The notes beneath the pieces are model-generated. The model ran no database searches and was not told the DNA's origin. It was given only the letters and a program-made list of their open reading frames with translations. Below are positions 1 through 41,890 of a stretch of 41,890 nucleotides of DNA, in pieces (within the stretch, counting starts at the first letter, position 1; every line of letters starts with the position of its first letter). The stretch is taken from NCBI RefSeq assembly GCF_026011795.1, contig NZ_BRVS01000032.1, forward strand, positions 1 to 41,890. Direction: 5' to 3'. A program made the position numbers and the translations under genes. The stretch is from Arthrobacter mangrovi. Its GTDB lineage: Bacteria > Actinomycetota > Actinomycetes > Actinomycetales > Micrococcaceae.

Positions 1-900
1 CTGCGCGCCGACGTCCTCGCCGACCTCTGCCTCCAACCCCCAAGCGCCGCCGCTGCCGCCGCGCACGCAGGCGGGCCGGGCGAGGCTTTCGGGCTGGGCG
101 AGAACGGCACCGCCTTAGGCACCGGCGGCGGCACGGCTTTCGGGCCTTTCAACGGACAGGGCGCCGCGTTCGGCCTTACCGCCGATGCGACCGAGGACGA
201 TGCCGGACAGGGCGCCGCGTTCGGCGTCGCCGCCGGTACCGGCGGTCCCGCTGATATCGCCTCGGCTGCTGTGGGGCAGGGCGGGCTTTTCGACCCGCAG
301 GCCGACGAGGCTGCCGGAGCAGCGGGCCGGGGCATCCACGAAACGTGGGGCGGCGGGAACGTGAAGGCGTTCGTCGCGGTGACGATCCCGCTGGCCACCG
401 CCGCCGGCGGCGACGAACCCGGCGAACTGGCCGGGTACGGGCCGATCCCGCCCGACATGGCCCGCCGGATCGCCGGGCTGGCGAAGTCCTGGCTGCCGGT
501 CATCACCGACGAACACGACAAAGCCGTGATCGTGGCCCGCGAGATGCGCCACCCGCCCGAATGGCTCAAACGCGAAATCCGGCTACGCGACGGGACCTGC
601 CGCGGGCTGGGCTGCCGCACCCACTGGAAGCACTGCGAACTCGACCACACCCTGGCCTGGGAACACGGCGGCAAAACCGAACTCGATAACCTCGCCCTGC
701 GCTGCAAACCGGATCATCTGGCCAAACACAACGACGACTGGCACACCACCCAGGAGCCCCACGGCGTCATCCGCCACCAAACCAGGACCGGCCAAACCTA
801 CACCAGCTACCCCGACGGCTCCTGGATCAGCCACGGCCTCCAACCACCCCCGCCCCCGCCACCAGACCCCTACAACGACACCACCCCACCACCCTTCTGA
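1..900 (+). CDS. DUF222 / HNH endonuclease domain protein (3' part)
   Basis: The frame is open from the first base to the TGA at 898-900, so the start lies outside the window. The opening residues (LRADVLADLCL) match the end of the DUF222 region that precedes the nuclease domain in this actinobacterial family. A Gly/Ala-rich linker follows (about residues 15-115), then a C-terminal HNH domain. That domain has a Cys pair in GTCRGLGC and in HCELDH, the CELDHTLAWEHGG core, DNLALRC, and a final HLAKHNDDWH. These residues fit a metal-dependent nuclease fold. The protein ends in a proline-rich tail. Such genes occur in many copies in Arthrobacter-type genomes and are often linked to mobile or variable regions. 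Their biological role is not settled. The linker contains a 51-bp-period repeat (separate entry). Confidence 0.88.
   Translation: MRADVLADLCLQPPSAAAAAAHAGGPGEAFGLGENGTALGTGGGTAFGPFNGQGAAFGLTADATEDDAGQGAAFGVAAGTGGPADIASAAVGQGGLFDPQADEAAGAAGRGIHETWGGGNVKAFVAVTIPLATAAGGDEPGELAGYGPIPPDMARRIAGLAKSWLPVITDEHDKAVIVAREMRHPPEWLKREIRLRDGTCRGLGCRTHWKHCELDHTLAWEHGGKTELDNLALRCKPDHLAKHNDDWHTTQEPHGVIRHQTRTGQTYTSYPDGSWISHGLQPPPPPPPDPYNDTTPPPF
154..225 (+). repeat. 51-bp-period repeat in the nuclease linker
   Basis: A 21-base segment starting at 154 recurs exactly at 205. Both copies are in frame and encode the peptide GQGAAFG. The 17-residue period lies in the low-complexity linker between the DUF222 and HNH parts, so it looks like in-frame linker expansion. 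Confidence 0.7.
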
Positions 901-949
901 AGCGCGGGAGGTGTCCGGCGCTAAAACCCTCGCGCCGGTGCCCGGCGGT

Positions 950-977
950 CCGGAGGCGGCAAGTCTGCCGCCTCCGG
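950..977 (+). terminator. Hairpin downstream of the HNH gene
   Basis: A perfect 12-bp stem (950-961 with 966-977) and a 4-base loop lie 50 bases after the HNH stop codon. There is no T-tract, as is common in very GC-rich actinobacteria. The rest of the 901-1424 gap shows no convincing gene. Its other content is the heat-shock promoter region at the right end. Confidence 0.55.
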
Positions 978-1326
978 GGCACTAAGTCTCCGGCGCCAGC
1001 ATGCGCGGACAGACCTCCTAGCCCGGATGTATCGCCCGCGAGTTCGCAGGCATTCGTTCGCTGGACTGGCCCTGGCGCAGACCGCGGAGCTCAGCAGCGA
1101 TGTGCGGGAGTTCGCCCCGGTCGGCAAAGGCCTGTCGACAAAGGCCGGTCGGCGTAGCCGCGGAAAGCTCGATTCAGGCAATGGGGCAGGCGCTCCATGC
1201 GCGTCGCGCTGGCGCCGCCGTTTCACGTTCGTACCGCTGCCCGATGCCGTCCTTTCAGGCCCCCGGCAGGAAGGAACCCGCGGTCGCAAACTCATGCCGG
1301 GAATAAAGCCGCTGACCGAGCGTTGA

Positions 1327-1347
1327 CTTGAGTGTAACTTGCTCAAG
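1327..1347 (+). promoter_or_regulatory. HAIR element 1 (HspR operator)
   Basis: CTTGAGT, 7 bases, then GCTCAAG. This matches the HspR-associated inverted repeat consensus CTTGAGT-N7-ACTCAAG at all but one position. It overlaps the putative -35 region of the downstream Clp gene, so a bound HspR repressor would block RNA polymerase. Confidence 0.82.
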
Positions 1348-1368
1348 TTTGAGCGGATGCGGAATAAT
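1339..1368 (+). promoter_or_regulatory. Candidate promoter of the Clp gene
   Basis: TTGCTC (1339-1344) and AATAAT (1363-1368) are separated by 18 bases and sit between the two HAIR elements. Transcription would start near 1375, just before the second operator. The assignment rests on hexamer similarity and on the operator arrangement. Confidence 0.5.
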
Positions 1369-1387
1369 CTCTGGCACAACGCGTTAA

Positions 1388-1408
1388 CTTGAGTCGAAGG
1401 CACTCAAG
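1388..1408 (+). promoter_or_regulatory. HAIR element 2 (HspR operator, perfect consensus)
   Basis: CTTGAGT-N7-ACTCAAG with every consensus base present. It ends 16 bases before the ATG, just before the AGGAGG ribosome binding site. The arms could also pair in the mRNA, but the exact consensus makes an HspR site the best reading. Confidence 0.88.
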
Positions 1409-1424
1409 CCAAACAGGAGGATAT

Positions 1425-4088
<2,664 letters not shown>

Positions 4089-4136
4089 TCCGGACCGAGC
4101 CGGAGTCGCTGACTAGCGGCGTCCGGCGGGCGCAAT

Positions 4137-4182
4137 AGCCGGGCCGGCCGGGAAGACCTTGCTCTTCCCGGCCGGCCCGGCT
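4137..4182 (+). terminator. Strong terminator after the Clp gene
   Basis: A perfect 20-bp stem (4137-4156 with 4163-4182) with a 6-base loop, about 50 bases past the Clp stop. It is also positioned to stop leftward transcription from the transporter remnant, so it is probably bidirectional. Confidence 0.85.
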
Positions 4183-4238
4183 TCGTATTGTCCGGCGTGC
4201 TGCGAGCCACGCTGCCTTTGCCAGCGGTGCTGCCTTTG

Positions 4239-4712
4239 CTAGTCGTCGCTGCCCTTGACAGACGGGCCGCGCTTGACCGGCAGGTCCTTCAGGCGGGCGT
4301 GCCGGAAAGCGGTGAACTCGTGGTCCCGCCGGAGCTCGATGATCAGCGAGGCCCCCAGCAGCGCGACGATCAGGGTGAAGGGCAGGGCGGACAGCATCGC
4401 CGCCTGCTGTAATGCCGTCAGGCCGCCGACCACCAGCAGCAGGACCGCGCAGGCGCCGGTGAGGCCGCCCCACATGACGAGCACGGGCTTGCCGGGATCC
4501 AGCGTTCCCTTGGAGGAGAGCATGCTCAGGACGAAGGTGTTGGCATCCGCCCCGGAGATGAAGAACAGGGCCACCAGGAGCACGGTTGCGATAGCCGTGA
4601 GCTGGACCAGGGGCAGGTTCTCCAGCATGGCGAAGAAGGCGGAATTGATGTCCCGCGTCCGGACCTCATGGTGCTCCGCCACACGCATGTCCACCCCGCC
4701 GACGAACCCGAG
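4239..4712 (-). pseudogene. BCCT-family transporter, C-terminal remnant
   Basis: The minus-strand frame encodes about 155 residues typical of the C-terminal end of betaine/choline/carnitine transporters. It has SAFFAMLENLPL, a helix leading into LFFISGADANTFVLSMLS (the conserved Asp/Ser-containing region), MWGGLTGACAVLLLVVGG, and a final helix with a charged tail. A complete transporter has about 500-600 residues and 12 membrane helices; only the last three or so remain. The open frame continues upstream to 4973, but there it is only the antisense of the neighbouring monooxygenase remnant. The 5' end is therefore broken, at roughly 4690-4730. It is probably not functional. Confidence 0.85.
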
Positions 4713-5057
4713 GGATGGCGCCGCCCTGCCGAGGGCATCCAGAAGTTCTACCGCACGTTCGATGCCTGGTTCGGAAACAAGACCACCCCGAAGAACGGCT
4801 TCCTCGAGCCCAGCCCGGTCGGGAAGTTTGCCGGGCGGCCCGAATTCACGCCGGAGTCCCTCCACAAGACCGCGATAATCGGAACGCCCGAGGAAATCAT
4901 CGAGCGCCTGCGCCACTACGAAGCCCTCGGCGTAACCGAGTTCAGCCTCTGGTCCGACAACACCCTGACCCACGAGGAGAAGAAGCGCTCCCTCGAGCTC
5001 TTCATCGAGCAGGTCGTGCCGGCCTTCCAGGAGCAGCCCGCATCCGCGGCACGTTGA
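4713..5057 (+). pseudogene. LLM-class flavin-dependent oxidoreductase, C-terminal remnant
   Basis: The plus-strand frame from about 4728 to the TGA at 5055-5057 encodes AEGIQKFYRTFDAWFG, then IIGTPEEIIERLRHYEALGV and EFSLWSDN. These match the C-terminal part of luciferase-like flavin monooxygenases, whose TPE(E/D)I.ERL segment precedes the last barrel strands. The family is normally about 300-380 residues and only about 110 remain. No plausible start or promoter precedes the homology, because the sequence to the left is antisense transporter remnant. The break is uncertain by about 30 bases. Confidence 0.82.
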
Positions 5058-5099
5058 ACATGGACCTCCGCGGCATCATGCAATAGCGCAGGAACCATG

Positions 5100-5141
5100 T
5101 CAGCGGCGGCCGATTTCTCGTTGAGAGCCGGCCGCCGCTGA
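5100..5141. terminator. Bidirectional terminator
   Basis: A perfect 13-bp stem (5100-5112 with 5129-5141) between the convergent monooxygenase remnant and the CarD-like gene. Confidence 0.7.
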
Positions 5142-5160
5142 TCCGATTCCTGGACGGAGC

Positions 5161-5661
5161 CTAAACTGCCGCCAAATGGCTGGCCATCACGCCGTCGAGG
5201 ACCCGCTCCGCCTCCTCGTCCGCAATGCCCGTGGCGAGGCCGATCTCCGTCACGAGCGGCTTCCGGGCATACCGCAGCATCTCCTTCTCGGCATGCGACA
5301 TGGTGCCCTTGGCCTCCAGCCGGCGGCTTAGGTCGCGCACGAGGCCGGCCACGATGTAGATGTCGCCGGTCCGCAGCCGCTCCTGGTTGTCCTTGAACCG
5401 GCGCGACCACTGGTTGTCCTCCGGCCGTGACGGTCCGCGGAGCACCTCGAACAGCTTCTCCAGCCCGTCCGCGTCGAGGACCGGACGCAGGCCGACCACA
5501 TCCGCGCTGTCCACCGGCACCCCGACGGTGAGATTGGTGTCGTGCACCTCGAGCAGGACGTAGCTGCATTGAATGTCCCTGAGGGGCCTGGTTTTGATGG
5601 CCCGAACGGTTGCGGGACCGTGGTGGGGATGGACAATTGTCTGGCCTTCGGCAAAACGCAT
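5161..5661 (-). CDS. CarD-family RNA polymerase-binding regulator
   Basis: A 166-residue protein with the CarD architecture. The N-terminal Tudor-like RNA polymerase interaction domain has VHPHHGPATVRAI and then the V-P-x-D-x-x-D-V-V-G-L-R-P pattern. The helical DNA-binding half contains NQWSRRFKDNQERLRTGD and KEMLRYARKPLVTEI. CarD proteins bind the polymerase beta subunit and stabilise open promoter complexes. The ATG at 5661 follows GAGGA, and homology starts there; the longer frame to 5811 adds unrelated residues. The sequence departs from typical Arthrobacter CarD as I recall it (HPHHG for YPHHG, many substitutions), so this may be a second, specialised copy. It has its own terminator and a long leader. 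Confidence 0.88.
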   Translation of the reverse strand: MRFAEGQTIVHPHHGPATVRAIKTRPLRDIQCSYVLLEVHDTNLTVGVPVDSADVVGLRPVLDADGLEKLFEVLRGPSRPEDNQWSRRFKDNQERLRTGDIYIVAGLVRDLSRRLEAKGTMSHAEKEMLRYARKPLVTEIGLATGIADEEAERVLDGVMASHLAAV

Positions 5662-5850
5662 TGCGTTCCTCTTCGTGTAAACGAAGCCACTCTCGACATC
5701 GGCGGGCACCAGAAGGTAACTCGCGCTCGATGGTCGTCCCACCCCGCAGACGGACGGCGGAGCCGACGGAACAGGGATCCGGTGGGCGCGCGGACAGCCT
5801 CGCGCCCACATGGGTGGGCACGCTTCCGGCCGCGAGCTTGGCTCCTCCTA

Positions 5851-5887
5851 TTATCCCACCCAGTGGGCACATGTTCCTGTGGGATAA
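5851..5887. promoter_or_regulatory. Inverted repeat upstream of the CarD-like gene
   Basis: TTATCCCAC (5851-5859) and GTGGGATAA (5879-5887) form a perfect 9-bp inverted repeat with 19 bases between the arms. It lies in the 342-base gap between the divergent CarD-like gene and the small gene at 6004. It could be an operator or a hairpin in a leader. I see nothing else convincing in this gap. Confidence 0.4.
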
Positions 5888-6003
5888 CCGTGGCGGGAGG
5901 CACCGGCGTCGCGGGTTGCACCGCAGGTTAAGCCGCGGCTAAAGCTGGCCAAAGTGGAACAACCGGGTGGAATATCCGGGCTGCCGGGGAGACACTACTG
6001 ACC

Positions 6004-6177
6004 ATGAGCAGGCACATCCTGGACGTCCTGGTCAGGGCCGAGGAAGAGATGATTTTCCTCGGCCCCGACCATCCCTCCTACGCATTGCTGGCCGAGTTGG
6101 TCTCCTCGGTGCGGAGTGCGTGGCAGGAGGGTTACGAGTCCGGACGCCACGGCGCGTCGGCCAACCCGTACGAGTAG
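6004..6177 (+). CDS. Small hypothetical protein (57 aa)
   Basis: ATG at 6004 to TAG at 6175-6177. The product is acidic and helical at its N-terminus (ILDVLVRAEEEM), followed by YALLAELVSSVRSAWQEGYESG and a short tail ending NPYE. Codon third positions are G/C-biased like genuine genes here, and the W-Q-E-G-Y-E-S-G segment resembles short conserved actinobacterial proteins of unknown function. A GGGGAGA about 14 bases upstream may be the ribosome binding site. I assign no function. Confidence 0.55.
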   Translation: MSRHILDVLVRAEEEMIFLGPDHPSYALLAELVSSVRSAWQEGYESGRHGASANPYE

Positions 6178-6291
6178 GCGCGGCTGCCCCACCTACCTTT
6201 CCTGCCCTTCCCTGCCTGGTTCCGTGCCGCCACGCGGGCACGACGACGGTGCTCCCCGAACGTATTCAGGTCACCGGCGTACGGTGGGAGG

Positions 6292-6558
6292 GTGGAGGAG
6301 ATCGTGGAGTTCCTGCTCGCGCGGATCGCCGAAGACGAAGCCAATGTCAGGTCCTGGGCCGAGGCCGCCTCCGTTCCGGTGCTTGACCGGGCGCTCGCCG
6401 AGTGCGAGGCCAAGCGGCGGCTGATCCGGCATGTCCGGCAGCTGGCCGGGCACCGCTGCGAGGACGCGGGCCTGCTGACGCTGCTCCAGATCATGGCCCT
6501 GCCCTATGTCGGCCACCCCGCCTACCGCGAACGCTGGCGTCCGGCCGGCCGGCCTTAG
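6292..6558 (+). CDS. DUF6221 family protein
   Basis: An 88-residue protein with a GTG start at 6292 preceded by GGTGGGAGG. It starts VEEIVEFLLARIAEDE, has a central A-x-C-E-A-K-R-R-L-I helix and ends LPYVGHPAYRERWRP. This layout (acidic helix, R-x-x-x-E-x-K-R-R-x-x, terminal HPxYRxxW) fits DUF6221, small actinobacterial proteins of unknown function that are common in phage and accessory DNA. It precedes the exonuclease gene with a short gap, so the two may share a transcript. Confidence 0.72.
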   Translation: MEEIVEFLLARIAEDEANVRSWAEAASVPVLDRALAECEAKRRLIRHVRQLAGHRCEDAGLLTLLQIMALPYVGHPAYRERWRPAGRP

Positions 6559-6608
6559 GTGATGCTCCAAGCGGTGCCGGAAGGAGCCGGTAGTCCCGCG
6601 CGCCGGCC

Positions 6609-7625
6609 GTGCGTGAGAAGATCGCGTACGTGACCGATCGACTGATGCTCCTCGACACTGCGTCGCTCTACTTCCGCGCTTTCCACGGCGTGCCGGACAG
6701 CCTCAAGGCACCGGACGGGACCCCGGTGAACGCCGTCCGCGGCCTCCTCGACATTATTGCCCGGCTCGTCACCGACTTCCGGCCGGCCCGATTGGTCGCC
6801 TGCTGGGACGACGACTGGCGCCCGGGGTGGCGCGTCGACCTGCTCCCTACCTATAAGGCGCACCGGGTCGCGAAGGCCGTCCCTGGCGGAGTCGATGTGG
6901 AGGAGACCCCGCCCGGCCTGGTCGCGCAGCTGCCGCTCCTGCGCGAAGTGCTGGACGCTCTGGACATCACGGTGAGCGGGGCCGCGGAGCACGAGGCCGA
7001 CGACGTCATTGGCAGCCTGGCATCCCAGGCGGCCATGCCGGTCGACATCGTCACCGGCGACCGGGACCTCTTCCAGCTCGTCGACGATGCACGCGATGTG
7101 CGCGTCATCTACACGGCCCGCGGCATGAGCAAGCTTGAGACGGTGACTGATGCGACGGTCGTCGGCAAGTACGGCGTGCTGCCGGTGCAGTACGCCGACT
7201 ACGCCGCCCTGCGCGGCGACGCTTCGGACGGGCTGCCCGGCGTCTCCGGAATCGGCGAGAAGACCGCGGCCAAGCTCCTCCAGGAATTCGTGGATCTGGA
7301 CGGAATCATCGCGGCAAGCTCGGATCCGGACGCGGCGATGTCGGCCACGATCCGCACGAAGCTGACGGCCGCCGGGGACTACCTCGCCGCGGCGCCCAAA
7401 GTAGTGCAGGTGGTCCGGGACCTCGGCCTGGGCGACTTCGACGCCGCCATCCGGCCCCTCGGCGCGGAACAGCTCGACCGGGTCGAGCGGCTCGGCAGGG
7501 AGCACAACCTGGGTGGATCCGTGCACCGCGTGCTTCGTGCCCTCGGAAACGAGCCTGCGCAGAACAAGACAGTGCAGAACGAGCCGGCCCAGAACCAACC
7601 GGCGCAGGACGGGACTGCCCGATAG
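6609..7625 (+). CDS. 5'-3' exonuclease (FEN / polymerase I exonuclease-domain type)
   Basis: A stand-alone homologue of the 5' nuclease domain of DNA polymerase I. It would remove 5' flaps or RNA primers in repair and replication. Metal-site motifs run in order: LMLLDTASLYFRAF, a helical arch with CWDDDWRPGWR and LLPTYKAHR, EHEADDVIGSLA, VTGDRDLFQLVDD, then the helix-3-turn-helix ALRGDASDGLPGVSGIGEKT and AKLL. Length (338 residues) is slightly above family average because of a Gln/Asn/Pro-rich tail repeating (Q)NEPAQN. Three in-frame starts are possible: GTG 6609, GTG 6630 and ATG 6645. The protein family usually begins near LMLLDTA, so the true start may be 6630. Confidence 0.9.
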   Translation: MREKIAYVTDRLMLLDTASLYFRAFHGVPDSLKAPDGTPVNAVRGLLDIIARLVTDFRPARLVACWDDDWRPGWRVDLLPTYKAHRVAKAVPGGVDVEETPPGLVAQLPLLREVLDALDITVSGAAEHEADDVIGSLASQAAMPVDIVTGDRDLFQLVDDARDVRVIYTARGMSKLETVTDATVVGKYGVLPVQYADYAALRGDASDGLPGVSGIGEKTAAKLLQEFVDLDGIIAASSDPDAAMSATIRTKLTAAGDYLAAAPKVVQVVRDLGLGDFDAAIRPLGAEQLDRVERLGREHNLGGSVHRVLRALGNEPAQNKTVQNEPAQNQPAQDGTAR

Positions 7626-7696
7626 GCCGGACGGACCGCCGTCCTCTGGATACGAAAGCTAATAGATCCAGCTGAACTCGGCAGCCCGGCCTGGAC

Positions 7697-7732
7697 GCGA
7701 GCGCCCGGCCGGAAGACCGGCCGGGCGCTCGC
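7697..7732. terminator. Bidirectional terminator
   Basis: A perfect 16-bp stem (7697-7712 with 7717-7732) with a 4-base loop, between the convergent exonuclease and Ig-repeat protein genes. Confidence 0.82.
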
Positions 7733-7757
7733 AGCGGTGATCGTCAGCAGGTGATCG

Positions 7758-10214
7758 TCAGTAGATGGCCGACGTTGCCGCGGAGTACTTCGACACGCTG
7801 GTGTAGCCGGCCTTGCTGCCCGTGACCCGGACCTTGATCGCCTGCCCCTTGTCGGCGGCGGCGAGCTTATAGGTCTGGTACGTGGCGCCGCTGATCGCCG
7901 TGGTCCCGCGGTACCACTGGTACTTCAGCGTCACCGGCGCCGGACCCCAGGTGCCCGGGTTGGCCGTCAGCGTGTAGCCGACCTTCTTGGTCCCCGTGAT
8001 CGTCGGCGTCGGCGCGGTCAGCGTCCCGGCAACAACCGCAGTGGTCGCGGCCGAGTACCTGGACACGCTGGTGTAGCCGGCCTTGCTGCCCGTGACCCGG
8101 ACCTTGATCGCCTGCCCCTTGTCGGCGGCGGCGAGCTTGTACGTCTGGTACGTGGCCCCGCTGATCGCCGTGGTCCCGCGGTACCACTGGTACTTCAGCG
8201 TCACCGGCGCCGGACCCCACGTGCCCGGGTTGGCCGTCAGCGTGTAGCCGACCTTCTTGGTCCCCGTGATCGTCGGCGTCGGCGCGGTCAGCGTCCCGGC
8301 AACAACCGCCGACGTGGCCGCGGAGGTTTTGGCCGCCGTCGCATAGCCGGTCTTGGAACCGGTGACCCGGACGGTCATCGTCTTGGCGAGATCGGCCGAG
8401 GTGAGGGTGTAGGTCGAGGCTGTGGCGCCGGTGATGGCTTCCCCGCTGCGGTACCACTGGTACTTCAGCGTCACCGGCGCCGGACCCCAGCTGCCGGGGG
8501 CTGCCGTGAGCTTAGAGCCGACCTTCGCCGTGCCCGTGATCGTCGGCGTCGGCGCGGTCAGCGTCCCGGCGACGACGGCGGCGCTGGTCGCCTGCCCGGT
8601 GTAGGGGCCGAGCGGCCAGTCGTAGGCGCTGACGCGAACCGTGATCTTCTTGCCGAAGTCCGCCGGTGCGATGTCGAACGTCTTGCCGTAGCTGCGGTCG
8701 TCGCGAACGCCGTTGACGTACCATTCGTAGCTCTCGCCGTACTCCGGGGCGGGCGTCAAGGTGCCGAAGTCGGCAGTCAGGCGCTGTCCGACGGCTGCCT
8801 TGCCGGTGAGGGTGAGCGGTTTCGAGGCGGTGATGGCTTCCGCCCCGGCAGTGCCGGCGTGTGCCGAGCTCGTATACGAGACGTAGCCGTCCTTGCTTCC
8901 TGTGACTTCGGCAATCAGGTCGTAGCCGTTGTCGGCGGAGGTCACGGTGTAGTCGCTCCCGGTGGCTCCGGGAATGTCCGTCGTCGTAGAGCCCTTGGCC
9001 CGGACCCACTGGTAGGCCAGCGTGACGGGGGCCGGTCCCCAGATCCCCGGGTCGACGGAAAGCGTCTGGCCGACCTGGGCCGAACCGTAGGCGAAGGGTT
9101 CGCTGGCTTCAAGCGACCGCCCCTCGACCGCCATCTGCACCGCGGCCTTGACCCGCTGCCCGTCCACCGCGGTGATGACCTTGGCGGTGTCCGCCGAGGC
9201 CGAATTGTCGTAGCACTCCGCCTTGTAGCGGAATTCACGCGGGGTGATGTACGAACCGTAGTGGGTGTCCGAGAAGCAGAACTTGTACTTCTTGCCGGGG
9301 GTCAAGCGCCAATAGACCTTGCCGTCGACGTCGCTCATTAGCGGCCCCATCTGGGGGCCATCCCAGGCAGCCGTGGACTCGTTGTAGACCAGCGGCGTGT
9401 AGCCCACGTCGGCAAGCGGCGCGCCTGCATCGTCAGTCAACGTTGCTTCGAAGACGGACTCGGGAACCATGGTGAAGTCGGCGTTGGTCCAGTTCGCGCC
9501 AGCCGGCACAATGATTGCCCCGCCGCCGATGACGGCCTTGGTGCCGTCCCAGGACATCTGCTTGTAGAGCTGCCGGCCGGATTCGTCGGACGCGGTGATG
9601 CTCGTGCTGCCCGGCGGAATCTTGGCCAGGGTATAGGCGCCGTTGGCATCCGTGGTGGTGTAGGAGCCCTGTCCGCCTTCCTCGGGGTTGGCATTGATCG
9701 AGATGCCGGCCAGCGGCTGGCCGGCCTGGTCGGTCACCCTGCCGGCCATTTTTCCGTAGGCCTCGAGCTGGGGATTGAGGGTCAGCGTCGGGACGGCATC
9801 CGACACGGTCACCGGGTCGGCGGACGTGGGATGTGTGTGGTTCTGGTGCCATTCGTCCGCGTACGTGTTTTCACACGAGCTGCTGCAGCTGATCCAGAGG
9901 TTGTAGGAGCCGGCGGGGACGGTGAAGCTATAGGTTCCGTCCGGTGCGCTCCAGCTGCCGCCGACGTTATCGCTTTGCCAGTCCGTGGTGTAGGCGCCTA
10001 CCCAGACATCGCCGAGTGCGGCCGGAGTGCCGGAAGGGGAAGCCTTGCCGGTCACCTTGCCCTTGATGGTGTAGGTGGCGGCGCTGGCCGGCATGGCTCC
10101 GGCCAGCAGGAGGACGGCCGCGAGGACGGCGGCCAGCGCCCCGGCGACAAGGCGCGCCGGAGCGGGCAGGGGCCTGCCGGCCCCCGGCGTGCCCGTGGAG
10201 AGGGACTGAGACAT
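7758..10214 (-). CDS. Secreted carboxypeptidase-regulatory-like / Ig-like repeat protein
   Basis: An 818-residue exported protein. Residues 1-45 form a signal peptide with a long Ala/Leu core ending MPASA-A. Three beta-sandwich modules of the carboxypeptidase-regulatory or CNA-B type follow at about 46-365 (GKVTGKASPSGTPAALGDV; GRVTDQAGQPLAGISI; ATLTDDAGAPLADV). Two divergent Ig-like modules (about 370-548) come next, then three 90-residue repeats to the C-terminus. Each repeat has G.(K/A)VG..LTA.PG(T/S)WGPAPVTLKYQWYR and a TVRVTGSK..Y segment. No sortase motif, anchor helix or catalytic motif is visible, so a structural or adhesive role at the cell surface is likely. The ATG at 10214 follows AAGGAAT. 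It is transcribed divergently from the subtilisin gene. Confidence 0.88.
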   Translation of the reverse strand: MSQSLSTGTPGAGRPLPAPARLVAGALAAVLAAVLLLAGAMPASAATYTIKGKVTGKASPSGTPAALGDVWVGAYTTDWQSDNVGGSWSAPDGTYSFTVPAGSYNLWISCSSSCENTYADEWHQNHTHPTSADPVTVSDAVPTLTLNPQLEAYGKMAGRVTDQAGQPLAGISINANPEEGGQGSYTTTDANGAYTLAKIPPGSTSITASDESGRQLYKQMSWDGTKAVIGGGAIIVPAGANWTNADFTMVPESVFEATLTDDAGAPLADVGYTPLVYNESTAAWDGPQMGPLMSDVDGKVYWRLTPGKKYKFCFSDTHYGSYITPREFRYKAECYDNSASADTAKVITAVDGQRVKAAVQMAVEGRSLEASEPFAYGSAQVGQTLSVDPGIWGPAPVTLAYQWVRAKGSTTTDIPGATGSDYTVTSADNGYDLIAEVTGSKDGYVSYTSSAHAGTAGAEAITASKPLTLTGKAAVGQRLTADFGTLTPAPEYGESYEWYVNGVRDDRSYGKTFDIAPADFGKKITVRVSAYDWPLGPYTGQATSAAVVAGTLTAPTPTITGTAKVGSKLTAAPGSWGPAPVTLKYQWYRSGEAITGATASTYTLTSADLAKTMTVRVTGSKTGYATAAKTSAATSAVVAGTLTAPTPTITGTKKVGYTLTANPGTWGPAPVTLKYQWYRGTTAISGATYQTYKLAAADKGQAIKVRVTGSKAGYTSVSRYSAATTAVVAGTLTAPTPTITGTKKVGYTLTANPGTWGPAPVTLKYQWYRGTTAISGATYQTYKLAAADKGQAIKVRVTGSKAGYTSVSKYSAATSAIY
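7761..8570 (-). repeat. Three 270-bp in-frame repeats
   Basis: Three 90-codon units fill residues 549-818 and end exactly at the stop codon. The two units nearest the C-terminus are almost identical in DNA: about four differences over the roughly 230 bases I compared, all synonymous. The third unit (about 8301-8570) is clearly more diverged. This indicates a recent duplication of one Ig-like module. Confidence 0.9.
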
Positions 10215-10401
10215 GGTTGGTTATTCCTTTACCCCATAAGAATGCGAGAAGCCGATTGGCTCAATCGCATAGTAGTGCGGGCCAGGACCGGCGGCCATGG
10301 GGAGAACTCCCCCGCACCCAGTGGCCGGACTCGTGTCAAGAGCAGCCGGCCCTATGCGCTGCCCCGGGGACGGATTGCGGGCGGGTTCGTGGTTAAACCT
10401 T

Positions 10402-10429
10402 TTTTCACCTTCCGTGGCCGTCCTACACT
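10402..10429 (+). promoter_or_regulatory. Candidate promoter of the subtilisin gene
   Basis: TTTTCA (10402-10407), a 16-base spacer and TACACT (10424-10429), about 75 bases before the start codon in the divergent 289-base gap. This rests on hexamer similarity only. Confidence 0.35.
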
Positions 10430-10503
10430 GGCGGCGTCCGGCCTGCCTTCCGGGGCAGGGCCGGTCCGCATTTCTTTCCCCGCCGAGCCCACTTGGAGGT
10501 CGC

Positions 10504-13500
10504 ATGCTGCCCCGCCCGCTTCGGAAACTTTCCCTGGCGACCCTTGGCATCGCCGTCGTCGTAGGCTCGGCGCTGGCCCCGCCCGCCGCTGCCGCGGAGG
10601 AGCCGCCGGGGCCGTCCAACAATGGCGGGGCGCCGGCTGCCGCGGAGCAGGGGCAGGGCCATAGCCGGTTCGTGGTGAAGTTCCGGGAGACGGCGGAGAT
10701 CAGGAGCGGCGGCCGGGCCAGGGCCTACGGCCAGGCGGCCAAGGAGCTCGGCGTGTCCGTTAAAGAGGTGCGTACTACCGCAAGCGGCGCCCAGGTGCTC
10801 AAGACCGACGAGGAACTCAGTGCCGGCGAAGCGGAGCGGTTGGTCGGCCAGCTGCAGGCGCGGCGGGATGTGGAGTACGCGGAGCCGGATGTGCTGATGC
10901 GGCCGCTGGCCGCTTTTAACGACACGTTCTACGACCTGCAGTGGGACCTTCACGAGGAGCTCGCCGGCATTCGCGCTGCCGGCGCCTGGGACACCACCAT
11001 CGGGGACGGATCGGTGGTGGCCGTGGTGGATACCGGAATCACCGCGCACAGCGACCTGATGCCGAATGTCCTGCCCGGGTACGACATGATTTCGGATCCG
11101 GCGCGCGCCCGCGACGGCAACGGCCGTGATGCCAATCCCCAGGACGAGGGCGACTGGTACGACGACGCCGAGTGCGGCTTCACCACGACGTCCTCGGCGC
11201 TGTCCTCCTGGCACGGCACGCACGTTGCCGGCACGGTTGCGGCGGTCGCCAACAACGGCCAGGGCGTCAGCGGCGTCGCCCCGGGCGCCAAGGTCCTCCC
11301 GGTCCGGGCGCTCGGCTCCTGCGGCGGCTACATGTCGGACATCTCCGACGGCATCACCTGGGCAACCGGCGGTGCCGTTCCGGGACTGCCGGCGAACAGC
11401 AACCCTGCCGACGTCGTGAACCTCAGCGTGGGCGGACCGGGATCCTGTTCGGCCACCATGCAGGGCGCCATTAGCGGCGGCGTGGGCCGCGGGGCGGCGA
11501 TCGTCGTGGCTGCCGGGAACGAGAACCAGTCGGCCGGCAACAGCAGCCCGGCGAACTGCCGGGACGTCATCACCGTCGCGGCGAGCGACCGGCAGGGAAA
11601 CCGGGCCCCGTACTCCAACTACGGCGGCGCCGTGGATGTGGCGGCACCCGGCGGCTCCATGGAGATCGAGGTCAGCGGCGGCATCGCCTCCACCTACAAC
11701 ACCGGCAGCACGGTGCCGGCCGACGAGACGTACGCCTACTCCGTGGGCACCTCCATGGCGGCGCCGCATGTGGCGGGCCTGGCCGCACTGATGATGTCCG
11801 TCAACGAGGGACTGACCCCGCAGCAGGTGGAGGAGCAGCTGAAGAGTTCAGCGCGCCCGCTGCCCGGCACCTGCGCGGAGGGGTGCGGCGCCGGGCTCAT
11901 CGACGCGGCCGCCGCCGTGCAGGCCGTTGTCTTGCCCGAGCCGGAACCCGTTCCGGACCCCACGCCCAGCCCTGCTCCGACGCCCTCCCCCGATCCCACG
12001 CCGTCGCCCGAGCCGGACAACTCCTTTATCGCCGCCGCGCCGCTGGACCTGGACCTGGATTCCAGCAGCGACCTGCTCTCCCGGGATAGCGCAGGCAATC
12101 TCTGGTTCCACGCCGGCACCGGCAAGGGAAGCTACGCCGAGCCGCGGCAGATCGGTTCCGGCTGGAACGCCTATGACCACCTCGCGGCGGCCGGCACCTT
12201 CGACGGGGACGACTATCCGGACCTGCTGGCCCGCCGGACCGATGGTTCGCTCTGGCTCTACCCCGGCGCCGCCGGGGCACAGTACGCTCCGGCCGTCCGG
12301 CTCGCGGACAGCGGCTGGGACGGCTTCGACGCCTTGCTCGGGCCGGGAGACCTCGACGGCGACGGCCACAACGACGTGATCGCGCGGCAGCCGGACGGCA
12401 CGGTCTATCTTTACGCCGGCGACGGCAGCGGCGGCCTCGCCCCGCGCGTCCTGGTCGCCACCGGCTGGCAGGTGTTCGACCGACTCACTGCCGCGGGTGA
12501 TTTCAGCGGCGACGGCAAGGGCGACCTCGTCGGCCGCAAGCCCGACGGAACCCTCTGGCTGCTGCGGAGCACCGGCAGCGATCCGGACGGCGGCGGGCTC
12601 TTCGACGACGCACAACTGATCGGGGCCAGCGGCTGGCAGGCTTTCGACACCATCCTCGGCGCCGGCGACAACAACGGAGACGGCAGGAACGATCTGCTCG
12701 CCGTCTACCCCGACCGAAGCCTGCGCTTCTATGCCGGCACCGCCTTCAGCGAGTCCGAGGGCTACCTGCCGGGAACCAACAGCGGCGATCCGGTGTGGGA
12801 CGAGCACGCCCTGATGGCAGCCCCGGGCGACTTCAACGGCGACGGCAAGGCGGACCTGCTGGCCACCCGGCCGGACGGCACCTTCTGGTTCGCCGCCGGG
12901 GACGGCAACGGGGGCTACGGCGAGCGCGTGCGGATCGGAACGGGCTGGCAGATCTATGACAAGCTCCTCGGTGCAGGGGATTACGACGGCGACGGGTCCA
13001 ATGACCTGATAGCGCGCCAGCCCGACGGTTCCCTGTGGTTCTACGCCGGCACCGGCAGCATCGGCGGCGGCAATGAGGGCTACGAGCGGCGGGTCAAGAT
13101 CGGAAGCTCCGGCTGGGGGCAGTTCCTCCACCTCGAGGCCCCCGGCGACGTCAACGGGGACGGCAATAATGACCTGCTGACGGTCACCCGGGACGGAACG
13201 CTCTACCTCTACGCGGGCCCGGGCACCGGGACCTCGCACGGCCCCCGCACGGTGGCGGGGACCGGCTGGAACGCCTACACCGCCGTCGTACCGGTCGGTG
13301 ACTACGACGGAGACGCAACCGGCGACGTAGCGCTCCGCAAGTCCGACGGTTCGCTCTGGTTGCGCACCGGACTGAAGTCCGCATCCGGGGGCTGGTTCTC
13401 CGGTGAACGGAAGATCGGATCCGGCGGCTGGAACGGGTTCGACCGCATCCTCGGCCCCGGCGATTTCAATGCCGATTCCAAGATGGACATCTTCGCGACC

Positions 13501-13590
13501 CGGCCAGACGGGTCGGCCTTCTTCTACGCGGGAACGCAGTTCCGCAGCCAGCACGCCGTGAAGCCGGGCGTTTCCGCCGGCAGCATCTAG
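10504..13590 (+). CDS. Secreted S8 subtilisin-like protease with FG-GAP/VCBS-type repeats
   Basis: A 1028-residue exported serine protease. A signal peptide (about 1-33) is followed by an I9-type propeptide (RFVVKFRE to YAEPDVLM, about 55-137). The S8 catalytic domain has Asp176 (VVDTGI), His237 (HGTHVAGT) and Ser417 (GTSMAAPHVAG), with oxyanion Asn in AAGNENQS. A Pro/Glu/Ser/Thr linker (about 475-505) leads to ten repeats of about 45-60 residues. Each has G-D-x-(N/D)-G-D-x-x-x-D-(L/V)-(L/I) and D-G-(S/T)-(L/F)-W-(L/F)-Y-(A/P)-G, a calcium-binding beta-propeller pattern. The repeats probably bind carbohydrate or cell-wall ligands. The ATG at 10504 follows TTGGAGGT with good spacing; the frame extends upstream to 10297 but without a signal sequence. 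Confidence 0.95.
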   Translation: MLPRPLRKLSLATLGIAVVVGSALAPPAAAAEEPPGPSNNGGAPAAAEQGQGHSRFVVKFRETAEIRSGGRARAYGQAAKELGVSVKEVRTTASGAQVLKTDEELSAGEAERLVGQLQARRDVEYAEPDVLMRPLAAFNDTFYDLQWDLHEELAGIRAAGAWDTTIGDGSVVAVVDTGITAHSDLMPNVLPGYDMISDPARARDGNGRDANPQDEGDWYDDAECGFTTTSSALSSWHGTHVAGTVAAVANNGQGVSGVAPGAKVLPVRALGSCGGYMSDISDGITWATGGAVPGLPANSNPADVVNLSVGGPGSCSATMQGAISGGVGRGAAIVVAAGNENQSAGNSSPANCRDVITVAASDRQGNRAPYSNYGGAVDVAAPGGSMEIEVSGGIASTYNTGSTVPADETYAYSVGTSMAAPHVAGLAALMMSVNEGLTPQQVEEQLKSSARPLPGTCAEGCGAGLIDAAAAVQAVVLPEPEPVPDPTPSPAPTPSPDPTPSPEPDNSFIAAAPLDLDLDSSSDLLSRDSAGNLWFHAGTGKGSYAEPRQIGSGWNAYDHLAAAGTFDGDDYPDLLARRTDGSLWLYPGAAGAQYAPAVRLADSGWDGFDALLGPGDLDGDGHNDVIARQPDGTVYLYAGDGSGGLAPRVLVATGWQVFDRLTAAGDFSGDGKGDLVGRKPDGTLWLLRSTGSDPDGGGLFDDAQLIGASGWQAFDTILGAGDNNGDGRNDLLAVYPDRSLRFYAGTAFSESEGYLPGTNSGDPVWDEHALMAAPGDFNGDGKADLLATRPDGTFWFAAGDGNGGYGERVRIGTGWQIYDKLLGAGDYDGDGSNDLIARQPDGSLWFYAGTGSIGGGNEGYERRVKIGSSGWGQFLHLEAPGDVNGDGNNDLLTVTRDGTLYLYAGPGTGTSHGPRTVAGTGWNAYTAVVPVGDYDGDATGDVALRKSDGSLWLRTGLKSASGGWFSGERKIGSGGWNGFDRILGPGDFNADSKMDIFATRPDGSAFFYAGTQFRSQHAVKPGVSAGSI

Positions 13591-13646
13591 GCGTTTCCGG
13601 ACGTGGGCGGGTTTCCGGCCGCCCTCGTCCGGGCGTGCAGAGGATT

Positions 13647-14597
13647 TCAGGCGGCGGCGAGGGCCTTGTCCAGGAAACTGCCGATGACGCTGCCGGCGGT
13701 GATGTGGTCCGCCACGTCGAGGCCGGGAATCCGGGGGCCGGCGGGCCTCCCGCCGGCGCGCTGCTTGACGTGTTCGTTCAGGCACAGCAGCGCCGAGAGC
13801 AGCTCGGCCAGGTCGGCTTCCCCGCTGGAGGTCTGCCGCAGGAGCCTCGAATGCGCGGCCTGGAGTTCGTCGCCCGGGCTGCAGCCAAGGTCGCGGCGGA
13901 GGCTGGTGCGGTAGCGGTCGTAGGCCTGGAGGGCTTCGGTGTAGCGGCCGCTCTGCTCGAGGCCCGCCACCAGGGCCGTCCATGCGCGCTCGTTCAGCGG
14001 TTCCGAGGCGACGGCCCGCTGCGCCCAGTGCACGGCGTCGTCGTTATTGCCCACCGCAACCGCTGCCTGCGCTGCCCGGATGCGGCAGTCCACCACCAGT
14101 GCTTCGTGCCGGCGGCGGGCTTCCTCCGCCCATTCGACGGTCAGTTCGTCGGAAAGCAGCGGCGCGGTGGCCATGTCCAGGACCTTGAGCAGCCGCTCGT
14201 AGGCTTCGGCCGGCTTGGTGCCGTCGACGCGGCCGACCAGCCGCTCGAACCGGTCGAGGTCCACGCTGACCAGCTTCGGCTCCAGGAAGTAGCAGCCGTG
14301 CTCGGTTCGCAGCGGGCCGGTCTTGGCCTGGCCGGGCTGGATGTGCCGGCGGATGACGCTGACATAGCTTTCCAGCGTGGCCCGGGCTGTGGCCGGCGGG
14401 TTGCCGCCCCACAGCAGCTCGATCATCCGTTCCCGGGAGACGCTGATGCCCGGCTGGAGGGCCAGGATCTCGAGGACCTGCCGGGCCTTTGGGCTGCCGA
14501 GCGTGGCTGCGGTCATGACCCGGCCGGCCCGCTCCACCCTCAGGCCGCCGATCAGGCGGATGGAGATGCACGTGGCAGAACTGGTTTCCGATTTCAT
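13647..14597 (-). CDS. SARP-type transcriptional regulator (winged helix + BTAD)
   Basis: A 316-residue regulator. The N-terminal OmpR-type winged helix (about 12-95) has IRLIGGLRV, KARQVLEILALQPG, RERMIELLWG and TLESYVSVIRRHI. The bacterial transcriptional activator domain (about 100-245) is helical, with VDLDRFERLVG, AHWAQRAVASEPLNERAW-like TPR helices and Y.EALQAYDRYR..L..DLG..PG.EL. This is the family of AfsR/ActII-ORF4 activators of antibiotic clusters. No biosynthetic genes are present here, so it may control the neighbouring secreted proteins. The ATG at 14597 follows a GGGGGTAGGGG stretch; an upstream TTG at 14615 is less likely. The C-terminal 70 residues are unassigned. Confidence 0.88.
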   Translation of the reverse strand: MKSETSSATCISIRLIGGLRVERAGRVMTAATLGSPKARQVLEILALQPGISVSRERMIELLWGGNPPATARATLESYVSVIRRHIQPGQAKTGPLRTEHGCYFLEPKLVSVDLDRFERLVGRVDGTKPAEAYERLLKVLDMATAPLLSDELTVEWAEEARRRHEALVVDCRIRAAQAAVAVGNNDDAVHWAQRAVASEPLNERAWTALVAGLEQSGRYTEALQAYDRYRTSLRRDLGCSPGDELQAAHSRLLRQTSSGEADLAELLSALLCLNEHVKQRAGGRPAGPRIPGLDVADHITAGSVIGSFLDKALAAA

Positions 14598-14900
14598 CTT
14601 TGCCCCTACCCCCAACTTGTTCCGGCACCCCTCAACTACACCGGTGGCTTAATGGTGGGCGCGGTTCCGACCTGCCGCCAGCCCACTCTGGGGCGGAACC
14701 CGCACCCTCAAACCTTGGGGTCCGCCTCTCCCTCAATCTGCGCCTGACCTGCATGAAGATTTTTCCAAGGGGCGCGGGCGAAGGTTTTACCGGATCCTAC
14801 GCGGTCCACAGAGGGTCCCGACGCTCCCCCCAACCCGTCGGGGCCCTTCCGCACGTTCTCCCAAAGTTTTTCTCAAGTTCCCGGGCGAACCATAAGCGCC
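14598..14900. other. Divergent intergenic region, SARP gene / membrane protein gene
   Basis: About 300 bases without a supported gene. GGTTCCG (14663-14669) and CGGAACC (14694-14700) form a 7-bp inverted repeat. CATAAG near 14891 could be a -10 element with a very short leader before 14901. I saw no convincing heptamer direct repeats of the kind SARP proteins bind. Confidence 0.4.
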
Positions 14901-15452
14901 ATGTCAGCAGCACAGCTTGAACAAGAGGCACCGGTACCGGCACAGGCGCAGCAGTCTCCGCGGCGCCGCCGGCTGATAGTGATCCCGCTGGCCCTGGTGT
15001 GCCTGCTTGGGATCGCCTTCGGGTACCTGTTCCTCAACGCGGAGGTGAAGTCCAGCGCTCCGATGGGCGCCTCCGTTGATGTACCGGGCGGATCGGCCAG
15101 CATTACCGGCCTCGTTCCGCTCGAAAGCGATGGGTGGCAGCCGCCTGCTCCGGTGGCAGCCCTCAGTAAGGAGCCGCAGGAGGGTGCGCACCGTGTACGC
15201 ATCCAGGTGCAGTTCACGGCCTTGGACGAGGCCGGCCTGCCCCTTGATCCTGCCGGTTTCTTTGTTGACGGATTGGGCTCGGGGAAGCCCCATCCGCTCT
15301 GGACCTCGTCCTCATCCATGACGCTGGCCCAGGGGGAAACCGTCAGCACCACGATGGTGTTCGAGCTGCCGAACAAGGCGATTGCCCTGGTGCTGGAGGA
15401 CTCATCCGGCAGCCGGCTCTCGCTCGGCACCGACCACCATTCGGCCGGCTAA
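14901..15452 (+). CDS. Membrane-anchored hypothetical protein upstream of the multicopper oxidase
   Basis: A 183-residue protein with a short Gln/Pro-rich cytoplasmic segment and RRRR at about 21-24. One transmembrane helix (about 25-46, LIVIPLALVCLLGIAFGYLF) precedes an extracytoplasmic domain of about 135 residues. That domain looks all-beta (VRIQVQFTALDEAGLPLD, GETVSTTMVFELPNKAIALVLED), similar in style to DUF4352-like extracellular beta-sandwiches, but I cannot place it in a named family. It lies 87 bases before the multicopper oxidase on the same strand and may be co-transcribed, so a role in oxidase assembly or anchoring is possible. No clear ribosome binding site precedes the ATG. Confidence 0.75.
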   Translation: MSAAQLEQEAPVPAQAQQSPRRRRLIVIPLALVCLLGIAFGYLFLNAEVKSSAPMGASVDVPGGSASITGLVPLESDGWQPPAPVAALSKEPQEGAHRVRIQVQFTALDEAGLPLDPAGFFVDGLGSGKPHPLWTSSSSMTLAQGETVSTTMVFELPNKAIALVLEDSSGSRLSLGTDHHSAG

Positions 15453-15539
15453 AGAGTCCGGCCAACGACGACGGATGCAACGTTGGGGTGCCTCCGTCAT
15501 GTCGACCTGCAACACGTCATCATTGGGAGGTGACTCGAC

Positions 15540-17153
15540 ATGTCAGTTTCACGACGCAAACTCCTGCAATGGGGAGGCCTGGGAGTAGTCGGGGCGGGGC
15601 TGGTGACCGTACCTATATCCACCGTGTCGGCCAAGGCGGCCAGCCAGCTCAGCTCGCGGGACATGCCCAAGCCTTTCCAGGCGGCGTTCCGGCGCCCGCC
15701 GACGCTGGCGCCGGACTCCGTGACCACGGACTCCGACGGGGCCACGGTGAACAACTACACCCTGGCCATGCGGCAGGCCTCCGCCCAGATCCTGCCGACC
15801 AGGAAGACCGGGATCCTCGGCTACAACGGAACCTTCCCCGGCCCGACCATCGAGCTGGAGCAGGGCACCAAGGCGGTCGTCCACATGCGCAACCGGCTGC
15901 CCAAGAACCACCCGCAGTGGACCAAGCACCTGCTGGCCACGTCGACGCACCTGCACGGTTCGGCGACGCTGCCGCAGTACGACGGCTACGCCAACGACGT
16001 CACGCTGCCCGGGTTCGCAAAGACCTACCAGTACCCGAACTTCCAGCCGGCCCGGACCATCTGGTACCACGACCACGGCGTCCACTTCACGGCTCAGAAC
16101 GTGTACTCCGGCCTCGCCGGGATGTATATCATCCATGACCCGGTGGAGCGGGAACTGCTGCCGCAGGGCGAGTTCGACGTCCCGCTGGTGGTCAACGACG
16201 CGATGTTCGCCGCGGACGGCTCGCTCGCCTATGACGACCGGGACCACTCCGGCCTCTGGGGCGACGTGATCCTGGTCAACGGCGTGCCATGGCCGGTCAT
16301 GAAGGTCCAGCCGCGTGTCTACCGCTTCCGGGTGCTGAACGCGTCCATCTCCCGCTCGTACAAGTTCGCGCTCAGTTCGGGACAGCCGCTGCACCTGGTG
16401 GGCACGGACGGCGGACTGATGCCAGCCACCCAGTCCGTGGCCAACTACCGCCACGGCATGGCCGAGCGCTACGAGGTACTGATCGACTTCAGCAAGTACA
16501 AGCCCGGCACCCGGGTGGAACTGAAGAACCTGTCGGCCACCAACAACAGGGACTACGACTTCACCGGGAAGGTGATGGCGTTCGACGTCGTTGCGGCACC
16601 GGTGGGAATGAAGGACGATCCCAAGTGGAACCGCATCCCGACCACGCTGGCGGACAGCGAACCCATGCACCTGACCAAGGACGACGCCGAGGAGAAGCGC
16701 TACTTCCGGGTTGAGAAGAACGGCTTGGTCGAACCGTGGACGATCAACGGCGTCACCTGGGAGGAAGTGATCGCCAGCAACTTCAAGCTGGCGCACGCCG
16801 ACCCGAAGCTGAATTCCGTGGAGCTCTGGACCATCGAGAACAAGTCCGGCGGCTGGTTCCACCCCGTCCATATCCACCTGGTGGATTTCCGGGTGCTCAG
16901 CCGCAACGGCAAGGCCCCCTTTGCCTGGGAACGCGGGCCAAAGGACGTGGTCTACATCGGCGAGGGCGAGAAGGTGGACGTGGTCATGCGGTTCGGCCCG
17001 CACCAGGGCCGCTACATGGTCCACTGCCACAACCTGCCGCACGAGGACCACTCCATGATGTTCCAGTTCCGGGTCGGCCTGGGCGAGGACGATGACGATC
17101 CGTGGGATCCGATCAATGCCGCGCCGGCCGAGTTCGACGACGCCCCGGACTGA
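15540..17153 (+). CDS. Multicopper oxidase (CotA / bilirubin oxidase-like), Tat signal
   Basis: A 537-residue laccase-type enzyme that oxidises phenols, bilirubin-like compounds or metals while reducing O2 to water. All four copper ligand blocks are present: HLHG (His137, His139), WYHDHG (His177, His179), HPVHIH (His441, His444, His446), and HCHNLPHEDHSM (His495, Cys496, His497, His501, axial Met506). Three cupredoxin domains fit the length. The N-terminus MSVSRRKLLQWGG followed by a hydrophobic stretch is a twin-arginine signal, as expected for an enzyme loaded with copper before export. GGGAGGTGA lies 6 bases before the ATG. A signal peptidase gene follows 7 bases after the stop. The acidic C-terminal tail (EDDDDPWDP) is distinctive. 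The natural substrate cannot be read from the sequence. Confidence 0.95.
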   Translation: MSVSRRKLLQWGGLGVVGAGLVTVPISTVSAKAASQLSSRDMPKPFQAAFRRPPTLAPDSVTTDSDGATVNNYTLAMRQASAQILPTRKTGILGYNGTFPGPTIELEQGTKAVVHMRNRLPKNHPQWTKHLLATSTHLHGSATLPQYDGYANDVTLPGFAKTYQYPNFQPARTIWYHDHGVHFTAQNVYSGLAGMYIIHDPVERELLPQGEFDVPLVVNDAMFAADGSLAYDDRDHSGLWGDVILVNGVPWPVMKVQPRVYRFRVLNASISRSYKFALSSGQPLHLVGTDGGLMPATQSVANYRHGMAERYEVLIDFSKYKPGTRVELKNLSATNNRDYDFTGKVMAFDVVAAPVGMKDDPKWNRIPTTLADSEPMHLTKDDAEEKRYFRVEKNGLVEPWTINGVTWEEVIASNFKLAHADPKLNSVELWTIENKSGGWFHPVHIHLVDFRVLSRNGKAPFAWERGPKDVVYIGEGEKVDVVMRFGPHQGRYMVHCHNLPHEDHSMMFQFRVGLGEDDDDPWDPINAAPAEFDDAPD

Positions 17154-17160
17154 GCCCGCC

Positions 17161-17733
17161 GTGAGCGCCAGAACCGGGCTGCGCCCAGCGCGGCGCAGCC
17201 CGGCGCACCGCGCCGCTGCCGATCCGAGGAGGCCCTCGGGCCGTCCCCGGAAACGCAAGCTCAACGCACTGGCGGGCGGCGCCGTCGTCCTTGCCCTGCT
17301 GCTGGGTGCGCGCATTTGGGTGGCGGAGCCGGTGACGGTGGACTCGGACAGCATGGCCCCGACGCTGCCGCCGGGCAGCATCGCGTTCGTGCTCAAACCA
17401 GCGCCGGCCTGGTTCGGCGTCCACCGCGGCGACCTGGTGGTGCTCGACTCTCCCATCGACGGCACCCCCATCATCAAGCGGGTGGTGGCCGTCGGCGGGG
17501 AGACCGTCGAGATCGACGACGCCATCCTCCTGGTGGACGGCGTCGCCCCGCCGGAGCCGTACGTGGACCACAGCACCATCGACGGCACGCACTTCATCCC
17601 CACTGCCGTGCCGCCCGGGGAAGTCTTCCTGATGGGCGACAACCGCGAGCGCTCGATCGACTCCAGGGACTTCGGCACGGTGCCAGTGGACGACATCCGG
17701 GGCACCGTGGTCAAACCGTTCATGCGGTCGTAA
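17161..17733 (+). CDS. lepB: Signal peptidase I
   Basis: A 190-residue S26 signal peptidase. A basic N-terminus (about 1-33, many Arg/Pro) precedes one membrane helix (about 35-52). Box B is SDSMAPTLPPGS, with the nucleophile Ser64. Box D contains the general base Lys106 in IIKRVVAVGGE, and box E is GDNRERSIDSRDFG. It would cleave signal peptides outside the membrane. The GTG at 17161 lies 7 bases after the oxidase stop, so the two are probably translated from one message; a longer in-frame start at 17092 would overlap the oxidase by 62 bases. This sits inside a cluster of exported proteins, so it may be a dedicated peptidase rather than the housekeeping copy. Confidence 0.92.
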   Translation: MSARTGLRPARRSPAHRAAADPRRPSGRPRKRKLNALAGGAVVLALLLGARIWVAEPVTVDSDSMAPTLPPGSIAFVLKPAPAWFGVHRGDLVVLDSPIDGTPIIKRVVAVGGETVEIDDAILLVDGVAPPEPYVDHSTIDGTHFIPTAVPPGEVFLMGDNRERSIDSRDFGTVPVDDIRGTVVKPFMRS

Positions 17734-17944
17734 ACAACGACGGCGGCACCCGCCTTCGCGAGGACGGGGACCGGGAAGCCAAGAAATTTTCAATACGAAG
17801 CGGCCAACCTCAAGCCAAGCCGGAACCGCTCATCCATCGGATCCGGCGTTGGAGGACAGTCAGCAGTTCAGGTCCGGCGCTGCCGGCCCGGGGCATCCAT
17901 CCAGGCAGACCTTCGAGTCAGCCTTCCGTCTCAAAGGACAAACC

Positions 17945-19954
17945 ATGCACACCCAATCACCAGACCAGCAGCCGCGCAGGGAGGCGAAAGCCCGGAGCCA
18001 GCGCGTCCAGCGCAACCAGCGCAGGGCACGCACCGCGATGGTTGCCCTCACCGCCACGGGCCTCCTCGCCGGCGGCACGACCGCTGTCATGGCGGCCAAT
18101 CCGCCCACCGGACCCGGCAATATCGAAATCTTCGCCAAGCGGGACATGGTCGCCATCGAGGGCTATGCCGCCCAGGCCGGACAGACGGCCACCATCTCGG
18201 TCAGCCGCGGGGGCAGCGTCATCGGCCTGGCCAGGGGCGTGGTTGATTCCACCGGCTTCCTGGAAGTGAACCATCCCGGCGGATCGTGCTGGGACATCGT
18301 CACGCCCAATATCCAGGGCGGCGATGAGGTCAACGTGCAGTTCGCCGATGGCAGCAGCGACGGCGCACTCGCCGGCAGCGCGGTCATCACCTCGGTGGAA
18401 TCGGTCGAGATGCCCGCCACCGAAGCGGCCGGGGACGTGGAAGGCCAGGTTGTTATCAAGGGCACGTACGGTGCGGATGTGGACCCGGCCCGGATGCAGG
18501 TCGAGATCGTCAACCCGGGAATGCGCGACCTGGCGATCGGCGAGCGCGCCATCGGCTGGCCTGCTGACGATGCACCCACCACCTACGCCGTCGACGGCAG
18601 CGCTGCGGACGGCACCTTCACGGTCACCTACGGCTTCTTCTCTGCGGCGGAACGCGACGCCGCCATGGCCGGAGACCCGTCAGTAGCCAGCTGGCAGGCC
18701 GACGCCACGGGCGGCGTGGAAATGCAGCTCGGCCTGACCATCTCCGAGTTCAAGGAAATCGACGGTCCCGGCTTCGGCGGCTGCCCCGCCGGACCCTCCG
18801 GCCAGGCCCCGAACCAGCCCGGAAACGTCTTCGCCAGCGCCAACGGCAGCGGCAGCATCACCGCCACGTGGGAAGCGGCAACCGTCCCGGCCGATGCCCC
18901 GACCATCACCGGCTACAAGCTCATCGCCAAGGACACCGTCCTGAACCAGGAAGTCAGTACGACAGTCGGTTCCGAAGCCACCACCGCGACGCTGCGCGGA
19001 CTGGTGGACGGACAGGCATACCCGATCGAAGTCGTCGCGCTGAACGGCCAGTCCAGCACTCCGTCATCGGCCGGCACGGTCATGGTCAGTGACGCGGCTC
19101 CCTCGGAGCCTTCGGCGCCGGCTGAGGCGGGCGGCGTGAGCGTCCAGGACGGCTCGCTGGCCGGTTCCGTGGATGTTTCCTGGACCGCTGCCGCCGCCAG
19201 CGGCTCTGCCGTTACGGGTTACCGCGTCGATGCCAACGCTGCCGATGGCACGGTGGCCGCCACCGTCAATGCCGGAAGCGGCGCGACTTCCGCGACGTTG
19301 GACGGCCTGACCCCGGGCACCGAGTACGGCTTCGTCGTAACCGCCATCAGCGCAGCCGGCGAAACCGCGGCACCCGCGGTCCAGTACACCCTCGGTTCCC
19401 CGGAGCTGACAGCTCCGACGGCACCCACCGTGGTTCGCGTGGTTCCCGGTAACGGATCGGCCAACGTCGAATGGCAGCCCGCGACCGCGGGCAACACCCC
19501 GATCACCGGTTACCGCCTCAGCGCGACCCCGGCCACCGGCGACCCCGTCACAGTCGAGACCGACGCCGCGGCCCGCGGCGCCACGCTCAGCGGCCTCACC
19601 AACGGGACCGCCTACACGCTGAACCTCGTCGCCACCAGCGCAGCGGGCGACAGCGCGGCGGCCAACTTCGGCACCAACGCCTCCGTTACCCTCACGCCGA
19701 ATGACCAGCTGACCGGTACGGCACAGTACCGCGCCAAGGACCGGGAATGGCGGATCAACGGCGGCGCGAGCATCACGACCAGCAACACCGTGACGGCCAG
19801 GAATGCCAGCGGTGCCACGATCGGCACCGCGACCGTCGGCGCTGACGGAGCCTGGACCATTCGGGCCCGGAACTCCAACGCCGCCGTGAGCAACACAATC
19901 ACGCTGACCTCCTCCGCCGGAGGAACGGCAACCATCAGCGTCACCACGCGCTGA
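17945..19954 (+). CDS. Secreted fibronectin type III repeat protein
   Basis: A 669-residue exported protein. A long basic N-region (Arg/Gln/Lys to about 32) leads into a signal core (TAMVALTATGLLAGGTTA) with probable cleavage after VMA. An N-terminal domain of about 260 residues is not assigned; it starts NPPTGPGNIEIFAKRDMVAI and has a Cys pair (GGSCWD, GFGGCPAG). Three fibronectin III domains follow: QPGNVFASANGSGSITATW, then GSVDVSWTAAAASGSAVTGY, then GSANVEWQPATAGNTPITGY. The C-terminal domain begins near PNDQLTGTAQYRAKDREW. The ATG at 17945 follows AAAGGA; the frame extends to 17849 without a signal. The 211-base gap after the signal peptidase shows no terminator, so read-through from that operon is possible. 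It is probably a cell-surface or matrix protein. Confidence 0.88.
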   Translation: MHTQSPDQQPRREAKARSQRVQRNQRRARTAMVALTATGLLAGGTTAVMAANPPTGPGNIEIFAKRDMVAIEGYAAQAGQTATISVSRGGSVIGLARGVVDSTGFLEVNHPGGSCWDIVTPNIQGGDEVNVQFADGSSDGALAGSAVITSVESVEMPATEAAGDVEGQVVIKGTYGADVDPARMQVEIVNPGMRDLAIGERAIGWPADDAPTTYAVDGSAADGTFTVTYGFFSAAERDAAMAGDPSVASWQADATGGVEMQLGLTISEFKEIDGPGFGGCPAGPSGQAPNQPGNVFASANGSGSITATWEAATVPADAPTITGYKLIAKDTVLNQEVSTTVGSEATTATLRGLVDGQAYPIEVVALNGQSSTPSSAGTVMVSDAAPSEPSAPAEAGGVSVQDGSLAGSVDVSWTAAAASGSAVTGYRVDANAADGTVAATVNAGSGATSATLDGLTPGTEYGFVVTAISAAGETAAPAVQYTLGSPELTAPTAPTVVRVVPGNGSANVEWQPATAGNTPITGYRLSATPATGDPVTVETDAAARGATLSGLTNGTAYTLNLVATSAAGDSAAANFGTNASVTLTPNDQLTGTAQYRAKDREWRINGGASITTSNTVTARNASGATIGTATVGADGAWTIRARNSNAAVSNTITLTSSAGGTATISVTTR

Positions 19955-19976
19955 TAAACCCGCACCAAGCATCAGG

Positions 19977-20009
19977 ACCGCCCGCCCGTCATCCAGACGG
20001 GCGGGCGGT
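19977..20009. terminator. Bidirectional terminator
   Basis: A perfect 14-bp stem (19977-19990 with 19996-20009) with a 5-base loop, followed by TTCGCTGTCGTT. It separates the convergent fibronectin-III and GlcD-type genes. Confidence 0.82.
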
Positions 20010-20066
20010 TCGCTGTCGTTCGGCTGCACCACGCTCGGCACACACGGAACGCGCCCGGGCTACGGC

Positions 20067-21446
20067 TCAGATGGCCTTGCCCGGGTTCAGGATCGCCTGC
20101 GGGTCGAGGGCCCGGCGGATGGCGTGCTGCACGTCGAGCGAGACGTCGCCGAGCTCATCGCGAAGCCAGTCCCGCTTGAGGAGCCCGACGCCGTGTTCGC
20201 CCGTGAGCGTTCCGCCCAGCCGCTTGGCCAGGTGGAACATCTCGCCGAGTGCGGTCTTGGCCGGGCCTTCCGTGACGGATTCGCCCGGCCGCACCACGAT
20301 CATCGGATGCAGGTTCCCGTCGGCGGCGTGCGCGATCGTGAAGATCCGCACGCCCGTCCGCTCCGAGATTTCCTGCAGGCCGGTCACGGCCTCGGCCAGC
20401 CGGCCGCGCGGCACGCCGATGTCCCCGATGGAAACGCGGCCGAGCTTTTCGAGCGAGGGAATTGCCTCGCGCCGGGCGGCCAGCAGGGCCTCGGCTGCCA
20501 CCGGGTCGTCGGCCCGGAGCACCTCGGTGGCAAAGGGTTCGACGGCGCCGGCCAGCACATCCATCTCCGCCTGGGCGCCGAACCCGTCGGTCTGCCCGAG
20601 CAGGAAGGCCCCGCCGCGCCGCCGGTAGTCCGTCCCGAGCGCCAGGTCGATGGCCTCGAGCGTCGGCCCGTCCACCAGTTCCAGCAGCGACGGCTGGATC
20701 CGCGCGGCGATGACGGCCGAGGCCGCGGCGGCGGCAGCCGCAACGTCGGGAAAGAACGCGGCCGCGGTCGCCGTCGTTACAGGTGCCGGACGCAGCCGCA
20801 GCGTCGCCTCCACCACCACGCCGAGCGCCCCCTCCGAACCGATCATCAGCGCCGTCAGGTCGTAGCCGGTGACGCCTTTGATGGTGCGCCGCCCGGTCCG
20901 CAGCTCGCGCCCGTCCGCCAGCACCACGCGCAGTCCCAGCACGGATTCGCGCGTCACGCCGTACTTCGCGCAGCGCATGCCGCCGGCGTTCGTGGCGATG
21001 TTCCCGCCGATCGAGCAGATCGCGGTGCTCGCCGGATCCGGCGCGTAGAACAGTCCGTGCCCGGCCGCAGCGGCATTGAGCTCCGCGTTCAGCACGCCGG
21101 GTTCGACGACGGCGATCTGCTCCACCGGGTCAAGGTCCAAGATCCGGTTCATCCGGGAGAGGTCCAGCACCACCTCGCCGGCGCCGGCCGAGGAGGCGGC
21201 GGCCAGTCCGGTTCCGGCGCCGCGCGGCACCAGCGGAACCCCGTGCGACGCCGCGAGCCGCACGGCCTGCACCACGTCGTCGACCGACTCGGCGTACACC
21301 ACACCGTCCGGCAGCGACGCGGGCACGAACCCGGAGCGGTCCGTCGCGGCCGCCGAGCGGTCGGCAGGATCCGTGGACGTCGAGCGGCAGGCGGACAGCA
21401 ACTCGGCGGCCCGCCCTGCTAGTGCGGATACAGCGTCCGTCTCCAT
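20067..21446 (-). CDS. FAD-linked oxidase of the GlcD / D-lactate dehydrogenase family
   Basis: A 459-residue flavoenzyme. A PCMH-type FAD-binding domain spans about 40-220, with VPRGAGTGLAAASSAGAG, PDPASTAICSIGGNIATNAGG, and RTIKGVTGYDL before MIGSEGALGVVVEATLRL. The C-terminal substrate and cap domain has HAADGNLHPMI (the conserved His pair region), GTLTGEHGVGLLKR and DPQAILNPGKAI. It would oxidise a D-2-hydroxyacid such as glycolate or D-lactate to the 2-oxoacid. The ATG at 21446 follows GAAGGGG; the upstream frame to 21557 lacks homology. No GlcE, GlcF or iron-sulfur partner is adjacent. The gene stands alone between a terminator and a divergent stress gene. Confidence 0.92.
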   Translation of the reverse strand: METDAVSALAGRAAELLSACRSTSTDPADRSAAATDRSGFVPASLPDGVVYAESVDDVVQAVRLAASHGVPLVPRGAGTGLAAASSAGAGEVVLDLSRMNRILDLDPVEQIAVVEPGVLNAELNAAAAGHGLFYAPDPASTAICSIGGNIATNAGGMRCAKYGVTRESVLGLRVVLADGRELRTGRRTIKGVTGYDLTALMIGSEGALGVVVEATLRLRPAPVTTATAAAFFPDVAAAAAAASAVIAARIQPSLLELVDGPTLEAIDLALGTDYRRRGGAFLLGQTDGFGAQAEMDVLAGAVEPFATEVLRADDPVAAEALLAARREAIPSLEKLGRVSIGDIGVPRGRLAEAVTGLQEISERTGVRIFTIAHAADGNLHPMIVVRPGESVTEGPAKTALGEMFHLAKRLGGTLTGEHGVGLLKRDWLRDELGDVSLDVQHAIRRALDPQAILNPGKAI

Positions 21447-21589
21447 GAAAACCCCTTCGTTTCCTCCGGCAACTGGAGCCGATGCTACTGCAGCCCCGCC
21501 CGCGGGACCATGGCAGCTGCCGGCCCCTGCCCCGGCCGGCTGGAAATCCGGGTGCAACCGAATCCGGCCATCGGCCTTGCACGCGATTA

Positions 21590-21603
21590 CTAAGCATGCT
21601 TAG
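21590..21603. promoter_or_regulatory. Perfect 14-bp palindrome CTAAGCATGCTTAG
   Basis: A self-complementary 14-mer in the gap between the GlcD-type gene and the DUF2382 stress gene, placed in a locally AT-rich patch (TAGGTAAATATGTAAG follows) that could hold a promoter. It looks like a binding site for a dimeric regulator. The identity of that regulator is unknown. Confidence 0.6.
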
Positions 21604-21634
21604 GTAAATATGTAAGCGGAATTCGCGAAGCCTC

Positions 21635-21650
21635 GCGCATCGCGATGCGC
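21635..21650. promoter_or_regulatory. Perfect 16-bp palindrome GCGCATCGCGATGCGC
   Basis: A self-complementary 16-mer, 31 bases after the first palindrome. It could be a second operator or an mRNA hairpin in the leader of the DUF2382 gene. The remaining 165 bases before the ATG show only weak hairpin potential around 21750-21775. Confidence 0.45.
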
Positions 21651-21814
21651 GGCACAGGGAAAGCCCCGACGGTTGCCGGAAGGAGAAATCCTCCCGGGAA
21701 CCGACCGCCAGATGCGGTGCCGCGCCAGGACCAGTCCAACACATGCATGGGCAGGACGGGCACATCGTCCCGCCCCGGACTGCTCCGCCGTGTCCGGGAA
21801 AGATAGGAGATGTA

Positions 21815-22711
21815 ATGATCACTAGGGAAAACATCGACATTCTCGCTGGCGGTAACACCAACGTCCTCGACAACTCAGGAAACAAGATCGGCTCCGTCGG
21901 CCAGTTCTACCTGGATGACCGCACCGAGGACCCGAGCTGGGTGACCGTCAAGACCGGCCTGTTCGGCATGTCCGAAACCTTCGTTCCGCTGACCGAGGCA
22001 ACGTACGACGACGGCGACATCCGCGTCCCGTACACCAAGGATGAGGTCAAGGACGCCCCGCGCATCGACCCGGACGGCCACCTCAGCCCCGAGGAAGAGG
22101 ACCACCTCTACCGGCACTACAGCATCGCCAACGGCAACGGCACCCGCGGCACCAACGGCAACGGCACCCGCGACACCTCCGCGACGGACACCCTGGCCGG
22201 AACCGCGGACGCCGGCACCCGCGGCGTGGCGGACCGTGAAACGACGGGCCACGGCCTGGCCGACCGCGATCGCTTGGCCGACCGCGATGTGGCCGGCCGC
22301 GGCACGGACGACGCCATGACGCGTTCGGAGGAGCAGCTGCACGTCGGTACCGAGCGCCACGAAACCGGCCGGGCCCGGCTCCGCAAGTACGTCGTCACGG
22401 AGAACGTCACCCGCACCGTGCCGGTGACCCGCGAAGAGGTCCGCGTCGAGCGCGAACCCATCACGGACGGGAACGTCGGCGACGCCATGTCCGGCCCCGA
22501 CCTTCGCGAGGATGAGCACGAGGTGACCCTGCACGAGGAGCGGCCGGTCGTCGACAAGGAGACGGTGCCCGTGGAGCGGGTCCGCCTCGAAAAGGACACC
22601 GTTACGGACCAGGAGACGGTCAGCGACGAGGTCCGCAAGGAGCGGATCGAGGCCGACGGCGCGGACGACCGCCTGCGCGATGGCACCTTGGACCGCGACC
22701 GCGACCGGTAG
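21815..22711 (+). CDS. PRC-barrel / DUF2382 stress-response protein
   Basis: A 298-residue acidic protein. The N-terminal PRC-barrel-like domain (about 1-85) has NVLDNSGNKIGSVGQFYLDD, PSWVTVKTGLFGMSETFVPL and IRVPYTKDEVKDAPRID. A low-complexity Asn/Gly/Thr/Arg/Asp linker (about 110-180) contains repeats such as NGNGTR and (L)ADRD. The C-terminal DUF2382 domain (about 185-285) has RARLRKYVVTENVTRTVPVT, EEVRVEREPI, EVTLHEERPVVDKETVPVER and VRLEKDTVT. Proteins of this type (YsnF/AvaK-like) are associated with general stress. The ATG at 21815 follows TAGGAGA. Two palindromes upstream suggest dedicated regulation, and a strong terminator follows. Confidence 0.9.
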   Translation: MITRENIDILAGGNTNVLDNSGNKIGSVGQFYLDDRTEDPSWVTVKTGLFGMSETFVPLTEATYDDGDIRVPYTKDEVKDAPRIDPDGHLSPEEEDHLYRHYSIANGNGTRGTNGNGTRDTSATDTLAGTADAGTRGVADRETTGHGLADRDRLADRDVAGRGTDDAMTRSEEQLHVGTERHETGRARLRKYVVTENVTRTVPVTREEVRVEREPITDGNVGDAMSGPDLREDEHEVTLHEERPVVDKETVPVERVRLEKDTVTDQETVSDEVRKERIEADGADDRLRDGTLDRDRDR

Positions 22712-22747
22712 TCCGGCCGCAGGCTAGAAACCAAAGAATTAGCAACG

Positions 22748-22797
22748 CAAAAGGAGGACGACGGCGGAACCTCGGTTTCGCCGTCGTCCTCCCTTTG
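22748..22797. terminator. Terminator, copy 1 of a repeated palindrome
   Basis: A 19-bp stem with one mismatch (22748-22766 with 22779-22797), shared by the convergent DUF2382 and universal stress genes. Its core AAGGAGGAC-ACGGCGGAACCTCG and the opposite arm are nearly identical to the terminator at 29758-29806. Confidence 0.85.
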
Positions 22798-22847
22798 TGC
22801 CTGCGGGTTGTGCCTGCTTGTTGTGCCTGCTTGTTGTGCCTGCGGGT
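22796..22847. repeat. Four tandem copies of a 13-bp unit
   Basis: TGTGCCTGCNNGT repeated four times without interruption (22796, 22809, 22822, 22835). The outer copies have GG and the inner copies TT at the variable positions. The array lies between the terminator and the stop of the universal stress gene. Confidence 0.92.
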
Positions 22848-22852
22848 GGGTG

Positions 22853-23248
22853 CTACTTGGCGGCCTTGACCGCCAGCACCGCGCACTCGGCCTGCAGCAG
22901 GATCCGCTGGGCCGTGCTGCCCATGATCAGCTTGCCCACCGGGGTGCGGCGGCGCAGCCCGATCACGATCAGCTCGGCGCCGTGCTGCTCGGCCGCGTCC
23001 AGCACCTCGTCGGCGCTGTCGTGGCCGCCGATCGGCTGGAACAGTTCGTAGGCCACGTCCTCGCCGTCCAAACGCTTGCGCAACGCCTCGACCCCGTCCG
23101 ACTGCACGAACCTGTCATCCACGAAGACGTCGCCCCGGCTGGCGTTCACGACGACCAGCTTGGCGGAGCGGCTCCGGGCTTCGGCGATGGCGCGGTCCAG
23201 CGCGGCAGCGCCCTCGGGCGTGGGGATGTAGCCGACCAAAACTGTCAT
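22853..23248 (-). CDS. Universal stress protein (UspA family)
   Basis: A 131-residue single-domain Usp. It has the N-terminal strand [13 protein letters not shown] with the usual following helix [19 protein letters not shown] in the variable region, and the nucleotide-binding G-x2-(x)-G-x8-G-S/T pattern in [20 protein letters not shown], ending in the CAVLAVK strand. The ATP-binding type is therefore likely. Its ATG overlaps the TGA of tctA by ATGA, so it is translationally coupled to the tricarboxylate transporter. Usp proteins encoded next to transporters often act as regulatory partners of the permease; that is an inference here. Confidence 0.93.
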
Positions 23249-24876
23249 GGTTTCTCCTTGTGATCGTGTTGCTGCTGGTATTCCCCGGCGATCGTCTCAC
23301 GCGGGCCACTGGCCACGGTAGCGCCCTGGCGGGCTTCCGCGGCGGAAACCTCATCACGGGATTCGGCGCCGGCCGGGACGCCCTGGGGCTGGGGACGGAA
23401 CCGCTTGAACGCGGAGATGGCCAGCGGCAGCAGCAGCACCAGGGCCACGAGGATGTAGGTCCCCACCGCGATCGGCTCGCTGAACAGCCCGGCCGGGTCT
23501 CCCGCGCTGAGCTGCAGGGACTGGCGCAACTCCTCCTCCACGCGCGGGCCCAGGATGACGCCGAGGATCAGCGGCAGCACGGGCAGGCCGAACCGGCGCA
23601 TCGCGAAGCCAAGCGCACCGAGCACCAGCAGGAGTACCAGGTCGAACGCCTGCAGGTTCACCGCATAGGCGCCCAAGGTGGCGAAGAACAAGATGCCGGC
23701 GTACAGGTACGGCCGCGGGATCTGCAGCAGCTTTGCCCAGACCGGCGCCAGCGGCAGGTTGATCAGCAGCAGCAGCGTGTTGCCGATGAACAGGCTGGCA
23801 ATCAGCGCCCACACCAGCTCCGGCTCGCTGTCGAACAGGAGCGGCCCGGGCTGGATGCCGTACTGGGTGAACGCGGCCAGCATGACCGCGGCGGTGGCGT
23901 TGGTCGGCAGGCCCAGTGCGAGCATTGGCGTCAAGGTACCCGCCGCGGACGCGTTGTTGGCCGCCTCGGGACCGGCGACGCCTTCAATGGCGCCGTGGCC
24001 GAATTCCTCCGGGTGCTTGGAAAGCTTCTTCTCCGTCACGTAGGAGAGGAAAGTCGGGACTTCCGCGCCGCCGGCAGGCAGGGCGCCGAACGGGTAGCCA
24101 TACGCGGTGCCGCGCAGCCACGGCTTCCAGGACCGCTTCCAGTCCTGCTTGCCCATCCAGGGCCGGCCCACGGGAATAGTCGAGAGCGGCTTGCGCCGCA
24201 GGTGGGCGGCGATCCAGAGTGCCTCGCCCACCGCGAAGATCGCAACGGCGACGACGACGATGTCCAGCCCGTCCACCAGCAGCGGCTGCCCGAAGACCAG
24301 GCGCTGCTGCCCGGTGATCTTGTCGGCCCCGACCAGGCCGATAGCCAGGCCGAGGCCCAGCGAGGCAAAGCCGCGCAGCTTGGAGGCGCCCAGCACGGCG
24401 GTCACGGCCAGTAGTGCCAGCACCATGATGGCCAGGTAGCTCGGCGAGCCAAGGCTGACCGCGAAGTCCACCACCATCGGCGTGAACGCCACGAGCAGCG
24501 CGGTTCCGATAGTGCCGGCAACGAAGGAGCCGATCGCCGCCGTGGCCAGGGCCTGTGCAGCCCGGCCGGCCTTGGCCATCTTGTGGCCCTCGATCGCTGT
24601 GATGACGGTGGCGGATTCACCGGGGGTGTTGAGCAGGATGGACGTGGTCGACCCGCCGAACATGCCGCCGTAGTAGATGCCGGCGAACATGATGAATGCG
24701 CTGGTCGGTTCCAGTGCGTAAGTGACCGGTAGCAGCAGGGCAACGGCCATTGCGGGGCCGATGCCCGGCAGCACGCCGACCGCGGTGCCGAGCAGGACGC
24801 CGATGAAGGCATAGAGCAGGTTCATCGGGGTCGCCGCGGTAGAGAATCCCTGCATCAGCAGGTCGAAGGTCTCCAT
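23245..24876 (-). CDS. tctA: Tripartite tricarboxylate transporter, large permease TctA
   Basis: A 543-residue membrane protein with about 11-12 helices. Family signatures include [21 protein letters not shown] at about 30-50, [18 protein letters not shown](L)NTPGES, and a second-half pseudo-symmetric segment [18 protein letters not shown] with later [20 protein letters not shown]. It forms the channel of a secondary carrier that takes up citrate or related carboxylates delivered by TctC. AAGGAG inside the end of tctB precedes the ATG, which directly follows the tctB stop. The cytoplasmic C-terminal tail (about 40 residues, Glu/Ala/Gln-rich) is hydrophilic and leads by overlap into the Usp gene. 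Confidence 0.94.
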
Positions 24877-25380
24877 TTAGAGCACTCCTTGCAGCAGTCC
24901 GGCCGGGAGGTTGATGCCCAGGCCGAGGTAGAAACCGTAGAACGTACCCAGCGACAGAACGACGGCGATGATCGCGTCCCGCACGTAGCGGCGGCTGCCG
25001 AGGGCCCAGGCGCTCCCCCAGAACAGCAGGGCCCCGGAGATCACCCAGCCGACGGTGTCGATCAGCAGGATGTTGAGCACGAACGCGCCGACCAGCGGCA
25101 GCACGGTCCGCCAGTCGCTCGGGTGGCTCAGGTCCACATCCTCGCCGCCCTCTGCCTCGCCCTGGCCGCCGCGCAGCACGTTGATGGCGAGCAGCACCGC
25201 GCACACCAGCAGCAGGCCGCCGATGATGAACGGCATGGTCTTGGGCCCGACCGGGTCGGCCTGCGAATAGGGCACGGTGAGCGAGGCCGCGTCGAGGATG
25301 ACGATCACGCCGACCGCCCCGAGCAGGGCCGCGAGGCCCAGCTCGGCGCGGCCTTTCAGCCGTGAAGCCAGCTTGTTCAC
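24877..25380 (-). CDS. tctB: Tripartite tricarboxylate transporter, small permease TctB
   Basis: A 167-residue protein with four predicted helices (about 14-31, 45-64, 90-120, 130-160). ADPVGPKTMPFIIGGLLL is the usual TctB segment. Charged acidic residues (GEAEGGEDVDLSHPSD) sit in the central loop. TctB is the small membrane subunit that partners TctA. The GTG start at 25380 overlaps the tctC stop as GTGA; the longer frame to 25542 is antisense-like Arg-rich sequence lying inside tctC in another frame and is not supported. Its stop is immediately followed by the tctA ATG. Confidence 0.92.
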   Translation of the reverse strand: MNKLASRLKGRAELGLAALLGAVGVIVILDAASLTVPYSQADPVGPKTMPFIIGGLLLVCAVLLAINVLRGGQGEAEGGEDVDLSHPSDWRTVLPLVGAFVLNILLIDTVGWVISGALLFWGSAWALGSRRYVRDAIIAVVLSLGTFYGFYLGLGINLPAGLLQGVL

Positions 25381-26390
25381 GCAAGCCCCAGCTCGGACAG
25401 GACGTCGGCGACGCGCTGGTCCTGTTCCTTCAGGAAGGCGGAGAACTCCTCGCCGGTGGCGAAAGCGTCCGACCATCCGTTGTCCTCGAGGGCCTTCTTC
25501 CACTCGGGGGTGCCGTGCATCTTCTCGAGGGCCGCGATCCACTTCTGCTTGTCTTCCTCGCTGGCCTCCGGCGGGGCGACGATGCCGCGCCAGTTGGTGA
25601 ACACGAGGTCGATCTTGGATTCCTTCAGCGTCGGCGCGTCGACGCCCTCGAGCCGCTCCTCGCCGCTGGTGGCCAGGACACGGATCTCGCCGCTCTTGAT
25701 CTGGTCGATGTACTCGCCCGCGCCGGAGGCGGCGAAGCCGAGCTTGTTGCCGAGGATGGCCGGAAGCAAGTCCCCGCCGCCGTCGTAGGACACGAAGTTC
25801 ACGTCCTTCGGGTCGATACCCACGGCCTGGGCCAGCTGCATGGGCAGCAGGTGGTCCGGGCCGCCCGGCGAAGAGCCGCCGCCGACGCTGACCTTGCCCG
25901 GGTTTTCCTTCCAGGCCTTCACCAGGTCATCGATGGTCTTGTAGGGCGAGTCCTTCGAGACCATGATGGCGCCGGGCTCCTGGATCAGGCGGGCCAGCGG
26001 GGTGGTCTCGGTCAGCTTGGCCTCGGAGTCGTTGGTGTAGCTGGCGCCCACCACGCCCAGCCCCATCAGCATGGCCAGGTCGCCGTTGCCCTTTTCGTTC
26101 ACGGTGCGGGCCAGGCCCACGGTTCCGCCGGCGCCGGCCAGGTTGAAGACCTCGATGTTGGAGGCGATGTCGGTCTCCTCCATCACCTTGGCGGCGACGC
26201 GGGCCGTGGTGTCGTAGCCGCCGCCGGGCGTGTTCGGGACCATGATCCGCAGGTCGCTGACGGGACCCTCGGCGGCGGCCGACGTGCCGGCGGCGCCGCT
26301 GCTGCCGGAGCCGGTGACTCCGCAGCCGGTCATGGCCAGGGCCACGCCGGCGGCAACGGCGGCGAGGCGGAAGACGTTGTTCTTACGCAT
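25377..26390 (-). CDS. tctC: Tripartite tricarboxylate transporter, substrate-binding lipoprotein TctC
   Basis: A 337-residue Bug/TctC-type receptor. The N-terminus has a short positive region, a hydrophobic core and the lipobox-like AMTGC, with Cys23 as the lipid site. A Gly/Ser/Ala linker of about 20 residues follows. The binding domain has LRIMVPNTPGGGYDTTARVAAK (the conserved PGGG.D carboxylate loop), NLAGAGGTVGLA, VGGGSSPGGPDHLL and SYDGGGDLLPAILGNKL. It captures a tricarboxylate or similar acid outside the membrane. It is first in the tctC-tctB-tctA-usp unit and lies divergent to the two-component system. Confidence 0.94.
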   Translation of the reverse strand: MRKNNVFRLAAVAAGVALAMTGCGVTGSGSSGAAGTSAAAEGPVSDLRIMVPNTPGGGYDTTARVAAKVMEETDIASNIEVFNLAGAGGTVGLARTVNEKGNGDLAMLMGLGVVGASYTNDSEAKLTETTPLARLIQEPGAIMVSKDSPYKTIDDLVKAWKENPGKVSVGGGSSPGGPDHLLPMQLAQAVGIDPKDVNFVSYDGGGDLLPAILGNKLGFAASGAGEYIDQIKSGEIRVLATSGEERLEGVDAPTLKESKIDLVFTNWRGIVAPPEASEEDKQKWIAALEKMHGTPEWKKALEDNGWSDAFATGEEFSAFLKEQDQRVADVLSELGLA

Positions 26391-26591
26391 GGAAAATCCT
26401 CATCTGAAAAAGTGATCGAGCCCACCCACCGTAAAACGGCGTGTGAGCCGCGGCACATTTGCGGTCTCAAAGAAAATTGAGTTCATTGTGTTCACGCTCA
26501 CATGCCGCTTCCGTGCCGCCCTGAGGATATAGTTCACGCGGTAACTGAGGGAAACAGCGGCAGGCCCAGGCCTGGGTTGGAGGGATCGGAA
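26391..26591. promoter_or_regulatory. Divergent control region tctC / sensor kinase
   Basis: About 200 bases between the divergent starts, with a locally AT-rich stretch (CAAAGAAAATTGAGTTCATT, near 26468-26487) against the GC-rich background. TGTG and CACA half-sites occur around 26440-26456. CitB-type response regulators usually bind AT-rich operators, so this is the likely control site for both units. I cannot define the operator exactly. Confidence 0.5.
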
Positions 26592-28214
26592 GTGGACCAG
26601 CATTCCGGCGGCCGGGCGAAGCGGCGGCGCCGCGGCCTGACGCTGGCCGGGCAGTACCTGGTCCTGCAGCTGCTGATCGTCGCCGCGGTGCTGGCCGGCG
26701 TCGTCGCCCTGTCCCTGGCGCAGTCCGCCCAGACCTTCGAACGGGTCGAGGGCCGGCGTGCCCTGTCCGCGGCCGAGTCCCTGGCAGCCATGCCCGCCGT
26801 CAGGGCCCTGCTTCCGGTCGCGCAGCCCCGGCTCGGAGCGGCGCTGCCGGCCGTCGCCGAGTCCGTCCGCACGATGTCCGGCTCCAGCAGCGTGTTCCTG
26901 GCGCATCCGGACCGCACCGTCATCACTTCCTCCGATCCGGACCAGCTCGGCAGCCGGCTGCCGCTGGGAGAAAGCCTCGTCCTCTCCGGCCGCGCCTGGA
27001 CCGGGCCTGTGGAGCTTTCCGGTCACCGGACCCTGGTGGCCCACGTCCCCGTGCTCGACGACGGCGGACGGATGGTCGGGATCGCCGCCGTCGGCCGGAA
27101 CTACCCCTCGGTCTGGGAACGGCTCGGCGACGCCCTGCCCAATCTGCTGACCTACCTCGGCGTCTCCGTCGCCCTTGGCGCCGCCGGCTCCCTGCTGCTC
27201 GCCCGCCGCGTCAAGCGGCAGACCCTCGGCCTCGAGCCCGAGGAGATTGCCGGCCTCGTTGAGCACCGCGAGGCCATCCTGCACGACGTGAAGGAGGGCG
27301 TCCTCGCCCTGGACCGCCATGCCCGCATCACGCTGGCCAACGACAGCGCCCGCCAGCTGCTCGAACTGCCCCACGACTGCGCCGGGAAGACCCTCGACGA
27401 GCTGGCCGTCCCCTCCCGCCTGCGCGACGTCCTCACCGCGGACCAGACCGGCCCGGACAGGCTGGTGCTGGTCGGCGAGCGCGTGGTCGTCTGCAACCGG
27501 ATGCCGCTGCGCTCGCGCGGCAAGCTGATCGGCTCCGTCACCACCCTGCGCGACCGCACCGAGCTGTCCTCGCTGGAAAAGGAACTGGGCGCCACCCGCA
27601 CCACCACGGACACGCTGCGCGCCCAGACCCACGAGTTCGCCAACCAGCTGCACACCATCTCCGGGCTGATCCAGCTCGGCGAATATGACGAGGTCACCCG
27701 CTTCGTCGACGGCGTCAGCCTGAGCCGGACGCGCCTCTACGACGACGTCACCTCCCGCATCGAAGACCCGGCGGTCGCCGCCCTGCTGATCGCCAAGGCC
27801 AGCTCCGCGGCGGAGCGCGTGGTCGCCCTGGAACTGGACGACGGCTCCGCCCTGGGCCGCGTGGACGAGACCCTCTCGCGGGACCTGACCACCGTCGTCG
27901 GCAACCTGGTGGACAACGCGATCGACGCCGTCAGCGGCCGGCCGGACGCCTCGGTCCACGTCCACCTGCGGGACGAAGCGCACCGGGTCACGGTCACCGT
28001 CCGGGACTCCGGGCCGGGCGTCGCGGCGGACAGCGTGGAGGACATCTTCCGGCAGGGCTACAGCACCAAGGATTCCGACGACGGCGGCGGCCGCGGCTTT
28101 GGCCTGGCCCTCACCCGGCTAGTATGTTCAAGGCGCGGCGGAGGCGTGGGCGTACGCAACGCCCCCGGCGCCGAATTCACCGCCGTTCTGGGAAAGCAGA
28201 GCCAGCCCGCATGA
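26592..28214 (+). CDS. CitA/DcuS-type sensor histidine kinase
   Basis: A 540-residue membrane kinase. TM1 (about 20-42), an extracellular PDC/sCache-like sensor (about 45-180) and TM2 (about 183-203) are followed by a cytoplasmic PAS domain (about 215-325). The SpoOB/CitA-type dimerisation motif has phospho-acceptor His347 in THEFANQLHTISGLIQLG. The HATPase domain has GNLVDNAIDAV (N box), DSGPGV (G1) and GRGFGLAL (G2). It would sense external carboxylates. The GTG at 26592 follows GGAGG with 8-base spacing; an upstream ATG at 26502 adds Pro/Arg-rich sequence without support. Its stop overlaps the response regulator start as ATGA. Confidence 0.92.
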   Translation: MDQHSGGRAKRRRRGLTLAGQYLVLQLLIVAAVLAGVVALSLAQSAQTFERVEGRRALSAAESLAAMPAVRALLPVAQPRLGAALPAVAESVRTMSGSSSVFLAHPDRTVITSSDPDQLGSRLPLGESLVLSGRAWTGPVELSGHRTLVAHVPVLDDGGRMVGIAAVGRNYPSVWERLGDALPNLLTYLGVSVALGAAGSLLLARRVKRQTLGLEPEEIAGLVEHREAILHDVKEGVLALDRHARITLANDSARQLLELPHDCAGKTLDELAVPSRLRDVLTADQTGPDRLVLVGERVVVCNRMPLRSRGKLIGSVTTLRDRTELSSLEKELGATRTTTDTLRAQTHEFANQLHTISGLIQLGEYDEVTRFVDGVSLSRTRLYDDVTSRIEDPAVAALLIAKASSAAERVVALELDDGSALGRVDETLSRDLTTVVGNLVDNAIDAVSGRPDASVHVHLRDEAHRVTVTVRDSGPGVAADSVEDIFRQGYSTKDSDDGGGRGFGLALTRLVCSRRGGGVGVRNAPGAEFTAVLGKQSQPA

Positions 28215-28885
28215 TCACAGTCCTGATAGTCGATGACGACTTCATGGTCGCCAAAGTCCACGCTGGATTCGTTAAGCAGGCCGCCGGTTTCAGCGTCGCC
28301 GGGGTAGCCCACACAGGGGCCCAGGCCCTCGAGGCGGTCCGTGCGCTGCAGCCGGACCTGGTGCTGCTGGACATCCATCTGCCGGACATCAACGGACTGG
28401 ACCTGCTGCAGCAGCTGCGCCGGATCGACCCGGAACTTGACGTCCTGGTCATCAGCGCCGCGCGCGAGATGGACACCGTCCGCCGGGCCCTGCGCGGCGG
28501 CATCGTGCACTACCTGATGAAACCGTTCTCCAGCCAGGACCTGCGCGAGCGGCTGGAGCACTACCGGCAGGCGTACCGGCCGCTGTCCTCCGCCGGCACG
28601 GCCGAACAGGAGGACGTCAACCGGGTCTTCGGCGTGGGCCACGGCGAACGGCCGCTGCCCAAGGGCTTCAGCGCGGAAACCCTCAGCCTCGTCCAGCAGC
28701 GGCTGCAGGAGGCCGACTCCGCGCTCTCCGCCACGGAGGCGGCGGCGCGGGCGGGCATCTCCCGGGTCAGCGCGCGGCGCTACCTGGAGTATCTCTGCGA
28801 GGAGGGCCGGGCCGAAGTGCAGCTGCGGTACGGGGAGGTCGGCCGTCCCGAGCGGCTCTACTCGAAGCGCCGCGCTTCCGCGTAG
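28211..28885 (+). CDS. CitB/DcuR-type response regulator
   Basis: A 224-residue regulator. The receiver domain (about 1-120) has the acidic pair Asp8/Asp9, phospho-acceptor Asp54 in LVLLDIHLPD, Ser75 in VLVISAAR and Lys106 in HYLMKPF. The C-terminal DNA-binding domain (about 150-215) contains SATEAAARAGISRVSARRYL, a helix-turn-helix of the CitB/DcuR kind. It would activate tctCBA upon citrate-like signals received by the overlapping kinase gene. The ATG at 28211 shares ATGA with the kinase stop; an upstream frame from 28124 lies inside the kinase gene. Confidence 0.93.
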   Translation: MITVLIVDDDFMVAKVHAGFVKQAAGFSVAGVAHTGAQALEAVRALQPDLVLLDIHLPDINGLDLLQQLRRIDPELDVLVISAAREMDTVRRALRGGIVHYLMKPFSSQDLRERLEHYRQAYRPLSSAGTAEQEDVNRVFGVGHGERPLPKGFSAETLSLVQQRLQEADSALSATEAAARAGISRVSARRYLEYLCEEGRAEVQLRYGEVGRPERLYSKRRASA

Positions 28886-28925
28886 CCTCCGGCCCGGCGG
28901 CCGCGGAATTTCCGCGCCGGATTCG

Positions 28926-28954
28926 TTGACCGGCGCAGGCAGCCGCCGCATAAT
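28926..28954 (+). promoter_or_regulatory. Sigma-70-type promoter of the deacetylase-like gene
   Basis: TTGACC (28926-28931), an exact 17-base spacer and CATAAT (28949-28954), each one base from consensus. The start would lie near 28961, giving a leader of about 60 bases. A 7-bp inverted repeat CGCGGAA/TTCCGCG (about 28900-28915) lies just upstream. Confidence 0.7.
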
Positions 28955-29023
28955 TGGCTGATCCGGCGGGCCGCTGGGGGACGCGAGGGGGCGTCAGGCG
29001 CCGCCGGTGGAAGCTGGCGCATC

Positions 29024-29752
29024 ATGAAAAACCGCCGTCGCACCGCGACCCTGCTGGCCATCCTCGCCCTGTTCATGGGCGGGTATCCCCTATCGCCGCC
29101 GGCCAGCGCCGCCGCCGCATACAACAGCCATCGGGGGCCCAACTACACGGACCGCGCGGTGCTGACCTTCGACGACTGCCCGCGTAGCCTGTCCGCCTAC
29201 GAGTCGGTGCTGGAATATGCCGAGGAGGAAAACCTGGGCCTGGTCCTCGCACCCACCGGCGACTGCATTACGCGCTTCCGCGAAGAGGAGGACGAGGACA
29301 TCGTGCTGCTGGCTCGGAGCTATGGCCAGTACGTCATCAACCACAGCATCCACCACCGCGACCTGCGAAAGCTAAGCTGCGCCGGAGTCGCCGCGGAACT
29401 GCGCGCCCCGGGCGTCGCAACCAATTTCGGCCGGCCGCCCTTCGGGGGAATCAATAAGACGGTGCTCTGCGGCTACCAGCGGGCGAAGATGCAGCCCTGG
29501 CTGTGGACCGTCAACCCACGGGATTTCCTCGGCAAGTCGCGGACCGAGGTAGTGGACTATGTAGTGGCCAACGGCCGCAAGGGCAGCACGATCATCATGC
29601 ACATGCAATGGAACGGGTTCAATCCTCAGGCCCTGGACAGGATGAAGGACGGGCTAGCGGCCAGGGGAATCAAAGTCTGCCGGGCGTATGGCGGAGCCAC
29701 GGGCCGGATCACGACCGCGCCGGCCAGGCTGCCCGCCCGGCTGCCCTGCTGA
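29024..29752 (+). CDS. Secreted polysaccharide deacetylase-like protein (divergent CE4)
   Basis: A 242-residue exported protein with a signal peptide (about 1-31, ending ASAAAA). It carries the NodB-homology motifs in order: TFDD at 48-51, HSIHH at 107-111 (the H-S-x-x-H zinc motif), RPPFGG at 137-142 (RxPYG-like), WTVNPRDF near 161 in place of the DxxDW motif, and IIMHM at 190-194 with the catalytic His193. It would remove acetyl groups from peptidoglycan or another polysaccharide. The two acidic catalytic residues and both zinc histidines appear present, but the spacing is short and three cysteines (52, 81, 119) may form disulfides. A good promoter and a terminator make it a single-gene unit. 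Confidence 0.8.
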   Translation: MKNRRRTATLLAILALFMGGYPLSPPASAAAAYNSHRGPNYTDRAVLTFDDCPRSLSAYESVLEYAEEENLGLVLAPTGDCITRFREEEDEDIVLLARSYGQYVINHSIHHRDLRKLSCAGVAAELRAPGVATNFGRPPFGGINKTVLCGYQRAKMQPWLWTVNPRDFLGKSRTEVVDYVVANGRKGSTIIMHMQWNGFNPQALDRMKDGLAARGIKVCRAYGGATGRITTAPARLPARLPC

Positions 29753-29757
29753 CAGGC

Positions 29758-29806
29758 GGAAGGAGGACCACGGCGGAACCTCGCGTCCCGCCGTCGTCCT
29801 CCTTCC
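29758..29806. terminator. Terminator, copy 2 of a repeated palindrome
   Basis: A 19-bp stem with one mismatch (29758-29776 with 29788-29806), followed by TGTTTTTCC. It separates the convergent deacetylase and aldehyde dehydrogenase genes. It closely resembles the hairpin at 22748-22797, including the loop-proximal AACCTCG. Confidence 0.87.
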
Positions 29807-29848
29807 TGTTTTTCCTGCTGTTTGTCCCGCTTTTCCCGGGGAGGGGCG

Positions 29849-31279
29849 TCAGTAGCTGATGACCTGCGGCTGGCCGAGGTGCTTCAGGCCCTCGGCGCCG
29901 AACTCCAGGCCGTAGCCGGAGCCCTTGGCACCGCCGAACGGCACCCGCGGGTCGATGGCGCCGTGCTTGTTGATCCACACCGTGCCGGCCTCGATGCGGG
30001 CCGCCACTTCGCGGGCCTTGGCCGGATCGGAGGACCAGACCGAGGCGCCGAGGCCGACCTCGAGGCCGTTGGCCATCTCCACGACCTCATCCAGGCTGGA
30101 GTACTTGACGATCGGCAGGGCCGGGCCGAACTGCTCCCGGGCGACCAGCGGGTTGTCATTGTCGATGTCCGCCACCAGCGTCGTCGGGTAGAAGTAGCCC
30201 GGCTGGCCTGCCTCCGGATCGCCGCCGGTCAGCACGCGGGCGCCGGAGTCCTTGGCGGCCTGGACCAGGTCCGCGACGATGTCGTACTGCGCCTTGTTCT
30301 GCAGCGGGCCCAGCACGTTCTGCTCGTCCAGGCCCACGCCCATCGGCATCTGCTTGGCCACGTCCACCAGCGCCTCGCAGACCTGGTCGTAGAGGTCCTC
30401 ATGGACGTAGAGCCGCTTGAGCGCGGCGCAGGTCTGGCCGGTGTTGATGAACGCACCCCAGAACAGGCCCTCGGCAATCGCCTTCGGGTCGGCGTCCGGC
30501 AGCACGATTCCGGCGTCGTTGCCGCCGAGTTCGAGGGTCAGCCGCTTCACCGTGTCGGCCGAGGAGCGGATGATGGCCTTGCCCGTCGCGGTGGAGCCGG
30601 TGAACATGACCTTGTCGATGTCCGGGTGCGAGGCCAGCCCCTCGCCGACGTCGCGGCCGCCGGAAACCACGTGCAGTACGTCGGCCGGCAGCACCTGGTT
30701 GATCACCTTCGCCAGCGCGAGCACGCTCAGCGGCGTGTACTCCGAGGGCTTCATCACCACGGTGTTGCCCATCCGCAGCGACGGCGCGAGCTGCCAGACG
30801 GAGATCATCATCGGCCAGTTCCACGGGCCGATTGCGCCGACCACGCCCAGCGGGCGGTAGTGCAGCTCGGCGCGGCCGCCCTCGTCGTCGACCAGCACCT
30901 CCGGCTCCAGCTCGAAGGACGCGGTGGCCCGCAGCCAGGCCGCGCAGGCCCCGACCTCGAAGCGCGCGTTCGGGCCGTTCAGGGGCTTGCCCTGTTCCCG
31001 GGACAGCAGCTCGGCGAGCGCCTCGGCGGAATGTTCGATGGCGTCGGCCGCCCGGTTGAGGTACTCGGTGCGCTCGGCGTGGCTCAGCCGGCCCCACGCG
31101 GGCTGCGCTGCCCGGGCCGCCGCCACCGCGGCTTCCAGGTCCTGGGCTGAGTGCTCGGGGGCGCGCCCGACGACCTCACCCGTCGCCGGGTCCTTGATGT
31201 CCCGGCCGCCCCCGGCCGGTTCGATCGCCGCCAGCAGCTCGGCGTAGGCGGCCAGCCGGGTGTCCTGTTCGGTCTGCAT
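29849..31279 (-). CDS. NAD(P)-dependent aldehyde dehydrogenase
   Basis: A 476-residue class I/II aldehyde dehydrogenase. The oxyanion Asn154 lies in GPWNWPMM, the cofactor Lys177 in VMKPSEYTP, FTGST at 226-230 is the Rossmann loop, Glu250 in TLELGGNDAGIV is the general base and Cys284 in NTGQTCAALKR is the nucleophile. The C-terminal INKHGAIDPRVPFGGAKGSGYG is the usual oligomerisation and active-site segment. It oxidises an aldehyde to its acid; the substrate is not readable. AAAGGGGA precedes the ATG. No neighbour suggests a pathway. Confidence 0.94.
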   Translation of the reverse strand: MQTEQDTRLAAYAELLAAIEPAGGGRDIKDPATGEVVGRAPEHSAQDLEAAVAAARAAQPAWGRLSHAERTEYLNRAADAIEHSAEALAELLSREQGKPLNGPNARFEVGACAAWLRATASFELEPEVLVDDEGGRAELHYRPLGVVGAIGPWNWPMMISVWQLAPSLRMGNTVVMKPSEYTPLSVLALAKVINQVLPADVLHVVSGGRDVGEGLASHPDIDKVMFTGSTATGKAIIRSSADTVKRLTLELGGNDAGIVLPDADPKAIAEGLFWGAFINTGQTCAALKRLYVHEDLYDQVCEALVDVAKQMPMGVGLDEQNVLGPLQNKAQYDIVADLVQAAKDSGARVLTGGDPEAGQPGYFYPTTLVADIDNDNPLVAREQFGPALPIVKYSSLDEVVEMANGLEVGLGASVWSSDPAKAREVAARIEAGTVWINKHGAIDPRVPFGGAKGSGYGLEFGAEGLKHLGQPQVISY

Positions 31280-31499
31280 GGAGTCCCCTTTCCTCGTCTT
31301 CTTCGTCGTCGGCCGCTACGGGCGGTCGATGCGCTAGATGCGTTCGATGTCCACTGTCCCCCGCGAACCCCGCCGTCGTCTTGTCTCTGAGTGCCCAGCC
31401 GTTGACTTCCCGTGCACCGCATGCCGGCGCTCCGCCAACCGCCCGGTTTTCCAGTCCGGATCCGGTGCCGCCTGGATCCGGACGGCGGACAATGGCCCC

Positions 31500-32219
31500 A
31501 TGAAGAGTCCGCGCACGCTCGCCGCCGCCGTCGAACACGACGGCGCGGTGCCTGCCGGGCGGCAGGAACGATTCCGAGGCTACGGCGTCATGGGCCTGCC
31601 CTTTGCCTCCGGCTACCTCCTGGCGATGCGGCGTTTCCCCGTCACATCACTCGGCCCCGGCTACACCTCCGTCTGGGTCCGCACCCCGGCCGGCGCGTGG
31701 ACCATGTACTCCACGGTGCCGCCGGGGATGTCCTGCCCGCGCTACTTCGGCAGCGCCCTCACGGCGGCATCCATGGAGGACATCGAACTGCAGTGGACGG
31801 GCGAACAGTCGCTGAAGCTCGCGGTCGGCGGCACCGTCGGCCTCAGCTGGACCCTGCACCTGTCCGCTACCCCCGCCACCCGCATCCTCTCCGCCGTCGC
31901 CGGCCTGATGCCCGCGCCGCTCCTGCGGACCACGGCCGTGCTGAAGGGGATGGGCCCCGTGGCCGGCCTCGTCCTGGACTCCGGCGGCATCGCGCTGACC
32001 GGCAGTTCACCCAACAGCCAGCGCTTCAAGGCGATCCCGCGCCGCGTCTGGTTCATCGACGCCGGCTCTGCCACGCTCCGGGGCGTGGACCTGGGTCCCC
32101 TCGGGCCCCTCCAGGAGCAGGCACGGCTCGGCGGCTTCCGGCTCCCCCAGCGCGGCCTCTTCATGTTCGGGTCGGTGTACTTCGCTCCCGCAGGCCCTCC
32201 GGGGCGCGGCTCCCGCTGA
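31500..32219 (+). CDS. Hypothetical protein (239 aa), possible beta-barrel
   Basis: I do not recognise the family. Visible features include a hydrophobic FRGYGVMGLPFASGYLLAMRR region, an alternating beta-like pattern (SVWVRTPAGAWTMYSTV, IELQWTGEQSLKLAVGGT, VGLSWTLHLSATP), an Ala/Leu-rich central segment (about 125-160) and a C-terminal FIDAGSATLRGVDLGPLGPL. The composition suggests a lipocalin- or hydratase-like beta-barrel, but no catalytic motif stands out. The ATG at 31500 is chosen because the codon bias begins there; the frame runs upstream to 31338. No good ribosome binding site is seen. It has its own terminator. Confidence 0.7.
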   Translation: MKSPRTLAAAVEHDGAVPAGRQERFRGYGVMGLPFASGYLLAMRRFPVTSLGPGYTSVWVRTPAGAWTMYSTVPPGMSCPRYFGSALTAASMEDIELQWTGEQSLKLAVGGTVGLSWTLHLSATPATRILSAVAGLMPAPLLRTTAVLKGMGPVAGLVLDSGGIALTGSSPNSQRFKAIPRRVWFIDAGSATLRGVDLGPLGPLQEQARLGGFRLPQRGLFMFGSVYFAPAGPPGRGSR

Positions 32220-32231
32220 GCGGCCGCGTTA

Positions 32232-32259
32232 GGCCAGGAAGAGACCGCCCTTCCTGGCC
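32232..32259. terminator. Bidirectional terminator
   Basis: A perfect 10-bp stem (32232-32241 with 32250-32259) followed by GTTCTT, between the convergent hypothetical and methyltransferase genes. Confidence 0.72.
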
Positions 32260-32264
32260 GTTCT

Positions 32265-33092
32265 TCAAGCGCGCCCGCGGACGCACCAGGCCGACGCGTC
32301 GACCTCGAACGGACCCTCCGGCATCAGCCGGGCGCACCGGTCCCGGATTTGCGCGCGCTTCGCCGCATCCAGCCCGCCCAAGTAGGCGCCGGAGGGGCCA
32401 ACCCCGAGGGTGTAGGGCTCCCACCACTCGGAGAAGCCGGCGAACCCGACGCGGACGGTCAGTTTGCTCTCCTCGATGTCCTGCAGGCCCGCTTGGCCAA
32501 ACAGCTCGGCCAGGTGGCCCTCACGGGAACCGGGCCGGCCTGCCTCGCCCGGAGCGGCCGGATCCACCTCGCTGACTACCCGCCAGAAGAGGGAAAGCGG
32601 CCCGCTGCCTCCGGCGTGGTCCCACACGCACGCGGCAACGGCGCCCCCGGGCCGGGTCACCCGCGCCATCTCGGCGAGGCCGGCCACCGGATCGTTCATG
32701 AAATGCACCACCAGCTGGGCCAAGGCACAGTCGAAGGAATTGTCCGGGTAGGGCAGCTGCTCGGCGACCCCGGCGGTCACCTCGACGCCGGGCAGCCTCG
32801 CCCGGAGGGCGTCGACGAAGGACGACGACGGGTCGAGCGCCTTTACCGCCGAGGGCCCCAGCCTGGCCGCCAACAGCGCGGTCAGGGCTCCGGGACCGCA
32901 GCCGACATCCAGGGCCTCCTGCCCCGGGCGCACGCCGGCCGCATCAATGAAACGCGCGGCCAAGGGCTCCGAATACCTGCCCATGAAGGAGTTGTACGCC
33001 TCGGCGGCAACCTCGAACATCACCTCGTGCCTCTTGTCCCCGGGCAGCCACCCCCGCCGCTCCGACGGCAGTGAGGCGCCCGGCGTCGTCAT
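32265..33092 (-). CDS. SAM-dependent class I methyltransferase
   Basis: A 275-residue methyltransferase of the UbiE/ methyltransferase-11 type. Motif I is ALDVGCGPGALTALLA (about 60-75), motif II ALDPSSSFVDALR, motif III EQLPYPDNSFDCALAQLVVHFM and then ARVTRPGGAVAACVWD. The N-terminal AAEAYNSFMGRYSEPLAARF is typical of small-molecule methyltransferases in actinobacteria. The substrate is unknown. The start at 33092 gives 24 residues before MFEVAAEAYNSF; an internal ATG at 33020 is an alternative. Nothing nearby indicates a pathway. Confidence 0.9.
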   Translation of the reverse strand: MTTPGASLPSERRGWLPGDKRHEVMFEVAAEAYNSFMGRYSEPLAARFIDAAGVRPGQEALDVGCGPGALTALLAARLGPSAVKALDPSSSFVDALRARLPGVEVTAGVAEQLPYPDNSFDCALAQLVVHFMNDPVAGLAEMARVTRPGGAVAACVWDHAGGSGPLSLFWRVVSEVDPAAPGEAGRPGSREGHLAELFGQAGLQDIEESKLTVRVGFAGFSEWWEPYTLGVGPSGAYLGGLDAAKRAQIRDRCARLMPEGPFEVDASAWCVRGRA

Positions 33093-33173
33093 TCCCCGGT
33101 CCCTGCGCGCAGTCTACGCCGCCCCGCCGTCCGGGTCACCGCGGTTCCCCACGTGAAGAACGGGCAAAACTAG

Positions 33174-33189
33174 AGTGAAAAGTTTCACT
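33174..33189. promoter_or_regulatory. Inverted repeat AGTGAAA-AG-TTTCACT
   Basis: A perfect 7-2-7 palindrome in an AT-richer patch of the 320-base gap between the divergent methyltransferase and OpgC-fusion genes. It looks like a repressor operator. The cognate regulator is not identifiable. Confidence 0.5.
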
Positions 33190-33289
33190 TCCGGGAAGCA
33201 AGCTTACCGTTGATGATGTAGAGTAATTTCCTGGTCCGGTTCGTTGACTGCGGTTCCCCCCAACAGCCGAAGTGTCCGGCCGGACTTTC

Positions 33290-33340
33290 AAGGCCCTGGC
33301 CCCGGAAGGCCCCCCAACGCGCTTCCGGGACCAGGGCCTT
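33290..33340 (+). terminator. Orphan terminator, possibly of a small RNA or attenuator
   Basis: A 19-bp stem with one mismatch (33290-33308 with 33322-33340), a 13-base loop and the T-rich ATCTTCTCGTTT on the plus-strand side. No plus-strand gene lies upstream before the divergent methyltransferase. It ends about 70 bases before the GTG of the next gene, so it either ends a short RNA starting in about 33190-33260 or acts as a leader attenuator. I see no open frame or start signal in the short stretch. Confidence 0.72.
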
Positions 33341-33412
33341 ATCTTCTCGTTTATGTCCTGGTTCTTAGGGCCGGCACCTCCCGCAGTCCATCCCCGGCTG
33401 TAGGGTATTGCC

Positions 33413-35899
33413 GTGGCAGCGGATCCCCCTCGAACTTCACCTTTTGTCCTGATCAGGCGCTGGTTCTACGTTGCGGCGCTTGCCGTCGCCCTTGCGGCAA
33501 TCGGAGCCGCGATACTGCCGGTCAGCACCGCGGCAAAAGCCGCCGTCCCCGGCACCACGGCGGGACAGGACGGGACGACGGCCGAGCCCGGCGACGCCCC
33601 GCTCTTCGGCGCCGAGCTGGACTGGGGTTCCGACAGCGCGCAGGCCTACGCCGAACGGCTGGGAGCGTCCGCGGCGGTCTACGACCACGAGATGCCGTGG
33701 CCGCTCCAGGATGCGGAGCGGCGCTACCTCGAGGGCTTCCTGCACCAGGCCGCGGCGGAGGGATCGCACGCCGTGCTCTCGATCCACCCCACAGTTCCCC
33801 TGGCGCAGATCGACGCGGCCGAGGCTGCCAAGCTGGCGGAGGGCCTGCAATCGCTCAGCGAGGGGTTCGAGGGGAAGCTCTTCGTCCGGTTCGCTCCGGA
33901 CATGAACGCCAGCTGGATGGCCTGGGGCCAGCATCCTGCCGCCTACACGGCGGCGTTCCGGGCGGTGTCCGAGGCCGTCCACGAGCGTCTTCCGGGTGCC
34001 GTCATGGTCTGGTCCCCCTACGCGGCGCAGGACTACCCGTACGGCAAGAGCAAGCACGCACCGCAGCCCGGCAGCGACGAGTTCAGCCTGCTGGATACGA
34101 ATTCCGACGGCGAATGGAACCAGGCGGACGACGCGTACGCCCCGTATTATCCGGGCGACGCCGCGGTGGACTGGGTGGGGCTCTCGGCCTTCCACGACGA
34201 GACGCGCGGCGGACCGGCGGCCAACACCGTTCCGCAGGCCGGCGCCTTCGCCGGACTGCTGGATTCCGAGGACTTCTACGAACGGTATGCGGAAGAGGCC
34301 GGCAAGCCGGTCATGGTCCGCACCGCCGCGTTCTTCAGCCCGGGCGCCGGAGGTGCGGGGGCTGCGGCGATCAAGAGCGCCTGGTGGAAGCAGGTTTTCC
34401 AAGCCGCTTCGACGGACCACCGGGAGATCGGCGCCGTCATCTGGACGGAGACGACGACGCAGCGGGCACTGGGCGAGACCACCGTCGACTGGAGGGTCAG
34501 CTTCGACGGCACGCAGGCGGCCGCCTTCCGGGCCGGCCTCGCCGACTCGGCCTTGGTCACGGGACCGGTCACCGAGCGGGCCGCCGCGACCGGGACCGCG
34601 GGCGAAGGAACCGCCCTCAGCGGCATCCCGGCGTGGGGCGCGGTCGCCGCAACGCTCGCCGCGGCGGCCATCCTGTGGTTCCTCCCGACCCGCCGGGGCG
34701 CGGCACGGTCCTGGGCCTACGCGGAGGAGACGAGGCGCGACCTGCGGGTGGACCTGCTGCGCGGGGTGGCCATTGTCTTCGTCGTCGTCAACCACCTCGG
34801 CCTGGTCTCCCTCTTCCAGCTGCTGAGCCAGGAAGCCATCGGCGTGGTATCCGGGGCCGAACTGTTCGTGCTGCTCTCCGGCACCGTGCTCGGTATGGTC
34901 TACGGCCCGCGCGTCGCCGAGGGCCTGGGCGACGTCGTGGACGCCACGGCGCGGCGCGCCGGAAAGCTTTACCTGACCGCGCTGGCCGTGGTGGTCGCGG
35001 TCTTCGCGCTGAGCTGGCTGCCGGCGGTGGAGTCCGACGCCGTCACCACCTTCTCGGACCAGGGCACCGGTGCCGCGGGGCGCGCGGCCGCCGGGCGCAC
35101 CTACGACCTCTATGCCGGCATGGACGGCATTCTCCAGTATCCGGTGCCCGGCAGCGTGGTCCCGCAGATCCTCAGCCTGCAGTTCGGCCCGTGGCAGTTC
35201 AACATCATGGGCCTGTACGTGATCCTGCTGCTGGCCAGCCCGCTGATTCTCGCGGCCCTGGCCCGCAAGAAGGCCTGGCTGGTACTCCTGCTCAGCGCCG
35301 GACTCTACGTGCTCGGCTCGACCGCCAGGATCCGCCTGTTGCCGTCGCAGTTCGAGGACTCCTTCCCCTTGCTGGTGTGGCAACTGCTGTTCGTCGTCGG
35401 CATGGTCACCGGCTACCACCGCCGCGCGATCGTCGCCTGGTTCTCCCGGCACCGTATCGTGCTCGGCGCCTGCGTCCTGCTGGCCGCGCTGTTCGCCCTC
35501 TTCTCCTGGTGCAACCCCTACCTGGCCAACGCCTTCGACGTCCGGCTCGCGCTACTGCCGGACGCGCTCTACCAGGACATCTATGACCGCTTCTTCAACC
35601 GGACCTTCCTTGGCCCGGGCAGGCTGCTCAACGTCCTGGTGGTAGTTATCGCCGGGTACGCCCTGCTCAGCGCCTACTGGGCCCTGCTCAATCGGGCCCT
35701 GGGCTGGCTGCTCATTCCCCTCGGCCAGGCGACGCTCTACGTCTTCATCATGCATGTGTTCCTGGTGCTCGTCATCGACAACATCCAGGTGCTGAACGAG
35801 GGCAGGATCTGGCTCAACACGCTGGCCTACGCCGCCGTCCTGGCGCTGCTGTGGGTCATGGTGCGGACGCGGTTCCTGTTCAGGATCATCCCCCGCTGA
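33413..35899 (+). CDS. GH26-like domain fused to an OpgC-type membrane acyltransferase
   Basis: An 828-residue fusion. A membrane helix (about 14-36) exports a domain of about 325 residues (60-385) that resembles GH26-type beta-mannanases (FGAELDWG, LFVRFAPDMNASWMAWG, AVMVWSPY, VDWVGLSAFHD, PVMVRTAAFF). The GH26 acid/base glutamate site (HEMN-like) reads P-D163-M-N, and the nucleophile region (about 300-308) has no Glu. A second helix (about 403-422) and the OpgC domain (441 on: DLRVDLLRGVAIVFVVVNHLG, then about ten helices) follow. OpgC proteins transfer succinyl groups to osmoregulated glucans. It may modify a surface polysaccharide recognised by the extracellular domain. The start is the GTG at 33413; its ribosome binding site is weak. 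Confidence 0.85.
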   Translation: MAADPPRTSPFVLIRRWFYVAALAVALAAIGAAILPVSTAAKAAVPGTTAGQDGTTAEPGDAPLFGAELDWGSDSAQAYAERLGASAAVYDHEMPWPLQDAERRYLEGFLHQAAAEGSHAVLSIHPTVPLAQIDAAEAAKLAEGLQSLSEGFEGKLFVRFAPDMNASWMAWGQHPAAYTAAFRAVSEAVHERLPGAVMVWSPYAAQDYPYGKSKHAPQPGSDEFSLLDTNSDGEWNQADDAYAPYYPGDAAVDWVGLSAFHDETRGGPAANTVPQAGAFAGLLDSEDFYERYAEEAGKPVMVRTAAFFSPGAGGAGAAAIKSAWWKQVFQAASTDHREIGAVIWTETTTQRALGETTVDWRVSFDGTQAAAFRAGLADSALVTGPVTERAAATGTAGEGTALSGIPAWGAVAATLAAAAILWFLPTRRGAARSWAYAEETRRDLRVDLLRGVAIVFVVVNHLGLVSLFQLLSQEAIGVVSGAELFVLLSGTVLGMVYGPRVAEGLGDVVDATARRAGKLYLTALAVVVAVFALSWLPAVESDAVTTFSDQGTGAAGRAAAGRTYDLYAGMDGILQYPVPGSVVPQILSLQFGPWQFNIMGLYVILLLASPLILAALARKKAWLVLLLSAGLYVLGSTARIRLLPSQFEDSFPLLVWQLLFVVGMVTGYHRRAIVAWFSRHRIVLGACVLLAALFALFSWCNPYLANAFDVRLALLPDALYQDIYDRFFNRTFLGPGRLLNVLVVVIAGYALLSAYWALLNRALGWLLIPLGQATLYVFIMHVFLVLVIDNIQVLNEGRIWLNTLAYAAVLALLWVMVRTRFLFRIIPR

Positions 35900-35936
35900 T
35901 CATGCCCATGCGCAGCCGGAGGGCTATGATTCGGCC

Positions 35937-36491
35937 ATGAACCGATCGATGGTCCGGCACGCGGCCGCATCGGCGGGACGCACAATGGCCGTCCTGGTCA
36001 TCGTGCTGGCGGCATACTTCATCCTGCCGATCGGCGACTTCCGCAGGGGCGGCGACCTCGGCCCGTGGCTGCAGCTGGGCGTCGTCGTCGTGGTTTTCGG
36101 CGCCGCGATGGCATTCGCCGTGCTCAGGATCCTCTCGGCCGGCACACCGCGGCTGCGGGCGGCGGAATTCGTCATCGAACTCGTGGTGCTCTTTATCTGC
36201 CTGTTCGCGCTGCTCTACCTCTCGCTGGCCGCGACCGATCCGGCCGCGTTCACCGAGCCGCTCGGACGGCTGGACGCGCTTTACTTCACGGCCTCCACCT
36301 TCGCCACGGTGGGGTTCGGCGACATCACCCCCGTGAACGAAACGGCGCGGGCCTTCGTGACGGTGCAGATGTTGCTGGACCTGGGCGTGCTCGCGCTGAT
36401 CGCCAAGACGACGTTCTTCGCGGCGGGCAGGCCGAGGCGGCAGGCACCACGGCGCCTGCCCCCGCGCCGGCCGGGGCCCGATTCCCCCTAG
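35937..36491 (+). CDS. Potassium-channel family protein (TVGFGD filter)
   Basis: A 184-residue membrane protein with four predicted helices (about 17-31, 46-65, 77-97, 143-160). The pore loop carries TVGFGD at 124-129, the K+ selectivity signature, preceded by the typical ALYFTASTFA pore helix. No cytoplasmic RCK or nucleotide-binding domain is present; the tail is a short Arg/Pro-rich stretch. It would form a tetrameric K+ channel. GGAGGG lies about 13 bases before the ATG, which is a long spacing. The gene follows the OpgC fusion at 37 bases. Confidence 0.88.
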   Translation: MNRSMVRHAAASAGRTMAVLVIVLAAYFILPIGDFRRGGDLGPWLQLGVVVVVFGAAMAFAVLRILSAGTPRLRAAEFVIELVVLFICLFALLYLSLAATDPAAFTEPLGRLDALYFTASTFATVGFGDITPVNETARAFVTVQMLLDLGVLALIAKTTFFAAGRPRRQAPRRLPPRRPGPDSP

Positions 36492-36511
36492 CCCTGCATC
36501 TAGCCCTGCAT
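36488..36511. repeat. 12-bp tandem duplication across two stop codons
   Basis: CTAGCCCTGCAT occurs twice (36488-36499 and 36500-36511). The first copy contains the TAG of the channel gene and the second supplies the TAG of the convergent VOC gene. Confidence 0.9.
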
Positions 36512-36907
36512 CGCGGCGGGATCCCGCTGGTCGCGGCGGAGCGGGTGGTCGGCGGGGACCTCGACGAGGACGATGCGCACGCCGTCCGGATCGGCGATCC
36601 ACATTTCGACCAGGCCCCACGGCTCCTGCTGCGGCGCGCGGAGAATCTGCACTCCCGCTTCCTCCAGCCGGCGGTGCTCGGCGCGCACGTCCCGGACCTG
36701 GATCCACAGCTCCATCCGGCCCGGTCCTTCGGCGTCCCGCCGGCCGGACACTTCGAGCATCCCGTTGCCCAGGAAGAAGACCAGTCCCGGGTCCTTCGGG
36801 TCGCCGAACTCGCGGTAGACGGCCAGGCCGAGGGTGTCCCGGTAGAAGACCTGGCTCTTGCCTGGATCGGTGGGACGCAGGATGACGCGGCTGCTCAAAG
36901 GCTCCAT
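36500..36907 (-). CDS. VOC (glyoxalase/bleomycin resistance) family protein
   Basis: A 135-residue single-domain vicinal oxygen chelate protein: SRVILRPTDPGKSQVFYRDTLGLAVY, then VFFLGNGMLEVSG, VRDVRAEHRRLEEAGVQILR, EPWGLVEMWIADPDGVRIVLVEVP. The E-M-W-x-x-D-P-D-G end is the usual metal or substrate strand. The function (isomerase, dioxygenase or binding protein) cannot be read. I chose the ATG at 36907 because homology starts there; ATG at 36919 is in frame and would overlap the ECF41-type promoter. The ORF to 36985 is not supported. It is divergent from the FAD oxidoreductase operon. Confidence 0.87.
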   Translation of the reverse strand: MEPLSSRVILRPTDPGKSQVFYRDTLGLAVYREFGDPKDPGLVFFLGNGMLEVSGRRDAEGPGRMELWIQVRDVRAEHRRLEEAGVQILRAPQQEPWGLVEMWIADPDGVRIVLVEVPADHPLRRDQRDPAAMQG

Positions 36908-36918
36908 TCGGCCGATCA

Positions 36919-36945
36919 TGTCACAAAACCCGCGCGGCCGGTGTC
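36919..36945 (+). promoter_or_regulatory. ECF41-type promoter (TGTCACA-N16-TGTC)
   Basis: TGTCACA (36919-36925), exactly 16 bases, then TGTC (36942-36945). The published motif for ECF41 sigma factors is TGTCACA-N16-CGTC; only the first base of the -10 differs. It lies directly upstream of the FAD oxidoreductase and ECF41 gene pair and points towards them, indicating autoregulation. Confidence 0.85.
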
Positions 36946-36959
36946 TTGGGTATGTCGGT

Positions 36960-36985
36960 GTGAAGCGAACAAGTGAAGCGAACAA
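36960..36985 (+). repeat. 13-bp tandem duplication in the leader
   Basis: GTGAAGCGAACAA occurs twice (36960-36972 and 36973-36985) between the ECF41-type promoter and the ribosome binding site AGGGAG (about 36984-36989). It adds an extra in-frame GTG (36973) that is not expected to be the start. Confidence 0.9.
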
Positions 36986-36996
36986 GGGAGTCTACT

Positions 36997-38184
36997 GTGG
37001 CTGTACAGCGGGTAGTCATCATCGGAGCCGGGTATGCGGGAGTGCTGGCGGCCAACCGGCTCGCGGCAAACAAGGAGCTGGCCGGGCGCGCCGGCGTCAC
37101 GGTGGTCAATCCGCGGCCGGACTTCGTCGAACGGATCCGGCTGCACGAGGTCGCCGCCGGGACCAGGGAATCCGCCTCGGTGCCGCTGGAGCCGCTGCTG
37201 CACCCGGACGTCGCCGTCGTCGTCGGGCGGGCCGCGCGGATCGATCCGCAGGCGCGGCTGGTCCACTTCACGGATGGCCGGGAGCCCCTGGGGTACGACT
37301 CGCTGCTTTACGCGGCGGGCAGTTCCAGCCCCTCTGCCGCGGGTGCCGGCGGCCTGGCGGACGAGGAATCGGCGGCGCTGCTGCGGACCCGGCTGGCCGG
37401 CCTGGCGCCGGGCGCGGCAGTGGACGTGGTCGGCGGCGGCTTGACCGGTATCGAGGCCGCGGCGGAAATCGCGGAGCGGCATCCGCGGCTGCGGGTCCGG
37501 CTGGTATCGCGCGGCACCATCGGGGCCGATCTGTCCGCGGCCGGACGGCGCGAGCTGAGGAGGAAACTGGCGGACCTAGGCGTGGCGCTGGCGGACCACA
37601 CCGAGGCGGAACGCCCCGACGGAACGCACCTGCCGCCGTCGTCCGCGGACAACGCCCCGGCGAACCCGTCACACGCGGACCTGACCGTATGGACCGCCGG
37701 CTTCGCCGTGCCGGAACTGGCGCGGGACAGCGGCCTGCCCACCGAGGAACACGGCCGGTTGCTGGTGGACGCGGCGCTCTCGGTGCCCGGGTATCCCGAT
37801 ATCTTCGGTGCCGGGGACGCGGTCCGGCTTCCCGATTCGGCCGGCGCCCACCTGCGCATGTCCTGCGCCGCGGCCATGCCGCTCGGTGCGCACGCGGCGG
37901 ACGCCATCGCGGACCGGATGCTGGACCGCGCTCCCAGGTCATTTTCCGGCGGGTTTATCGTGAGGTGCATCAGCCTGGGCCGCTCGGCGGGGCTGATCCA
38001 GCTGGTGCATGCGGACGACCGGCCGCGGCGGCTGGCGCTGCGCGGCAGAATGGGGGCCATGGTGAAGGAACAGGTGTGCCGGATGACACTGGCGTGGATC
38101 CGCAAGGAGGCCCGCGGCGGCTCGTACGCCTGGCCCAAGGGTCCCCGCCCGGCGGCGGACCGGGAACTGGCGGGGGCACGCTGA
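36997..38184 (+). CDS. FAD-dependent NADH dehydrogenase-like oxidoreductase
   Basis: A 395-residue flavoprotein of the NDH-2 / pyridine nucleotide-disulfide type. VVIIGAGYAGVLAANRL is the FAD GxGxxG site, VDVVGGGLTGIEAAAEIAE the NAD(P)H site, TVWTAGF and DIFGAGDAV the later flavin contacts. No redox-active Cys pair is seen. It oxidises NAD(P)H, with a quinone or another acceptor unknown. The GTG at 36997 follows AGGGAG with good spacing. The next gene starts directly after its stop. ECF41 sigma genes characteristically neighbour a carboxymuconolactone decarboxylase, oxidoreductase or epimerase (COE) gene; this is the oxidoreductase type. Confidence 0.92.
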   Translation: MAVQRVVIIGAGYAGVLAANRLAANKELAGRAGVTVVNPRPDFVERIRLHEVAAGTRESASVPLEPLLHPDVAVVVGRAARIDPQARLVHFTDGREPLGYDSLLYAAGSSSPSAAGAGGLADEESAALLRTRLAGLAPGAAVDVVGGGLTGIEAAAEIAERHPRLRVRLVSRGTIGADLSAAGRRELRRKLADLGVALADHTEAERPDGTHLPPSSADNAPANPSHADLTVWTAGFAVPELARDSGLPTEEHGRLLVDAALSVPGYPDIFGAGDAVRLPDSAGAHLRMSCAAAMPLGAHAADAIADRMLDRAPRSFSGGFIVRCISLGRSAGLIQLVHADDRPRRLALRGRMGAMVKEQVCRMTLAWIRKEARGGSYAWPKGPRPAADRELAGAR

Positions 38185-39060
38185 ATGGGCTCCGCCGAGG
38201 CCTTCGAAGAGCACCGCCCGCTGCTCTTCGCCATCGCCTACGAGATCACCGGCACGGCAACGGATGCCGAGGACGTGGTCCAGGACAGCTACCTGAAGTG
38301 GGCGGAAGTAGCGGACGACGGCGTGCACAACCCGCGCGCATACCTCGCCAAGGTCGCGACCCGGACCGCGCTGAACTCGCTCCGTTCCGCCCGCCGGCGG
38401 CGCGAGGACTACATCGGTCCCTGGCTGCCCGAGCCGATCCTCACGGGGCCCGATGTGGCCGAGGACGCCGTGCTGGGCGAGGCGCTCTCGGTAGCGATGC
38501 TGGTGGTGCTCGAGTCGCTCACGCCGGATGAGCGCGCCGTCTTCGTGCTGCGCGAGGTCTTCGACTTCCCCTACACCGACATCGCCGACGCCACCGGCAA
38601 GTCCGTGGCCGCGGTCCGCCAGTTGGCGCACCGGGCCAAGGAGCACGTCCGGGAGCGGCAGCCGCGGTTCGACGTCGATGCCGCCCGCCAGCGCCAGGTC
38701 GCGGACCGGTTCATGGCGGCAACGCTGGGCGGCGACCTGCAGTCCCTGATGGACCTGCTCGCCCCGGGCGCGGTGCTGCTGGCCGACGGCGGCGGCAAAG
38801 TCACCACGGCGCGCAGGCCCGTGTACGGGGCGGACCGGGTGGCGCGGTTCCTTGCCGGCGTGGCATCAAAGAGCCTGCCGGACATGCGGGTGGAATTCTC
38901 CACTCTCAACAACCTGCCCGGCCTGCTGGTCTTCAGCGGAGCGCGGCTGGACCTGGCCGCGCTCGTCGAGGTCCGCGACGGGCTGGTCACCGGCGTCTAC
39001 ATCGTGCGGAACCCGGACAAGCTCGCCGGACTGACGAGCGGCGCGCCCGTCAGACCTTGA
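38185..39060 (+). CDS. ECF41-group sigma factor with fused SnoaL-like domain
   Basis: A 291-residue sigma factor. Region 2 (about 8-70) has LLFAIAYEITGTATDAEDVV and NPRAYLAKVATRTALN; region 4 (about 110-160) has LTPDERAVFVLREVFDFPY and ATGKSVAAVRQLAHRAKEHV. A C-terminal SnoaL/NTF2-like extension of about 120 residues follows. All three ECF41 hallmarks are present: WLPEP (80-84) in the linker, DGGGK (201-205) for DGGGR, and NPDKL (276-280). In this group the extension replaces a separate anti-sigma factor. The ATG directly abuts the FAD oxidoreductase stop. Its end overlaps the convergent MDR gene by 11 bases. Confidence 0.96.
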   Translation: MGSAEAFEEHRPLLFAIAYEITGTATDAEDVVQDSYLKWAEVADDGVHNPRAYLAKVATRTALNSLRSARRRREDYIGPWLPEPILTGPDVAEDAVLGEALSVAMLVVLESLTPDERAVFVLREVFDFPYTDIADATGKSVAAVRQLAHRAKEHVRERQPRFDVDAARQRQVADRFMAATLGGDLQSLMDLLAPGAVLLADGGGKVTTARRPVYGADRVARFLAGVASKSLPDMRVEFSTLNNLPGLLVFSGARLDLAALVEVRDGLVTGVYIVRNPDKLAGLTSGAPVRP

Positions 39061-40078
39061 TCAGCAGCTTGCCGAAGTTGCGCCCCTCGAGCAGCCCGAT
39101 GAACGCCTCCGGGGCATTCTCGAGGCCCTCGACGACATCCTCGCGGTACTTCATCCGCCCCTCGGCGACCAGCCGGGCCATGTCCTGCTGGAAACCGTCC
39201 CAGTGCTTGGCGCGGAACTCGGTCTGGATGAAGCCGCGCACGGTCAGGCTCTGGTTCAGGACGGCGCGCATGAAACCGGGCAGCCGGTCCGGCACCTCCG
39301 GGACACCGGTGGCGTTGTACTGCGCAACCATCCCGCAGACCGGCATCCGCCCGTACAGGTTCAGCAGCGGCAGCACCGCCTCGAGGACCTTGCCGCCGAC
39401 GTTCTCCCAGTACACGTCGATACCGTCACGGCAGGCGGACTTCAGCCGGTCGGCGAAGTCGGCGGACCGGTGGTCCACGGCCGCGTCGAAACCGAGTTCA
39501 TCCACCAGGTAGGCACACTTCTCGGCGCCGCCGGCGACGCCCACGGCCCGGGCCCCGGCCGCCTTGGCCAGCTGGCCGACGGCCGAACCGACCGGCCCCG
39601 CGGCCGCCGCGACCACGAGCGTCTCGCCCGCCTGGATCCTGCCGATCTCCGCCATGCCCGCGTAGGCGGTGAAGCCCGGCATGCCAAGGACGCCCAGCGC
39701 GGTGGACTCCGGCAGGCCGTTATCCGCAATGCGGCGGGCCATCTTCCCGGGCACGACGGCGGCGCTTTGCCAGCCGCCGTAGGTCGCCACCAGCTGGCCG
39801 GCGGCAAAGTCCGGGTGCCCGCTCTCCACCACCTCGGCCACGGTCTCGGCGGGGAGGACTTCGCCGAGCGGCGTCGGTTTGGCGTAGGACTTGGCTGCGC
39901 TCATCCGCCCCCGCATGTACGGATCCAGCGAGATGTAGCGGTTGCGCACCAGCAGCTGGCCGTCGGCCGGGGCCGGGAGCTCGGCTGTCTCGGTGCGGAA
40001 CGTCGATGCGGTCGGAGTGCCCTCGGGCCGTTCCGCCAGCACGATGCGGGTCGTGGAGTGCGTCGCAGAAAAAGCCAT
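39050..40078 (-). CDS. NADP-dependent MDR oxidoreductase (CurA / alkenal reductase-like)
   Basis: A 342-residue zinc-independent medium-chain reductase. The N-terminus has RNRYISLDPYMRGRM, the signature of the leukotriene B4 dehydrogenase/CurA group. The NADP Rossmann motif is AAAGPVGSAVGQLAKAAGARAVG, followed by GIDVYWENVGGKVLEAVLPLL and a C-terminal GKLLIKV. It reduces activated C=C bonds such as alkenals. Typical length. Its last 11 bases overlap the convergent ECF41 gene end. Its role in the ECF41 circuit is unproven, but a reductase for electrophiles beside a flavin oxidoreductase is suggestive of redox or electrophile stress. Confidence 0.93.
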   Translation of the reverse strand: MAFSATHSTTRIVLAERPEGTPTASTFRTETAELPAPADGQLLVRNRYISLDPYMRGRMSAAKSYAKPTPLGEVLPAETVAEVVESGHPDFAAGQLVATYGGWQSAAVVPGKMARRIADNGLPESTALGVLGMPGFTAYAGMAEIGRIQAGETLVVAAAAGPVGSAVGQLAKAAGARAVGVAGGAEKCAYLVDELGFDAAVDHRSADFADRLKSACRDGIDVYWENVGGKVLEAVLPLLNLYGRMPVCGMVAQYNATGVPEVPDRLPGFMRAVLNQSLTVRGFIQTEFRAKHWDGFQQDMARLVAEGRMKYREDVVEGLENAPEAFIGLLEGRNFGKLLIKV

Positions 40079-40233
40079 GCATTCAGGCTAGCCTCCCCCG
40101 CCGTCCCGCGGTGGGAGCGCGTCCGATTCCAGGGGGCCGGTGCGGGCCGCGGAACTCATGCCGGACGCGGGAGGTTAAGTAGACGGGGCCTGATCGCACA
40201 ACGGTCCGACCACACCAACCAAAGGAGCCGCAC

Positions 40234-41028
40234 GTGGGAATGTTCGACAAGCTGGTCCGCAAGGGCAAGACCATGGCCATGCAGTACGCGAAGGAACAGC
40301 TGTCCCGGCGCACCGGGCAGCAGCACCCGTCCGGCGGAACACAGGGCTACGGCCAGAACCAAGGGTACGGCCAGCACGGCTACGGCCAGAACCAAGGGTA
40401 CGGCCAATCCAGCTCCGGCCAGGACCAGGGTTACGGCGGCCGCCAATATCCCTCCGCTCCGAACCAGCCTGGCGGCCGCCCGCCGCAGGGCCAGGGCCAG
40501 GACGCCGACCAGGCGGCGATCGCGAAGTACAAGTACATGCTGCACACCGCGCCACCGCAGGACATGGAACGCGCGCACGCCGAGGCCTTCAGTAGGCTGA
40601 CCCCGCAGCAGCGCGCGATGCTCCGAGACGAGCTCAACAGCCAGCTGCCACCCTCGGAGCACGCCAACTCGGACCGCCCCGAGGTCCTGGCCCGCACCGC
40701 GACCCGCGCCGAGGTCTCCCGCCCCGGCTTCATGGAGCGCATCCTCGGACGCGGCGGGCAAGGCGGCGGCCGGCTCGCCGCGGGTGCTGCCGGCGCGGCC
40801 GGCGGACTGGGAGCGGGCCTCCTGGCCGGTGTCGCGGCCGGTTTCGTAGGCTCGGCCATCGCGGGACCGCTGCTCGAGGGATTCAGCGGAATCGGTGAGG
40901 GAATTGCCGGCGCCGCCGAGGGAGTCGGCGATGGGATCGCATCTGCGGGCGAAGGCTTCGGCGACCAGGGCGGCTTCGGAGGTTTCTTCGGCGACGCCGA
41001 CGGCGGGTTCGGCGACTTCGAGCTCTAA
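40234..41028 (+). CDS. Gly/Tyr/Gln-rich protein with glycine-zipper segment
   Basis: A 264-residue protein. A basic amphipathic N-terminus (GMFDKLVRKGKTMAMQYAKE) leads into a low-complexity Gly/Tyr/Gln region (about 32-70) with repeated GYGQNQGYGQ. A charged helical part (about 88-165, KYKYMLHTAPPQDMERAHAEAF, RLTPQQRAMLRDELN) follows. A Gly/Ala-rich zipper (about 180-212, GAAGGLGAGLLAGVAAGFVG) could insert in a membrane. The acidic Gly/Phe tail (GGFGGFFGDADGGFGDFEL) is aromatic-rich. I know similar unnamed actinobacterial proteins but no function. The GTG at 40234 follows AAAGGAG. The tail is duplicated after the stop. Confidence 0.78.
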   Translation: MGMFDKLVRKGKTMAMQYAKEQLSRRTGQQHPSGGTQGYGQNQGYGQHGYGQNQGYGQSSSGQDQGYGGRQYPSAPNQPGGRPPQGQGQDADQAAIAKYKYMLHTAPPQDMERAHAEAFSRLTPQQRAMLRDELNSQLPPSEHANSDRPEVLARTATRAEVSRPGFMERILGRGGQGGGRLAAGAAGAAGGLGAGLLAGVAAGFVGSAIAGPLLEGFSGIGEGIAGAAEGVGDGIASAGEGFGDQGGFGGFFGDADGGFGDFEL

Positions 41029-41095
41029 GGCGGGTTCGGGACGGCGGGTTCGGCGACTTCGAGCTCTAAGGCGGGTTCGGCGACTTCAACCTCTA
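41000..41095 (+). repeat. 41-bp tail duplication after the stop codon
   Basis: The segment starting at 41000, which ends the gene at 40234-41028 and includes its TAA, is repeated starting at 41041, with a further partial copy (about 41072-41095, ending CAACCTCTAA). The period of 41 is not a multiple of three, so the copies are untranslated. Confidence 0.85.
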
Positions 41096-41104
41096 AGCGG
41101 GTTC

Positions 41105-41128
41105 GCGACGGCGGCCGACCGCCGTCGT
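41105..41128 (+). terminator. Hairpin downstream of the Gly/Tyr/Gln-rich gene
   Basis: A 9-bp perfect stem (41106-41114 with 41119-41127) with a 4-base loop, extendable by one base pair. The GACGGCGG/CCGCCGTC core recalls the two repeated terminators. No T-tract. The remaining bases to 41256 show no supported gene. Confidence 0.5.
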
Positions 41129-41256
41129 GCGTTGTCCTGCCTTCCAACCTGTCTCGATCAACCGTCTAGGGGTGCCCTTGTGCGGGACGGCGGCCGGCTA
41201 TCGGCTTCCCGAAGGGCGCTGCGAATACTGTCGGTGGCGGCTTGTAGCGTGGGGTC

Positions 41257-41890
41257 ATGGAGTTCAAGGAGGAAGGCTCAGCGGAGTGGCGGGACGTTTC
41301 GTTCCCGTCCGACGCTGGCCTGTCCCTGCTTGAGTATCGCCTCTATCAGGCGATCGCTGAGGAGTACGGCCGGCTGATGCGCGAGGACGGACGGTCCGGT
41401 CCGGCTCCGGGTCTTCGCGGTCAGCGTGCACGCAGAGGCCTTGGTCTCGTGCACTTTGCACCGCCTCCCGTAGACGCTGTTGTCGTGACTCCAGAGCTCC
41501 TGTTTTCCGCACCGGCCACTGGCGAGGATGCCGCAAGCGCCTCTGCCCCCGCTCCCGCGGATCCGAAGACTCCTGCTGCTCCCGCACCGGAGAAGGCGCA
41601 GGCTGAGCCTGAGGATGCCGGCCCTGCTGCGCCTCAGGCTCTCAAGGGAGCTGACTCCTCGGCACTCCCCGTTCCCTTTCCGCCCCGCGAACAAACCGAA
41701 ACCCCGGGCCCACAGGTCGCGGACGAACCTCCCCATTCTGCCTCCAATACAGCGGAGCCGGTCGCGACTGATCCCGAAGCTGCTTCCGGACCGGCTCCTG
41801 AGTCGGGCGGTTCCGGGGCGGCAGAGCCGGTTTCCGCCGATCCCCAAGCTGCTTCCGGACCGGCTCCTGAGTCGGGCGGTTCCGGGGCGG
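41257..41890 (+). CDS. Hypothetical Ala/Pro-rich repeat protein (5' part)
   Basis: ATG at 41257, open to the window end (at least 211 residues). The N-terminus MEFKEEGSAEWRDVSFPSDA continues into a helical LSLLEYRLYQAIAEEYGRLMRE segment (to about residue 45) and VDAVVVTPELLF. After about residue 85 it becomes Ala/Pro/Glu-rich, ending in two 23-residue repeats EPVATDPEAASGPAPESGG-SGAA. I do not recognise the family; it could be the N-terminus of a DUF222-type or surface protein with a linker. The third codon positions contain far more A/T (about a third, by eye) than neighbours, a sign of transfer or relaxed selection. No good ribosome binding site is visible; GTGGGG near 41249 is weak. Confidence 0.65.
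   Translation, partial: MEFKEEGSAEWRDVSFPSDAGLSLLEYRLYQAIAEEYGRLMREDGRSGPAPGLRGQRARRGLGLVHFAPPPVDAVVVTPELLFSAPATGEDAASASAPAPADPKTPAAPAPEKAQAEPEDAGPAAPQALKGADSSALPVPFPPREQTETPGPQVADEPPHSASNTAEPVATDPEAASGPAPESGGSGAAEPVSADPQAASGPAPESGGSGA
41755..41890 (+). repeat. 69-bp in-frame repeats continuing past the window
   Basis: Unit 1 spans 41755-41823 and unit 2 starts at 41824 and is cut by the window end. The last 40 or so bases of the two units are identical; the earlier part differs at several positions. The 23-codon period keeps the frame. Confidence 0.88.

Follow-up and report, generated by a model that had tools for sequence, protein, structure and literature searches.

Introduction

The closest described systems are the ECF41 sigma factors of Bacillus licheniformis and Rhodobacter sphaeroides, which, according to the accessible part of PMC3426412, share a sigma2-sigma4 core, a WLPEP linker and a C-terminal extension, are encoded without an anti-sigma gene and are accompanied by a partner gene behind a TGTCACA-N16-type promoter. 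As far as that part of the source covers them, the partner is a carboxymuconolactone decarboxylase in the two tested species, the mapped -10 elements are TGTT and CGTC, and removal of the whole extension inactivated both sigma factors tested. Partial removal of the extension is described as raising ECF41 activity. WLPEP in the sigma2-sigma4 linker and NPDKL in the extension are given as ECF41 motifs (literature, including the same portion of PMC3426412), and the order partner-then-sigma is reported there for 107 of 373 published loci; in 97 of these 107 the promoter lies 5' of the partner. SigJ is also counted as an ECF41 member (PMC8999054). For ECF sigma factors in general, a code exists in which a few sigma2 and sigma4 residues fix promoter bases (Todor et al. 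2020, as relayed in the accessible parts of PMC11588781 and PMC8103513).

Here we present a locus of Arthrobacter mangrovi, contained in a stretch of 41,890 nucleotides (the window; contig NZ_BRVS01000032.1), which very probably represents an autoregulated ECF41 operon of an FAD oxidoreductase gene and a sigma factor gene. The locus itself is one further ECF41 operon; its value lies in a testable rule that ties one sigma factor residue to one promoter base across a large sigma factor group.

Organization of the locus

The anatomy of the locus is that of the experimentally mapped ECF41 operons, as the accessible part of PMC3426412 describes them, except that the partner is an FAD enzyme instead of a carboxymuconolactone decarboxylase and that the -10 element is TGTC instead of TGTT or CGTC. 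The features are as follows.

36500..36907, minus strand: divergent VOC/glyoxalase gene, a neighbour (Pfam search)
36919..36925, plus strand: TGTCACA, the -35 element in the ECF41 promoter (pattern match; relatives mostly have TGTCAC[A/G])
36939..36945, plus strand: extended -10 element CGGTGTC, the common form of the clade, with the core TGTC at 36942-36945
36984..36990, plus strand: likely ribosome-binding site AAGGGAG 5' of the partner gene (from reading of the sequence)
36997..38184, plus strand: FAD/NAD(P) oxidoreductase gene with GTG start, partner and presumed target (Pyr_redox_2)
38185..39060, plus strand: ECF41/SigJ-type sigma factor gene, 291 aa (family models, PDB match, fold match)
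38374..38376, plus strand: codon of Asn64, which tracks the first -10 base (sequence covariation)
38422..38436, plus strand: WLPEP, residues 80-84, in the sigma2-sigma4 linker (sequence; placement following the accessible part of PMC3426412)
38680..39036, plus strand: C-terminal SnoaL/NTF2-like extension, about residues 166-284, the extension beginning after residue 158 (fold match)
38785..38799, plus strand: DGGGK, residues 201-205, in the extension (sequence)
39010..39024, plus strand: NPDKL, residues 276-280, in the extension (sequence)
39050..40078, minus strand: convergent MDR reductase gene, curcumin/dihydrocurcumin reductase type (NF058644, 494.2 bits, cut-off 440)

An earlier note, made from the sequence of this DNA, had recognized an ECF41 sigma factor with a partner gene and a promoter, and the present analysis supports this reading. 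The sigma factor scores 354.1 bits against TIGR02957 (SigX4; cut-off 323.25) and 322.8 against NF007214 (SigJ; cut-off 271), models which we equate with ECF41. Its best solved relative is PDB 5xe7, the SigJ of Mycobacterium tuberculosis (E 1.8e-52), which is also the top Foldseek match of the AlphaFold model, has the same extension and is 33-35% identical in the fold alignment. The Pfam search listed Sigma70_r2 (53.8 bits, reaching to residue 72) and Sigma70_r4_2 (54.3 bits, starting at residue 105) and no other sigma regions. The genome contains a single full ECF41 homologue. No anti-sigma gene is found among the immediate neighbours, which are the VOC, FAD enzyme and MDR genes.

The three motifs that the earlier note had assigned to the extension are all present, and DGGGK, presumably an ECF41 family motif, and NPDKL do lie there; WLPEP, in contrast, belongs to the linker. 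Across the sigma factor and 28 aligned relatives, WLPEP is unchanged, as are the N, P, K and L of NPDKL. The description of the extension as SnoaL-like agrees with the fold comparison, in which the extension of the AlphaFold model (moderate confidence) matched SigJ, SigG1 and ketosteroid-isomerase/NTF2 folds, but the Pfam SnoaL_2 score of 23.1 is under the cut-off of 27; SnoaL_2 is found at E <= 0.001 in 23 of the 29 aligned proteins.

The FAD oxidoreductase gene abuts the sigma gene from upstream, as had been noticed before, with TGA followed by ATG and nothing between; an alternative in-frame GTG start at 36973 is also possible. The protein scores 89.1 bits against Pyr_redox_2 (cut-off 26.1), Pfam returned only this and related general folds, and none of the NCBIfam models scored above its cut-off. 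It is distant to the NDH-2 YjlD (matched in two pieces) and to FSP1/AIFM2 (match spanning residues 5-333). A flavoprotein partner had been thought to stand out; Pyr_redox and Pyr_redox_2 proteins are, however, already among the published ECF41 partner oxidoreductases (accessible part of PMC3426412). With a Pyr_redox_2 protein encoded directly upstream, the locus has the kind of neighbour expected of ECF41, namely a carboxymuconolactone decarboxylase, oxidoreductase or epimerase gene.

The start codon of the VOC gene is 11 bases apart from the -35 element. Two of the 29 family loci, those of L010 and L011, have such a gene next to the operon, and it adjoins in 1 of 48 FAD-type loci. The MDR gene overlaps the end of the sigma gene by 11 bases, tail to tail. 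This overlap, which the earlier note had pointed out, is real, but its suggestion of a second reductase in the circuit is unsupported, the gene being convergent and adjoining in none of the 46 FAD-type loci that extend more than 1 kb downstream; on this count the MDR gene was ruled out as a circuit member. Of the 29 family loci, most with about 600 bases downstream, only that of the closest relative (L010) has it next to the sigma gene. It is probably a chance neighbour.

Promoter element and its conservation

The element at 36919-36945, in front of both genes as previously described, consists of TGTCACA and TGTC separated by 16 bases and corresponds to the ECF41 promoter TGTCACA-N16-CGTC before the partner, with T for C. 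It is the sole match to TGTCACA-N14..18-NGTC in the window (both strands scanned; 0.19 expected). In the whole genome of 4.43 Mb the loose pattern (N15-17) yielded 2 matches versus 5 for the backwards control; the other match, G000:C4:140737, is without the CGG extension. The clade pattern TGTCACA-N13-CGGTGTC has 1 exact match in the genome, 0 at one mismatch and 10 at two, and its backwards control has 6 matches at up to two mismatches. The sigma factor probably has no target in this genome other than its own operon.

The T in place of the usual C had earlier been singled out. It is not an oddity, because CGGTGTC is the form of the clade: GGTGTC closes 45 of the 50 motif matches in 63 FAD-type loci, the window being counted among them, and is preceded by C in 40 of the 44 such matches outside the window. 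The T also tracks residue 64 of the sigma factor.

The 29 best homologues of the partner in the window's family include 25 that adjoin a sigma gene. All 25 retain the element, in three cases with a single change in its -35 part; motif loss where relatives keep both genes, named beforehand as evidence against the circuit, was thus looked for and not seen. Where the partner gene has no neighbouring sigma gene, the element is absent in three loci of four and present in one. Unlinked partners without the motif come from three genomes: in two of these no ECF41 sigma factor was found at E <= 1e-30, and the third encodes one of its own at another site. The 25 sigma-adjacent loci score at least 18.9 with a matrix that is not leave-one-out, versus a 95% point of 6.1 in 240 control stretches, two of which, apparently drawn from loci bearing real elements, scored 25.4.

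The exact element is found within 200 bases 5' of the partner gene in 48 of the 63 FAD-type loci, versus a mean of 0.27 and a maximum of 3 in 200 dinucleotide shuffles. With a leave-one-out matrix, 57 of the 63 loci score above 99% of single-base shuffles; of these 57, 13 do not exceed the best-scoring single shuffle, and in 2 the first base is G, not T. The six loci below the line include L215, L216 and L232, which have C-type promoters together with Asp64. Several genomes are represented both among the 217 sigma loci and among the 29 family loci.

Residue 64 and the first base of the -10 element

The motif could be read for 192 sigma genes, namely 103 from 215 non-duplicate loci, 24 from 31 loci and 65 from 111 held-out loci; L179 and L223, with interrupted sigma reading frames, were left out. 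Asn64 is paired with T in 99 of 101 cases and Asp64 with C in 82 of 82, so that 181 of the 183 Asn/Asp rows fit. The exceptions to the pairing are L155 and L160 (Asn with C) and L154 (Thr with T). Since position 64 had been picked by a position scan in the 127-row set, the held-out loci are the fair test. With the rule fixed beforehand, the 111 fresh loci gave 62 Asn/Asp cases with a motif upstream, all of which fit it; 45 loci carried no motif and are uninformative. This set leaves out only identical sigma stretches, and 40 of its loci, at different positions, stem from a search that had already contributed to the first set.

The 192 rows, all from loci that carry a [CT]GTC motif, were also placed on a FastTree tree. 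Of 7 supported contrasts on this tree, 6.2 set Asp64 against T (0 contrary), and Asn64 follows T in 6.0 (0.2 contrary), figures that mix the first and held-out sets. Residue 64 ranks first of all positions scanned; the runner-up reaches 3.6.

As to possible structural counterparts, N92 of SigH, in the accessible part of PMC6411747, forms a hydrogen bond with the first base pair in the -10 element of SigH. It aligns with Asn64, on the helix reading the upstream edge of the -10 element, but the pair it contacts is the G:C of GTT, and the variable base of the present promoters lies one pair further upstream. SigL His54 and Asp60, reported to set two -10 positions, lie in another part of sigma2 (accessible part of PMC6372665). 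M. tuberculosis SigJ has Asp at the position of Asn64, and a C-type -10 element is therefore expected for it; by the same rule Asn would be expected in the B. licheniformis factor (TGTT) and Asp in that of R. sphaeroides (CGTC). Literature searches for the Asn/Asp-T/C pair, which did not reach the general code of Todor et al. (2020), found no paper; given that such a code exists, the pair may already be part of it.

As regards the GG extension of the -10 element, E20 was ruled out as its determinant by R20 in six GGTGTC rows. Arg71 occurs in 97 of 100 GG rows and also in 13 of 92 others, with 1.7 of 5 contrasts informative, which is suggestive only.

Proposed circuit and alternative explanations

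We propose that RNA polymerase with this sigma factor would read TGTCACA-N16-TGTC and produce one transcript with the FAD oxidoreductase gene first and the sigma gene second. Because this operon includes the sigma gene itself, the sigma factor would boost its own production. On this proposal the -10 element begins with T instead of the textbook C because the sigma2 helix that would read it carries Asn instead of Asp at residue 64. By analogy with the described ECF41 factors, the SnoaL/NTF2-like domain may touch the WLPEP linker via NPDKL and restrain the sigma factor, and a ligand or redox cue may reshape the protein and lift the restraint. By the same analogy, a sigma factor stripped of the entire extension would probably be inactive, and for this reason autoinhibition would not show with a whole-extension deletion.

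That TGTCACA/TGTC is a chance string and the operon uses another promoter is hardly credible: the loose pattern is genome-wide no commoner than its backwards control, but most relatives retaining the gene pair have the element in the same position and with the same spacing. It is also improbable, though less extremely so, that the T/C difference and residue 64 merely mark old lineages in which they were inherited together, residue 64 reading no base. The -10 type is indeed strongly clade-structured (8 changes versus a shuffle mean of 34) and all Asn/T pairs come from actinobacterial samples, the non-actinobacterial loci with a motif being Asp/C in 11 of 11 cases. Against this, both traits change 11 times on the tree, together in about six of the seven supported contrasts (sign test, median p 0.03), no other position exceeds the 3.6 of the runner-up, and outside GG-type promoters T accompanies Asn in 11 of 11 rows and C accompanies Asp in 79 of 79.

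A somewhat stronger competitor, although still a doubtful one, holds that the flavoprotein partner, and not the extension alone, reports the signal, by sensing redox or by making or removing the SnoaL ligand. Of 215 sigma loci, 63 have the FAD gene directly 5' of the sigma gene, which is not an unbiased rate because the set includes the 80 closest relatives of the sigma factor. Within the genus, 8 of 10 genomes encode close homologues of both genes, although not linked in G007, and 2 have neither. This linkage is already explained if the FAD gene is the regulated target, and in B. licheniformis co-expression of the partner YdfG, a different enzyme type, left sigma activity unchanged (accessible part of PMC3426412).

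Returning to the proposed circuit, we lean towards the reading that residue 64 is a one-residue switch (Asn for T, Asp for C) and that ECF41 paralogues can adopt orphaned targets. If residue 64 does act as such a switch, promoter dialects would be predictable from the protein, and the rule together with the case of G007 would sharpen the prediction of ECF41 promoters and regulons. In G007, a near relative, such a rewiring may have occurred naturally: this genome no longer has the FAD-linked sigma gene, yet its FAD promoter persists with a 17-base spacer. The sole remaining ECF41 sigma factor of G007 is linked to a carboxymuconolactone decarboxylase, and the spacer of its own operon is also 17 bases long.

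Operon structure and classification

The window locus is an ordinary, well-conserved ECF41 operon with the following features.

36919-36945, + strand, ECF41-type promoter TGTCACA-N16-TGTC (sequence match)
36997-38184, + strand, FAD oxidoreductase gene, 395 aa, GTG start
38185-39060, + strand, sigma factor gene, 291 aa, ATG start

The promoter, which the earlier note had placed ahead of both genes, is the sole match to TGTCACA-N14..18-NGTC in 41.9 kb (0.19 expected) and ends 51 bases before the FAD gene. The stop codon of the FAD gene is followed directly by the sigma gene ATG (zero bases between), as had also been described. In outline the note's reading of the system stands; three of its details do not. 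Allowing up to one mismatch, the pattern TGTCACA-N13-CGGTGTC occurs in the genome at this site alone, which fits a single target operon of the sigma factor, as far as sequence matches indicate. The genome's only other loose match (G000:C4:140737-140762, TGTCACA-N15-TGTC) has no CGG extension, appears intergenic by eye and is probably due to chance.

The sigma factor scores above the curated thresholds for TIGR02957 (SigX4) and NF007214 (SigJ), and its closest solved relative is SigJ of Mycobacterium tuberculosis (5xe7). No other full ECF41 homologue was found in the genome; the match that follows it is 27% identical (E 8e-11). An AlphaFold model built with 29 aligned proteins was of moderate quality (mean pLDDT 71, pTM 0.54, residues 70-80 below 50); SigJ was its top fold match and SigG1 came next, with ketosteroid-isomerase/NTF2 folds lower.

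According to Wecke et al. 2012 (PMC3426412), 107 of 373 ECF41 genes sit behind a same-direction partner gene, with the promoter ahead of the partner in 97 of these loci and ahead of the sigma gene in none; the window operon has this layout. The partners listed there include Pyr_redox_2 oxidoreductases, so that the partner type does not stand out as had been supposed, and WLPEP, formerly assigned to the C-terminal extension, is placed in the linker. In that study, removal of the whole extension abolished activity, partial removal raised it approximately 20-fold in one species and approximately 120-fold in the other, and no inducing condition was known to the authors. Later papers (PMC8999054, PMC7730460) describe the extension as restraining the sigma factor via contact with the linker motif, name NPDKL as the contact and suppose small-molecule binding.

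The partner has a Pyr_redox_2 fold and distantly resembles NDH-2 YjlD, matched in two pieces, and FSP1/AIFM2, matched over residues 5-333. The sequence backs a broad name only, and 'NDH-2-like' is not to be taken to mean quinone reductase. In window 36500-36919, the start of a divergent VOC/glyoxalase gene lies 11 bases from the -35 element. Shared regulation with the operon is possible; the gene adjoins the operon in two (L010 and L011) of 29 loci holding the best partner homologues of the window's family. The MDR reductase gene, pointed out as a second reductase, is a convergent neighbor that adjoins the operon in L010 only among these loci and adjoins the sigma locus in 0 of 46 loci of a wider set.

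Promoter conservation

The comparison took in 217 sigma loci, 215 of them, with the window, after removal of duplicates; an FAD partner lies directly 5' of the sigma gene in 63 of the 215. In 48 of these 63 an exact TGTCAC[A/G]-N15-17-NGTC is present in the 200 bases that precede the partner (mean 0.27, maximum 3, in 200 dinucleotide shuffles). GGTGTC ends 45 of the 50 motif matches 5' of the sigma gene in the FAD-linked loci, two matches lying inside the partner gene. With a leave-one-out matrix, 57 of the 63 loci scored higher than 99% of single-base shuffles, and 44 loci also surpassed the highest of 1260; the 57 have a 16-base spacer in 56 cases and a first -10 base of T in 55 and G in two.

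A second sample, the 29 family loci with the window left out, has several genomes in common with the first, and the two are not independent. Loss of the motif in relatives keeping both genes, named beforehand as a check, was not found: the element is present in all 25 family loci with an adjacent sigma gene (three with one -35 change). Where that gene is not adjacent, the element is missing in three of four loci and kept in one (G007). The three FAD homologues with neither adjacent ECF41 sigma gene nor element are L026, L029 and L036; in two of their genomes an ECF41 sigma gene was looked for at E <= 1e-30 and not found, whereas in the third one lies next to another FAD copy.

Six mycobacterial loci (L061, L063, L065, L083, L095, L097) have a second FAD homologue 3' of the sigma gene, preceded by a TGTCACA/GGTGTC element, and the sigma gene there has a likely target enzyme on either side; L052 has the second homologue without the element. 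In relatives, TGTCAC[A/G]-N13..15-GGTGTC also matches away from the FAD operon at G116:C2:169608-169635, G151:C3:9460-9485 and G151:C3:236290-236315; because the backwards control gave two matches over the same 7 genomes, some of these are probably due to chance.

First base of the -10 element and sigma residue 64

The T in the -10 element had been singled out as unusual. The mapped ECF41 -10 elements in PMC3426412 are TGTT and CGTC, so T as first base is already on record, and GGTGTC is the form of the window's clade (45 rows, supported, in a tree of 103 sigma proteins). In this tree GGCGTC occurs in part of a neighboring branch and CTCGTC in a distant one, and the -10 types group by clade (8 changes vs a mean of 34 in shuffles). 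Partner type was rejected as the determinant of the -10 type, since FAD-linked L215, L216 and L232 have C-type promoters and Asp64.

Residue 64 was chosen by scanning aligned positions in 127 sigma proteins: Asn64 occurs in 83 of 84 rows with TGTC, and Asp64 in 34 of 43 with CGTC (others: 3 Ser, 3 Thr, 2 Asn, 1 gap). The Asn-T/Asp-C rule was fixed in writing before testing on 111 new loci, 95 from actinobacterial genomes and 16 from plasmids (14 Proteobacteria, one cyanobacterium, one Tsukamurella). The upstream motif was present in 63 (Asp-C 47/47, Asn-T 15/15, one Ser-C), two with a divergent motif only fit the rule too, 45 had no motif and one was a duplicate. Over all 192 rows, Asn goes with T in 99/101 and Asp with C in 82/82; the remainder are Ser-C (4/4), Thr-C (3/4) and one gap with C. 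The exceptions to Asn-T (L154, L155, L160) group in the branch holding GGCGTC promoters.

On the 192-row tree, residue and base changed 11 times each. Of 7 supported contrasts, 6.2 had Asp64 running opposite to T (none contrary) and 6.0 had Asn64 going with T (0.2 contrary), with a median sign-test p of 0.03 for each; the runner-up position reached 3.6. The T of the window's element goes with Asn64, and the rule is useful, though the locus is ordinary.

In the SigH open complex, as described in PMC6411747, N88 is the wedge opening the promoter, N92 forms a hydrogen bond with the C across from the G that begins the -10 element, and the position of N88 is occupied by Arg in SigJ. R60 of the window's sigma factor aligns with this Arg, so N64 aligns with N92, and by analogy we infer that direct reading of the first -10 base by residue 64 is plausible; if the GT registers match, the varying ECF41 base lies one pair upstream of the N92-contacted pair. 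Given the general ECF code from 41,665 sigma factors (Todor 2020, as described in PMC11588781 and PMC8103513), the Asn/Asp-T/C pair is not claimed as new to science. Arg71 (38395-38397, end of sigma2) is found in 97 of 100 rows with GG directly before the -10 core and in 13 of 92 others, a pairing with too few independent changes for a test.

Possible rewiring in a congeneric genome

G007, a genome of the window's genus, has the FAD gene without an adjacent sigma gene in the stretch examined. In its FAD promoter (L014, G007:C16:21539-21566) the -35 element is perfect and CGGTGTC is kept, at a spacer length of 17 bases. The one ECF41 sigma gene shown in G007 lies behind a carboxymuconolactone decarboxylase gene, and that operon's promoter (L259/L415, G007:C8:36570-36597) likewise has a 17-base spacer. 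From these sequences it looks as if, in this one genome, control of the orphaned FAD gene passed to the remaining ECF41 sigma factor. In genome G105 the orthologous sigma factor (82% identical) is also behind a decarboxylase gene with spacer 17, and the FAD promoter spacer is 16. Among upstream motifs with the GG, 86 of 89 have a 16-base spacer; the three with 17 bases belong to the G007 decarboxylase operon, L075 and L101.
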